From positions 310,001-374,000 of the forward strand of contig WHVD01000084.1 in NCBI GenBank assembly GCA_015178975.1: DNA of 64,000 nucleotides, written 5' to 3'. Positions 1-64,000 of the stretch are shown in pieces. The DNA comes from Hysterangium stoloniferum. Lineage: Eukaryota; Basidiomycota; Agaricomycetes; Hysterangiales; Hysterangiaceae. Both the position numbers and the translations under genes were made by a program. Position 1 is the stretch's first letter. Each line of letters starts with the position of its first letter. The notes beneath the pieces are model-generated. The model was not told the origin of the DNA. It did no database searches and was given only the letters and a program-made list of their open reading frames with translations.

Positions 1-130
1 AACAGCTCAGATTGAGGTGACAAGGGATCTGATTGGGCCAACAACTCTGATAGAGGTGGCAAGGGTTTCCAACAGCTCAGATAGAGGTGGAATGAGATGT
101 CCAACTGCCCAGATAGGGGTGGAGTAGCCT
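1..130. repeat. Degenerate short tandem repeat
   Basis: Four imperfect units begin at about 1, 40, 71 and 103. Each carries a variant of AACAGCTCAGATAGAGGTGG and is about 31-39 bp long. No coding potential is visible on either strand. It could be the subterminal part of a repeat that extends off the left edge. Confidence 0.6.
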
Positions 131-570
131 GCTTGCTGCAGTGACACACACAGATGTGGTGAGATGATATGATATGATTGATTGATTGTTCTATTCAAGG
201 CTGGAGCTGAGCTCCTTATATACATTTTAGTCTGAGACATTTAGAAGATTCTAGAAGATTTAATGATGTCATTCTGGGAGGAGTGATGTCATTTAGAATT
301 TTCTAGAATTTTCTAGAGTATTGTGGAAGGTTCTAACTACTTCTAAGACACTATAGAATATTCTTGGCATGATGGAACATTGTAGAATTTTATAGAATAT
401 TCTACAATATTCTATCTAATATTAGTACCTATTAACTAATGTTCCATTGGAAGCCACTGGAATGTTCCAGAGAGTTTCCTGTTTTTGTTGCAGTAGCATA
501 TATGATGACATAATGCTCTCGCGCCTGTGCGCACGCATGACACCCTTCGCGTCTTGTGACTGTCACGTGT
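131..570. other. Non-coding stretch rich in TTCTAGAA-like words
   Basis: No gene is seen. The stretch from about 245 to 430 is AT-rich and dense in TCTAGAA/TTCTAGA variants, which gives it weak internal inverted repetition. From about 520 it passes into a GC-rich segment. Its origin is unknown; it may be part of an old LTR or a MITE. Confidence 0.4.
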
Positions 571-627
571 TGTGACAGTCGCGCGCCTTTGTGACAGTCG
601 CGCGCTTCTGTGACCGTCGCGCGCCCT
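571..627. repeat. Three 19-bp tandem units with a GCGCGC core
   Basis: Units at 571-589, 590-608 and 609-627 read TGTGACAGTCGCGCGC plus three bases, with one substitution in the third. They are followed by degenerate GTGACAACTGTCAC words to about 675. The CpG-rich units stand out because the flanks are CpG-poor, so they are recent or protected from CpG decay. Confidence 0.7.
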
Positions 628-675
628 TGTGACAACTGTCACTGTTGTGATGGTTGTCACTTGTTGTGACGATTT

Positions 676-1128
676 TCCCGCGCGCCGTGTAATAAACGCC
701 AGGCCGGTTTTATATTATTATATAATTATTATATTTACTTTTAGTTAGTATAAATATAATATTTTATTATAATAATATAAAAATATATATATATATTTCA
801 CCTTGGTAATGCGTGAGTATTTCAAATCGCGTTTTGTTGGCGTCGGAGTTTGAAATACCATGTGAATATCACATGATCTTTTCGCGCGCTGTGACTAAGC
901 GCTGAGTCACCGACATATTAATCAAAAAAGAATAAAAGATAAAAATTTAATAACTTGCTCAATTTATATGTTAAAAATACAAATTAAATTGTATAAATTT
1001 AAGATAAATCAAGCAAATATAGTACAATTTTGTCGTCGTGATATAATTACATTTAAATATTTGTTTTCGCAATTTGTTAGGGGAAATTGTTTAAAAAATC
1101 GGAAAAAGCTTAGAAATACATAACACTA
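676..1128. other. AT-rich non-coding stretch
   Basis: No gene or element boundary can be supported. Positions 715-800 are almost pure A/T with (TA)n near 785-797. A short CpG-containing patch lies around 815-915, followed by more AT-rich sequence up to the LTR fragment at about 1129. Confidence 0.4.
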
Positions 1129-1362
1129 GGTGTTAGGGATGGAATGGAACAGGGTGGAGTCTGAAACATGACAGCTCATTTGACCATAATGGGAGTGGAG
1201 CTCAGTTAGAGAGTTGACAGGTTGTCTGGGTGGAGTCCGGTGACTGGTGTGTGGAACAGAGTCGGACATAGACAGGTTTGATGTGCATGGGTCCCAGCAG
1301 GTTGTCCAGTTGTGAACTTTGACTTGGTGGTCTGGATGCCGGCAGGTTTTCCAGTCCTAACA
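1129..1362 (-). repeat. Family A LTR fragment (3' LTR of E1)
   Basis: It matches the terminal ~235 bp of the family A LTRs at 19914-20728 and 32514-33328 and ends at ...CCTAACA. The rest of the LTR is missing on the left. On the minus strand this is the U3 start, TGTTAGGACTGG. The adjoining CAGTACCCTCCCTTTATG reads, on the sense strand, as a polypurine tract next to a 3' LTR. Confidence 0.8.
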
Positions 1363-1564
1363 GTACCCTCCCTTTATGCTGAAGTCCTATAGAGACTCTA
1401 GAATGTGATAAAGTTTGTCGGTTACATATGTGTCAAAGAGTCATGTCAGTTACACATATGTGTCAAAAGGTCATGTGATCTGGAAGGTAAGGTTCAAATG
1501 CAATGGGCCTATATAAAAATTTGAAATAATAAAATTTCTTCTTTTATACCCTCATCATCCATTC

Positions 1565-2460
1565 ATCAAGGGTCCAAAACCAATGCCTTGCAAACCAATC
1601 ACCACTGCCGGGCCCTCCATGGGCTCCCCATATCGGGCTCCACTCACTGCTGTCCAAATCTTGGTGCAGTGGGAGGAGCAGTATTAACAAAAAGAGGAAG
1701 TGGAGAAGAGGGCTAAAGAGGCCGAGGAGGAATTGGAAAGGGAGTACCAGACAGTGCTGGTCATGGAGAAGGAGGCTAAGGAGTAGAGGAAAAAGGATGA
1801 AGAGGAGGTGGTGCAGGTTGCTCCAGAGCATGCCAAAGCAGCCACAGAGAGGGCCATGGTTGCCATGGGGAAGGTAAGTTCTAATGATTTGCATAGTTGA
1901 CTTACTGACTTTTGGTTTCTAGCACAAGGCAGTAGAAGTGGAGTCCGAGTTCGAGGGGGAGGCTGAGAGTCCTCAAAAGGTAAGTGGCAGGTCCATGGGA
2001 ACATCTGGGTACTGACCACATTAACAAAAAACAAGGAAAACAGCTCCAGTCCACTTGGAGGCAAAGGATGACCTGCAGTGTTCCAGTTGTAATGACCAGA
2101 ACACAGACTGTTACTGGAAATCCAGGCGGGGACCAGGCTGTTGGCTCTGTGCACACCTCAAAGTGAGGTGCTCACTGGTCCATGAGCCCATGGGGTCCAT
2201 GGCATGAGAAACAGGTAGCTTAGACAGGCCTGGGGCCTTGGAGGACATTTTGGGGTGAATAGCCATGGGCATAGAGGCCCAGGACCAGTTGCTTGAAGAG
2301 AGCAACCAGATGCAGGAGGACTGTGGTGGAGACACTCCAGGGACTCCACGGGGAGTTCTGGGGGTTCTTGGCAGAATATGGCAGGTATGTGTATACAGAG
2401 CCCCAGGTTGGGAGTTCCAAGGAGCCTGGGGATGAGGATGGGGTCCCTGGGAGCTGGTAG
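1565..2460 (+). pseudogene. asZC antisense zinc-cluster/coiled-coil gene, copy 1 (decayed)
   Basis: This is the antisense gene of E1, lying between the LTR and the pol remnant and running against pol. A TATATAAAA box sits at 1510-1518. The start codon has decayed to ATC near 1565. Exon 1 (to 1873) encodes a charged coiled coil with a GPSxGSPYxAPL lead-in. Intron 1 is 1874-1922 (GTAAGT...CTAG) and exon 2 is 1923-1979 (acidic). Intron 2 starts at 1980, but its acceptor has mutated from AACAG to AACAA. Exon 3 keeps all six cysteines as CX2CX6CX9CX2CX6C, from codon 2079 to codon 2169. Several in-frame stops show it is dead. The Zn2Cys6 reading is from spacing only; the function is unknown. Confidence 0.75.
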
Positions 2461-2555
2461 AACTCCAAAAGGAGTTTAATGAAAGTGGGCAGAAGCATAG
2501 CCCTATAAAGTGAAAAGAAAAACAAATAATAATTTTTTATTAATTCTTCTGTCTC

Positions 2556-2558
<3 letters not shown>

Positions 2559-2586
<28 letters not shown>
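2559..2586. repeat. Poly-T followed by poly-A tract
   Basis: A run of about 16 T is followed directly by about 14 A, making a simple self-complementary block between the tails of the two convergent E1 genes. It is low-complexity sequence and could also be a sequencing or assembly weak spot. Confidence 0.7.
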
Positions 2587-2635
2587 GTGTGAAACATAAA
2601 AGTCCATGGGAGGTCCACTAAGACTTAAGTAAAAT

Positions 2636-3330
2636 AAGTCAGAAACCTGTAAAAGCAAAGAGAGACATAGGGCAACAGGGAAAAATGAAGTGAGTCCAAC
2701 ATATACACAGGGTCTGCAGAATGTGGCTAGAGAGAGGATAGTGGTCCAGATTTGAGTTGGTAAGCTGTGTGAAAGTCAGTGACAATCTCTGCGGCATTAC
2801 TGAGTTCTGTGGCCAAAATCCATGATGTCTCTTCGTCTGTGCCCTTGTAACCTGCCCACTTGACAAGTAAAGCAGATTACAAGTGCATCAATGCTTATCT
2901 ATCTTTGAGTCTAAAATTTGTGAGATTTCAAACTCAGGTTCTCCATCAATAATGACTGGAGGGGGCAGAGATTGCAGGTGGACTGGGATAGTGTTAGCAG
3001 TACAAGGTTCTAGCATAGAAACATGAAATACCAGGTGTACTGTGCACATGCTATCTGGAAGCTGTAGGGTCCATGAAATTGAACCTACTTGTGCTATTAT
3101 TTAAAACAGACCTAAATATTTTTCAGTGAGTTTCTTTGATGGATGGGTAGTCTGGAAGAATTGAGCTTTGACAAAACACAATCACCAATTTTGAAGTTGG
3201 GCGGTGGAATCCAGTTTTTGTCCACTGAATGCTGATATTGCTCTTGGGTGGATTTGATTGCAGTCTGGAGTTCCCTCTGGAGCTCATGGAGGTCTGTGAT
3301 GAACTCTTGACACATCAGGAGTTACAACAT
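2636..3330 (-). pseudogene. E1 pol remnant: integrase C-terminus and chromodomain
   Basis: In pieces on the minus strand this translates to the linker and chromodomain end of a Ty3/gypsy chromovirus integrase. Visible are a PPPNFKIGD-type segment (3112-3315), a VFHVSMLEP-like block around 3010-3040, and a chromodomain with a WAG(Y) core near 2850. The last residues match the PGPLSSL terminus of the better copies. Frameshifts and stops are present. RT, RNase H and the integrase core are missing to the right. It converges tail-to-tail with asZC copy 1. Confidence 0.8.
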
Positions 3331-3335
3331 TTAAG

Positions 3336-3662
3336 GTGGCACTAAAATATTATCTAAACCTGTTTACAAAACTTTAAGTCCTAAAATGGATTTGAACTCA
3401 GTTATTACTTCAATTATAGACATAAGTTCAAGTAAGAATGTAAACTCAAAGTGTGGATATCTGTGGAAAGCATCTAAACCTAAGACTATACTTCAGGTAT
3501 AATTAGGCCCCAAACCTATACACTTGCAACTCCTTTTAATTCTAGTTTAGATGTGATCTGAACTTGTTGTTTACCCCTTATAGAAACCTCAAGTTTGAAT
3601 ATAGGTTTAAAAATAAGTTCTTGTCTCTGAAATTAAGGACTCCTGAGCATTTGCATAGAGGC
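3336..3662 (+). repeat. Degenerate family B-like LTR fragment
   Basis: The words AGATGTGATCTGAACTTG (about 3546) and GAAATTAAGGACTCCTGAGCATTTGCATAGAGGC (split over 3639-3662) correspond, after CpG decay, to the middle and 3' part of the family B LTR at 5656-6171. The copy is cut at 3662 by the family D LTR. The left boundary is approximate. Confidence 0.55.
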
Positions 3663-4424
3663 TGTTAAGAACAGAAAGGTGACTAAGGTCAGAAGGCTGA
3701 TGGAGGCTGAACAGAAGGACTTGGCTTCAGCTTTTATGCTGCACCCTCACAAGTTACTGTCAAGTGTCCTTAAATTTCAGACAGGCGAGAACTAGTCCTA
3801 TTGTGCAATCCTCATGGTAAGTCACTAATTGGAAGTCGAAGGATAAGTTGAGGGTTGGGTTAGAGGGTCAGAGGGTTGGAGAGTCAGAGGGTTGGAGACT
3901 GAGAGTCGGAAACTGAGTATGAGTGAGCGCAAGCAGAGGTGGAGAGTGGATACTTAGAGTGAGACTATGAGAGTTATTTAGGGGTGTTCTGAGTTGATAT
4001 TCTGATTGCTTAGTAGCTACATTACAGCGGGTTTATATATGAATCATTGGCATCTAGAAAATACTAACTAAGGGAAGAGCAGAAATGCCCCAATGACAAA
4101 TAAACTTGACTAAGAACAGGAAGGTTATGATAAAGTTGGAGGCCGTGAATAACTGAGGGTGATAACTACAAAAAAGGAAACAGTTCACGGTATATACGGG
4201 CATAGGTGAGACATAGAATAAATGGATCATCAAAGGATAAAGGGACATATCAGAGTATAACCAGATAGTACAAGTATAATTTGACAGGGGCTGTAGTGGG
4301 GGTTGATCGCCATGAGGGTGTATGTCAGTGTCAGGTTTACTGACGGTGGCCAATACAAAGACATGACAATAACTTGAGGTGATAGTGTTGTCGGTTATCT
4401 TCAGGTTGTGACACGGTTGTAACA
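3663..4424 (-). repeat. Family D LTR (3' LTR of E2)
   Basis: It starts TGTTAAGAACAG and ends GGTTGTAACA, matching the family D LTRs at 57480 and 58863. It contains the shared CTTGGCTTCAGCTT...CTGCACCCTC motif at about 3719-3752. The sequence following it, GTATCTCCCCATTTGG, is a polypurine tract on the minus strand, so this is the 3' LTR of a minus-strand element. It is inserted into the family B LTR relic at a GAGGC pentamer; the partner copy of that pentamer is not found. Confidence 0.85.
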
Positions 4425-4834
4425 GTATCTCCCCATTTGGCCAAAATCCCAAGGAGGCTGAAAATCTAGATCTTGTTACATAAAACTTGTCGGGTACAAG
4501 TGTTGTGTCAAGACGTCATGTGACCTGGTAAAAAAAATTACATATAAAAATTGTAGGAATGCTGGCACTTGAATTTTCAACTCTTTCTCTTCATCCACAA
4601 TGACCATGGGTTCTGGTTCTAGGCCCTTCCCACTGAGAGTGACTGTAACCCCTGCATTGGATCTGAATGGCCCACTGAATGCACAAGATCATAGTCATCG
4701 GCTTGAAGAGAAGAGAAAGGCTCATGAGGAGGAGGAGCAGATAGAGAGAGAAGAACTGAAGGCGATAGAGGTGGTGGAGGTGGAGGAGAAGAGATTTGCA
4801 GAGGAGGAGGCTGCACGCAGGCATTGGGAGGCTG

Positions 4835-5652
4835 TGTTAGGATACACACACAGGCCAGGTTTCCGGAGAAACCCGCGGGATATCTGGTAGGACTTGGCTT
4901 CAGCTTATAGGCTGCGCCCTCGCTAGATCGTGTTGTCCAATTTCAAACGGACGGACGGGGATCCCGGGGAGTCCAGGCGGGGTTTGTGGATCATAGGTCG
5001 TAAGTCAGAGGTCGTGGGTCATGAGTCGAGATAGTTGAGAGGGATAGATGTGCCGGAGCCCACGGGCTCTGACTAGTGCAAGCGATGTGAATTAAGTAAG
5101 GTTTTAGAGTGGAAAATGTTATTAGATTACTGGGGGGAATCTAAGCTAATTTTCTGACTGGATTGTATGTACAACATCTGCCAGTTTATATAGACCGTGG
5201 AATGCATGACATACCAAATCCAGTAATGACGAAATGAAACTAACAAAACATGAAACGGGAATAGTAAACACCAAATTGGTGTTAGGAACGGAACGGAATG
5301 GAGCGGAGTCTGAATCGTGACAAAGCATAACCCATAACGGGAAACGGAGTGGGAGCGGAGTCCTAAATTGTGACAGGTCATTTGACTAAAACGGGAATGG
5401 GGCTCGATTAGAGCGGTGACGGGATTCTAAGTGGGGACCGGTGACTGGTGTGTGGGACGAAGACGGACATAGACAGAGACGGAGTCTGGGGAAGTCCGGT
5501 GACTGATATGTGTCGTAATGAGGTCAAACGTAACAAGTCTTGATGTAACGGAGTCCGGGCGGGAAATCCTATAAACAGACGATTGGTGCTTGTAGCGCGT
5601 GGGGGTGTACGGGTTAGTGCCCAGAGTCCGGCGGGATTGTTCGGTCGTAACA
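4835..5652 (-). repeat. Solo family A LTR, TSD GGCTG, nested in the family B LTR
   Basis: An 818-bp LTR, TGTTAGGATACAC...GTCGTAACA, is flanked by GGCTG at 4830-4834 and 5653-5657. It sits at the very first bases of the family B LTR, so it is the later of the two insertions. It is CpG-rich and carries the shared R-U5 motif at 4890-4925. Confidence 0.9.
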
Positions 5653-5655
5653 GGC

Positions 5656-6171
5656 TGTTACAACCTGTTCCCAGATGTTTCAATATCTGACTTCTGACTT
5701 CTGACTTCTGACCTCCCACTACAGAACATCATAGTTACCGTATCTTCTGCATTCTTCCCTTGTTCCGCATTTGGTAATTTGTCTGTTGACAAGTATTCAC
5801 TCATTTGTTTATTATATTCCCATTTCAAAATACTTCTATTTCCGTCTTATTGTGGTCTTAGTTTGTAGTACAATAACGAGAAGACTTATATTAGTTTCCG
5901 CGAATTTGTACTTTACTTTAGATCTGATATCAACTTAGTTTCTTATTCCCTCTTCTGTCTTTCTGTACGCTCGATATTCAGAACTCTTCGGAACTCTGAA
6001 TATCCGTATCTTCCATTGTAAGTCTCACCTTTGAAATTAAGGACTTTTGAGCATTTGCATAGAGGCACGGCACATAAGCTGAAGCCAACATCCTGACCCT
6101 ATCCAATAGTTCCTGACTTCCTGGTGACTTTCTGATAGTTTCGGAATACGTTCCCGACATGGCACTTAACA
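5656..6171 (+). repeat. Solo family B LTR, TSD GAGGC
   Basis: It starts TGTTACAACCTGTTCCC and ends GACATGGCACTTAACA, in the orientation opposite to the E5 LTRs. The TSD GAGGC is at 4828-4832 (left of the nested family A LTR) and 6172-6176. It interrupts exon 1 of asZC copy 2; removing it restores the coiled-coil reading frame. Confidence 0.9.
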
Positions 6172-6217
6172 GAGGCCGAGCTTGTGAGAGAAAAGCAGAA
6201 GGAGGTGGCTAGGGTGC

Positions 6218-7461
6218 TGTGAGGTATCAGCATTATATATCTCATAAGGTTCTCTTAATTTTCTTTGAATTATTTAATATTTTCTCAAATTTATTGTATT
6301 TTTATTATGCAAACTATGAAAAATTAAGGCCTTATTCCTTTTAACTTGCATAATAATAGCATATATGGGTTCATATTATGCTATTATTACTTATTTAATT
6401 TATTATAATTTTTAACTAATTATTTTGCATTTATCTACTTAGTTATTGCTTTGTGGCACTTGCTGCACCCTTGTTTGTGCTTTTTTAGTGTCATGTGACC
6501 TATTAGATAAGCCTCCGACCTCGGGATATCATACAGTCATGGATGTGACTGTAATGACATACTCAAGTCATCATTTTGCTTCCACTGACTCAGTATTTGC
6601 TTTCATCCTGGGACCACAGCCTTGAACCTTCAAGTTCAGGCTTAAATTGAAGCCCTTGTCTCAGACTGGGGAGTCATAGGATCAAAAAGGGGTAATAAAT
6701 AGTTAGACATGATATCATAAAATAATTAAATAGTTAAATAATTAGTTATCAAAATGTATATAAGGAGGGCCAGAAATCCACAATAAATCATCTTATCACA
6801 CACATATTTTACAGCACAGCTCATGTATCTCATCATCCTAAGGGCAATAATACTGTAGCCTTAGTCTGATATATTAACTGCAAGCACCTACACTTGCAGA
6901 ATCTAGAACTCTTTGTCAGCACTCTTGAACTTAGCTAATCATCTAAGTTCCCCCAGCCTCACAGCTAACCTTTAGGCTTATTAAATACATAATAAACCTA
7001 ATAAGTATTCTTACTGAAATCCCTGCCAACACTTAGATTATTCAAGGCCCATACCTAAGTTAGTGAATTAATCAAGTACAAGTACACAAGAAATCCAACA
7101 CAAATTATCTTCTCTATTAATAAAATATTTAACACCTCTTTGAATATCTATTAATAATTACAAATAAGCATACAAGAAACCAAAGCTTTATATCAAGTCT
7201 CTGCTAAGTTACTGCACATATACTCAGCTTCTAGCCCCTATTCTCAAGGAATAGCTGTTTATTTGCTAAAAGAGTCATACACAGTTCTATTGAACCTTTC
7301 AATAATCAAAATAAGCATTGATTTCAGTTGTTTAAGCTTAATACTGCAACTAATTAATCTATCAGTATTTAAATTACTGGACCTTTGCTTGTTTTATTGT
7401 TGAAGCTTTGTGACACTATAGCATTTATTGAGCTATCTGAGAAACCCCTAAATACATTACA
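6218..7461 (+). repeat. Solo family G LTR, TSD GGTGC
   Basis: A 1,244-bp sequence, TGTGAGGTATCAG...AATACATTACA, is flanked by GGTGC at 6213-6217 and 7462-7466. A TATATAAGG box at about 6756-6764 suggests plus is the sense strand. Relatives lie at 33334-34440, 37904-38542 and 42967-43487. It interrupts exon 1 of asZC copy 2. No internal region of this family is present in the window, so its coding part is unknown. Confidence 0.85.
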
Positions 7462-8311
7462 GGTGCAAGCCAAGGAGGTGAGGAAGAAGGTGGGAGGGTA
7501 AGATGAGTTGGGAGTGTCATTGCACTTGTGACCTCTCTGACATCCTTTTACAGCACAAAGCAACAACACCATCAGATACTGATGGTGAAGAGGATGAAGA
7601 GGAAGAGGAGGAAGTGGCAGGGCCTTTGAGCCATAAGGTACATATGTCTGTGTTCTTATTTATTATTTTAGTTTTTACTAATTTCAGTAACAGAAACAAA
7701 AATTGGCCCCCAGGGTGGGGCCTGAAACAATCCAAAGTGCAATCAATGCACTACCTGAGGTCAAGTCTGCCATCAATGGGCAAATGGTTGGGGCCACACA
7801 TGTGAAGAATGTGTGAGTCAGAAACTTGGGTGCATATTCCCAGGTACCAACAATAACGGGCCATATCAAGAGCATCAGGCAGATGCCTTAGAAGAACAAA
7901 ATCAGCTCCTGTTCACTTATCTTTTGGAGATGAGACAATATTGTGAAGAGAAATTGAAGAACGAAGTGCTAATTGGTGAACGGCTGCGAATACTAGGCTT
8001 GGGGTTGGACAACCAAGTGAGTGCAATGGTATACATTGGGGAGCAACTTGAACAATACTTGGAAGCTTTGGGTTCTGAAGGTGTAGGGCCTGGTGTTGAA
8101 AACGTTAAAGAGGGATTGAAGAACATTGGTGAAAAGGAGATATTGGAAGCCAAGGAAGAGGGGGAAATTGGAGGAGAAACTTTAGAGTAGTTAGAAATAT
8201 AACAGTTTTTAACTTTAAATTGTGCATGAACTTGAAAGTTGGAAATGCCAAACAGTGAGTAGAAAAATGACTTAAACAACAGACATGAGGCATAATCAGA
8301 AAAGGGTCGGT

Positions 8312-9131
8312 TGTTAAGTTGCGTGCAGAGCTTAGTGGAGGGTTTCCAGAGAAACCCACAGGAAAGCCGGTAGGACTTGGCTTCAGCTTATAGGCTGCAC
8401 CCTCATGAGATCGTGTCATCCAATTTCAGATGGGCGGACAGGAATCCTGGGGAGTCTGGGAGTAGTTGGAGGTCGAGGGGTGATGAGTTGGGAGTTGAGT
8501 AGTAAATAGTTGGAGGTCAAGTGATAGAGGGTTAGAGCCTGTGGGCTCCGATGAGTAAGAGTGGTGTGTTTAAAAGAGGAGAATAGAGCAGAAAATATAC
8601 TGAGATTACTGGAGAGAATCTAAGCTGATTTTCTGACTGGATTGTATGTACAACATCTGCCAGACTATATAGACTGTGGAATGTATAACATACCAAATCT
8701 AGTAATAATGAAATCTAAACTAGCAAACATGAAATGGGATAAGTAAACACCAGATTTGGTGTTGGGAATGGAATGGAGTGGAGTGGAGTCTGAATTGTGA
8801 CAGGTAGTTAAACCATAATGGGAATGGGGCAGAAATGGAGTCTGAATTGTGACAAGTCATTTGACCATAATGGGAATGGGGCTCAGTTAGAGAGCTGTTG
8901 GGTTTTCCAAGCAGAGTCCAGTGGCTGGTATGTGGGACAGGGTCAGAGATAGACAGGAATGGGTTCCGGTGGGTATTCCAGTGACTGATGCATGAAGTGA
9001 TGAAGGTTGAGCATGACAGGTCTGACATCCAGAGTCCAGCAGGTATTCTAGTAAACTGATAACTGGTGTGTTCAGGGTGCAGGTGCATATAAGTTAGTGC
9101 CTGGAGTCCAGCGGGTTTTCCAGTCGTGACA
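8312..9131 (-). repeat. Solo family A (old variant) LTR, TSD TCGGT
   Basis: An 820-bp LTR, TGTTAAGTTGCGTGC...GTCGTGACA, is flanked by TCGGT at 8307-8311 and 9132-9136. It lies between the stop of asZC copy 2 and the pol end of E2. It belongs to the same subfamily as the LTRs of E3 at 12139 and 34684. The same insertion junction reappears in inverted orientation at 37058/37059. Confidence 0.9.
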
Positions 9132-9179
9132 TCGGTTTACTGCATAAATCTAGAGAGAACCTAAGGGACCAGGTTTGTT

Positions 9180-12138
9180 TGGGTATGCTTGATAAAAACC
9201 TAAAACAATTTCTGACACATTCCTGAGCTCTGTGGCTAGGATCCATGAAGTTTCTTTGTCTGTACCTTCATAGCCAGCCCATTTGACAAATAGAGTAACT
9301 TGCAGGGGCGTTGGCAATTGTCAATTTTGGAGTCTAGTATTTCTGATATCTTGAATTCAGGTTCTCTGTCAATAATCATGGATGGTGGTGGTGGTTGTAT
9401 GTGATCCAGTATAGTGTTAGCAACATGTGGTTCTAATATAGATACATGAAATACCAGGTGTACTGACTGCACACATGTTGTTGGGGAACCGCAGCATCCA
9501 TGAAAGCATGCTGGCTTGTGCTATAATTTCAAAAGGACCTAAGTACTTTTCATTTGGAAGGTCTAGTGGTTTGGAAAAACTCAGCTTTAATGAATACTTG
9601 GTCTCTGATCTTGAAGTCAGGGGGTGGAAGTCGATTTTTATCTGCAGACCATTGGTATCATTCTTGGGCCATTGTGGTAGTTTTTCGAAGTTCTTGATGT
9701 AGCTCGTCAATATTTGTAAGAAGTCTTGAGCACAGGTGGATGTGAGATCACGTTCCAGGTGGATTGTGATATTGGGGTTGTAGCCTTTGTTTGTGAAGAA
9801 AGGTGAAGTGCCAGTAGTGGCATTTGGTGTGTTGTTATATGCAAATTTGGCTAGCAGTAGTAGTGAGTTCCAATTATCTTGTTGGTAGTTACAATAGACA
9901 AAAATGTACTGTTCCAAGGTTTGATTCATGTGTTCAGTTTGGGCATCACCTTCTGGGTGATAGCCCAAAGTGAAATGTAATTTCATGTCTAATGCTTTTC
10001 TGAGTGACCAAAAGAAATGAGAGACAAACTCAGATCCACAATCAGATGTGACATGTGACAGAACACCGTGCTTGGAGAATACATGGGTGATGAATAGTTC
10101 AGCTAACTGTACAGATGTTATTGTGTCATATGTTGGGATGAAAATACTTTGCTTTGTGAGGCTATCTAGGATTGTAGTATGACCTTCGGATGCCAGTAGG
10201 TGCTCGATGAAATCCATAGAAATTGAGTTCCAAGGTTTTTCTGGTATCAGTAACTGTTTGAGTAGGCCATATGGTTTGTATCACTGTGATTTAGAGCATA
10301 AACAAGTTGTACAGGATTTGCAATAGTGCTTAACAAGATCTCAGAGGCCAGGCCATGTATATTTTCTTCTAATGAGTGCAAGGGTCTTATTGAGGCCAAA
10401 ATGTCCCGAGATCAGGTGGTTGTGCTTATATTGTAGGATTCACAGCCAAAGGGTGTCAGAATCCGGTATATAGATGTGGGTGTCAAGTGTAATGAAACCC
10501 TGTGAGTCTAGTGACCATCGGGGCTAATCAGAATCAGATGGGTTATCAAGGTGTGCTTTGGTGACTGGGTCTAATGGAATCGCCGATAGTATGTCTTGAT
10601 GTAACTTTTCAGTATCCATAAGCATAACACTTTGCAAGACTGTATGAATGAGGTAAGTGGCTCAGATAGATGCAGACCGTTGTTTGGATGAAAACATAGG
10701 CTTAAAGTTATGTGGATTAACTGTGGTGTAGTCGCTACTCCCCTCTTTAGGATAGACATCCCATTGTCTAGTCATAGTGTCAGGTTTTCCACCAAGGCAT
10801 CCAGGACAGAAGGAGATTACCATATTAAAAGTGGAAAGATATTTGGACCAGTGAGCTTGTTGGTGGGTTAAGAGTTTAGTTATTGAAAAGTAAACCAAAT
10901 TTTTGTGGTTGGTTATAACATCTATTGAAGGAGCTGATCCTTCCAGATAATGTTGCCATGCCTTGAAAGCTTCAAATATTGAGAGTAGTTCCTTCTCATG
11001 AACATTGTAGTTGAGTTCAGGTGCTGAGAGGGTGTGAGAGAAGAAGGCTACTGGGTGGACTTCACTGTCAGTGTCCAGAATGGACAATATTGCAGCAAGT
11101 GCATACTGTAATCCAAGGCATCAGTTTCCACAATGAGTTGAACATCAGGCTTCCAGTGCGACAAAATAGGAGCAGATGTAAATGCACTTTTCAATTCTCA
11201 GAATGCTGTGCAGCATTCCTTGGAGAAATTCCATGGGGTGTCTTTATGAGTAAGACAAGTAAGTGGAATGGTAATTTTTGAGTAGTTGTGAATGAAATGA
11301 TGATAAAAATTGGTGAAGCCTAAAAAGGACTGAATGTCCTTACCCTTCCGGGGTTTCAGCCAACCTTGAATGACTTGAATTTTAGAGTCATCCATGTGGA
11401 GACCATTGGGTCCCAACATGAAACCTAAATATTCAACCATGTTGACATCAAATGAACATTTTTTGCCACTCGCAAAATGACAATGTTTTTGGAGTCTTTG
11501 GAGAACTTCATGGACATGCTCAGTGTGAAGTGTAGGATCTTCAGAAAATATGAGGATGTCATCTAAGTACACAATGACATAGATGTTGAGGAGGTGCAAA
11601 AAGACGTCATTGATAAAATGTTGAAAGACCAACAGAGTATTGGTGAGACCGAAAAGCATCACTAACCATTCAAAAGAGCCGAGTGGAAAATGGCTTTCCA
11701 CACTCGCTACAGCGATCTGAACCCAATGATAGGCATGTTTAAGATCTGTCTTTGTATAGATTCAGGCTTTCCGAGGGGCATCGAGTAGATCAGAAATTAG
11801 TGGTAATGGGCACTTATCTTTCTGAGTGATCGCATTGAGTCCTCAAAAGTCAACACAAAGCCATAGAGAACTGTCTTTTTTCTGAACAAATAGAACAGGG
11901 GCTCTATAAGGAGTTTTTGTTTTGAGGGTCAGATACATAAATCCTATAGCCAAGTGTTCATCCAATAATTCTTGGATAACCAATAGTTTGGACTGCAAGA
12001 GAGGATAAACTGGGCCTAAGGGTGGATGTGAACCTTCTTCAATATCAATTTTCAAGTTGTAGGGCCTGTGAGGGGCAAGTCGATCAGCTTTTTGTCTACT
12101 GAAGACATCTGCAAAATTGTGGTATTTTTCTGGAATAC
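9180..12138 (-). pseudogene. E2 pol relic: RT, RNase H, integrase, chromodomain
   Basis: Read from right to left, the minus strand gives the end of the protease-RT linker (about 12000-12138, a PEKYHxFxDVFSxxKADRL-like block). RT follows with YLDDILIFSED near 11560. The RNase H region is at 11000-11090. An H2C2 zinc region lies around 10280-10400. The integrase core has MDFIEHL (10200) and a long continuous stretch at 9417-10217 with SDCGSEF in place of SDRGSxF. A chromodomain relic is at 9236-9470. Many stops and frameshifts are present. The element is cut at 12138 by the insertion of E3; gag and protease of E2 are not found next to it. Confidence 0.85.
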
Positions 12139-12912
12139 TGTTATGACTGGAAAACCCACCAGACTCCAGGCACTAACTTATATGCACCCACACCCTACAT
12201 GCACCAGTTATCAGTTTACTGGAATACCTGCTGGATTCTGATGTTAGATTTGTTTATGCTTGACCTTTGTCATTTCATGTATTAGTTACTGGAATACCCA
12301 CCGGAACCCATTCCTGTCTATCTCTGACCCTGTCCTACATACAGTAGCAGCCACTGGACCCCACTCGGAAAACCTGACAGCTCTCTAACTGAGCCCCATT
12401 GCCATTATGGTCAAATGACCTGTCACAATTTGGACTCTGCTCTGCTCTGTTCTGTTCCTAACACCAAATCTGGTGTTTACTTATCCCATTTTATGTTTGC
12501 TAGTTTAGATCTCATTATTACTGGATTTGGTATGTTATACATTCTACAGTCTATATAGTCTGGCAGATGTTGTATATACAATCCAGTCTGAAAATCAGCT
12601 TAGATTCTCCCCAGTAATCTCAGTATATTTTCCACTCTATTCTCCTCTTTGAAACACACTGCTCTTACTTGTCAGAGCCCACGGGCTCTGACCCTCTATC
12701 ACTTGACCTCCAACTATTTACTACTCAACTCCCGACTCATCACCCCTCGACCTCCAACTACTCCCAGACTCGCCTGGGATTCTTGTCCACCCATCTGAAA
12801 TTGGACAACACAATCTCACGAGGGTGCAGCCTATCCACTGAAGCCAAGTCCTACTGGCTTTCCCGTGGGTTTCTCTGGAAACCCTCCGATAAGCTCTGCA
12901 TGCAACTTAACA
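12139..12912 (+). repeat. 5' LTR of E3 (family A, old variant)
   Basis: It runs from TGTTATGACTGG to GCATGCAACTTAACA. A TATATA box at 12552-12557 lies 33 bp upstream of the 11-mer AGTCTGAAAAT (12585-12595). The shared R-U5 motif is at about 12820-12850. The left flank AATAC (12134-12138) belongs to E2 pol. CpG content is low compared with the E4 LTRs, so this is an older copy. Confidence 0.85.
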
Positions 12913-12914
12913 GT

Positions 12915-12925
12915 ATTTTCTGACT
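12915..12925 (+). promoter_or_regulatory. E3 self-primer binding site
   Basis: ATTTTCTGACT starts 2 nt after the LTR end. Its complement, AGTCAGAAAAT, matches AGTCTGAAAAT at 12585-12595 in the LTR with one mismatch, and matches the E4 LTR exactly. The position is that of the PBS. No TGG start of a normal tRNA 3'-end PBS is present. Confidence 0.75.
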
Positions 12926-12945
12926 AAGACTCACAGATTGTCAAT

Positions 12946-14184
12946 ATGCCACCAAGAAGAAATGCACATGTACAGGAATAATTACCTAGACCTTTAACTC
13001 TTCATTCCCTGCTTACTTTGTATACCAGTCAGATACTCATGAACCAGCCAGATGCCACAGAAGAAGCCCATATTGAAGAAGTCCCAGAAAACCTGGACGA
13101 ATCTGAGCATGAGGATGAGTCTGTGGCCCACAACAAGGGCAAGGGTGTCGAAAATTCTCCATCTAATGACCAACTGCCACTTTCAGATCCTGCTTCCAAG
13201 TATTTAGCAATCACTTCAGAAAGGTTGATGAATCATATGCTTGGAGAAGGCAAAAAGAAGGATCTGGAACCCTTCACAGGTTCCAACCCCAACAAACCTT
13301 CCACTTTCCTCATGCAATGTCACTTCAATTTCCATGATTGATCAGCTGCATTCTCCACGGACTCCTGAAAAGTCAATTATGCACTCTCATACCTCTCAGG
13401 ATCTGCATTGAAATGGTTCGAACTGGCTTTTAGTGGACTTTCTGAGGAAGAGCTGCTTTGGCTCGAAGATTGGGATGCTTTTGTTGAGGAGCTAGAAACC
13501 AACTTTGGCCTGTATGACCCAACTGGAGAAGCCGAGAATAGTCTCACTAATCTTCATATGAAGGACATGCAGTACATCACAGACTATATTGTCCAATTCA
13601 ACAATCTTGCAGCTCATTGTCAGTGGGGCAATCCTGCTCTCCACCACCAATTATATGCCGGTCTGCCATCCCACCTTAAAGACAAAGTCTCGAAAGGAGA
13701 AGATGGCAAGCTAAAAACACTGTCCCGTATGCACCTCAAGGCTCAAAACGTGGATGCATGCTATTGGGAACATTGTGTGGAAGTTGCCTGCGAGACCTCT
13801 GCGGACAAGGTCAACAAGTCCACGGCCAATAAAACTAACGACTACATTTTGTCCACCAGCAACCAAAATTCCATGCAATCAAACAAGAAGAATGATAAAA
13901 AGTCTTCTAACAACAACAACAATGACAACAAAGGTCAGCAGTCCAACAAGCAAACCAGAAAACCTGACCTTACAGGCAAGCTCAGACCCAATGGCAAACT
14001 GACCCCACAAGAAAGACAACATCATATGGACAATAACCTTTGTCTCTTGTGTGGAAAACCCAGTCATTGAGTTCTGGAATGTCCATTGGTGAAAGAAAAC
14101 TCTGCAAAAGGTCAAACAGCCAAGACCTCCTCCACAGAATCCCCGTCAAAGGACAAACTGGCTTCTGACTCGAAAAAAGAGTGA
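12946..14184 (+). pseudogene. E3 gag (decayed)
   Basis: It starts at ATGCCACCAAGAAGA, 33 bp past the LTR, and encodes a gypsy capsid-nucleocapsid polyprotein. An acidic, low-complexity N-terminus is followed by the retrotransposon gag core (for example FVEELETNFGLYDPT at about 13460-13515 and YIVQFNNLAAHCQWG near 13585-13630). An Asn/Lys-rich linker encoded by AAC repeats comes next. The zinc knuckle is CX2CX4HX4C at about 14040-14080, with a TGA inside it. Stops occur at codon 12 and near 13340 and 14068. Gag ends KKE-stop at 14184, as in E4 and E5. Confidence 0.85.
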
Positions 14185-14289
14185 GCAACCCTGCAGACTC
14201 CATGTGGGTTGGGGGTTGCATTGCCTCTCTGCACATTCACAAGTTTACCCATCTCAATGCATCTGCTCTTTTGCATTCTGACTCATCTT

Positions 14290-15664
14290 TTATTAAACTT
14301 TACTTATGTCTAATATGATCCCAAAATTCATTTTTTCAGCACTCATAGATTCTGGCTCGACTCATTGTTTTTTAGATACAAAATTCACACAAAATAATCT
14401 GTTGTCAACTTATTTGATAAATCCAGTTGGCCTCCAACTTTTCAATGGCACAAGCAATGTGGTTATCACCCAAGCTTGTGATTTACCCATCCAGTTCCTG
14501 TGTGGAACATCTCAATTGGTCAATTTCTATGTGACCCAGTTAGACTCAAGTTGCTTGGTTGTCCTAGGACATAACTGGCTTACCTGCTACAATCCATTGA
14601 TTGACTGGTAGCAAACAGCATAACTTTCTGGACACCCGTGGCTTCCAAGAAAACTGTACCCGACACGGCCTCCACAGCACCCACAGCCTTCCTGGCACCT
14701 GCAGTCTCAAGGACTCCTGTGATCCCTACAGCACCCACAGCTTCCCCAGAACCCACAGCACCTCCGTCTATTTCTCTCATTAATGCTGCAGCATTTATTA
14801 GGGCTACAAAAATGGATGGATCCCAGGCGTTCATTATCAATTTGAAAATTGATGAAGCAACCAGTTGTTTTTCAACTCCAGTATCCGCATCTGAGCAAAC
14901 CGCTGACCTAGAAGGCATCCTGGAAAAATATCATGATTTCGTGGATGTTTTTAGTAAGTGAAAAGCTGACCGGCTTCTGCCCCACAGAGAGTACAACTTA
15001 AAAATTGACCTTGAAGAACGCACCCAGCCACCCCTTGGACATATTTATCCACTTTCCTCCATGGAACTTTCCGCAATCTGCAATTTACTGGATGAACATT
15101 TGTCCATAGGTTTTATCAGACCCTCAAAATCTCCTTTTGGAGCACCTGTTCTGTTTTTCAAGAAAAAGGATGGATCCCTTAGACTATGTGTTGATTTCAG
15201 AGGACTCAATGCTGTCACTAAAAAGGATAAGTATCTACTCCCACTTGTATCTGACCTGCTCAATGCTCCATGGAATGCCTGGATTTATACCAAAATAGAC
15301 CTTAAACATGCCTACCATTTGGTCTGGATCTCCATGGGAGATGAATGGAAGACCACTTTCAGAACCCATTATGGGGCCTTTGAGTGGTTGGTGATGCCCT
15401 TTGGACTCACCAATGCTCCATCTGTTTTTCAACATTTTATTAATGACATTTTCTCTGACATGCTTGATGTATGTGCCATTGTTTACTTGGATGACATTCT
15501 TATCTACTCCGAGGACCCTGTGTAACACGACAAACAAGTCTGCGAAGTTCTCTGGAGACTCAGACAACATGGTTTATTCGCAAATGGTAAAAAGTGTACT
15601 TTTGACATGGACTCTGTGGAGTATCTAGGTTTCATTAGGGGACCCAGCAGACTCCGCATGGATG
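14290..15664 (+). pseudogene. E3 pol, first part: protease and RT
   Basis: An aspartic protease segment with ALIDSGSTHCFLD lies around 14340-14375. A Pro/Ala/Thr-rich linker follows, then the PEKYHDFVDVF block and RT. RT shows [11 protein letters not shown] (about 15178-15210), [19 protein letters not shown] (15378-15430) and the catalytic [11 protein letters not shown] (about 15485-15515). Stops are present at several sites. The reading is cut at 15664 by a solo family D LTR and continues at 16741. Confidence 0.85.
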
Positions 15665-16740
15665 TGTTACGACCGTGTCGTAACCCATGTCGCAACCCGA
15701 TGGTCTCCGAGAATACTACAGTCTATCAATGTTCGAAGTTATTGATCAAGTCATCATTTCGGCAACCTTCGGAACACCGACACTGACGTATACCTTCACG
15801 GCGATCAAACCTCGTTTACGCCCCTGTCAAAATATACTCTACCATCTGGTTATGCTTTGATACGTCCCCTTTCATTATGATGATCCGTTTTACTCTATGT
15901 TTCACATATGCCCATATATACCTGTAGTCCATGGACTATTCCCTTTTCTCGTAATTCCGCTCTCGGCTAAATCTCGGCTTCCGATCTTATCGTAACTTTC
16001 CGGTTCCTAGTCAAGCTTATTTGTCAATGCCGTTTTCCGCTCTTCCCTTAGTTAGTAGTTTCTAGACGCCAATAACCCATATATAAACCCGCTGTAATGT
16101 AACTACTAGACAATCAGAATATCGACTTAGATCGACTTAAATCGACTTAGATACCCTCTAATTTCCGACTCCATTATCTATTCACGACCACCACATTCCG
16201 ACTCCATCCGATTTACGATTCAACCTACATTTACGACTTCGACACTCTCAGTCTCCGACTTCGACACTCTCAGTCTCCGACTCCGACACTCTCAGTCTCC
16301 GACTCTCAGTCCCCGACTGTCTCAGTCTCCGACTGTCTCAGTCTCCGACTGTCTCAGTCTCCGACTGTCTCAGTCTCCGACTGTCTCAGTCTCCGACTGT
16401 CTCAGTCTCCGACTGTCTCAGTCTCCGACTGTCTCAGTCTCCGACTGTCTCAGTCTCCGACTCTCAGTCTCTGACTCTCTCGGTCTCCGACTCTCTCAGT
16501 CTCTGACTCTCTCAGCCTCCGACTCTTGGTCTCCGACCCCTCAACCCAACCCTCAACTTATCCTTCGGTTTCCGATCGGTAGTTTACCGAGAGGTTTACT
16601 TGACAGGACTAGTTTTCGCCCACCCGAAATTTAAGGACACCTGACGGTAACTTGCGAGGGTGCAGCACATAAGCTGAAGCCAAGTCCTTCCGTTCGGTCC
16701 CCGTCGGTCTGCCGACATCCGTCAGTTTCTGCTCTTAACA
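15665..16740 (+). repeat. Solo family D LTR (expanded), TSD GGATG
   Basis: It runs from TGTTACGACCGTGTCG to TCTGCTCTTAACA and is flanked by GGATG (15660-15664, 16741-16745). At 1,076 bp it is about 350 bp longer than other family D LTRs, because of an internal minisatellite at 16230-16530. A TATATAAAC box lies at about 16080. The shared R-U5 motif is at about 16650-16689. It interrupts E3 pol. Confidence 0.9.
16230..16530 (+). repeat. Minisatellite with GTCTCAGTCTCCGACT units
   Basis: A ~16-bp unit, GACTGTCTCAGTCTCC with length variants, is repeated roughly 18 times. The best-preserved stretch is 16312-16460. Other family D LTRs carry only a few degenerate units at the same place (for example 3855-3920 on the other strand), so this is a local expansion inside one LTR. 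Confidence 0.85.
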
Positions 16741-18867
16741 GGATGAAACTAAAGTACAAGTCATCAAAGATTGGCCAGAACCCAAAAAAGTCAAAGATAT
16801 ACAATCTTTCCTCAGCTTTGCCAATTTTCACCAACAATTTATCCACAGATATTCTGACATCACGGTACCCCTTACTTGTCTTATGCACAAGGATACCCCA
16901 CGGAATTTTAATGATAACTATCAAAAAGCTTTCAATATTTTAAAAGGTTCTTTTTCTTTAGCTCCGATTCTGTCACATTGGAAACTGGACTTCCCACTCA
17001 TTGTTGAAATGGATGTCTCGGACTATGCACTTGGAGCCATTCTGTCTATCCAGGACTCTGATGGAGAAGTCCACCCCATGGCTTTTCTGTCCCAGACTTC
17101 ACCAGAGCAGAGCTTAATTATGACATTCATGATAAGGAACTCCTAGCAAATTTTTCAACTTTCAAAGCATGGCGACACTATTTGGAAGGCTCAGGAATTC
17201 TGATTGATGTTGTAACAGATCACAAGAACCTGGAATACTTTTCTACCATGAAACTTTTGACCTGCCGGCAGGCCCACTGGTCCGAATACCTATTAGCCTT
17301 CAATATGATTATCCATTTTCGACCCAGCCATCTCGGTGGCAAACCTGATGCTTTAACTAGACCATGGGATGTCTATCCTAAAGAGGGGAGAAATGACTAT
17401 GCCATGGTAAACCCACACAACTTGAAACCCATTTTCACGAATCAGCAACTTACTGCATCAGTCCACATGACTTTCCTCATCCATCCCATTGTCCATGGAA
17501 TTATCATTATGGATATTGAGAAGTTACATCAAGATATTCTATTGGCAATTCCACTAGACCTGATAACTAAAGCACACCTTGACAATCCTGTGGACCCTGG
17601 TCAACCCCGGTGATCTCTTGACCAGCATGGTTTCATTAGACTTGACGATCATATCTATGTACTGGCCTCCACCTCAGGATTCTCCAGTACAAACATGACC
17701 ATCCACTCTTGGGACATTTTGGGTTCAACAAAACTCTATCAATAATACGAAGAGATTATACTTGGCCTGGACTCCGAGGATTCGTTAAGCACTATTGTAA
17801 ATCTTGCATTACTTGTCCATACTCTAAATCACAGTGCCACAAGCCATACGGCCTTTTGAAACAACTCCCAGTACTGGAATACCCGTGGAATTCCATCTCT
17901 ATGGATTTCATCGAACACCTACTGGACTCCAAAGGCTTTTCTTCCATCCTAGTCATTGTTGACAGATTCTCAAAACAAGGTATATTCATTCCCACACATG
18001 ATACCATCACATCCATGCAGTTAGTGGAACTTTTTATTATCAATGTATTTTCCAAGCATGGAGTTCTGTCCCACATAACTTCTGATTGAGGATCAGAGTT
18101 TGTATCTCACTTCTTTAGATCCCTCAGGAAATCCTTGGACATGAAGTTACACTTCACGTCCAGACATCACCTACAACAATGCACCTTCAGCCACTACTGG
18201 CATTTCCCTGTTCTTTGCAAATAAAGGATATAATTCAAATATTACAGTACATCCAGAATGAAATCTCACCTCTGCCCATGCTCAAGAGTTCATCACAGAC
18301 CTCCACGAGCTCCACGAGGAACTCTGGACTGCAATAATGTCTGCCCAAGAGCAATATCAGCATTCAGCAGACAAACACCAGATTCCACCACCCAACTTCA
18401 AAATTGGCAATCGTGTTTTTGTCAAAGCTCAATTCTTCTGGACTACCTGTCCATCAAAGAAGCTTGCTGAAAAATATTTAGGTCCTTTTGAAATAATAGC
18501 ACAAGTAGGTTCAGTCTCATGGACCCTACAGCTTCTGGATAGCATGTGCACAGTACACCTGGTATTTCATGTTTCTATGTTAGAACCTTGTACTGCTAAT
18601 ACTATCCTGGATCGCATGCAATCTCCGCCTCCTCTGGTCATTATTGATGGAGAACCCAAGTTTGAAATCTCACAAATTTTAGATTTGAAAATTGATAAGC
18701 ATCAACACACTTGTAAACTGCTTTACTTGATCAAGTGGGCAGGTTACGAGGGCACTGACGAAGAGACTTCATGGATTTTGGCCACGGAACTTGATAATGC
18801 CACAGAAATCAATACTGACTTTCACACAGCTTACCTGCTCAAACCTGGACCACTATCTTCTCTCTGA
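16741..18867 (+). pseudogene. E3 pol, second part: RNase H, integrase, chromodomain
   Basis: This continues the RT thumb (FANF-like block at about 16810). RNase H has MDVSDYALGAILS near 17007-17050. The H2C2 zinc region is at 17690-17830, with CKSCITC. The integrase core has ISMDFIEHL (17900) and IVDRFSKQG (17960). A ~100-bp gap around 18160 loses the catalytic Glu region. The linker and chromodomain (18337-18867) read openly and end in PGPLSSL-stop. It is non-functional, with stops and frameshifts. Confidence 0.85.
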
Positions 18868-19069
18868 AGACCCTGTGTTATGTTGGATTCATTTTCATTC
18901 TTCCCTATCGCCCTATATCTCTCTTTACTTTTACAAGTTTCTGACATGTCTTTCAAGTCCTAGCGGATCTTACTGCAGACTTTCTTTTATGCTTTTCACG
19001 CTTTACTTTTATTTTCAAAAAAAAAACTATTAAATTTTATTATGTTCAATCTACATTTATGGGGCTATG

Positions 19070-19913
19070 CTATTGCCCAATTTCAGCAATCTCCTGAGGG
19101 AGCTCTGCTACCTCCACAGGAATCCCATCCTCATCCAAGCTGGGCTCCTTGGAACTTCCAATTTGTGGTTCCGCATAGACATACATGCTATACTCCACCA
19201 GGAATGAACTCCCTGTGGAGTCCCATGAGATTTTTGGCGATAACCCGCTGAACCCAGTTGCTATTCTCAAGCAACTCATTTTGGGCCTCTATGCCCTCAG
19301 CTATCCACCCCAAAACCTCCTCCAAGCCTGTGGGCCTGTCCGACCCACTCACTTTGAGGAGTGCACACTGCTAACAGCCTGGTCCCTGCCTGGACTTCTG
19401 ATGGCAGTCAGTGTTCTGGTCATTACAACTGGAGCACTGTGGATCATTTTTGACTTGAAGGCAGACTGGAGCTGCTTTCCTTGCTTTCTTTTGACGTGGT
19501 TAGTCCCCAGAATACCCACAGACCCGAGACTTACCTTTTTGGGGCTCTCTGGCTCCCCCTCAGACTCCGATTCAACTTCTACCACTTTGCACTAACAAGC
19601 AGAGTCAGTAAGTACAAGCTATGCAAATATTGGGACTTACCTTTCCCATGGCAACTGCGGCCTTGTCCACAGCTGCCTTGGCCTGCTCTGCGGTGACCTA
19701 CACAGCCTCCTCCTCATCCCACTTCCTCTGCTCCTCTTGCTCCGTGACCAGTGCCGACTGGTATTCCCTATCCAGTGCTTTCTCAGCCTCCTTGGCCTTT
19801 TTCTCTGCCTCCTCTTGTTTTTGGCACTGCTTCTCCCACTGCACCAGGATTTGGGCAGTGGTGAGCAGAGCCCAATATTGGGAGCCTGTGGAGGGCCTGG
19901 CAGTTGGCATTGG
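19070..19913 (-). pseudogene. asZC antisense gene, copy 3 (E3), main part
   Basis: It runs against E3 pol. Exon 1 (to about 19650) encodes a coiled coil opening with a GPSTGSQYW-type lead-in (read from 19910 leftward). Exon 2 is about 19585-19530 (acidic, ESEGEPESPKK, then GTAAGT on the minus strand). Exon 3 holds a cluster CX2CX6CX9-CX2C with an in-frame TAG and a lost sixth Cys (about 19440-19350). After it come a segment GIEAQNELL and an acidic tail ending at 19070. The first ~10 codons are displaced to 34446-34474 by the insertion of E4 and a family G LTR. The tail does not overlap the pol end at 18867. Confidence 0.75.
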
Positions 19914-20728
19914 TGTTAGGGTACATACACAGTGGGTCTCCAGAGAAACCTGCGGAATATCCAGTAGACTTGGCTTCAGCTTATAGGCTGCGCCCTCGCT
20001 AGATCGTGTTGTCCAATTTCAGACAGGTGGACAGGAATCCCGGGGAGTCCGGGTGGGGGTTGTGGGTTGAGGGGTTGTAGGTCGGAGGTCGTGGGTTGTG
20101 AGTTGAGATAGGTAAGAGAGATAGATGCACCGGAGCCCGTGGGCTCTGACTAGTGTGAGCGGTGTAATTCAAGTAAGAGTTTAGAGCGGAAAATGTATTA
20201 GATTACTGGGGGGAATCTAAGCCGATTTTTTGACTGGATTGTATGTACAACATCTGCCAGTTTAAATATACTGTGGAGTGAATGTCATACTGAATCCAGT
20301 AATGATGAAATGAAATGAGCAAAACATAAAACAGGAATAGTAAACACCAAATTTGGTGTTAGGAACAGGATGGAACAGAGTGGAGTCCAAATAGTGACAA
20401 ATCATAGACCATAATGGGAAACGGAGCGGAAGCAGAGTCTGAATCGTGACAGGTCATTTGACTAAAATGGGAACGGGGCTCTGTTAGAGGGGTGATGGGT
20501 TTTCTGAGCGGGGTCCAGTGACTGATTCGTGGGATGAGGTCGGACATAGACAGAGGCGAAGTCTGGTGGGTTTTCTGGTGGCTGAAACACAATGTAACGA
20601 AGTCAAATGTAGACAAGTCTGACGTACAAAGTCTGGTGGGAATTCCAGTAAACTGATAATGGGTGCATATAGGGCACGGGTGCGTATAAATTAGTGCCTG
20701 GAGTCCAGCGGGATTTCCAGTTGTAACA
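19914..20728 (-). repeat. 3' LTR of E4 (family A)
   Basis: It runs from TGTTAGGGTACATACACAG to CAGTTGTAACA and is 815 bp, the same length as the 5' LTR at 32514-33328, with scattered, mostly CpG, differences. The adjoining GTACCCTCCCTTTATG is the polypurine tract on the minus strand. Confidence 0.92.
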
Positions 20729-20837
20729 GTACCCTCCCTTTATGCCAAAGTCCCAAAGAGACTCTAGACCTCGATAAGGTTCTTGTCAGCTACGTGCATA
20801 TGTCAAAGGTCATGTCGGTTACATGTATGTGTCAAAG

Positions 20838-20937
20838 AGCCATGTGATCTGGAAGGTAAGGTTCAAACACGACGAGCCTATATATAAATTTGAAAAAATA
20901 GAAATTTCTTCTTCTTTATTACCCCCATCTTGCTATA
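20838..20937 (+). promoter_or_regulatory. Promoter region of asZC copy 4
   Basis: A CATGTGATCTGG word (about 20840) is followed by TATATATAA at about 20879-20887, roughly 50-60 bp before the ATG at 20938. The same pair, in the same order, precedes the copies at 1565, 4600 and 34474. In the last copy the first word keeps an intact CACGTGA. Confidence 0.6.
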
Positions 20938-21582
20938 ATGGGACCAAAACCAATGCCAAAATGCATTATGCTGACCGCTGGGCCCTCCACGGGCACTCCG
21001 TATTGGGCGCCTTTCAGCGCAGCCCAACTTTTGGTGGGGCGAGAAGAGCAGCGCTGACTTCATGAAGAAGCAGAGAAGGAGGCCAGGGAGGCCGAGGAGG
21101 CCTTGGACAGGGTGTACGAGGTGGCATTGGCAGTGGAGGAAGAGGCTGTGAGGCAGAAGGAACGAGAAGAGGAGGAGGCTGTGTGGGTGGCTGCAGAGAA
21201 GGTGCGAGTGGCTGCAGACAGGGCTGCGGTTGTTGCGGGAAAAGTAAGTCCCAAATTCAACTTGTTGAACTTTACTGACTTATATCTTTCAGTGCAAAGT
21301 GACAGAGGTGGAGTCCGAGTCCAAGGGGGAGCCAGAGAGCCCCCAAAAGGTAAGTCTCAGGTCCGTGGGATAGCCGGGGAACTAACCATATCAACAGAAG
21401 GCAAGGAAGGTGGCACCAGTCCACCTACCCACATGGAATGACCTGCAGTGTTCCAGTTGTAATGACCGGAACACTGAATGCAACCGAAAGTCTGGCCGGG
21501 GTCCAGGCTGCTACCAATGTGCACACCTCAAGGCGAGATGCTCACTCGTTCACGAGCAGGCTGTGGGGTCCGGGGCATGAGA
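20938..21582 (+). pseudogene. asZC antisense gene, copy 4 (E4), truncated after the zinc cluster
   Basis: Exon 1 is 20938-21243 (102 codons) with one stop, TGA at 21055-21057, in a context expected to be CGA. After a GPSTGTPYWAPF lead-in it encodes an Ala/Glu-rich coiled coil. Intron 1 is 21244-21292 (GTAAGT...TTTCAG). Exon 2 is 21293-21349, acidic. Intron 2 is 21350-21397 (GTAAGT...CAACAG). Exon 3 opens KARKVAPV and has a fully intact CX2CX6CX9CX2CX6C, codon 21449 to codon 21539. The reading stops at TGA shortly before the sequence jumps into RT at about 21582. The Zn2Cys6 assignment rests on cysteine spacing plus flanking Lys/Arg. Confidence 0.8.
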
Positions 21583-22614
21583 CACATTTTTTACCATTCG
21601 TGAATAAACCATGTTGTCTGAGTCTCCAGAGAACTTCACGGACTTTTTTGTCGTGTTCCATGGGGTCCTTGGAGTAGATAAGAATGTCGTCCAAGTAAAC
21701 AATAATGCATACATCGAGCATGTTGGAGAAAATGTCATTGATAAAACACTGAAAAACAGATGGAGCATTGGTGAGTCCAAAGGGCATCACCAACCACTCG
21801 AAGGCCCCATAGTGGGATCTAAAAGTGGTTTTCCATTCATCGCCCACGGCAATCCAGACCAAATGATAGGCATGTTTGAGATCTATTTTGGTGTAAATCT
21901 GGGCATTCCACGGAGCATCAAGCAGATCAGATATGAGTGGAAGTGGATACTTATCCTTTTTGGTGACAGTATTGAGTCCTCTAAAATCAACACATAGTCA
22001 AAGGGATCCATCCTTTTTTCTGACAAACAGAACAGGTGCTCCAAAAGAAGACTTTGAGGGTCGGATAAAACCTATGGACAAATGTTCATCCAGGAAATCA
22101 CAGATTGCGGAAAGTTCTGTGGATGAGAGCAGGCAAATATGTCCTAGGGGTGGCTGGGCGCCGTCTTCGAGATTGATTTTTAAGTCGTATTCTCTATGGG
22201 GTGGAAGCCGGTCAGCTTTCCGCTTGCTAAAAACATCCGTGAAGTTGTGATATTTCTCTGGGATGCCTTCTAGGTCAGCGGCTTGCTCAGATTCAGATAC
22301 TGGGGTTGAAAAATGTCCAGTTGCTTCATCAATTTTTAAGTTGATAGTGAACGCCTGGGACCCATCCATTTTTGAAGCCCTAATAAAAGCTGCAGCATTA
22401 ATCAGAGAAATAGACGGAGGTGCCATGGGTTCCAGGGAAGCCATAGGTGCCGTAGGGATCACAGGAGTCCTCGAGACTGCAGGTGCTGGGAAGGCCATGG
22501 GTGCTGTGGAGGCTGGGACGGGCGCAGTTTCCTCGGCTGCTGTGGGGGTCCGGAATGTTATACTGTTAGCTATCCAGTCAATCAATGGATTGTAGCGGAT
22601 AAGCCAGTTGTGTC
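21583..22614 (-). pseudogene. E4 pol fragment: end of protease and RT up to the GKKC block
   Basis: On the minus strand this encodes the NSITFRTP-like end of the protease, a Pro/Ala/Thr linker, the PEKYHNFTDVFSKRKADRL block, and RT with [19 protein letters not shown] and [11 protein letters not shown] (about 21665-21700). Translation is open over two long stretches. Its 3' side is joined to asZC copy 4 by a deletion, and its 5' side is interrupted by insertion X at 22620; the protein continues at 30821. Confidence 0.85.
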
Positions 22615-22945
22615 CTAGGGAGGATGGTCACACTTTATTGAATATACAAAATTTTACTAAATAATCCTCATATTTTCCAAGTGAGTCTATTCCTTCTGGC
22701 CATGACAACTTATCCTATGAATTTATATTTAATTACTTGAAATTTCATCTTTAAAATATGCATGCCCTTTTAAAATATGCACAAATGACATAGTTACACA
22801 AAATTATTTGGGTTAACCTAGATTATTTGGGTTAAACAAGATTATTTGGGTTATGATGTATTCTCTTGTATACAAGCAAACTTTCAAATATATTTCATAT
22901 AATTTAAATTTAGTTGGTTTAGAGAGTTAACCAGAACTATCTGGG

Positions 22946-23487
22946 TGTTAAGTGCCGTGTCGGGAACTTATTCCAGAACTATCGGGAAGTCACCGGGAAG
23001 TCGGAAACTCGTGGATAGGGTCAGGATGCGCCTCTACGCAAACGCTCAATGTCCTTAATTTCGGAAGTGAACTAACGACGGAAGATATGGATATTCAGAG
23101 TTCCGAAGAGTTCCGAATATCGAGCGTACAGAAAGACGGGAGGAGGAATAAGAAACTAAGTCGATATCAGATCTAAAGTAAAGTACAAATTCACGGAAAC
23201 TAATATAAGTCTACTCGTTATTGTACTACAAACTGAGACCATAATAAGATGGAAACGGAAGTGTTCTTAAAACGGAAATACAATAAGACATATTAGGAAG
23301 ACAATATTCCGAGACGGGAATACAACAACAAACGAGTGAATACTTGTCAATGGACAAATTACCAAATGCGGAACAAACGAAGAACGCGGATGATACGGTA
23401 ACTATGATGTTCCGTAGTCAGATATCGGATATCGAAAGTGGGAGATCGGAAGTCGGATATTGAAACATCCGGGAACGGGTCGTAACA
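22946..23487 (-). repeat. 3' LTR of E5 (542 bp)
   Basis: It is near-identical to 30034-30596 except for a net 21-bp deletion around 23029, which removes CTTCAGCTTATGTGCTGCA, the R-U5 motif shared by families A, B, D and H. The deletion must post-date integration. Confidence 0.95.
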
Positions 23488-23500
23488 GTACCCCCCTGTT
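23488..23500 (-). promoter_or_regulatory. E5 polypurine tract
   Basis: On the sense (minus) strand AACAGGGGGGTAC abuts the TGTTACGACC start of the 3' LTR. This is the usual position and composition of the plus-strand primer of LTR elements. Confidence 0.85.
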
Positions 23501-23615
23501 AGGCCGAAATCCCATAGAGGCGATTAGGTACTGAGTGTTTGAAGCGACGGCTGACTGTTATGTGTCGTGAAATTTACGCAATTATGGAGGTGAGAGTTTC
23601 GGTTATTATTCTGAG

Positions 23616-23623
23616 TATAAAAA
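23616..23623 (+). promoter_or_regulatory. TATA box of asZC copy 5
   Basis: TATAAAAA lies 56 bp upstream of the ATG at 23672 and outside the LTR. Boxes at the same distance precede the other asZC copies, so the gene appears to have its own promoter rather than relying on LTR transcription. Confidence 0.6.
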
Positions 23624-23671
23624 CCTCCAAATATTCGAATTAACGTTTTTGTTTCTTTATCCACGACTTGT

Positions 23672-24814
23672 ATGTCGATTCATCGGCCGTTATTCATCAC
23701 TACCCCGGAAGACTCAGATACCGAAATATCCGTACTTCAAAAGATGTCGAAGGTCGCAGAACTTCAACAAAAACACCAGAAAATGGAGGAGTTGAAGCGA
23801 CGACAGGAGGAGGAGGAAAGAGCGTTGATGCAGGAGTTGAAAGATGCGGAGGAGGCGGAGAAGCGGGAATTGGAGCGGGTGAAGGCGGAAAAAGAAAAAG
23901 AGTTGGCGAGGTTGCGGAAAGTGATGGAGGATCGGAGGTTGAAGGAAGAAGAAGTGAAGAAACAACAAGAAGCTGAGGTGGCGGAAAAACGTAAGGAGGT
24001 AAGGGAAGGAAAGGTGAGTCCAATTCCATAGATTTCCGTGGTTCCAACCGATAACTGTTACGTACAGCGAAAAGCCATGGAGGTGGAAGTAGAGGGAGAA
24101 GCTGGGCCTTCGAGTACTAAAGTGAGTGTATCTGTAACGGGAACGGTAGTCGTTTAACTTTCGAAACAGAAACCAAAGGTCAAAGCTCCGGAACGGATGG
24201 AAATTGCCCATGACACTCCATGTGCTTGATGTTCCGTACGGAATATAACTTGTTGGAAACAGAAGGTAAAATGGGGTGGAACTTGTTATCCTTGCGCGGT
24301 CCTCAAACTTCCGTGCACTCTTGCTGCGAAAAGGGTTCCGAAAAGCGAAAAGGCTCAAAAACCTACCATCGCGGAAGGTTCAGGAGCGACCAAAACTGCG
24401 GAAACTAAGTTGCCGAGTACGGATGGTATGGGCGTTGAGCTCCTTAAGGAATTGGTCGATACAATGGTCTTCATCGGGGTTGAGATGCGGGAAATGCGGG
24501 AAACACTGGATCGCCATAATGAGATCCAGGAGAAGGGTTTCCGTTCGTTGGTCCGGAATTTCCGGAGGCAAAACGATTTCCTGGAGAAGATGATGGTTAG
24601 TATCGGTGTAATCGCGGTATCTGAACGATTTGCCGATAAGGCGAAAAACCAGTCGAACGATCCATTGGCGGAGTGTGTGGAGCGGAGATGGGGGTCGGGA
24701 AAAGAGGAGAGTGAAGATGAGGAGGTACAGGATATGGTGGAAAGTGCGGAAATTGCTGAAGAGCTGGAGGTTGGGACGGAAGGTGGATTTGGGGTGTCAG
24801 AGACTTTAAGATAG
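23672..24814 (+). CDS. asZC antisense zinc-cluster/coiled-coil gene, copy 5 (best preserved)
   Basis: The three exons are 23672-24013 (114 codons), 24068-24121 (18 codons) and 24170-24814. Introns of 54 nt (GTGAGT...TACAG) and 48 nt (GTGAGT...AACAG) are both in phase 0. Residues ~25-114 are a Glu/Lys/Arg coiled coil. Exon 2 is short and acidic. Exon 3 begins KPKVKAPER, then has CX2CX6CX10CX2CX6C between codons 24221 and 24314 (TGA at 24227-24229 inside the first CX2C). A basic stretch, a second amphipathic segment (LLKELVDTMVFIGVEMREMR) and a Glu-rich tail follow. Total ~346 codons. It is convergent with pol, 89 bp between stops. The cysteine spacing fits a fungal Zn2Cys6 DNA-binding cluster; a role as regulator or nucleic-acid binder is inference. 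The TGA makes this allele doubtful. Confidence 0.8.
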
Positions 24815-24903
24815 ATTTTAATAATATTTTTTTTTGACTTGCAAAACCTAAAACGAGTGTGAAAACGGAAGTGTCGGAAGTTGATCAGAAAGGAACAGAA
24901 AGA

Positions 24904-27900
24904 TTAGAGTGATGATAAAGGTCCGGGTTTGCCTGGATAAGCCGTGTGGAAGTCAGTAACAATTTCCATAGCATGTCCAAGTTCTGTGGCCAATATCCAT
25001 GAAGTTTCCTCGTCGGTACCTTCATAACCTGCCCATTTAACTAAATAGAGCAATTTACAAGTACGTCGGCGATTGTCAATTTTAGAATCCAATATTTCGG
25101 AAACTTCGAATTCGGGTTCTCCATCAATGATGACCGGAGGGGACGGAGGTTGAGTACGTTCCGGGAATGAGTTAGGAACACAAGGTTCTAACATGGAAAC
25201 GTGGAAAACGGGGTGGACTGCTCGCATACTGTCGGGAAGATGGAGAGTCCATGAAAGTGAACCGGCTTGTGCTATAATTTCAAAAGGTCCTAAGAATTTC
25301 TCAGCGAGTTTTTTAGAAGGTCGGGTAGTACGGAAGAATTGAGCTTTTACAAAAACCTGATCACCAACTTTAAAATTAGGAGGCGGGATCCTGTTTTTGT
25401 CCGCGGAACGTTGATAATGTTCCTGTGCGGAAGAAATAGCTTTCCGAAGTTCTTGATGTAATTCGTCGAGGTCGGTAATAAATTCTTGAGCACGGACAGA
25501 AGCCAAATCTCGTTCGGAATGTACTGTGAGATTCGGATTATAGCCTTTATTGGCGAAGAAGGGAGATATGCCGGTGGTTGCATTCGGGGAGTTATTGTAG
25601 GCGAATTCCGCGATCGGAAGAAGGGATTTCCAGTTGTCCTGTTGGTAATTACAATAGATGCGGAGATATTGTTCCAGTGTTTGATTAACGCGTTCCGTTT
25701 GTCCATCACCTTCCGGGTGATATCCCGAGGTGAAGTGTAGTTTCATGTCGAGGGCTTTTCCGAGGGCCTGGAAGAAATGGGAGACGAACTTGGAGCCTCG
25801 ATCGGAAGTTACGTGAGATGGAACTCCGTGTTTGGAAAATACATGAATAATGAAAAGTTCCGCTAATTGTAAGGACGTGATTGTATCATGAGTGGGTATG
25901 AGAATGCCTTGTTTCGAGAATCGGTCCACAACGACTAGAATGGATGTAAAGCCTTCGGAAGTCGGGAGTTGTTCGATAAAATCCATGGAAATTGAATTCC
26001 AAGGTTTTTCTGGTATCGGGAGTTGCTTGAGAAGGCCGTACGGCTTATGCCTCTGGGTTTTGGAGCGTAAGCAGGTGGTGCATGACTTACAGAACTGAGT
26101 TACGAAATCTCGGAGGTTGGGCCAAGTATATTCTCTACGGATTAAACCAAGAGTATTGTTGATGCCGTAATGTCCGGAGATTGGATGATCGTGTTTATAC
26201 TGAAGTACGCGGAGTCGAAGATTGTCGGAATCTGGAACGTAGATACGTCCATCGAGACGGATAAAACCTTGAGAGTCTTGTGACCATCGGGGTTGGTTGG
26301 GATTGTCGGGAATGTCTAAATGTGGCTTGAGGGCCGGGTCGGAAGTGAGTGCGGAAAGGATATCTTGATGTAATTGCTCAATGTCCATAATCATGACGCT
26401 ACGCATAATTGGATAGTAAAGGGAAGTTGCTCGGATAGATGCGGAAAGTTGTTGCGTTGTAAAAACCGGTTTCAGGTTATGTGGATTAACAACAGCATAG
26501 TTACTTTCCCCCTCTTTAGGATAGACGTCCCATCGTCGAGTCATGGCATCTGGTTTTCCACCAAGACGTCCGGGTCGGAAACGGATAATCATGTTGAAAG
26601 CGGAAAGAAATTCAGACCAACGGGCCTGCCAGCGGGTTAAAAGTTTAGTGGTAGAAAAATATTCGAGATTTTTGTGATCGGTAACGACGTCAACGGGAGT
26701 TGCGGAACCTTCGAGATAATGGCGCCAATGTTTGAAAGCTTCAAAAATTGCCAAAAGTTCCTTATCATGAACGTCATAATTGAGTTCGGATACTGAAAGT
26801 GTCCGAGAAAGAAATGCGACCGGATGAATTTCACCGTCAGACTCTTGAATGGAAAGAATCGCGGCAATTGCATAATCGGAAGCATCGGTTTCCACAATAA
26901 TCGGAAAATCAGGTTTCCAATGGGAAAGAATCGGGGCCGAAGTGAAAGCATTTTTCAAAGTCTGGAAAGCGGAGCGGCATTTATCGTCAAAAACCCATGG
27001 TTGAGTTTTACGGGTAAGACGAGTGAGTGGTACTGTAATATCCGAGTAGTTCCGAATAAAACGACGGTAAAAGTTGGCGAAACCTAAAAATGATTGAATG
27101 TCCTTGACCTTCCGTGGTTCGGGCCAGTCACGGACAACTTGAACCTTGGTTTCATCCATACGGAGACCATCAGGGCCGATGATGAAACCTAAGTATTCAA
27201 TAGAATCCATGTCAAAATAACATTTTTTACCGTTGGCGAAAAGACCGTTTTTACGGAGTCTTCAGAAGACTTCACGGACCTGTTCATCGTGAAGAGCGGG
27301 ATCCTCGGAAAATACCAAAATGTCGTCCAAATAGACTATAACACATACGTCAAGCATGTCGGAAAATATATCATTAACAAAACATTGAAAAGCGGAAGGG
27401 GCGTTGGTAAGGCCGAACGGCATAACCAACCATTCAAAGGATCCATAGCGAGTCCGAAAAGCAGTTTTCCATTCGTCACCCTCGGCAATTCGAACCAAAT
27501 GATAGGCGTGTTTGAGGTCTATTTTGGTGTAAATTCGAGCTTTCCGTGGGGCGTCGAGTAAGTCGGTAACGAGTGGGAGTGGATACTTATCTTTCCGTGT
27601 GATGGAATTTAATCCTCTGAAATCGACACAGAGTCGAAGGGAGCCATCCTTTTTACGGACGAAAAGGACGGGTGCTCCATACGGAGACTTTGAGGGACGG
27701 ATAAAACCTATCGACAAATGTTCATCCAGGAACTCCCGAATAGATGAAAGTTCCGATTGGGATAATGGGTAAATAGGTCCTAATGGAGGGTTTGAACCGG
27801 GCTCAATATCGATTTTTAAGTCGTAGGGCCTATGTGGTGCAAGCCTGTCAGCTTTTTGCTTACTGAAAATGTCCACGAAATCATGGTATTTTTCGGGAAC

Positions 27901-28563
27901 TCCTTCCAGATCGGCTTTTAGCTCGGATAATTCTGGAGTCGCAAAACGTCCAGATGCTTCATCAACTTTTAAGCTGATCGAAAAACATTGTGAACCATCC
28001 AGTTTACTCGCCCTAACAAATGCCGAAGCATTGATGAGAGAGATTTTTGGGGGCTCGGAAGTTTCGATAGAAGCCGGAGATGCCGTTGATGCCGAAAAGG
28101 CGTTGGCCGGAATAGACGCTGCAGGAGGAACGGAAGTGTCGGGAGTCCGGAAAGTAATACTGCCCAATACCCAGTCAATCAACGGATTATATCGGGTGAG
28201 CCAGTTGTATCCAAGAACTGCCGAACAGCTAGAGTCCAACTGTGTTACGAAAAATGTAACCGTCTGGGATGTTCCACAAGGGAACCGGATAGACATGTCG
28301 CAGGCTTGAGTAATTGCCGTATTGCTAGTGCCGTCAAACAAACGCAAGGAAATTGCGGGAACAGAATGGAGTTTCAGATTATGTTTCGTGGCAAAGGTGG
28401 TATCTACAAAACAGTGTGTGGAGCCGGAATCTATTAGAGCTCGGAACACTAAATTTCCAAGAAAGTCAGAGACGAGTTTTACAAATAAAGAATCGGGATT
28501 AGAGAGAGCAGACGTGTTGAGACGGACAACCTCGGAAACACGGAGAGAGGAGAGAGTCAACAC
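24904..28563 (-). CDS. E5 pol polyprotein (one in-frame TGA)
   Basis: This is a chromovirus Pol read from 28563 leftward. Aspartic protease ALIDSGSTHCFVD is at residues ~43-55. A Ser/Ala/Pro linker leads to RT, with [29 protein letters not shown] and YLDDILVFSED. TGA at 27262-27264 stands where the E10 relative has CGA. After it come the thumb, RNase H (VETDASDYAIAAILS), the H2C2 zinc (CKSCTTC), the integrase core (VVVDRFSKQG, TSDRGSKF, GDGQTERVNQ: D, D, E all present) and a C-terminal chromodomain with YLVKWAGYEGTDEETSW. It ends PGPLSSL. Pol lies in the same frame as gag, behind a single TAA (28597-28599), so readthrough or reinitiation would be needed. Confidence 0.92.
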
Positions 28564-28596
28564 AACCCTCTGTCCGTGCAGATTCCGGAGGGTTGC

Positions 28597-29999
28597 TTAC
28601 TCTTTTTTCGACTCCGTGGCGGGTTTATCCTTAGACGTTGTAGTCGTAGTGGAAGTTGCCGCGCGAGCCTTGGAAGAGCTAGATTTAACGGTACAGTTGG
28701 AAACCTTGTGTCCACCTTTTCCACAGAAAAGGCAGAGGTCGTTGTCCATACGCCGTTGTTTCTCCTTCGGGGTGAGTTTACCGTCGGGACCCAACAAATG
28801 GGAAATGTCGGGTTTGTCGGAAGTTGACTGTTTTTCCTTGTTGGATTTCTTGTCTTTCTTCCGGTCGGAATTTGATTTGCCAGTATTAGTGCCAGAGCCG
28901 GTATTATTGCCTGAGTTGTTGCCGGAAGACTTGCTAGTCGACGCCTTGTTGTTCTGAGAACGTTCCGTCGGGTTCTCTCGAGAGACCTCGGCTTTTCGTT
29001 CCCAATAACGGTGTTACGACCGTGTCGCAACCCTATCGGCCCCGAGGTTATCGCCACTTGTCAACGTTTCAAGTCATCCTCTCGGAAACCATCGGCCCCG
29101 AAGCTGACGAATGTTTCGCGAAGATCAAACTCCATTTACGCCCACGTCAAATAACTCGTATTGTCTGGTCAAACTTTGATACATCCCCTTTATTATGTTG
29201 ATCCATTCAATCTTATGTTTTGCATATGTCTATCTATATTTGTAGTCCTCGAACCATTTCCTTTTACCGTAATCCCGCTCTCGGTTATCATCGGCCTCCG
29301 AACTAATCATAAACTTCCCGTTCATCGTGCGGCGAGGGTATTGAACTTGACGAGATAATCGGAAACTCGTTGATTGTCCTTCATCTTGAGCGTCATTAGT
29401 TCGTTTTCTGCTTCGCTGGATTGATCGTAAGGTCCGAAATTAGTTTCCAGTTCTTCCACGAAAGCATCCCAGTCGTCGAGCCATACGGGTGTCTCGTCGG
29501 ATATTCCGGATAGTCCGGGTTCGAACCAATCCTGAGCGGTATCCTTGAGATATGAGAGCGCAAAATTGACTTTTCGACTGTCGGATTTAAAAGCATTGGG
29601 TCGATCACGGAAACTGAAACGACATTGAAGAAGGAAATTCTTCAATTTTTTCGGATCCTTGCCAGTAAATGGTTCGGGTTCTTTGACTCCGGTGCGGGAT
29701 GATTCTTTACTATCCTCAGCGGATTTCAAGTAATCAGCGAATTTGGAAATGGAGTTAAAAAGCAACATTCCAGTTTGATCATCGGAGGGTTTTGTCGATG
29801 TATCCGGTTGATCTTCTGCTTCGTTGTCGGTAGTGTGGGGAACATTGGTGTCCTTCGTTACCTCGGTAACCTCCTTGGTAACTTCTTCGACAGAAGCTGA
29901 TGTTGTCGGCTGAATTGGGGTTTCGGGTTGGGTGGTGTAAAGTTGCAACGGGGATTGAAGTTGGGATGGTCCTTCGGCAGCTTTGCGTTTGGGACCCAT
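28597..29999 (-). pseudogene. E5 gag, interrupted by a family D LTR fragment
   Basis: It starts ATGGGTCCCAAACGC at 29999, 34 bp past the 5' LTR. The N-terminal part (29999-29327, 225 residues) has a Pro/Thr/Glu-rich leader and the gag capsid core (LDDWDAFVEELETNFGPYDQ; DYLVKFNTLAAR). The reading then runs into an LTR fragment (29326-29012). It resumes at 29011 with a RYWERKAE-like block, a Ser/Asn/Lys linker and a perfect zinc knuckle CLFCGKGGHKVSNC, ending at the TAA at 28597. By comparison with E3 and E4, about 50 residues of capsid are missing at the junction. Confidence 0.88.
29012..29326 (+). repeat. Truncated family D LTR inside E5 gag
   Basis: It starts TGTTACGACCGTGTCGCAACC and is nearly identical to the first 315 bp of the LTR at 59633, then stops at ...CTTCCCGTTC. 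The right part of the LTR and ~150 bp of gag are absent, so an LTR insertion was probably followed by one deletion. No TSD can be checked. It is very young by its CpG content. Confidence 0.85.
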
Positions 30000-30020
30000 G
30001 ATGAGCGAGTCGCAGAGTTG

Positions 30021-30031
30021 AGATCTGATAT
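30021..30031 (-). promoter_or_regulatory. E5 self-primer binding site
   Basis: On the sense strand, 2 nt (GT) after the LTR end, the bases ATATCAGATCT are the exact complement of AGATCTGATAT in the LTR (30273-30283, minus). That 11-mer lies 33 bp downstream of a TATATTAG box (30316 leftward), where transcription should begin. This is the arrangement used by Tf1 for self-priming; here it is inferred from sequence. Confidence 0.8.
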
Positions 30032-30033
30032 AC

Positions 30034-30596
30034 TGTTAAGTGCCGTGTCGGGAACTTATTCCGGAACTATCGGGAAGTCACCGGGAAGTCGGAAACTCGT
30101 GGATAGGGTCAGGACGTCGGCTTCAGCTTATGTGCTGCACCTCTACGCAAACGCTCAATGTCCTTAATTTCGGAAGTGAACTAACGACGGAAGATATGGA
30201 TATTCAGAGTTCCGAAGAGTTCCGAATATCGAGCGTACAGAAAGACGGGAGGAGGAATAAGAAACTAAGTCGATATCAGATCTAAAGTAAAGTACAAATT
30301 CGCGGAAACTAATATAAGTCTACTCGTTATTGTACTACAAACTGAGACCATAATAAGACGGAAACGGAAGTGTTCTTAAAACGGAAATACAATAAGACAT
30401 ATTAGGAAGACAATATTCCGAGACGGGAATACAACAACAAACAAGTGAATACTTGTCAATGGACAAATTACCAAATGCGGAACAAACGAAGAACGCGGAT
30501 GATACGGTAACTATGATGTTCCGTAGTCGGATATCGGATATCGAAAGTGGGAGATCGGAAGTCGGATATTGAAACATCCGGGAACGGGTCGTAACA
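30034..30596 (-). repeat. 5' LTR of E5 (563 bp) with promoter
   Basis: The sense strand runs TGTTACGACCCGTTCCCGG...GGCACTTAACA. The predicted TATA box is at 30309-30316, the predicted transcription start near 30283, and the R-U5 motif at 30114-30138. R-U5 would be about 250 nt. Confidence 0.9.
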
Positions 30597-30819
30597 CTGG
30601 GGTACCAATCCCCATTGTGCAATTTATTCCAAAAGAATAATCTACAGATGATTGTTTGACTAAATTTTGTCAGATATAGGATAAATATTAATATTTTTGC
30701 ATTCTTCAGAGTGATACCTAATCAACTGAATTTGATTAAATATTAATTTTACAACAAACAATATAAATATATATACTTTAGTGGATAAATAATTTTAAAG
30801 TTTTGGGTTATCCTCCTAG

Positions 30820-31330
30820 GACCACCGAGCAGAGCAACTTGAGTCTAACTGGGTCATATAGAAAGTGACCAATTGAGATGTTCTACATGGGAAACAGATG
30901 GATAAATCTCAAGCTTGGGTAACAACCGAATTACTTGTGCCATCAAAGAGGCAGAGAGCAACGGGATTTATCGGGTAAGTTGACATAGAATTTTTTGCGT
31001 GAATTTTGTATCTAAAAAACAATGAGTCGAGCCGGAATTTATAAGAGCTGAAAAAACGAATTTTGGAATCATATTAAACATAAGTTTAACAAAAAATGAA
31101 TCAGAATGTGAAAGAGCAGATGCGTTGAGATGAGTAAACTCTTGAATGCATGGAGAGGCAACACAACCCCCAACCTGCATGGAGTCCGTGGGGTTGCTTA
31201 CTCTTTTTTCAAGTCGGAAGTTGGTTTGTCCTTCAATGGGGTTTCCGTGGAGGCCTTGGCTGTTTGACCCTTTGAAGAGTTTGCTTTTACCAGCGGACAT
31301 TCCAGGACTCGATGACCGGGTTTCCCACAC
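30820..31330 (-). pseudogene. E4 protease fragment (N-terminal part of pol)
   Basis: It is open from 31330 on the minus strand and overlaps the 3' end of gag in another frame. It encodes the EFTHLNASAL lead-in and ALINSGSTHCFLD, an aspartic protease site with Asn for Asp in this copy. A frameshift near 30968 follows, then the lead to CxxVVLG broken by insertion X at 30815. The continuation is 22614 leftward. Confidence 0.8.
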
Positions 31331-32477
31331 AAGAGACAGAGGTTATTGTCCATACGACATTGTCTTTCCTGTGGGGTCAATTTGCCATTGGGTCCGAGTT
31401 TGCCTGAGAGGTTGGGTTTTCTGGCTTGCTTGCCGGACTGTTGACCCTTGTTATTGTCCTTGTTGTTGTTGTTGTTGTTGTTGTTAGAAGACTTTTTATC
31501 GTTCTTCTTGTTGGATTGTGTGGAGTTTTGGTTGCTGGTTGACGAATTGCTGTTGTTGTTTTTATTGGCCATGGACTTGTTCACTTTGTCCATGGAGGTC
31601 TCGCAGGCAACTTCTGCACGACGTTCCCAATAACGTGCGTCCGCATTTTGAGCCTTGAGGTGTATACAGGACAGGGTTTTTGGCTTGCCATCTTCTCCTT
31701 TCGAGACTTCATCTTTAAGGCAGGATGGCAGACTGGCATAGAATTGGTGGCAGAGAGCGGGATCGCCCCACTGACAATGAGCTGCAAGATTATTGAATTG
31801 GATGATATAGTCCATGAGCGCTGTGTGTCCTTCATATGAAGATTTGTGAGGCTGTTCTCAGCTTCTCTGGTCGGGTCATACGGGCCAAAGTTGGTTTCAA
31901 GCTCCTCAACAAAAGCATCCCAACCTTCGAGCCAAAGTGGCTCTTCCTCGGAAATTCCACTAAAAGCCAGTTTAAACCATTTCAATGCGGATCCCGACAA
32001 GCATGAAAGTGCATAGTTGACTTTTCGGGAGTCCGTGGAGAATGCAGCGGATCGATCGCAGAAATTGAAGCGACATTGCATGAGGAAAGTAGAGAGTTTG
32101 TTTGGGTTGGAACCCATGAAGGGTTCTGGAGCATTGACTTTTGACCGTGGAGGTTCTTGTTCCTTTTTCTTTCATTCTTCAAGCAGGTGTGTCATAAATT
32201 TATCTATAGTACCTGCTAAAAATTCAGAAGTAGGGTCCCCCAAGTGTCGTCGTTTGATAAGTGGAGGATTTTCGACACCTTTGCCCTTGTCGGGCGCCAC
32301 AGATTCATCCTCATGCTTGGATTCGTCCTGGTTTTCCGGGACTTCTTCGATATGGGCTTCTTCCATGGGTCCCAACTGGTTCGCAAGCATCTGGCTGGTA
32401 TACAAAGTTAATGGGGAATGAAGAGTCGATGGTCCAGGTAATGATGCCTGTGCATTCACTTTTCTTCTTGGTGGCAT
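31198..32477 (-). pseudogene. E4 gag
   Basis: The start, ATGCCACCAAGAAGAAAAG, is at 32477, 36 bp from the LTR. An acidic N-terminus (KGKGVENPP) leads to a TGA at about 32174. The capsid core follows (GSNPNKLSTFLMQCRFNF; WDAFVEELETNFGPYDPT), with a frameshift near 31815. YIIQFNNLAAHCQWG, an Asn-rich linker from GTT/AAC repeats (31450-31490) and an intact knuckle CLLCGKPGHRVLEC come next. It ends KKE-TAA at 31198-31200. Pol starts in an overlapping frame upstream of this stop. Confidence 0.87.
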
Positions 32478-32500
32478 AATGAAAACAATCTGCAAGTCTT

Positions 32501-32511
32501 AGTCAGAAAAT
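32501..32511 (-). promoter_or_regulatory. E4 self-primer binding site
   Basis: The sense strand ATTTTCTGACT, 2 nt after the LTR end, is exactly complementary to AGTCAGAAAAT in the LTR (32825-32835). A TATTTAAA box (32868 leftward) lies 33 bp upstream of that 11-mer. Confidence 0.8.
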
Positions 32512-32513
32512 AC

Positions 32514-33328
32514 TGTTAGGGTACATACACAGCGGGTCTCCGGAGAAACCCGCGGAATATCCAGTAGGACTTGGCTTCAGCTTATAGGCTGTGCCCTCGC
32601 TAGATCGTATTGTCCAATTTCAGACAGGCAGACAGGAATCCCAGGGAGTCCGGGCAGGGGCCGTGGGTCGAGGGGTCGTAGGTCGGAGGTCATGGGTCGT
32701 GAGTCGAGATAGGTAAGAGAGATAGATGTCCTGGAGCCCATGGGCTCTGACTAGTGTGAGCAGTGTAATTCAAGTAGGAGTTTAGAGCAGAAAATGTATT
32801 AGATTACTGGGGGGATCTAAGCCGATTTTCTGACTGGATTGTATGTACAACATCTGCCAGTTTAAATAGACCGTGGAGTGAATGTCATACTGAATCCAGT
32901 AATGATGAAACGAAACGAGCAAAACATAAAACAGGAATAGTAAACACCAAATTTGGTGTTAGGAATGGGATGGAACGGAGTGGAGTCTGAATAGTGACAA
33001 ATCATAAACCATAACGAGAAATGGAGCAGAAGTGGAGTCCGAATCGTGACAGGTCATTTGACTAAAATGGGAATGGGGCTCTGTTAGAGGGGTGACAGGT
33101 TTTCTGAGTGGGGTCCAGTGACTGATGCATGGGATGAGGTCGGACATAGACAGAGATGAAGTCCGGTGGGTTTTACAGTGACTGAAACACAACGTAACAA
33201 AGTCGAATGTAGACATGTCTGACATACAGAGTCCGGTGGGAATTCCGGTAAACTGATAATGGGTGCGTATAGGGCACGGGTGCATATAAGTTAGTGCCTG
33301 GAGTCCGGCGGGATTTCCAGTCATAACA
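32514..33328 (-). repeat. 5' LTR of E4 (family A, 815 bp)
   Basis: It runs from TGTTAGGGTACATAC to CAGTCATAACA and is followed by the ATTGG target copy at 33329-33333. It contains the R-U5 motif at about 32567-32600 and the promoter described for the PBS. Confidence 0.92.
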
Positions 33329-33333
33329 ATTGG

Positions 33334-34440
33334 TGTGATGTATCTAGTATATCTTCACGAATTTACCCTTAATTTTCTGGGATTTATTTCTTTTATTTTA
33401 TTCTATTTTATTTTGTTTATTATTTCAAGAATTAGGCTGTTTCCTTTTAACTTTGAATACTCAAAGCTTTGAATGACATCACATTATGTAATCGAAGCCT
33501 AGAGCGGTCGAAATATAAATATAATAAAGCCAGGTTATCTAATTTCGAGAGGCCGGGTTTTATTATATTATATTACTACATATATGCGCATTATTATCAC
33601 ACGATCACGTGACATCACATGACGACGACGTCACGACATATTTACAAATCATCGTGAGTAGTTTTTGCAGCCACCCGGCCGCATTTATTTCCATTTCGGC
33701 CACTCGGCTTATTTTGCTTCCACCCTTGGCCATCCTGGGTTTATTTTCTGACTCGACCGGTTCAGATCTTCGGTTTGGATCTTCGAGTCGGGTGATAGCT
33801 ATGACATCATAGCGGAATTATAGAAACCTTTAGAAGCTTCTAATAATTTCCTAATTAGTTATTTAGATATTATTAAGCAAAAATCTCTACATGTATAAAA
33901 GGAGGCCTAGCTAATTCATCTACGTTCCCTCAGCTTCCCAGAAAACCTTTAGGCTTACTAATCACCTAAGTAAATCTAAATTCTCATTACTGAAATCCCT
34001 GCCCATTTAGGTTATTCAAGAGCCCATTTTAACAGCACAGTTAATCAATCTTTAAACAAATGCTTGGATATTCGACTCTCAGACACTCTCTCTCTTTATA
34101 AATTATTTAACAGCTTGTTAAATCTTTATAAATAGTAAACTAAAAGGCTACAAGAAAGCGAAGGCTTATGACAAGTTTCCGCCAACTTATTGCACATACA
34201 TTCAGCTCCCGAACCTTTATTCTCAAGGAGAACTTAACTTTCGTAGAGCACATCACTACAAGTTCATCTGAATTTGTCAAGAGACCAAACAAATATTGAC
34301 TTTAGTTGTTTAAGCTTAATAGTGCAGCTAATTAATCTATCAGTATTTAAATTACTGGACCTTTATTTGTTTATTTCTTGAATCCCTTGCCATGTCAATG
34401 TTTGTTAACTATTTGAGAGAGTAAATAGCCGGATACCTTA
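33334..34440 (+). repeat. Solo family G LTR, TSD ATTGG (shared with E4)
   Basis: It runs from TGTGATGTATCTAG to CGGATACCTTACA, 1,107 bp, with ATTGG at 33329-33333 and 34441-34445. The left ATTGG is also the right target copy of E4, so two unrelated families integrated at the same pentamer. It contains CpG-rich patches (33596-33640) and TCACGTGACATCACATGAC words. It resembles 6218-7461, mainly in the 3' half. Confidence 0.8.
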
Positions 34441-34445
34441 CAATT

Positions 34446-34474
34446 GGTCTACATGGCATTGTTTGGGACCCATT
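34446..34474 (-). pseudogene. asZC copy 3, displaced first codons
   Basis: On the minus strand ATGGGTCCCAAACAATGCC starts at 34474 and matches the opening of copy 4 (ATGGGACCAAAACCAATGCC) apart from a 1-nt loss. It was separated from the rest of exon 1 (19913 leftward) by E4 and the family G LTR. Confidence 0.75.
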
Positions 34475-34683
34475 TGATGATGGGGTAATAAAGAAGAAGA
34501 AATTTTCATTTTTTCAAATTTTTATATAGGCTCGTTGCATCTGAACCTTATCTTCCAGATCACGTGACTCTTTGACACATACGTGTAACCAACATGACTT
34601 TCTGACACATACCCTTAACCGACAAAATCTTATCAAGTTCTAGAACCTCTTTGGGACTTCAGCATAAAATAAAGGAAGGGTAC
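34475..34683 (-). promoter_or_regulatory. Promoter region of asZC copy 3 and E3 polypurine tract
   Basis: Read on the minus strand, going upstream of the ATG: a CCTATATAAAAATTTG box about 60 bp away, then GATCTGGAAG and an intact CACGTG (34561-34566). The polypurine tract AAAGGAAGGGTAC abuts the 3' LTR on the plus strand at 34671-34683. The E-box equivalent has become CATGTG in copies 1, 2 and 4. Confidence 0.6.
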
Positions 34684-34994
34684 TGTTATGACTGGAAAGC
34701 CTGCTGGACTCTGGGCATTAACTTATAAGCACCCACACCCTGCACACACCAGTTATCAGTTTACTAGAATACCCACTGGACTCTGGATGTCAGACCTGTC
34801 CACACTCAACCTTCATCACTTCATGCATCAGTCACTGGAATACCCACCGGAATCCATTCCTGTCTATCTCCAACCCTGTCCCACGTACCAGCCACTGGAC
34901 TCCACTTGGAAAGCCCAACAGCTCTCTAACTGAGCCCCATTCCCATTATGGTCAAATGACTTGTCATGATTCAGACTCTGTTTCTGCTCCATTC

Positions 34995-36543
34995 TGTTAC
35001 GACCGGACAATCCCGCCGGACTCTGGGCACTAACCCATACGCCCCCACGCGCTACAAGCACCAATTGTCTGTTTATAGGATTTCCCGCCCAGACTCCATT
35101 ATGTCAAGACTCGTTACGTTCGACCTCATTACAACACATATCAGTCACCGGACTTCCCCCGGACTCCGTCTCTGTCTATGTCTGTCTTCGTCCCACGCAT
35201 CAGTCACCGGTCCCCGCTTAGAATCCCGTCACCGCTCTAATCGAGCCCCGTTCCCGTTTTAGTCAAATGACCTGTCACAATTTAGGACTCCACTCCCGCT
35301 CCGTTTCCCGTTATGGGTTATGCTTTGTCACGATTCGGACTCCGCTCTGTTCCATTCCATTCCTAACTGTTACAACCGTGTCGCAACCCTATCGGTCCTG
35401 AGGTTATCGCCACTTGTCAACGTTTCAAGTCATCCTCTCGGAAACCATCGGCCCCGAAGCTGATGAATGTTTTCGCAAAGATCAAACTCCGTTTACACCC
35501 ACATCAAAATAACTCGTATTGTCTGGTCAAACTTTGATACGTCCCCTTTTATTATGTTGATCCGTCCAATCTTATGTTTTGCACATGTCTATCTATATTT
35601 GTAGTCCTTGAACTATTTCCTTTTATCGTAATCCCACTCTCGGTTAAGATCGGCCTCCGAACTAATCATAAACTTCCCGTTCCTAGTCAAGCTTATTGTT
35701 AATACCGTGTTCCGCCCTTCTCCCCATTAGTATTTTCCAGATGCCTGTTACTTGTATATGAACCCGCTGTAGTTGTAGTCACTAGGCAATCAGAATATCG
35801 ACTCAGAATACCCTCATACGCCTGTATCAGTCTCATACTAAGAATCCCCCCCATCCGCCTTCGCGTGCGCTCGCCCACTCCCGGCCCCGACCCCTTGGCC
35901 CTACGCTTGACTTGTCCTTCGATTCCGATCGGTATCACGCCGAAAGGTACTCATTAGGATTAGTCTTCGCCCGCCCAAAATTTAAGGACATCCTACGGAT
36001 ATTTGCGAGGGCGCAGCACATAAGCTGAAGCCAAGTCCTTCCGATCGGTCCCTGTCGGCCACCGACATTAGTCAGTTTTCAGTTCTTAACACTAACACCA
36101 ATTTGGTGTTTACTATTCCCGTTTCATGTTTTGTTAGTTTTCATTTCGTTATTACTGGATTTGGTATGTCATGCATTCCACGGTCTATATAAACTGGCAG
36201 ATGTTGTACATACAATCCAGTCAGAAAATTAGCTTAGATTCCCCCCAGTAATCTAATAATATTTTCCGCTCTAAAACCTTACTCGATTCACATCGCTCGC
36301 ACTAGTCGGAGCCCACGGGCTCCGGCGCATCTATCTCTCTCAACCAACTCGACTCACGACCCACGACCCTCGACTTACGACTTACGACCCACGAACCCTG
36401 CCCGGATTCCCCAGGATCCCCGTCCATCCGTTTGAAATTGGACAACACGATCTAGCGAGGGCGCAGCCTATAAGCTGAAGCCAAGTCCTACCAGATATCC
36501 TGCGGGTTTCTCTGGAAACCCGGCCTGTGTGTGTATCCTAACA
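34995..36543 (+). repeat. Solo family A LTR, TSD CATTC, with nested family D LTR
   Basis: It runs from TGTTACGACCGGACAATCC to GTGTGTATCCTAACA with CATTC at 34990-34994 and 36544-36548. It is 820 bp after removal of the nested LTR. It is CpG-rich (young), while its host LTR is CpG-poor. Confidence 0.92.
35368..36091 (+). repeat. Solo family D LTR, TSD CTAAC
   Basis: It is 724 bp, TGTTACAACCGTGTCGC...CAGTTCTTAACA, flanked by CTAAC at 35363-35367 and 36092-36096. GTATATGAACCC at about 35755-35766 lies 33 bp upstream of AATCAGAATAT, the family D self-primer 11-mer. Confidence 0.92.
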
Positions 36544-37058
36544 CATTCCCATTATGGTTTAACTACCTGTCACGATTCAGACTCCGCTCCACTTTGTTCC
36601 GTTCCTAACACCAAATCTGGTGTTTACTTATCCCATTTCATGTTTGCTAGTTTAGATTTCATTATTACTAGATTTGGTATGTTATACATTCCACAGTCTA
36701 TATAGTCTGGCAGATGTTGTACATACAATCCAGTCAGAAAATCAGCTTAGATTCTCTCCAGTAATCTCAGTATATTTTCTGCTCTATTCTCCTCTTTTAA
36801 ACACACCACTCTTACTCATCGGAGCCCACAGGCTCTGACCCTCTATCACTTAACCTCCAACTATTTACTACTCAACTCCCAACTCATCACCCCTCGACCT
36901 CCAACTACTCCCAGACTCCCCAGGATTCCTGTCCACCCATCTGAAATTGGATGACACGATCTCATGAGGGTGCAGCCTATAAGCTGAAGCCAAGTCCTAC
37001 TGGCTTTCCTGTGGGTTTCTCTGGAAACCCTCCACTAAGCTCTGCACACAACTTAACA

Positions 37059-37903
37059 ACCAACCCTTTTCCGATTATGCCTCATGTCTGTTGTTTAAGT
37101 CATTTTTCTACTCACTGTTTGGAATTTCCAACTTTCAAGTTCATGCACAATTTAAAGTTAAAAACTGTTATATTTCTAACTACTCTAAAGTTTCTCCTCC
37201 AATTTCCCCCTCTTCCTTGGCTTCCAACACTTCCTTTTCACCAATGTTCTTCAATGCCTCTTTAATGTTTTCAAGACCCTACACCTTTGGAACCCAAAGC
37301 TTCCAAGTATTGTTCAAGTTGCTCCCCAATGTATACCATTGCACTCACTTGGTTGTCCAACCCCAAGCCTAGTATTCACAGCTGTTCACCAATTAGCACT
37401 TGGTTCTTCAATTTCTCTTGATGATATTGTCTCATCTCCAAAAGATAAGTGCACGGGAGCTGATTTCGTTCTTCTAAGGCATCTGCCTGATGCTCTTGAT
37501 ATGGCCCATTACTGTTAGTACCTGGGAATATGCACCCAAGTTTCTGACTTGCACATTCTTCACATGTGTGGCCCCAACCATTTGCCCATTGATGGCAGAC
37601 TTGACCTCAGGTAGTGCATTGATTGCACTTTGGATTGTTTCAGGCCCCATCCTGGGGGCCAATTTTTGTTTCTGTTACCGAAATTAGTAAAAACTAAAAT
37701 AATAAATAAGAACACAGACATACCATACCTTAGGGCTCAAAGGCCCTGCCACTTCCTCCTCTTCCTCTTCATCCTCTTCACCATCAGTATCTAATGGTGT
37801 TGTTCCTTTGTGCTGTAAAAGGATGTCAGAGAGGTCACAAGTGCAATGACACTCCCAACTCACCTTACCCTCCCCCTTCTTCCTCACCTCCTCAGCTTGC
37901 ACC
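37059..37903 (-). pseudogene. asZC antisense gene, copy 7 (inverted duplicate of copy 2)
   Basis: On the minus strand it carries the end of exon 1 (EVRKKGEGK, about 37870-37895), intron 1 (GTGAGT...TTTTACAG), the acidic exon 2 with runs of Glu (about 37730-37810), and exon 3, which keeps the cysteine block and the helical segment of copy 2, with decay near 37270-37440. It shares with copy 2 both flanking LTR insertion points (family G at GGTGC, family A at TCGGT), so it arose by inverted duplication after those insertions. Exon 1 upstream of the family G LTR is absent. Confidence 0.8.
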
Positions 37904-38542
37904 TGTAATGTATTTAGGGGTTTCTCTCAGATAGCTCAATAAATGCTATAGTGTCACAGCTTCAACAACAAAAAAGCAAAGGTCCAGTAATTTAAATACT
38001 GATAGATTAATTAGTTGCACTATTAAGCTTAAACAACTAAAATCAATGCTTATTTTGATTATTGAAAGGTTCAATAGAACTGTGTATGACTCTTTTAGCA
38101 AATAAACAGCTATTCCTTGAGAATAGGGGCTGGAAGCTGAATATATGTGCAGTAACTTGGCAGAGACTTGATATAAAGCTTTGGTTTCTTGTATGCTTAT
38201 TTGTAACTATTAATAGATATTTAACAAGGTGTTAAATACTTTATTAACAGAGACAATAATTTGTATCAGATTAATTGAGTGCTTGTACTTGATTAATTCA
38301 ATAAACTTAGGTATGGGCCTTGAATAATCTAAGTGTTGGCAGGGATTTCAGTAAGGATACTTATTAGGTTTATTATCTATTTAATAAGCCTAAGGGGTAG
38401 CTGTGAGGCTGGGGAACTTAGATGATTAGAAGTTCAAGAGTGCTGACAAAGAGTTCTAGATTCTGCAAGTGTAGGTGCTTTATCAAACTAAGGCTATTAT
38501 TGTCCTTAGGATGAAGAAAAGCTTCTGAGCTGTGCTGTAAAA
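37904..38542 (-). repeat. Family G LTR, partial, inverted
   Basis: It begins TGTAATGTATTTAGG (the reverse of the LTR end), matches 7461 back to about 6815, and is cut by Tc1 element A at 38543. The pentamer GCACC at 37899-37903 is the inverted GGTGC target site. Confidence 0.85.
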
Positions 38543-39079
38543 TACAGTAGGGGACAAAACTGTCCCAATGTTTTGTTAATTCTGATTAAATGGTTTATTA
38601 CTGGTCAGATAAATTTCCTAAAATTGTGGAAATATTCTCAGATATACCTGAACATACTAACCCTCACATATCCAAAGATGACATAATTCAGATGGTAATT
38701 GATATCACAGTGAATATTTAAAAATACCCAATCATTGGGACAGTTTTGTCCCCTGCCCTTTTCACTGATTTTACTCTATCATAACATCCACTAGAGGAAT
38801 GGAAAAATTCCAAAATAAATCATGTGACATATATTCAATGTTCTAATTGATATGTGACTGTCACAGTCACATTTCAACTATTTCTCTCATCATGAAAGCT
38901 ATTTCTCCTCTCAAAAGAGGATAGGCCATCTTTTTCCTCCAAAATAGACTCTCCAATAGGAATGTGGCCTCTATAATAGGTCTTAGCAAGTCTACTAATA
39001 ATTAGAATTGGTCAGGAGATGGACATGGACAAATAAAACCTGAAAGGAGGATGTCCTTCCAAGCTTTCCCCTATTGATT

Positions 39080-39590
39080 AAAGGAGGATCATGCATCAAA
39101 TCACCTCTGGCAAGTTAGATAATGCTGTCCAGGCCATATATTGTGCAGAATTCATCCTTCCTTCAATCTCTGCAAGCATTCCCACTCCATTCCAACCCAT
39201 GCAGCCCAACACCATGATATTTCCACCTCCATACTTGACTGTAGATTAGGTTGTCTTATCAGAAAGTGGTTCTCCAGTTTTCTTCCACACATATTGATGT
39301 CTATCTGACCCAATCTTATTGATATTGGTCTCATCAGACTACAAGACCCTTTTCCAATCGTCCACAGTCTATTTTTGGTACTTGAAGACAAAGCTTAACC
39401 TGCCTTTCTATGTTGAGCTTTGAGCAAGGGCCTTTTGCTTTGACTACAGGGTTTAAACCATGCTGTTTCAAGGTCCTCCTGACTTTTTTGGATGAGACAT
39501 AGGATTCATTGATAGAATTGATGAAGTCTGTGGCCTGGACAGCATTATCTAGCTTGCCAGAGGTGATTTTATGTATAATCCTCCTTTAAT
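39080..39590 (-). pseudogene. Tc1 transposase fragment of element A
   Basis: The minus strand gives ITSGKLDNAVQATDFI, then a KKVRRTLKQHGLNP block, a DETNIN-like first catalytic region, and YGGGNIMVLGCMGW followed by AEIEGRMNSAQY. These are all in order as in Tc1 transposases, but spread over different frames with stops. The second Asp and the Glu region are missing. It is about half the length of a full transposase. Confidence 0.75.
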
Positions 39591-39681
39591 CAATAGGGGA
39601 AAGCTTGGAAGGACATCTTCCTTTCAGGTTTTATTTGTCCATGTCTGTCTCCTGACCAATTCTAATTATTAGTAGACTTGC

Positions 39682-40496
39682 TGTTAGGGTGTGTACACAG
39701 CGGGTTTCCAGAGAAACCCATGGAATATCCGGTAGGACTTGGCTTCAGCTTATAGGCTGCGCCCTCACAAGATCGTGTTGTCCAATTTCAGACAGGCGGA
39801 TGGGAATCCCAGGGAATCTAGGTGGGGTTCATGGGTCGAGGGGTTGTAGGTCAGAGGTCATGGGTTGAGAGGTCATGAGTCGAGATAGATAAGAGAGATA
39901 GATGCGCCGGAGCCTGTGGGCTCCGACTAGTGTGAGCAGTGTGATTCAAGTAGGAGTTCGGAGCGGAAAATGTGTTAGATTAAAGAGGGGAATCTAAGCC
40001 GATTTTCTGACTGGATTGTATGTACAACATCTGCCAGACTATATAGACTGTGGAATGAATGACATACCAAATCCAGTAATAATGAAACAAAACTAGCAAA
40101 ACATAAAACAAGAATAGTAAACACCAAATTTGGTATTAGGAACAGGACGGAATGGAGTGGTGTCCAAATCGTGACAAATCATAAACCATAATGGGAAATG
40201 AAGCAGGAGTGGAGTCTGAATTGTGACAGGTCATTTGACTAAAATGGGAATGGGGCTCTGTTAAAGGGATGACAGGTTTTCCGAGTGGGGTCCAGTGACT
40301 GATGTGTGGGACAGGGTCCAGGGACAGAGTCTGGTGGGTATTCCGGTGATTGAAACACAATGTAATGAAGTCGAACATAGAGAAGTCTGATGTACAGAGT
40401 CTGGTGGGAATTCTGGTAAACTGACAATTGGTGTGTATATGGTGCAGGTGTGTATAAGTTAGTGCCCAGAGTCTGGCGGGAATTCTGGTCATAACA
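39682..40496 (-). repeat. Solo family A LTR, TSD CTTGC
   Basis: It is 815 bp, TGTTAGGGTGTGTACACAG...GTCATAACA, flanked by CTTGC at 39677-39681 and 40497-40501. It is inserted in the right arm of the palindrome, so it is younger than the fold-back. Confidence 0.92.
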
Positions 40497-40657
40497 CTTG
40501 CTAAGACCTATTATAGAGGCCACATTCCTATTGGAGAGTCCATTTTGGAGGAGAGAGATGGCCTATCTTCTTTTGAAAGGAGAAATAGCTTTCATGATGA
40601 GAGAAATAGTTGAAATGTGACTGTGACAGTCACATATCAATTAGAACATTGAATATA

Positions 40658-42340
40658 CAGTGGGGGACAAAACCATTCCAATGATTTTTTATATGTCAAA
40701 GAATGTTGAATAACTCAATAAGTACTACACCAATTGACCTGAAATCTTTAATTTAGGTAGTCATATATGTTGGCTATATACCCTAAGAATTCTATGACAT
40801 AAGTATTATTTGTCATCAAACTATAAATCAAATACTAATGCAATCTCATTGGAACAGTTTTGTCCCTGTCACATGATTAGCACATAACCTTATTGATTAT
40901 CCACAAATAAATGCAAATAGAATCATGTGACCTGTTCAAATTGTGTATATATACAACTGTTCACTTCTCCAAGTGATAGCATCCCAACAACCCATCAGTT
41001 TACATCATGAGAGCTCTCACTCCTGCTCAACTTGAATTCTGGATATAGTAGAGACAGAATGGCCAGTGGTAGCAGCTACTTCATGTGCAGACTTGCCCTT
41101 GTCAAGTAGAGTAAGAACATTGCTTCCAATGATGAAACAATGCTTTGACATTTTGGAGATGCCCTTGGAAAAGTATTGAAGGAGCAGATGTCTTCACTCT
41201 AAACATTCTTCCTCCTTCTCCAAAGCAGCTGGAGGTCATCCATGCAAACTTCCCCTCTCTGATACCCATTATATCATCCAACAAATCACTTCCCAGAAGA
41301 TTGACCATGCCACTCAGGCCTCTAAAGTCCTACAAGATATGAATGGGGAGTCTATCTCTGCAAGAACAATTCATAGGGAACTCAAGAAAACTGGAATGAA
41401 GGCTGTGGTGAAGAGGAAAAGGCCTAAACTCACAAAAAGGCATAGAAGGGAGAGGCTGGACTTTGCATTGGCACACAAGAACTGGTCTCTGGAGGACTGG
41501 AAGAGGGCTATTTGGTCAGATGAGACTAAACTCAATCATTTGGGGTCAGATGGGAGGAAGTGGATGTGGAAAAAAGCAGGAGAGGGGTTCAGTGATAGGC
41601 TGGTTGAGGGCACAGTCAAGTTTGGAGGGGGGAATCTGATGTTATGGGGTTGTACAGTATGTTCTGGGAAGGACCAGGATATGCCACCAAGATTGATGGG
41701 AGGATGGATGCTGAACTTTACGTTAGCATTTTGGAGGATGAACTTCAAGAATCTCTCAAGCATTACAAGAAGAAGACTGGGGATATTGTCTTTCAGCCAG
41801 ACAATGATCCCAAACACAAGAGCAAGAAGGCCACCAATTGGCTTAATGGCAGTGATTTTGATGTCATGATATGGCCCCCTCAATCTGCTGATCTTAATCC
41901 AATTGAACACCTTTGGCATTACCTCAAAAAGAGGCTACTAGAGTATGAAGTGGAGCCTAGGAGTATTCAGGAGTTATGGGAAAGGGTCCAGACAGAATGG
42001 GACAGGATTCCTGCTTCTATTTGTCAGAATTTGATAGAGAGTATGCCTAGAAGGATTGCAGCTGTTTTGGATGCCAAGGGGGGTTACACCAAGTACTAGA
42101 TTATATGATTTGTATTGGATTATATACCAGGGACAAAACTGTTCCAATGAGATTGCATTAGTATTTGATTTATAGTTTGATGACAAAAACTATGCTTATG
42201 TGATAGAATTATTAGGGTACATAGCCAACATATATGACTACCTAAATTAAAAATTTCAGGTCAATTGGTCAAGTACTCATTGAGTTATTCAACATTCTTT
42301 GACATATAAAAAATCATTGGAACGGTTGTGTCCCCCACTG
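40658..42340 (+). mobile_element. Tc1/mariner element B, 1,683 bp, TA target
   Basis: It is flanked by TA at 40656-40657 and 42341-42342. The TIRs are 40658-40868 and 42128-42340 (about 212 bp). Each TIR starts CAGTGGGGGACAAAAC and ends with the inverted form of that word (GTTTTGTCCCTG, CAGGGACAAAAC). It carries one transposase gene in plus orientation and sits in the right arm of the palindrome. Confidence 0.92.
41007..42099 (+). pseudogene. Tc1-type DD34E transposase of element B
   Basis: A cut-and-paste transposase. The first ATG of the region is 41007 (MRALTPAQLE). The N-terminal helix-turn-helix part is decayed until about 41259. From there the frame is open (YIIQQITSQKIDHATQASK..., KRPKLTKRHRRERL, IWSDETK) to about 41665. 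A single frameshift leads to the second half (GRMDAELYVSILEDEL; QPDNDPKH; WPPQSADLNPIEHLW), ending at 42099. The catalytic residues are D in SDETK, D in PDND and E in PIEH. There are 34 residues between the last two, the DD34E spacing of Tc1. Confidence 0.88.
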
Positions 42341-42690
42341 TATGTCACATGATTTATTTTGGAATTTTTCCATTCCCCTAGTGGATGTTATGATAGAGTA
42401 AAATCAGTGAAAAGAGCAGGGGACAAAACTGTCCCAATGATTGTATTTTTAAATATTCACTGTGATACCAATTATTATGTCATCTTTGGATATGTGAGGG
42501 TTAGTATGCTCAGGTATATCTGAGAATATTTCCACAATTTTAGGAAATTTATCTGACCAGTAATAAACCATTTAATCAGAATTAACAAAACATTGGGACA
42601 GTTTTGTCCCCTACTGTATTTTACAGCACAGCTCAGAAGCTTTTCTTCATCCTAAGGACAATAATAGCCTTAGTCTGATAAAGCACCTAC

Positions 42691-42966
42691 TGATCTGAGT
42701 ATAAAAACTTCCAAATATTCAAAATAGTGATTTTCTTTCTTTAACCATGACTTGCATTGTGCAATCCTTTATTTACCACCACTCTGGAAAGTTCAGAAGC
42801 CAAGATTGCCAAAATTGCTGAAATGTCGAAGGTAGTAGAACTTCAATGAAAATGACAGAGGATGGAGGAGATAAGATGACAACAAGAGGAGGAGGCAAAA
42901 GAGTTAATGTGGGAATTGAGGGAGGTTGAAGAGGTGGAAAATGGGAGTTGAAGTGGATTGAGGTGG
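42691..42966 (+). pseudogene. asZC antisense gene, copy 6 (family B type, fragment)
   Basis: It begins GATCTGAGTATAAAAACTTCC, matching the TATA region of copy 5 (23607 onward), and continues through the start ATGACTTG and an exon 1 relic with GAACTTCAA, GGAGGAG and GAGTTAATG words at the same spacing. It is strongly CpG-depleted relative to copy 5. It is cut by the family G LTR at 42967 and bounded on the left by the palindrome. Confidence 0.7.
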
Positions 42967-43487
42967 TGTGAGGTATCAGTATTACAATATCTCATAAGAT
43001 TCTCTTAATTTTCTTTGAATTAATTAGTATTTTTTCGAATTTATTGTGAAATATAAGGCCTAGTTTTTTTTAACTTCACATAATAATAGCATATATTCCT
43101 GGCACATTGCCTTGTTGCTATGTGCGCATTTTTGGTGTCATGTGACATATTACTTAAGCCAACCTTCGAGTCACTGGCATTTACTTCTGTCCTGGATCTT
43201 GGCCTCTGAACCTTTGAGTTCAGGGTTAGATTGAAGAGACTGGGGAGTCATGGGATCAAAAAGGGGTAATAAATAGTTAGACATGATATCATAAAATAAT
43301 TAAATAGTTAAATAATTAGTTATCAAAATGTATATAAGGAGGGCCAGAAATCCACAATAAATCATCTTATCACACACATATTTTACTGCACAGCTCAGAA
43401 GCTTATCTCATCATCCTAAGGACAATAATAGCCTCAGTCTGATATACTAACTACAAGCACAGCAACTCTTGTACTTAGCTAATCATC
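42967..43487 (+). repeat. Family G LTR, left part, cut by the inversion breakpoint
   Basis: It starts TGTGAGGTATCAGTATT and matches 6218 onward with an internal deletion, ending at CTAATCATCTAAGTT. The missing continuation (CCTCACAGCTACTCTTTAGG) lies inverted at about 50427-50456, at the other end of the inverted segment. Confidence 0.85.
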
Positions 43488-46287
43488 TAAGTTTCTAAAT
43501 GGTCTTTCATCAGATTAAAGAGCCTGTGGCCGCCTGCATGAGCTCCTTCGAAAGGATTATCATGTATCAGCTTGAGTATGGTTGTCGTCATGCTGCTAGG
43601 AACGCAGATTCGACTTTTCCAGTCCAAATATCGAAAGAACAATAGCTTATTCTTACCGATAAAATAATGTGAAGGAGTGGCTACCATGTTTGGAGAAATG
43701 GGATCGGCGGCGTAATAATTCCTGAAGGTGGGATCTTTCTGGTATCCATCGTGAAGTTCCTTAGCGTAATTCTCATTGATCTCTATAAGCAATTGTGGAT
43801 TCGAGAGAGTAAAATCCGCCTCATCAGTCTCATCGTTTCTGGGAAGGTTGTGCAAGTCTCATTTCGTTTGGGGGACCTGTTCGACTGTTCCGACAGGTTC
43901 AACTAACTCGTGATGAGTGAGAAATACGGCCTTTTCCACTGGTTTGTTCTCCCATAATGTCTCGTTGTCGTTCCGGTTATAAGAATCCACTACGATTGGT
44001 AGGAGATCGTCTCTCATGGGGCTAGCACAGTCAGGTACTCGAGGAAGTCTAGATAATGGGTCAACGTTGCTGTGTATCCGTCCTGCTCTATGTAGGATTT
44101 CCAGACCGGGGTATGCAGCGTATACCGCCCCCCATGTGGCCAGTCGACGATTAGTATTCTTGTAAGATCTGGCCCATTGTAATGCCGCATGGTCAGTGAT
44201 CAAAAGGATATGTTCTCCCTCGATGAAGGGCTGGAAATGGACCAATCCTTCTTTAGCAGCTAACGCTTCTTGCTCTGTGGCTGAGTAGTTACATTCCGCT
44301 TTCTTGAGCGTACGGCTCCAATAGGCGATAACGTGTTCGACTGTGACACTGGTGTCATCAAAATCTGCGGCCCAGGAATCCGTCCAGGTGAATTCCAGCT
44401 CCTTGGTTTTATAATGAGTAATAAAAATGGGGACGTCTCGTGATTGATCGAAAGCTGCCCTTGTTGGGCATAAATTTTCGTATCCTTTAGGTCCTTAAGC
44501 GTCATTTTTTGTATTTGCTGGAGGCAACATCCCAGCGCGAAGTCCGAAGCGTCTGTGTATAACCTATAAGGCATACCGCTCACAGGGTGTCCAAGTACTG
44601 GAGCTGAACTCAATGCAACTTTGATGTCTTCAAAAGCTCGGGCATGTTCTGAATCCCAATGCCAATGAACTCCTTTCTTTAAGAGGTTGAAAAGTGGAGC
44701 AACCATCCAGGAGTAGAATGGTATGTAAGCAGAGAAGTACAGAACCATTCTGAGAAAACATTGAAGGTCTGCTATCTTAGAAGGCGTGGCTAATTCCAAT
44801 ATAGCGGTGACCTTTTCTTGATGGGTCGAAAAGCCAAGTCTAGACACCTTATGTCCTAGTAGTAGAATCGAATTATACCCCACATAGCACTTTTTGGGCG
44901 AGAGAGTGATTCCCGCTGCAATGATGGCTTGTAGGACCTGGTCCAAATGCTCTAGATGATCGTCCCATGTCTTAGAAAAGATCACGATGTCATCAATATA
45001 AACTAGGCAGAATATCCATAAGTAGGGTGCAAGTACGGTTTGCATAACCCTTTGGAATATAGAAGGTCCATTAAGAAGTCCAAAGGGCATTCTCCTGAAT
45101 TGCCACAGTCCTCGATGGGATCTGAAGGCTGTCTTCGGCTTGTCTTCCTCTAACATTTCAAGTTGGGTAAAACCAGCTAGTGCATCGAAGGAAGATAAGA
45201 TGTTGGATCCCGAGAGCGCCTGCATGATTTCCGATTGATGCGGCAACGGAAATTCATCGGGAACCGTTAGGCTGTTCAACTTTCTATAGTCAATCACTAC
45301 TTGTGGTTTCCCTTGCGATAGACGACAAAGGCTGGCACCCCCCAAGGACTCTTGGACGGTTCAATCACTCTCTGTTGGAACCAAGTGTCCATTTGTTCGT
45401 CAATGACTTTCCTATTAGCCGGGGAGGTTGGAAACATTGACATTGAAATAGGTTGTGCGCCATCTTTTAAGGGCACATTGACCTTGACATCTACTTGTCC
45501 TAAACGCCCGTCTACTCCAAAAGCTAGGACATTCTTAGTTAATACTGACTCCAAGCAAGAGGAGACGTCGGTAGGGATGTCAGGACCTAAATTAACTAGC
45601 TTATGCAGATCTTCCGCGTGAAACGTTTCTGTGGTGGCAACTTCTGACGTTTTGGGGCCTGCCGGATCGAAATCATCTGCGAGTTCCCGTTCCAGGGGCA
45701 ACCCGGAAGATTGAGGATTAAGGACACGTTCCTCTTCTATTCTTGATAGACTTTCGACGAGATGGGCGATCTTGGTTGCCGTCGACTGCATCAATGCCCT
45801 CTCAGTTGAAGATCTAGGAGTCTGGGCCCATTTGTTCGCGTCGTGAATTAATCCAACGGTTTCCCCTCGTCTGATGATTCTTGGCGTCAGAGAGGGATTA
45901 GCGAGAGGTATCGCGGCACGTTCCCTAGAGATGGCGGGTGGGAGCAGCTAGTATACTCCCATCGTCATTCTGTAAGACAACTCCCTCGACTATCCATTGG
46001 TCACCAATAAGATCTCCTACAAAGATTGGTACTGATTGAGCTGATTCCGGTTCTATAGTACAATCCTGTGAGGCCCGTGCGACTCTTTCAGTATGCACTC
46101 CTTTGTCTGGTTTGGAAGTCAATTCAGACGAGTCATTGGCTAATTCCTCAAAGGGGATCTTGCTAATCGAAAAGGTTAAAGGCTGCGGCTCCTTGGAAGA
46201 ACTGGCTGGAATAGATCCTGCTCTCCCAGGCAAAATCAATCTGGAACCCAGCGGTTGGCCTCGCAGTGTCCTGATCTCATAGTTCAC
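43488..46287 (-). pseudogene. E7 pol: RT, RNase H and start of integrase
   Basis: A Ty3/gypsy lineage distinct from E1-E5. From the right: a linker (46287-45925), the start of RT with VDVKVNVPLKDG and WGVPAFVVYRK (45794-45297), then in another frame VVIDYRKLNSLT, QFRRMPFGLLNGPSIFQ and LVYIDDIVIFSK (about 44990-45020, a YIDD box). RNase H LYTDASDFALGCCL follows near 44540, then TDHAALQWA and DPLSRLPR. The N-terminal integrase has GAHAGGHRLFNLMKDH. Frameshifts lie near 45320 and 44470, with TGA at 43856-43858. It ends at the inversion breakpoint. Confidence 0.85.
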
Positions 46288-46326
46288 GTGAAAGTCTTCT
46301 CCAAGAAGGATCGGGACAGTGATACC

Positions 46327-48204
46327 TCAGACAACGTACGTCTCAGCGGTAAATTTGAGGAGTATACCGGTGTCGTCCTCGAGATAAATGGGGACGTTGA
46401 TGTATCCTAATACTTTGGCATTACCGGTAAGTTGTATGAGGCACAGCTTGAGTCCTTGCTTGAGTTTAGGGCGGTCCTCTAGTTCCTTATAGAAATCCTC
46501 CGAGATTAAGGAGAGGTCAGCTCCAGCGTCCAGCCTGATTTTAATAGGATTTGAGGCTTCTGAATTCCCTACGTGTCCGTAGACGTGTAATGCTGAAATC
46601 CCAATACTGGAATATCCACCCGGAGGGTCCCTTTTGCGATAGATAATAGTCGAATCCTCTTTCATAAGTCGACTGGATCGGGGGTATTGAATTCTAGGTC
46701 TTTTGCTTTCTTTTCTTGCAGCCAGTTTGATGTCCCTCCTGATACGTCTACCGTTAGGTACTTTGGGAGTGTTCGAAATAGAGTCGTCCACTTCAGAGTC
46801 TGACTCATCGCAAGGAATTAAGTTGGGTAATTGCCCTGGGTCGAAGGGGAAGCTCTCCTCCTCCGATCCCTCTGACTCAGAGGGGTCTTCTATGACGTAG
46901 GTCTGACTTATTTCCTTAGATCGGTTCGCAAATGCGTCCTCGTCGATGATTTCCTCAATGGTGGGAGGTTCAGGTCGCGATAAAACTCTCGTCTCAGTCA
47001 GACCTTCACGGTTCTGACGATGAGCGTCTAGCCAGTCTCCTTTCTCGAGAAAATCATGGTCTGATATAGAAACATAAACTTGCGATGTCTCATTTTCATT
47101 CGAGGATGCTTTCACGTCTGAAACGATGTTGTCCTCTGGCTGAGGAAGGTAGACAGAAATGAAAATCGATTCCTCATCAATGTTATGTACTTGTCCCTGT
47201 ACACTTAATCCATAAACCATTTCATAAGCCCTTTGATTTTTCGCCTCCTCCATTGGGTTCTGCACGGAGCACTTGTTAATAGAGACATAGTGCGACATCC
47301 TGCCCACATGGGGGCAGTCAATCTTGAAATGCTCTAAGTTCCCACAAATCCAACACTCCTTTGGAGGCTTGGCGATGCTTTTCTTGTCACTTCGTTCGAA
47401 AAAGAACTTGCCATGTTTCTTACCCTGCTTAGTGTTCGATCTCCTAGGGACGGTTTTATCCTTGAGTTCACCGAGGAGGACGTGGCCTCGATTAGTGGAG
47501 TCGATTTTTCCAGAGTGCTCCTCCTCATGCCAGGGATCTGACTCATCTTGCTCGGTGATCATAACTCTGGGTTTCTGAAACCGATAACGTTCTTGATGTG
47601 TTTGAACCCAAGCGTTAATCAGAGCCTCTTGTAAATTGTTCGCGTAAGTCTGTAGGCTCATGATGTCATCGATAGGTTGTCCCTGTAGAAGATAAAGCCA
47701 TTCTGTGGGTAGTGTCAGGATACGTCTGTGCGTTTCATCCTTCTGGTTTTGGTGGAACCCGTACAAGAATCAATAGAGCTTGACCCTTCACTGAATGTAA
47801 TGAACGGGTGTCTCATGATTGTGACCGGCCTGTCGAAACTTCATGGCTTCCCATTCTAGAGCCAAGGATTCGCGCCAACGAGTTCCTAGTAATCCTTCTA
47901 CGATGCCCCAAAGAAACGATCCATGAGATCGACTAAATTCAGTGCAATGTTCACGGTCTAGGGTGCTCCACCAGATCTTAGCACTGCCGGTGAGTCGTCT
48001 TGGCAGAGCAACTCCCAACAATGTACTCATGGAGTCAGAGATCTCCGAGAGGCTCATAATGTCCATGATGTAATCCAACGCCTTGGATTGAGTTCCATCG
48101 TATTCGGGAAGGTCTGACCATTTGATCTTGATGTCATTGGTGTTAAGAGCGATCCTTTTATCCTTAGGTAAGTCATCGATAGGCGTGCTGGCTCGAGGCT
48201 GCAT
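46327..48204 (-). pseudogene. E7 gag C-terminus, zinc knuckle and protease
   Basis: 48204-47788 and 47766-46327 are long open stretches on the minus strand. The first has IWWSTLDREH and WRESLALEWEAMKFRQ, typical of gag capsid. The second has a zinc knuckle CWICGNLEHFKIDC (CX2CX4HX4C) near 47330, a long acidic linker, and a retropepsin-like site IRLDAGADLSLIS (about 46500-46540). DAG stands where most families have DTG or DSG. It ends at TGA 46327, just before the RT part. Confidence 0.8.
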
Positions 48205-48455
48205 CAGAGTTGAAAGGGAGAGTTAGGTACTCTACCGTGATGCCCCCCACGTCCCGAATTCCCTCCATAGCTTGAGGTACTAGAACTCCCAGATGAATTA
48301 CTAGGAGGTCCTCCTGATGGCAGGAAAGGGTTGGAGGAGATCGGCAGGGAATGGCGAGGATTGACTGGATTCAGCGATCCTCGACCAGCAACCTGACCAG
48401 CTATACCCTCGGTGAATGCAGTGGAGAAAGACGGTCGACCCCTGTTGGCGACTGA

Positions 48456-49670
48456 TCAATTTCTAGTCGTAGTTGGTTCATCACCCACATTCATATTGCC
48501 AGGGATTTGTTCGAACGCGATGCGAGAGCGATAAATTTCCTGTTGGGGGGTAGGGCTAGGTTCCATCGCGATCCCTCTCTCGATTTCGACCGTATTCAAA
48601 GGTTGACGAGGTTGAGGCTGATAGAGGGGGATGCATATTTCCATTCCTTTTTCCTGAAGATGTTCTGCCACCTGCATCCTCATGTCAGATGGGAAGTCTT
48701 GCAAAATAATGGGACGATTGAGTGAATGAAGGAAACAAGTGTCGGGAGATCCATTCAGGGTATGAACAAATGAACTTGTTGTGGAGATGGGCGGATCGGG
48801 TACCTGGATGGAATCACCATAAAGGTAAAGCACTTCCAAATCCATCTTATCGAGTCTTCTCTGATTTCGCCTTAACCGACCCCTTAAAGTGAAATACGCA
48901 AATGAAGAATTCCGAGTAATCCCATTAAGAGACTCCTCCAGCATCCGAATGTATATATACTGGTAGTCGACTTTGGGGACGATGTGATCCCCACCGAGTA
49001 GGACGTGAAGGATTTGTAACGCGTCATCGTGCGTGCGGAGCGCTTCGAGGAATGAAGAGAACACTTCTTGTTTAAGAACCGTCCTCCCTCCTTCCATAAC
49101 AGAAGTAACTTCGCTTGACCATTCGGGGATCGAGCGAGTTAGATCCTCAAGGGTTCCAGGTCATGTGAATAGATCTTGCGCCGATAAAATAGCCTGATAA
49201 CGACCTAACCAGACTGCTACAGTCACCGGTAAGAGGGGGTAGTCTGTATTGTACTCCTCCACAAAGGGAGTAACCTGATCCACAGAAATTCGATCGGCGT
49301 AGTACGCATCCCATTGTAAGTCGATGGGCTGGGCGTAAATCATATGACCCCTAAAGAATTGCTTAAGGATGACCTGTTTAGGCGGGAACGAGAGAACGGG
49401 TTCAGAAGCACAGGTAATTTCAACCTTAGCTCCGAGGACGTTCAACTGCTCAGTTGACGGATGTTCTTCTCATGGACTTGGAGGGGCATCCATTGACGGT
49501 CCAACTACTGCTTCGACGGGACTTCCGGGAGGAGCTGGTTTTTGAAAAGTCAACAAAGATTTCCTCATGGTGACGTTATGGGGTGGTTCCAGACTTGCAG
49601 GTCTTTGACGAGGTTTTGAGCTACTCGGGGTCACAGAGGATCTCGGCGTTTGGTTCTTGCCAGTGGTCAT
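48456..49670 (-). pseudogene. E7 N-terminal gag-region ORF
   Basis: One continuous frame from ATG 49670 to 48456 (about 404 codons) is interrupted by TGA codons at about 49470 and 49161. Several E7 stops look like CGA changed to TGA. It starts MTTGKNQTPRSS, a Ser/Pro-rich leader, followed by a mixed region without a motif I recognise (FFRGHMIYAQPIDLQWDAYY; LHVLLGGDHIVPKV). It lies upstream of the capsid part in a different frame. It may be an N-terminal gag extension or a separate ORF; its function is unknown. Confidence 0.65.
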
Positions 49671-49689
49671 TTACGTGCTTAGAATTTGA

Positions 49690-50335
49690 TAGTTGAAATA
49701 AATGTTTTTCTTCGTAGGGAAAGAGCGGTCTGGCCCGGATCACCACTGTCAAGAGTGGTGGAAGTTCTAACCATTCTATATACGAAGAATATCGACCGTT
49801 TAGGTACGACACCAAGATGTATTGACTGTCGAAGTCTAATACAGAATGAACGCATATTGACTACTCAGTTCAATACGGTAGAAGGAAGTAGCTATCTAGA
49901 ATAAGGTAGAGAGCTAAAATGAATAAGTAGAATCGACTGTCTAGTGCGATTCTGAACGACTGCTCGAGAGTAAAGTAGAGTACTAGAGAGTCGAATAATA
50001 GAATAGCATGGATGTGGTCCACGTGAGTAGCGATGAGGATTGAGTTTCGACTGGTACAGTTCAAAACTCTGATACACCAATCACAACTTACAGGACACTA
50101 GTGGGTGTCTGGGTAAGTTGTGGTTGCGGTGTAAAAAGTGTCTGAGTTCTAAACTACGGGCGCTAGAATACATAAGTCTGGCGTGTGTGCACCCACAAGA
50201 GTTGATGTACCGCATACATAGGTCGTCGAACTAATTATAGATATAATAAAAGAGAGAAAATAGAAATAATAAAGGAAATATAGTAAGAGCTCATCCAACT
50301 ATATTTCCTGAGTGTATTTCGCCATACCTCTCACA
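49690..50335 (-). repeat. 5' LTR of E7 (family Z)
   Basis: The outer end is CCTCTCACA (TGTGAGAGG on the minus strand) at 50335. The first 120 bp match the 3' LTR fragment at 53388-53508 in inverted orientation. An AT-rich block (50235-50285) may hold promoter elements. The inner boundary, near 49690, is a guess because the 3' LTR is incomplete. Confidence 0.65.
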
Positions 50336-50456
50336 CACAGCCTATAAGCTGAAGCCAAGTCCTACCGGCTTTCCTGTGGGTTTCTCCAGAAGCCCTCCAA
50401 TAAGCTCTGTGTATGCAACTTAACTGTATTTAATAAGCCTAAAGAGTAGCTGTGAG
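50336..50456. repeat. Small LTR remnants at the inversion breakpoint
   Basis: 50337-50424 is the last ~88 bp of a family A (old variant) LTR, including the CCTATAAGCTGAAGCC motif and ending GCAACTTAAC. 50425-50456 is an inverted piece of the family G LTR. Confidence 0.75.
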
Positions 50457-51677
50457 GCGAGGATGTTGCATGACTGCGTGGCGTACGCTCACAGCTGCGA
50501 CATATGCTAGAAAACTAAAATTGATCATTCCGCTCGACAAGGAGCTCTTCGACCCGCGGATGTACCCCTAAGGCCGTTTGAGGTTGTCTCGATGGACCTG
50601 ATTACCAGATTGCCTCCTTCTACAGAGGGTGGTTATTCTGCCATCTTTGTCGCTGTGGATAAAGTCACGCATTTCTTAATCTGTGAACCCACCACTTCAG
50701 ATCTATCGGCAGAAGGATTCGTGCGAACCTTCGTGAATAAAGTAGCCGCTCCTTTCGGCCTGCCTTCAAGGATAATCTGTGATCGAGACAAGAGATGGAC
50801 CTGTAGGTTCTGGAGAGAAGTCTGCAAAGTATACGGAAGTGCCCTTGCAGTATCCTTGTCCCACCATCCTCAGACCGACAGTCAAACGGAGAACGCTAAT
50901 GCTATTGTGGAGCAAATGCTCAGAGCGTACTGCGCCTCTTCGAAGGAGGAATGGTCTAAATGGACTCAAGTAGTGGCTCATACCTACAATTCGACAGTTC
51001 AAAGCTCAACAAGCTATGCGCCGGCCTTTTTGCTGATGGGCTACTTACCAAGAGGAATGTCTAGCTGTCTGGGAGGGGATGACCCTGTGGTTCCCAGAGA
51101 ATTATCGGATAGCCCTGTAGCCGACCAATGGATCTTAGAATTGGAAAATCACCAACAAGCGGCGTGGGATTCAATTGCATGAGCACAAGAAACCCAAGCT
51201 CGCAGTTACAACAAGAGACGGAGATTAGTGGAAGATATCTCAGAGGGAGATTATGTTCTGATTAATCCCCATTCTCTCGAGCTCGTCGAAGCCAAGGGAC
51301 CCGGAAGAAAACCTATACAAAGACGGATAGGGCCATTTGAGGTCTTGGAAAAGATCAATCCTCAAGTCTTCCGACTCCGCATTCCCTCGGAATATCAATT
51401 ACATCCAGTGATTAATCGAGACCATCTTAAAAAGTACCACCTCTCCCCTAAGGAATTCAGATCCAGGGAGCTACTCGAGAACCCTCGAGAACTCAATCAT
51501 AACGATGAGGAGTACGAAGTAGAAGCTATAGTAGGGCACAAAAAGCATCGAAATCAACTCCTTTTCCAGGTTCGATGGAAAGGATATGGACCGGAGGAGG
51601 ACACTTGGTTAAACGGCAATGACCTTCGTAACGCTCCCGCTCTTCTTAGAGCTTACAAGACTATTTATCGAATTTAA
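50454..51677 (+). pseudogene. E7 integrase core, linker and chromodomain
   Basis: It begins with the second half of the H2C2 zinc domain (HDCVAYAHSCDIC, then TAG), next HSARQGALRP and the integrase core: MDLITRLPPSTEGGYSAIFVAVDKVTHF, ICDRDKRWTCRFWR, HHPQTDSQTENANAIVEQ (D, D, E retained). TGA at 51181-51183 interrupts the frame (RAQE-type context, from CGA). The frame continues with ISEGDYVLI, a GPF linker block and a chromodomain LLFQVRWKGYGPEEDTW, stopping at 51675-51677. The front part of this protein is at 43488 onward, inverted. Confidence 0.88.
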
Positions 51678-51873
51678 TGATCATTTCACATCCTTATGAC
51701 GACAACACTGTTTATCTACTTCTAGCTCTACCCCCCCCACTTTCTCCCCCCTCGGCCTTTCACTTCAATAACCGAGTGGAGCTTGAAATTAATATAAAAT
51801 ACGTAAATTCGCTAAAGAAAATTTTATTCCCCCTATCTCTTCCCTCCATGTCAACCTCTCTAATCAGTACACT

Positions 51874-52923
51874 ATGTCGCAGGAGCAACAACCCAAACCC
51901 AAGTTCCCCAACTTCAAAAGAATACCACGACCTCTACCTATTAATACCTCTACCATGCCGTCTCGCACTGAACAAGTCGAGCACTCCACGAGTAATTCTG
52001 CAATGCCTTTGCCAATACCCTCCACTGTGCAGGGTGACATCGTGGGAACGTCCACCAACTCGGGGAACGGAACCGCCTTTACTCCATACGCTCCTCTTCC
52101 CAGACCCCAATTTCCCAATTTTAAAAGAATACCTCGACCTCAAACTACAGTTCCTTCTGCCCCATCACCTTGAACAGAAACTGTCGAGCGCGTGGAGGAG
52201 ACCTCATCGTCCACGAATCCTACACAGATGGACTCCGTTTCAAAAGCTGCACCATGGTCCTCTAATACTTGGGGGGCTCCCTTGGGAACATGGAGGGAAA
52301 CCCCACCACCTTCTCGTAGTATTTTCCCTTCTACCGAAGAGGAGATCAAGAAGAAACAGCAGTCTGAGGCTTTCTCTGCGCAGGTTCAGGAGGAATTGAA
52401 AACGCTTAAACGGAAGAGGAGAGAGGAGTACTTGGAAGGACAGCGGAGGATGGGTGCTAGGGATAATGTCCCTTCAAGGTGGACACAGCAGGAATGGAGG
52501 AAAATGGAAGGGCACGATAATCCTTCAATCATCGCTCCCCCTTCAGGTCATAAATGGACGGATTTCGCTGAAACGGATTGCAGCGACGGGGGCACACCAT
52601 GTTTTCGGAGTGTAGGACAAAAAAGTAGGAAAGGAAAAGATGGGGTCACCTTCTACAATTGGGACAAAGTACGAAGGATCAAATTACAAAGCATTGCATT
52701 GCGATGTGGAGATGGAGTTGCATTACCTCCCAGACCCCCTTCACAACGTGGACCTCAGGAACGGACCTACCAGATGGGGCCCGGTGATCTTTCATCTGAC
52801 TTGGAGGACGACCAATCTCGCTACCCCACCTACGACAGCAAGTACCTCAGTGCTGACTGCCATGAAGGTTTCCTACTCCCTGACAACATTCACTTCTTCA
52901 CGAGTGATCCTAACCAACGATGA
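51874..52923 (+). pseudogene. E7 extra ORF downstream of pol (function unknown)
   Basis: One frame of 349 codons starts at ATG 51874, 197 bp after the pol stop, and is broken only by TGA at 52171-52173 (probably CGA before). The N-terminus has two copies of a FPNFKRIPRP motif (about codons 10-22 and 73-85). The middle is a Lys/Glu/Arg helix (EEEIKKKQQSEAF; ELKTLKRKRREEYLEGQRR). The C-terminus is mixed and acidic (GDLSSDLEDDQSRY) without transmembrane stretches or a signal peptide, so it does not look like an envelope gene. It runs in the same direction as pol, unlike asZC. I do not recognise it. Confidence 0.6.
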
Positions 52924-53387
52924 AAGCTACCAACTTCCGTCAGAGTTTGGAGAGGGTATCATCCAGCAGACTCTGCAACCCCATCCAGTTCCTCTCATCT
53001 CCCTCCACCTCTGCCGGTCTCTTCCGTACCCACATTACAGCGCTTTACACCCTTTTCGGAGCTACCGGGAAGTCTTGTACCATCCTCCAAGCTGCCTTCT
53101 CTTCCCCCTATACCACTACCCCTCCCCTTCACAGGACATTCTCTTATATCACCATCCTCATCCATACCCAAGCCTCCTCCAGCACCGCAGCCAATCTCAC
53201 CCCGCCGCGCGTCACCTGACCCTCTCGTCGCCTCCCACTCTACTACATCACTCTTTCCTTTCGTGCCAAGCGTCTCGCCTGGGGCAACGCTATCCTACAC
53301 CTTGGGGGTTCATCGCAGGACGCATGGGGAGGAGTTCCAAGTGTCCTTCGACATCTTCTTTGACATAGCTCTTCGACCTGGGGGCAC
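52924..53387 (+). other. E7 3' untranslated stretch with polypurine tract
   Basis: No supported gene. The strand is C/T-rich with many CCTC/TCCC words. It ends in CCTGGGGGCAC (53378-53387), a polypurine tract next to the TGTGAGAGG start of the 3' LTR. Confidence 0.6.
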
Positions 53388-53508
53388 TGTGAGAGGTACG
53401 GTGAAATACACTCAGGAAATATAGTCGGATGAGCTCTTACTATATTTCCTTTATTATTTCTATTTTCTCTCTTTTATTATATCTATAATTAGTTCGATGA
53501 CCTATGTA
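53388..53508 (+). repeat. 3' LTR of E7 (family Z), truncated
   Basis: TGTGAGAGGTACGG...GACCTATGTATG matches the first 121 bp of the 5' LTR, then stops. AT-rich unrelated sequence (AATAAATAAAAAATACTAAATAAATA) follows. Confidence 0.8.
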
Positions 53509-53754
53509 TGCTTTCTAATAAATAAAAAATACTAAATAAATATTAAATAAATAGTATAAATAGTAGACCTGTACATACTCATTTCTCAATCTCTTAGGAA
53601 TCCCACTAAAAAAAGTGTGATCTCCCCTGTCATTGAGCTGTCCCCTCTTCACTTCATATTTCTATATTCTATCTTGTGTTGGTAGCCTTGTTAGTGTTGC
53701 CCTAACACCTATCCTTACTGCTAAGTGCAATGATTTACTATTAGGATAGGAAAA
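53509..53754. other. Unassigned stretch
   Basis: An AT-rich block (53509-53570) is followed by mixed sequence. No ORF, repeat partner or regulatory site is supported. Confidence 0.3.
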
Positions 53755-55036
53755 CACACTGGGCTCTGTGTGAAGAGTCATAGAAATTCAGACCATTCAA
53801 TATACAAATTCCAATATCTAATTTTCCAAAAGAAAGAATGTATGAGGAGTATCCACCTTCTAGGTTAGATACAATGTATTGACTGTCAAAGTGCAATACA
53901 AATGTGTGTAAAGTAGTCATTGCTGTTGTTAAGTGCCATGTCAGGAACTTATTCTGGAACTATTGGAAAATAACCAGGAACTTGGGAACTTCCAGATAGG
54001 GTCAGGATGTTGGCTTCAGCTTATGTATGTATGTGCTGTGCCTCTATGCAAATGCTTGGAATGTCCTTAATTTCAGAGATGGGATCTATGCCAGAAGATT
54101 ACAGATATTCAGAGTTCTGAAGAGTTCTGAATATCAAGTGTCCAGAAAGAAAGAAGGAATAAGAAAATTAGTCAATATCAGATCTAAGGTAAAGTACAAA
54201 TTTGTAGAAACTAATATAAGTTCTTTCATTATTATTGTACTACAAACTAGGATCATAATAAGACAGATTAGGGTACATAAGTATTCCAAAATGGGAATAC
54301 AACAAGCAAATGAATGAATACTTGTCAACTGACAAGTTTCCAAATATGGAACAAGGATAAGGTTCAGAAGTATGGGAACTATAAATGTCCATGGTTGGAA
54401 GTCAGGTCAGAAGTCAGGTCAGAAGGTTAAGGCACAATACAGATAATTACAGAAGATTGAAGTATCTGGGAACAGGTTGTAACAGCTGTGAGCAATTGTA
54501 CAGTTGCTAGAGGTGACTAGAATAAAGGAAAGTGGAATTGACCTTATCAGTATGATCTCTAGTCAAGTAGACTAGATAAAGTAAAGTAAAGATAACAGAT
54601 GGATCATGAGAAGAGATAGAAGAATGTAAGGAGTACAGTTGTCAACAAGTGAGTTTGGCAGATGAACTGTAAAAGTACAGAGCTGAGAGTAAGATATTCA
54701 AGTTCAAGTATGGCTGTTTGAGACAGCTGAGACAATACCCCAATAATGGCTTGCAGTGGACACTCAAAGAATGTCTAGCAAGTCATGGTTTCTGGGTAAA
54801 AGTGTCTGGCATCTATTACACCCCACTAGTACATGTGACAGTTGTATGTACAGTACATATATGCCCACAATCATCTACAGTATATGCCCATGAGTGCACA
54901 TAGACCTTTGAACTAAAATAAAGCAGGATATTTGAAGAATATCTTAAATAGAAAAATAATAGAAAAATAAGAGAAAATAAAAGAAATATTTTAAAGTGGA
55001 TTACTGGGTCTTTTTGTAATTATTGGTACCTCTCAT
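53755..55036 (-). repeat. Old family Z-like LTR, interrupted by a family B solo LTR
   Basis: TACAATGTATTGACTGTCAAAGTGC (about 53870-53895) corresponds to 49817-49845 of the E7 LTR. The right end, GGTACCTCTCATA, corresponds to CCATACCTCTCACA. In between are a TGTGCACTCATGGGC region and GAGAAAATAAAAGAAATAT words in the same order as 50160-50290. It is strongly CpG-depleted. The left boundary is approximate. Confidence 0.6.
53927..54484 (-). repeat. Solo family B LTR (old), TSD GCTGT
   Basis: It is 558 bp, TGTTAAGTGCCATGTCAGG...GGTTGTAACA, flanked by GCTGT at 53922-53926 and 54485-54489. Compared with the E5 LTRs, most CpG sites are TpG or CpA (CCGTGTCGGG to CCATGTCAGG). It contains the R-U5 motif with a short (TATG)n insertion at about 54018-54035. 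Confidence 0.92.
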
Positions 55037-55553
55037 ACTCTGGTCTAGATGCTTGAAGATCTCTTGTCCTGATCTGCCCCTTGAGTCTGTTTGACATGCA
55101 TTCATTTGTTTGCTTATTGTGTCTCACTGTACTTGTTCCTATTTTATCTCAATCCTTATTCCTAGTAGGGTTTATTCCTGTTTCTTGTTCACCCATTTCA
55201 TCTTTTTGTCTTACTGTATCAGTAGTACAATAATCATTAGTCCTATATAGTCTAGGACCTGTTTGTACTTACAATCTGATCAGAATATCAACCTAGTATT
55301 AACCTAGTATCCTCCTATTGACCAGACTTGCTTTACTAAAACTTACACCAGTATATTCTTGGAGCCCACAGGTCTCCTGACCTTATCACTTTGGTTATTT
55401 CCAGACTCCCCAGATTTCTCACACCCCCTCTGTCTGAAATTAGACCTGACAATTGTGTGAGGGTGCAACACATAAGCTGAAGCCAAGTCCTACCCATCTC
55501 CATAACATCTGCAGGTTTCCCCTGGATATCTGCCTGTAAGCCCTGAGCTTAAT
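55037..55553 (+). repeat. Family H LTR (5' LTR of E8)
   Basis: It ends near GAGCTTAAT at 55553. It has a TATATA box at 55244-55249, the 11-mer GATCAGAATAT at 55278-55288 (34 bp downstream) and the R-U5 motif at about 55460-55495. The left boundary is not resolved. Confidence 0.65.
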
Positions 55554-55555
55554 GT

Positions 55556-55566
55556 ATATTCTGATC
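55556..55566 (+). promoter_or_regulatory. E8 self-primer binding site
   Basis: ATATTCTGATC, 2 nt after the LTR end, is the exact complement of GATCAGAATAT at 55278-55288. This 11-mer differs from those of families A, B and D, yet the pairing is complete. Confidence 0.8.
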
Positions 55567-55590
55567 AGATCTTGTAGATTGTTTTCTGTC

Positions 55591-56018
55591 ATGCCTCCAA
55601 GAAAGAAAGTGTCCAAATGGCCTCACCAGTCTTCACATGAAGTACAATCAGCACATCATAGATTACATTGTACAGTTTAACAATCTTGCAGCACATTGTC
55701 AATGGGGCAACTCTGCACTCCATCACCAATTCTACTCCAGTTTGCCCTCCCACCTCAAGGTCAAGTCTCAAATGGTGAAGATGGCAAACCCAAGACTTTG
55801 TCCCACATACACCTCAAGGCTCAGAATATGGACAAATGCTATTGGGAATGTTGTGCAGAAATTTCCCATTAGGCTCCTGCAGACAAAACCAATAAGTCCA
55901 CAACAAACAAAGTCAACAGCAACAACCCATCCATTAACAATTCAGCCTCCACACAATCTGACCAGAAGAATGACAAAAAGTCTTCCAGCTCAAAAATTGA
56001 GACTCCTGAGGGGTTCTG
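55591..56018 (+). pseudogene. E8 gag remnant
   Basis: It starts ATGCCTCCAAGAAAGAAAG 25 bp after the PBS. After about 11 codons an internal deletion jumps to the capsid end: HIIDYIVQFNNLAAHCQWG, LPSHLK, then a Lys/Asn/Ser linker (about 55880-55990). It then meets E9, in the opposite orientation, at about 56018. The knuckle is missing. Confidence 0.75.
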
Positions 56019-57443
56019 AAGTAAGATTTACAAATAAGGAGTTTGGATCATAAAGAGCAGATGTGTTAAGATGACAGTTCTCCAGTGTGCAGGGAGATTC
56101 AACACAACTCTCCAACCACACGGAATTTAGAGAGTTGCTTAATCTTTTTTTGACTCAGCAGCCAGCTTAGCTGGTTGTGAAGTTGTAGCCGTATTGGCTG
56201 ATCATGCTTTTGTGGCTTTCAAGCATGTGCCGACTCAGTGTCTGGGATCTGCACACAATAGGCACAGATTGTTATCCATTTGGTGTTGCTTTTCTTGTGG
56301 TAGAAGCTTGGCGTTAGAGCCAAGTTTGCCAGTAAGGTCGGGTTTGTCCTCATCTTGAGACTTACTTGACTATTTGCCTTTGCCCTTTTTGTTGTTGGAA
56401 CCCTTTTGTTGGACTTCTTATCGGAGTTTGAGTTGCAGTATTGTTGGTGTTTTGATTTCCAGACTTGTTGGCATTCTTGTTGTCCAATGATTTTTTGTCT
56501 GATGGATTTTTGCGACTGATTTCTGAGCATTGTTCCCAGTATCAGGCATCCGCATTTTGGGCTTTTAGATGCATGAGTGGGAGAGTCTTCAACTTACCAG
56601 ACTCCCCTTTGGAAACTTCGTCTTTGAGGCAGGACAGAAGGCCAGAGTAGAACTGGTAATGGAGGGCCGAATCACCCCAGTCACAACACGTGGCAAGGTT
56701 GTTGAACTGGACAATGTAGTCAGTAATGTGTTGGGTGTCTTTCATTTTGAGATTAGAAAGTGCAGCCTCAGCATCACCAGTTTGGTCATAGGGGCCGAAG
56801 TTTGTTTCAAGTTCCTCAACAAAAGTGTCCCAATCATGGAGCCAATCAGGATCGTCAGAAGTGAGGCCAGAAAATGTGGGTTCAAACCAGGCTGCTGTGG
56901 AATCCTTGAGGTAAGAGAGTGCAAATTTACCTTTTGGTCATCCATTGCAAAGGCAGCTGGGCAGTCCCAAAAGTTGAATTGACATTGCATAAGAAATGTT
57001 GGTAATTTCTTCGGGTTTGAGCCAGTAAATGGTTTGAGTTTATTGACTCGAGTTTGCCCAGGTTCCTTTTCCTTGGGATTGTTCTTTAAAAAGTCGTTAA
57101 GGGATCCCAAGGTACCTGAGAACAATTCCCATGCTTTGTCGGGAGTGAAATCTGGTTTTTGTTTTGTGGACTTCATAGGACCACTGGCTTGATATATAGA
57201 CCGGTCACTATCCTCAGGTTCGCGTCCACGGGCTGACTGATTGTTAACCTCTTCAGGTGCTCCAGGTTTGGCAGCTTTAGGTTCTTCCTCAGTGTTGCCA
57301 GTAATTTCCACAAAGTGAGATTCTTTGGAGGGTTCTGGCTGGGGGGTTTTCGGAGTAGCTTGGGCTGTATATAGGAATGGAGATTGGAGAGTGGAAGATT
57401 CTGCTTCACTGCTTGGCTTAACATCTTTCTTCCTCAGAGGCAT
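56019..57443 (-). pseudogene. E9 gag (family D) with start of pol
   Basis: It starts ATGCCTCTGAGGAAG at 57443, 36 bp past its LTR. The acidic leader contains PKTPQPEPSKESHF. The capsid follows (GSNPKKLPTFLMQCQFNFWD; DYIVQFNNLATCCDWG), with frameshifts near 56905 and 56540. The Lys/Asn/Ser linker and a decayed knuckle are at about 56220-56280. The stop region is near 56140. The start of protease (56020-56120) is cut by a junction with E8. Pol is otherwise absent. Confidence 0.8.
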
Positions 57444-57466
57444 GATTGATGGAAATGCGAGTGTGA

Positions 57467-57477
57467 AATCAGAATAT
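57467..57477 (-). promoter_or_regulatory. E9 self-primer binding site
   Basis: The sense strand ATATTCTGATT, 2 nt after the LTR end at 57480, is the exact complement of AATCAGAATAT in the LTR (58177-58187, minus). Confidence 0.8.
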
Positions 57478-57479
57478 AC

Positions 57480-58637
57480 TGTTAAGAACAGAAAACTGAC
57501 TAATGTCAGTAGACTGACAGGGACTGAACAGAAGGACTTGGCTTCAGCTTATGTATATGCTGCGCCCTCACAAGTTACTGTTGGGTGTCCTTAAATTTCG
57601 GGCAGGCAGAAAACTAGTCCTGTCAAATAATCCTCTTGGTAAGTCACCAATTGGAGGCCAAAGGATAAGTTGAGGGTTGGGATGAAGGGTCAGAAACTGA
57701 GGGTGTGTCACAAATCGATTATTCTTCAATAAAGTCAAATAATATTCTATCAACCGAACTCGAAAGCCTCGTTCGACGAAGTATATATTCGCCCTGTTGA
57801 TGAAGTAAGAGGCTATTACCAGTCGCGAGAACTCACAGAAGTAATTGTCGAAGAAGTTACGACAAAGTAGATTACTAATATCACTAATATACAGATATTT
57901 TGACTGACTTCCCTCGCTCCTTTCGTAGCTCTTTTATGCTTTTCGTCATATCGTTATGACTATGTTATGAACTAATTATGAAATCATATATGATGTCGAA
58001 ATGAGACATGTCGAAAGAGATTCGATGGGTTGAAGAGTTGTCGAAAGTTACCTTTGAATGTTTGTGACGATATGTGACATGTGATGGTTGTGACAGGGTG
58101 CGTGAGTGCAAGCAGAGGTGGAGAGTGGGATATTTAGAGTGAGACTATGAGAGTTGTTTAGGAGTGTTCTGAGTTGATATTCTGATTGCTTTGTAGCTAC
58201 ATTACAGTTGGACTTAATACTAGTTATTGGCATCTCAAAATACTAACTAAGGTAAGTGTGGAAATGTCCAATTAGTGACAAATAAACTTGACTAGGAACC
58301 AGAAGGTTACAATAAAATTGGAAGCTGTGATTAACCGAGAGTGGAATTATGAGAAAAGGGAATAGTCCAAGAGCTACAAGTATATATGGGCATCTGTGAA
58401 ACATAGAGTAGAAAGGATCATCATAAATAAAAGGGGATGTATCAAAGCATAACCAGATGGTACAAGTATAACTTGACAGGGACATAAATGGGGTTTGGTT
58501 GCTGTGAAGGTATACATCAGTGTTGGTGTACTGACGGTTGCTGATATGATGACTTGGTCAATAACTTGAAATGTAGGCAGACAATAGTATCATTGGGGAC
58601 CATTGGGTTGTGACAGGGTTGTGACACAGTCATAACA
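57480..58637 (-). repeat. 5' LTR of E9 (family D), with nested family T solo LTR
   Basis: It runs from TGTTAAGAACAGAAAACTG to CACAGTCATAACA, about 760 bp once 57706-58095 and one TSD copy are removed. It is CpG-poor. Its own TATA box is decayed at the expected place. It contains the R-U5 motif at about 57535-57570. Confidence 0.88.
57706..58095. repeat. Solo family T LTR (390 bp), TSD GGGTG
   Basis: It runs from TGTCACAAATCG to GGTTGTGACA, with GGGTG at 57701-57705 and 58096-58100. It is unrelated to the other LTR families here and rich in TCGA words and intact CpG, so it is young. No internal region of this family is in the window. Confidence 0.85.
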
Positions 58638-58649
58638 ACAGATCAGGGA

Positions 58650-58826
58650 ATAAGTACAAGAACAATAAACAAGTGAATGAATAACTGTTAACCTGTCAGT
58701 TACCAAATATGGAACAAGGATGAGGATCGGAAATACAGGAACTAGAAATGTTCATGGATGGAAGTTGGGTCAGAAAGTTATGGAAAGTTATGGAGAATCA
58801 AAGTATCCAGGAATGGGTCATAACAG
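58650..58826 (-). repeat. Family B LTR fragment
   Basis: It matches the last ~170 bp of 53927-54484 (AACAAGTGAATGAAT, ACCAAATATGGAACAAGGATGAGG, GGGTCATAACA). The rest is missing. It is CpG-poor. Confidence 0.7.
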
Positions 58827-58862
58827 AAGGCTGGGCCACAGATCAAAGTATCTAGAATAAAC

Positions 58863-59585
58863 TGTTAAGAACTGAAAACTGACTAATGTCGGTGGCCGAC
58901 AGGGTCCGATCGGAAGGACTTGGCTTCAGCTTATGTGCTGCGCCCTCGCAAATATCCATAGGGTGTCCTTAGATTTCAGGCGGGCGAAGACTAATCCTAA
59001 AGAGCTCTTTTCGGCGAGATACTGATCGGAACCGAAGGACAAGTCGAGTGTCGGGCCAAGGGGTCGGGGCCGGGAGTGGGCGAGTGCACACGGAGGTGGA
59101 TGGGGGGATTCCTAGTATGAGACTATTACAGGCGTATGAGGGTGTTCTGAGTCGATATTCTGATTGCCTAGTAACTACAACTACAGCAGGTTCATATACA
59201 AGTAACAGGTGTCTAGAAAATACTAATGGGGAGAAGGGTGGAAAATGGCATTAACAATAAGCTTGACTAGGAACGGGAAGTTTATGATTAGTTCGGAGGC
59301 CGATGATAACCGAGAGCGTAATTACGATAAAAGGAAATAGTTCAAGGACTACAAATATAGATAGACATATGTGAAACATAAGGTTGAAAGGATCAACATA
59401 ATAAAGGGGACGTATCAAAAGTTTGACCAGACAATACGAGTTATTTTGATGTGGGCGTAAACGGAGTTTGATCTTCGCAAAAACATACGTCAGCTTCGGG
59501 GCCGATGGTTTCTGAGATGGTGACTTGAAATGTTGATAAGTGGCGATAACCTCGGGACCGATAGGGTTGCAACACGGTCGTAACA
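58863..59585 (-). repeat. Solo family D LTR, TSD TAAAC
   Basis: It is 723 bp, TGTTAAGAACTGAAAACTG...CACGGTCGTAACA, flanked by TAAAC (58858-58862, 59586-59590). It is CpG-rich. Confidence 0.93.
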
Positions 59586-59632
59586 TAAACACCAGAAGTC
59601 CGACCAGAAGTTTGGGCCAGAAAATGACTAGG

Positions 59633-60352
59633 TGTTACGACCGTGTCGCAACCCTATTGGCCCCGAGGTTATCGCCACTTGTCAACGTTTCAAGTCGTCC
59701 CCTCGGAAACCATCGGCCCCGAAGCTGACGAATGTTTCGCGAAGATCAAACTCCATTTACGCCCACGTCAAATAACTCGTATTGTCTGGTCAAACTTTGA
59801 TACGTCCCCTTTATTATGTTGATCCGTTCAATCTTATGTTTCACATATGTCTATCTATATTTGTAGTCCTCGAACCATTTCCTTTTATCGTAATTCCGCT
59901 CTCGGTTATCATCGGCCTCCAAACTAATCATAAACTTCCCGTTCCTAGTCAAGCTTATTGTTAATACCGTGTTCCGCCCTTCTCCCCATTAGTATTTTCC
60001 AGACGCCTGTTACTTGTATATGAACCCGCTGTAATTGTAGTTACTAGACAATCAGAATATCGACTCAGAATACCCTCATACACCTGTATCAGTCTCATAC
60101 TAAGACTTCCCCCATCCGCCTTCGCGTGCGCTCGCCCACTCCCGGCCCCGACCCCTTGGCCCGACGCTCGACTTGTCCTTCGATTCTGATCGGTATCACG
60201 CCGAAAGGTACTCACTAGGACTAGTCTTCGCCCGCCCGAAATTTAAGGACATCCTGCGGATATTTGCGAGGGCGCAGCCCATAAGCTGAAGCCAAGTCCT
60301 TCCGATCGGTCCCTGTCGGCCACCGACATTAGTCAGTTTCCAGTTCCTAACA
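59633..60352 (+). repeat. Solo family D LTR, TSD CTAGG
   Basis: It is 720 bp, TGTTACGACCGTGTCG...CCAGTTCCTAACA, flanked by CTAGG (59628-59632, 60353-60357). It is nearly identical in inverted orientation to 58863-59585, about 50 bp away, so the two form a long inverted repeat. Confidence 0.93.
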
Positions 60353-60362
60353 CTAGGGATCC

Positions 60363-61420
60363 ACATCCACTCGTTACTGACTTACTTGATGCCCCATGGA
60401 AAGCCTGGATTTATACCAAAATAGACCTTAAACACGCCTATCATTTGGTCTGAATTGCTGAGGGTGACGAATGGAAAACTGCTTTCTGAACTCGTTACGG
60501 ATCCTTTGAATGGTTGGTTATGCCATTCGGCCTTATCAACACCCCTTCTGCTTTTCAATGTTTTGTTAATGATATATTTTCTGACATGCTTGATGTATGT
60601 GTTATAGTCTTTTTGGACGACATTTGGTATTTTCCGAGGATCCCGCTCTTCATGATGAGCAAATCTGTGAAGTTTTCCGAAGACTCTGAAAAAATGGTCT
60701 TTTCACCAATGGTAAAAAATGCTATTTTGACATGGATTCTATTGAATATCTATGTTTCATTATCGGACCTGATGGTCTCCGTATGGATGAAACCAGGGTT
60801 CAAGTTGTCCATGATTGGCCTGAACCATGGAAAGTCAAAGACATTCAGTCATTTTTAGGTTTCACAAACTTCCACCATCATTTTATTCAGAACTACTCAG
60901 ATATTACAATACCACTCACTCACCTTACCTGTAAATCTCAACCATGGGTTTTTGACAACAAATGCTGCTCTGCTTTCCAGATTTTAAAAAATGCTTTCAC
61001 CTCTGCTCCGATTCTTTCTCATTGGAAACCTGATGTTCCAATTATTGTGGAAACCGATGCTTCTGATTATGCAATTGCCGCGATTCTTTCCATTCAAGAT
61101 TCTGACAGTGAAATTCATCTGGTCACATTGCTTTCTCGGACACTTTCAGTGTCCAAATTCAACTACGACATTCATGATAAGGAACTTTTGGCAATCTTTG
61201 AAGCTTTCAAACATTGGTGGCACTACCTCGAAGGTTCTGCAACTCCTATTGACGTTGTTACCAATCACAAAAATCTCAAATATTTTTCTACCACTAAACT
61301 TTTGACCTGCTGGCAAGCCCACTGGTCTGAATTTCTCTCTGCTTTCAACATGATTATTCATTTCCGACCTGGACGTCTTGGTGGAAAACCAGATGCCATG
61401 ACCTGACAATGGGACATCTT
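60363..61420 (+). pseudogene. E10: family B-type pol fragment (RT and RNase H)
   Basis: It is closest to E5 pol. It starts inside RT at CACTCGTTACTGACTTAC, with [29 protein letters not shown] and a changed catalytic box (FLDDIW for YLDDIL, about 60613-60630). The thumb [15 protein letters not shown] and RNase H VETDASDYAIAAILS follow, to MT-TGA at about 61404. Stops occur at 60453 and 60487. It is CpG-depleted and cut by a family D LTR. Confidence 0.85.
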
Positions 61421-62168
61421 ATTACAACTGTGTCGCAACCTGATGGTCCCCAAGGTTATTGCCACCTATCGACATTTCAAGTTAGCATTCAAGTCACCAC
61501 ATCGGAAACTGTCAGACCCCTGACTCTGACGTATGCTTTTGTGGTGATCAAACTCTGTTTACACCCCCATCAAAATATACTTATACTATCTGGTTAAACT
61601 CTGATACATCCCTTTTTATTATGATGATCCGTTCCACTCTATGTTTCACATATGTCTATATATACTTGTAACCCTCAGACTATTTCCTTTTCTCGTAATC
61701 CCACTCTCGGTTATTTCACAGCCTCCAAACTACATAATTGTAACCTTCCTGTTCCTAGTCAAGCTTATTTGTCAATACCGTTTTCCGCTCTTCTCCCAGT
61801 TAGTATTTTCTAGATGCTGAATATTTGTATATGAACCCACTGTAGTTGTAGTTACTAGGCAATCAGAATATCAACTCAGAATACCCTCTTACACCTCTAG
61901 AAGTCTTACTGTATACTAAGTATCCCGCTATCTGCCTTTGCATGCGCTCACCCACTCTCGGTCCCCGACCCCTTGGCCTGACACTCGACTTATCCTTCAT
62001 TTCCGATCAGCAGCTCACCAAGAGGAACTCGTTAGGACTAGTCTTCACCCGTCTGAAATTTAAGGACACCTGACAGATATTGCGAGGGCACAGCACATAA
62101 GCTGAAGCCAAGTCCTTCCGATTAGTCCCCATCAGCCTACCAACATCAGCCATTTTTCAGTTCTTAAC
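61421..62168 (+). repeat. Family D LTR, old copy
   Basis: It begins TTATTACAACTGTGTCGCAACC, with the first bases mutated, and ends CAGTTCTTAACA. It contains a GTATATGAACCC box (about 61825) 33 bp before AATCAGAATAT, and the R-U5 motif at 62082-62120. The flanks do not give a matching TSD. Confidence 0.8.
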
Positions 62169-62542
62169 ATGGATCCTCATCTGGAAGCCTAGCTATAGCA
62201 TCAGTTTACTTCACACCACTCTACTCTTAAGTGGCATCACTCCTAGATAGAAGTTCTGAAGGTAGTTTCTTAGGAAGAGAAAGTGAATAGTAGTATAGGA
62301 CTGGTATGGTTGCATAAAAAATTGGAGTATAATGTGATGTGTAGCTTGGGTGGTATTAATGAGGACCTAGCTGAGTTAGAAAACCAACAACAAAGGTCTG
62401 TGTTACTATTTACAGAAATGTTGTTGAGAGAGTTGTTATTCACAAGGAAATGTAAATAGATCAAAAGTATAATTTAAAATTGCCCATAGAATATAGAGGT
62501 GGGAACAGGTAGAGGTGGGGGCAGGTGGAGGCATGGAGACAT
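62169..62542. other. Unassigned stretch
   Basis: Mixed sequence with no supported ORF. Its right end (62490-62542) is purine-rich, GTAGAGGTGGGGGCAGGTGG, and similar purine-rich sequence reappears just right of E11 (63970-63998). Confidence 0.35.
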
Positions 62543-62703
62543 TGTTATATTTAATGACTTGGCACAGTAGCTACAAGTTGTGTACCATTGTGGGTCTGTA
62601 GCATGTGCTGGTGAAATTTGCATTTGCTTGTTCATGTCTGTGTCTGTGTCTGAGCTCTCACACTTCTTGTGTTTCACATCCACCTCCCTTCTTTATTCTA
62701 ACA
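62543..62703 (+). repeat. E11 5' LTR
   Basis: It runs from TGTTATATTTAATGACTTGG to CTTTATTCTAACA, 161 bp, very similar to 63801-63961, with a TGTCTGTGTCTGTGTC stretch in both. Confidence 0.9.
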
Positions 62704-62720
62704 AGTTATGGGCCCCAGCT
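62704..62720 (+). promoter_or_regulatory. E11 primer binding site, half-tRNA type
   Basis: AGTTATGGGCCCCAGCT directly follows the LTR. TTATGGGCCC is the same as the start of the Drosophila copia PBS as I recall it. That PBS pairs with the anticodon-side half of initiator tRNA-Met rather than the tRNA 3' end. Confidence 0.65.
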
Positions 62721-62814
62721 CTTACTAAATAACACCAATTTTACCACCAAATTTCTTGTTAGCCCTATCACTTCACCACCACCTGTAGCATCACTCTACC
62801 AGCATCATGTCTTT

Positions 62815-63640
62815 GCCCAACTTCCTCACTCCTATCATAGCCAAAGTTCCTCTCCTTACAGAAGACAATTATTCCAAATGGAGAGATGCAATGTCTATGG
62901 TCTTTTTAGGTACTAGTGATACTGTTGCTCCCACATCCCCTACTGCTTCTGTGCAAACAGATAAGCAAATGGCAGCCATCATCTAGTCTACTATTAGTGA
63001 TGAGTTGCAGTATTTGGTTATAGGGCAGACTTCAGGTTCAGCTGTTTGGAAAGCAGTGAGGGAATGCTTCCAGAGGTCTACAATGGCTCATTGTTTCAAA
63101 TGTCATGAGGATTTCTATCATATTGAGCATGATCCTTCTAAATCCATCAACATTCATCCATGCTATTGAAAGTGCTCACCAGAACCTCATATCTTTAGGT
63201 TGTGCTATCAATGCTAGTCAAACATTGGATGTCCTCCTCATGAACCTTCACCCTTCCTACCACACCATTTGTACTTCCATTCTCACTGCCAAATCTGAAC
63301 CCTCTCTTTCTGATACCAAAGGGATTCTCATTGGTTCAGCTTCCTCTGCCATTGCCATCAAATCTGAGCTGATTGATATTGCATATGTAGCTGGTCCAAA
63401 GCATAGGAATGTTTGGAAACAACCTGGTCAGTTTTCTAGGTCAGGCACTACTCACTACCAATTTTAAAAGATGATAAAGGTTTTCATTGGTGTGATCCTA
63501 CCAATGAAGGTCACTGTCACTGTTGTGGTCACCCAGGTCATATTGCTGCATTTTGTGTCTATAACATGCCCTGAGAAGTCAGGGAATGGGTTATAAGTGG
63601 TCCTCCAAAGCCACCATATTTTTCCTCCTCCTCTACCAAC
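62815..63640 (+). pseudogene. E11 copia-type gag (decayed)
   Basis: The reading begins LPNFLTPIIAKVPLLTEDNYSKW (62815 onward, split here as LTEDNYSKWRDAM), the common start of copia gag proteins. ISDELQYLVIG, SGSAVWKAVRECF and a frameshifted helical part (63105-63467) follow. The end has GFHWCDPTNEGHC and a zinc knuckle CHCCGHPGHIAAFC (about 63520-63560; CX2CX4HX4C). Stops occur at 62983 and 63166, and there are several frameshifts. No pol domain follows. Confidence 0.75.
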
Positions 63641-63800
63641 ACTGCTCATCAAACAGAACAAGTTTTTCCATTGTTAATAAATATTCATACAGGTCTTCAC
63701 CACCCTTATCTCCTTCTAGTCCTCCCAGATTTATTCTTAGGATTTGAGTATTTTGTCTGGTGGGAGTTATTACTTACATAGATATATGTCTTATCGGGAG

Positions 63801-63961
63801 TGTTAGATTTAGTGACTCAGCACAGTAGCTACAAGTTGTGTACCATTGTGGGTCCATAGTGCATGCTGGTGAAATTTGCATTCACTCGTTTGTGTCTGTG
63901 TCTGTGTCTGAGCTCTCACACTTCTTGTGTTTTGCATCCACCTCCCTTCTTCATTCTAACA
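63801..63961 (+). repeat. E11 3' LTR
   Basis: It runs from TGTTAGATTTAGTGACTC to CTTCATTCTAACA, 161 bp. Differences from the 5' LTR are mostly transitions, some at CpG (for example CACTCG against TGCTTG). Confidence 0.9.
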
Positions 63962-64000
63962 GGGCCTTAAGTGGAGGTGGGGGCATGGAGGCAGGAGGGT

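Follow-up and report, generated by a model that had tools for sequence, protein, structure and literature searches.

An intron-bearing antisense gene with a zinc-cluster-like motif in one clade of chromoviruses of Hysterangium stoloniferum

Antisense accessory genes between pol and the 3′ LTR are already known in plant LTR elements, and the brtn gene of the Boty-like elements is a fungal antisense case. The latter is reportedly the subject of a paper by Zhao et al. on the Boty-like retrotransposons of Botrytis cinerea (Virology, 2011). According to the accessible parts of the published accounts, most copies of a plant element family carry such a gene in the interval from pol to the 3′ LTR (PMC7264820, PMC11963269), the antisense gene of Grande has been reported to have its own promoter and a nuclear product (PMC7264820), and Retand elements carry TRP28 ORFs with predicted DNA binding between pol and the 3′ LTR (PMC11963269); the word 'intron' is absent from the main text on the Retand TRP28 ORFs as far as it is accessible (PMC11963269). 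In Botrytis cinerea, brtn is described in the available text as an antisense extra gene of elements whose gag-pol carries a CHROMO domain (PMC4227169, PMC8365987). A further system is HBZ/APH of HTLV-1 to 4, where, in the accessible text, a spliced antisense transcript from the 3′ end encodes a nuclear protein that regulates LTR-driven transcription (PMC10186651). The literature searched, which excludes most subscription papers, yielded no account of a gene of this kind from Basidiomycota: 'antisense' is absent from 'LTR Retrotransposons in Fungi' in its main text (PMC3248453), and the available parts of that paper and of PMC5408684 contain nothing like the gene described here, asZC.

In this study, we analysed a 64,000-nt stretch of DNA (the window) of Hysterangium stoloniferum, an agaricomycete reported to be ectomycorrhizal (PMC7550596, accessible part), and searched its 111-Mb genome, in which the window lies on contig C538, for related copies. 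The window contains E5, a chromodomain-bearing Ty3/gypsy chromovirus whose gag-pol is encoded by the minus strand. We re-derived asZC as a plus-strand gene of three exons at 23672-24814 (Table 1), located between the 3′ LTR of E5 and the end of its pol (24904), and both its TATA box and its two phase-0 GT-AG introns of about 50 nt were as the original prediction had described them. That prediction missed a premature in-frame TGA at 24227-24229; because this stop falls inside the first CX2C pair of exon 3, the E5 copy is not intact. The prediction had listed further copies in the window, and six of them were found again by protein similarity; another piece, at 34474, gave no asZC exon match by protein similarity and showed DNA similarity only to the segment upstream of the gene. 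The Gag of E5 has a CCHC knuckle (CX2CX4HX4C) at 28734 (minus strand), and none was found in the E5 asZC gene, all six CCHC matches within the window lying outside it. Given that Gag has its own knuckle, asZC is no substitute for a missing nucleocapsid motif. No Rfam family and no tRNA was found within the window. Further, more distant retroelement pol sequences, with 26-34% identity to that of E5, are present at 44048-45491 and 50397-51668.

Table 1. Positions, in window coordinates, of asZC, its relatives and the parts of the E5 element
Feature	Position	Strand	Basis or remark
TATA box (putative promoter) of asZC	23616-23623	+	TATAAA, 56 nt before ATG 23672
asZC exon 1, charged, helix-like N terminus	23672-24013	+	ATG at 23672
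asZC intron 1, phase 0, 54 nt	24014-24067	+	GTGAGT..CAG
asZC exon 2, acidic, 54 nt	24068-24121	+	Gene plan
asZC intron 2, phase 0, 48 nt	24122-24169	+	GTGAGT..CAG
asZC exon 3: basic NLS-like start, six-cysteine cluster, further charged segment	24170-24814	+	Sequence
asZC copy, group 2	1571-1879 + 2028-2504	+	Protein similarity
asZC copy, group 3/4	exon 1 4600-4854, exon 3 7699-8169	+	Protein similarity; exons split by nested LTR elements
asZC copy, group 2	19913-19686 + 19487-19049	-	Protein similarity
asZC copy, group 2	20938-21198 + 21398-21595	+	Protein similarity
asZC exon 3 fragment, group 3/4	37666-37232	-	Protein similarity
asZC exon 1 fragment, group 1	42751-42942	+	Protein similarity
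3′ LTR of E5 (relative to gag-pol)	22946-23487	-	95.2% identity to 30034-30596
Polypurine-tract-like run (GGGGGG on minus strand), adjoins 3′ LTR	23488-23497	-	Sequence
E5 pol: protease, RT, RNase H, integrase, chromodomain	24904-28596	-	Pfam matches; two open pieces; antisense to asZC
5′ LTR of E5	30034-30596	-	LTR pair comparison

Genome-wide, the relatives of asZC fall into four types that share one plan: a charged exon 1, an acidic exon 2, an exon 3 with six cysteines, and two phase-0 introns of about 50 nt. The four exon 3 queries gave 975, 869, 4245, and 507 first-look candidates, of which about 150 per query were scored. Identity to E5 is 67-100% among the E5-type exon 3 places (the best 150 of the 975), and a hand count shows 114 of the 150 places listed to be free of stops. 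Group 1 is the E5 type (41 loci read) and group 2 the L069 type (39 loci); group 3 consists of L089, L092, and the shortened L090, and group 4 of L093 and the shortened L081. Exon 3 identity is 24-28% between groups 1 and 2 and 64% between groups 3 and 4, and the six cysteines align in all four types. In each type exon 2 starts with RKA, is acidic and ends with SPK or SPQK, and a TATA-like box stands about 55-60 nt before the ATG. The gene plans of groups 3 and 4, read from few copies, have GT-AG introns and the box 57 nt before the ATG (TATAAG in L081). Protein database matches were confined to two 'hypothetical proteins' of Hysterangium stoloniferum, with a further protein search giving no match; no match was found in NCBIfam for three asZC pieces, and no relatives were found in viral contigs.

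Individual copies have been rearranged. A deletion in L081 has removed exon 3 together with the greater part of exon 2 and has about 8 nt of common sequence at its ends, and L090 has lost exon 3 by its own, separate internal deletion. The L081 deletion was considered as a family trait and rejected: among the best 40 of 374 matches, the junction is joined at one place only, while 17 others keep both flanks, 836-860 nt apart from start to start, and the deletion thus looks like a one-off. Comparison of L005 with L028 gives 85-90% identity at gene positions 480-660 and a drop to 67-78% at 660-840, beyond the cysteine cluster, whereas identity is 90-100% in the rest of the gene. This pattern suggests either recombination between families or local diversification.

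The placement of asZC relative to pol was highly consistent. A pol end adjoins 68 of the 80 asZC loci, in every case antisense and tail-to-tail and in none in the sense orientation, as had been proposed for all copies with pol still attached; the other 12 have no pol in range. At 40 of the 41 group-1 loci, 84-115 nt separate the end of the pol match from the match to exon 3, and at the remaining locus no pol was found. When pairs of reverse transcriptase (RT) and asZC matches lying within 4 kb of each other were compared, 57 pairs of groups 1-3 were antisense-downstream among the matches listed (for RT, the best 150 of 3086), with two exceptions, one on the same strand at 3294 nt and one antisense-upstream at 3899 nt. 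Group 4 adds 15 RT places, all antisense-downstream among the matches listed, so that 72 of 74 pairs share this arrangement and no pattern of sense-strand or random placement was found. At 4-40 kb, the pairs of groups 1-3 among the matches listed were 20 antisense versus 18 same-strand. An asZC piece lies within 4 kb of 73 of the 150 RT places among the matches listed, and these lists mix lineages. In a hand-picked sample of 12 pol-side regions, an asZC piece was present in five of the six whose pol is close to that of E5: L088, L089, and L092 have the exon 3 cluster, L081 and L090 are shortened, and none was seen in L091. It was found in none of the six sampled elements with a distant pol. 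The difference indicates that asZC belongs to one chromovirus clade and not to all gypsy elements, and it narrows the original view of the gene as a regular part of the window's gypsy elements to that clade. The E5-type gene has the place and orientation that define antisense accessory genes, between pol and the 3′ LTR and antisense to gag-pol.

The introns and the promoter motif are well preserved. Introns 1 and 2 are bounded by GT-AG in all 41 group-1 copies and in 32 and 31, respectively, of the 35 group-2 copies that could be mapped (4 of the 39 were not). In group 1 they measure 52-54 and 47-48 nt, respectively; in group 2 most are 46-54 nt long, with extremes of 33 and 72. Exon 2 has a length of 54 nt in all 41 group-1 copies, and of 57 nt in 27 of the 35 group-2 copies mapped. 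Between −100 and −30 of the ATG, a TATAWA motif is present in all 41 copies of group 1 and in 25 of the 39 copies of group 2, against shuffled expectations of 0.10 and 0.12, respectively. A block resembling GCCGAAATCCCA..GAGGC is seen at 23503-23521 of the window, between the polypurine tract and the asZC promoter, and a similar block stands upstream of asZC in L069, L081, L089, L090, and L092, which represent all four groups (one change in L092); its strict pattern was matched by 32 of 41 group-1 and 6 of 39 group-2 copies.

Sense-strand introns are lost when an element copies itself via RNA, whereas antisense-strand introns are unrecognised in the genomic RNA and persist. Given that the introns of asZC persist on the antisense strand, the whole protein must come from an antisense transcript. 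No intron-less copy was found among the copies examined. L067 (341 aa), L068 (339 aa), and L070 (264 aa) were tried as intron-lost copies and rejected, their introns being present with the frame running through them; in L067 and L068 the whole gene with introns retained is a single open frame of about 340 aa. The deposited Hysterangium stoloniferum gene model P0002 (BU17DRAFT_68404) is joined at both predicted GT-AG introns. Its residues 81-235 are encoded on contig C537. However, P0002 weighs little alone, because the copy is decayed, its first 80 residues are not mapped, and the model has an odd extra junction inside exon 1 (28 nt across, off frame).

In the predicted protein, the exon 1 product is a long charged segment, helical or coiled coil as judged by eye. 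In 40 of the 41 copies of group 1, the joining of exons 2 and 3 creates a K-K/R-x-K/R motif, the consensus of a nuclear localization signal (NLS). The same holds for 28 of the 29 group-2 copies that were readable, the other 10 of the 39 having been dropped for an unmapped or off-frame exon 2. Since the motif is formed across the junction, it is encoded by the spliced mRNA only, and from its sequence we infer that it is a nuclear signal. The cysteines of exon 3 are spaced 2-6-10-2-6 in groups 1, 3, and 4 and 2-6-9-2-6 in group 2, which fits the CX2CX6CX5-12CX2CX6-8C pattern of the Zn(2)-Cys(6) family (PF00172). Mean conservation of the six cysteines is 0.99 and 0.97, versus 0.89 and 0.71 for all exon 3 columns. 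Profile A1 had four PDB matches at E up to 1 (LEU3 twice, PPR1, and DHT03 protein A), those to the Zn(2)-Cys(6) chains of LEU3 and PPR1 being at E 0.03-0.47. At E up to 10, PF00172 matched six of seven A1 members (best 0.0052) and two of four A4 members (best 0.18); in a separate search at E up to 1 it matched the group-2 sequence only, with 10.2 bits. None of the asZC sequences compared reached the curated PF00172 cut-off of 21 bits, the four-type profile A4 gave weak matches to XIAP chains, which are not zinc-cluster proteins, and none of the 62 PF00172 matches in the genome coincides with an asZC place (by eye, among the matches listed). As a consequence, we call asZC Zn(2)-Cys(6)-like and not a member of the family. 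The group-3 exon by itself had no match among PDB chains, the structure predicted from two sequences of the window was poor (mean pLDDT 55), and no Pfam match of asZC to TRP28 (PF04195), bZIP or a known silencing suppressor was found.

Ordinary Zn(2)-Cys(6) transcription factors carry one cluster; on contigs C56, C115, C309, and C37 of this genome, PF00172 matches lie side by side in apparent single open frames. The usual targets of Zn(2)-Cys(6) proteins are CGG triplets. Upstream of asZC, CGG/CCG exceeded all but at most 10 of 200 shuffles in five of eight hand-picked sequences but not in the other three. CGG-N13-CCG occurred in six of the eight (1.0 expected), a spacing chosen post hoc from 48 and differing in position between groups, and no CGG site keeps its place between families in these eight sequences.

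Taking these features together with the layout, we give about an even chance to asZC being an accessory gene of one Ty3/gypsy chromovirus clade that acts in trans to tune element expression or nuclear steps, in the manner of HBZ. The gene is probably transcribed from a TATA promoter of its own that lies immediately inward of the 3′ LTR, on the strand opposite to gag-pol. The sense genomic RNA could not splice antisense introns, which would let them survive each round of retrotransposition, with the spliced antisense transcript alone encoding the whole protein. The protein may then enter the nucleus by means of the junction motif, pair through its helical segments, and bind nucleic acid through the Zn(2)-Cys(6)-like cluster; as a predicted nuclear zinc-cluster protein it would act on the LTR or the promoter, like HBZ.

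Other roles could be assigned to such a protein. It is possible, though unlikely, that it antagonizes silencing by countering methylation of the element's cytosines or RNA interference by the host. Transcripts of a gene opposite gag-pol would be complementary to genomic RNA and hence a handicap where RNA interference operates, so that retention of the gene in this layout suggests a compensating benefit; however, Pfam offers no similarity to a known suppressor, and the NLS-like motif and the cysteine cluster fit a nucleic-acid binder at least equally well. We consider it less likely still that the protein joins the pre-integration complex as a cofactor of nuclear import or integration and takes no part in transcription. 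The NLS-like motif would suit this role, and a similar one has been suggested for plant antisense accessory proteins in the accessible part of PMC7264820, but E5 already has a CCHC knuckle in its own Gag and a chromodomain in its own pol.

The median dN/dS was 0.21 (range 0.08-0.56) for exons 1 and 3 of groups 1 and 2, in a sample of 14 of 41 group-1 and 10 of 39 group-2 copies hand-chosen for divergence and readability, and was thus not near 1, a value that the original prediction had held to speak against it. Pooled pN/pS in the proposed frame was 0.28-0.34 (groups 1 and 2), and four of the other five frames gave 0.91-1.46. The mirror frame on the minus strand, whose third positions coincide with those of the proposed frame, gave 0.33-0.45; stops in the mirror versus the proposed frame numbered 88 versus 18, 102 versus 42, 76 versus 74, and 110 versus 50. 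In group-2 exon 1, two other frames had fewer stops (67 and 50) than the proposed frame (74). Pooled pN/pS in group 1 was 0.28-0.29, compared with 0.23 for the last 900 nt of pol (11 of 41 group-1 loci), and the distances between asZC copies are correlated with the corresponding pol distances (Mantel test: exon 1, r 0.54; exon 3, r 0.47; 0 of 2000 permutations) over 37 of 41 group-1 loci, three having been left out by hand and one by coverage.

These data argue against the antisense RNA being the functional product, with double-stranded RNA or interference limiting copy number and the protein incidental. Retrotransposon antisense transcripts can act as RNA, according to the available text of PMC7264820, and the layout would give about 1.1 kb of complementary RNA; nevertheless, the dN/dS of about 0.21, the conserved cysteines, and the constant length of exon 2 point to selection on the protein, and we regard this explanation as improbable. 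Host-gene capture by retroelements has been described (PMC7264820, accessible part) and two asZC relatives are filed as host proteins, but it is very improbable that asZC is a passenger captured once from the host and carried without function, given four types with the same plan, purifying selection in groups 1 and 2, and a divergence that follows that of pol.

That asZC is a protein-coding gene with a conserved intron plan, present in one chromovirus clade, opposite in strand to each pol end found next to it and, in groups 1 and 2, under purifying selection, is supported within this genome. To this extent the proposal of a retained accessory protein stands, with the qualifications that the E5 copy itself is stopped and that the gene is not in all gypsy elements. 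The maintenance by selection of a zinc-cluster-like product suggests a real regulatory protein of the element. To return to the trans-acting accessory gene that we prefer, its most specific form, a retrotransposon zinc-cluster transcription factor whose NLS is assembled only by splicing of the antisense mRNA and which regulates its own LTRs as HBZ does, is put forward tentatively, as somewhat short of an even chance. If true, asZC would be a natural retroelement gene that keeps its introns because they are invisible to the RNA of retrotransposition. Introns on the antisense strand, which can be removed from antisense mRNA only, provide a built-in test of the gene, and the presence of several types in one genome provides natural replicates. 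In addition, two Hysterangium stoloniferum 'hypothetical proteins' can now be seen as relatives of a retrotransposon gene.

In comparison with the known systems, asZC shares place and orientation with the plant antisense accessory genes, as far as the accessible accounts of these describe them. However, Retand belongs to a plant, non-chromovirus lineage, whereas asZC is found in a basidiomycete chromovirus and has no TRP28 match, and the six-cysteine cluster of asZC is not mentioned for the plant genes in the available text (PMC7264820, PMC11963269). Like the Zn(2)-Cys(6) proteins (PF00172; LEU3, PPR1), asZC has CX2CX6CX9-10CX2CX6C spacing and weak profile matches to them; unlike these proteins, it falls below the Pfam cut-off, is encoded by a mobile element, and has a long charged N terminus ahead of a cluster that lies in the middle of the protein. 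In the accessible account, HBZ is expressed from inside the 3′ LTR and is a bZIP protein, whereas asZC combines a cluster of six cysteines with a TATA box that lies outside the LTR; the likeness between the two is one of analogy, not homology. The brtn gene, compared here by description only and from partly available sources, is like asZC an antisense gene in a chromodomain-bearing fungal LTR element, although its host is an ascomycete and that of asZC a basidiomycete. With asZC, the known range of antisense accessory genes now takes in one clade of basidiomycete chromoviruses.
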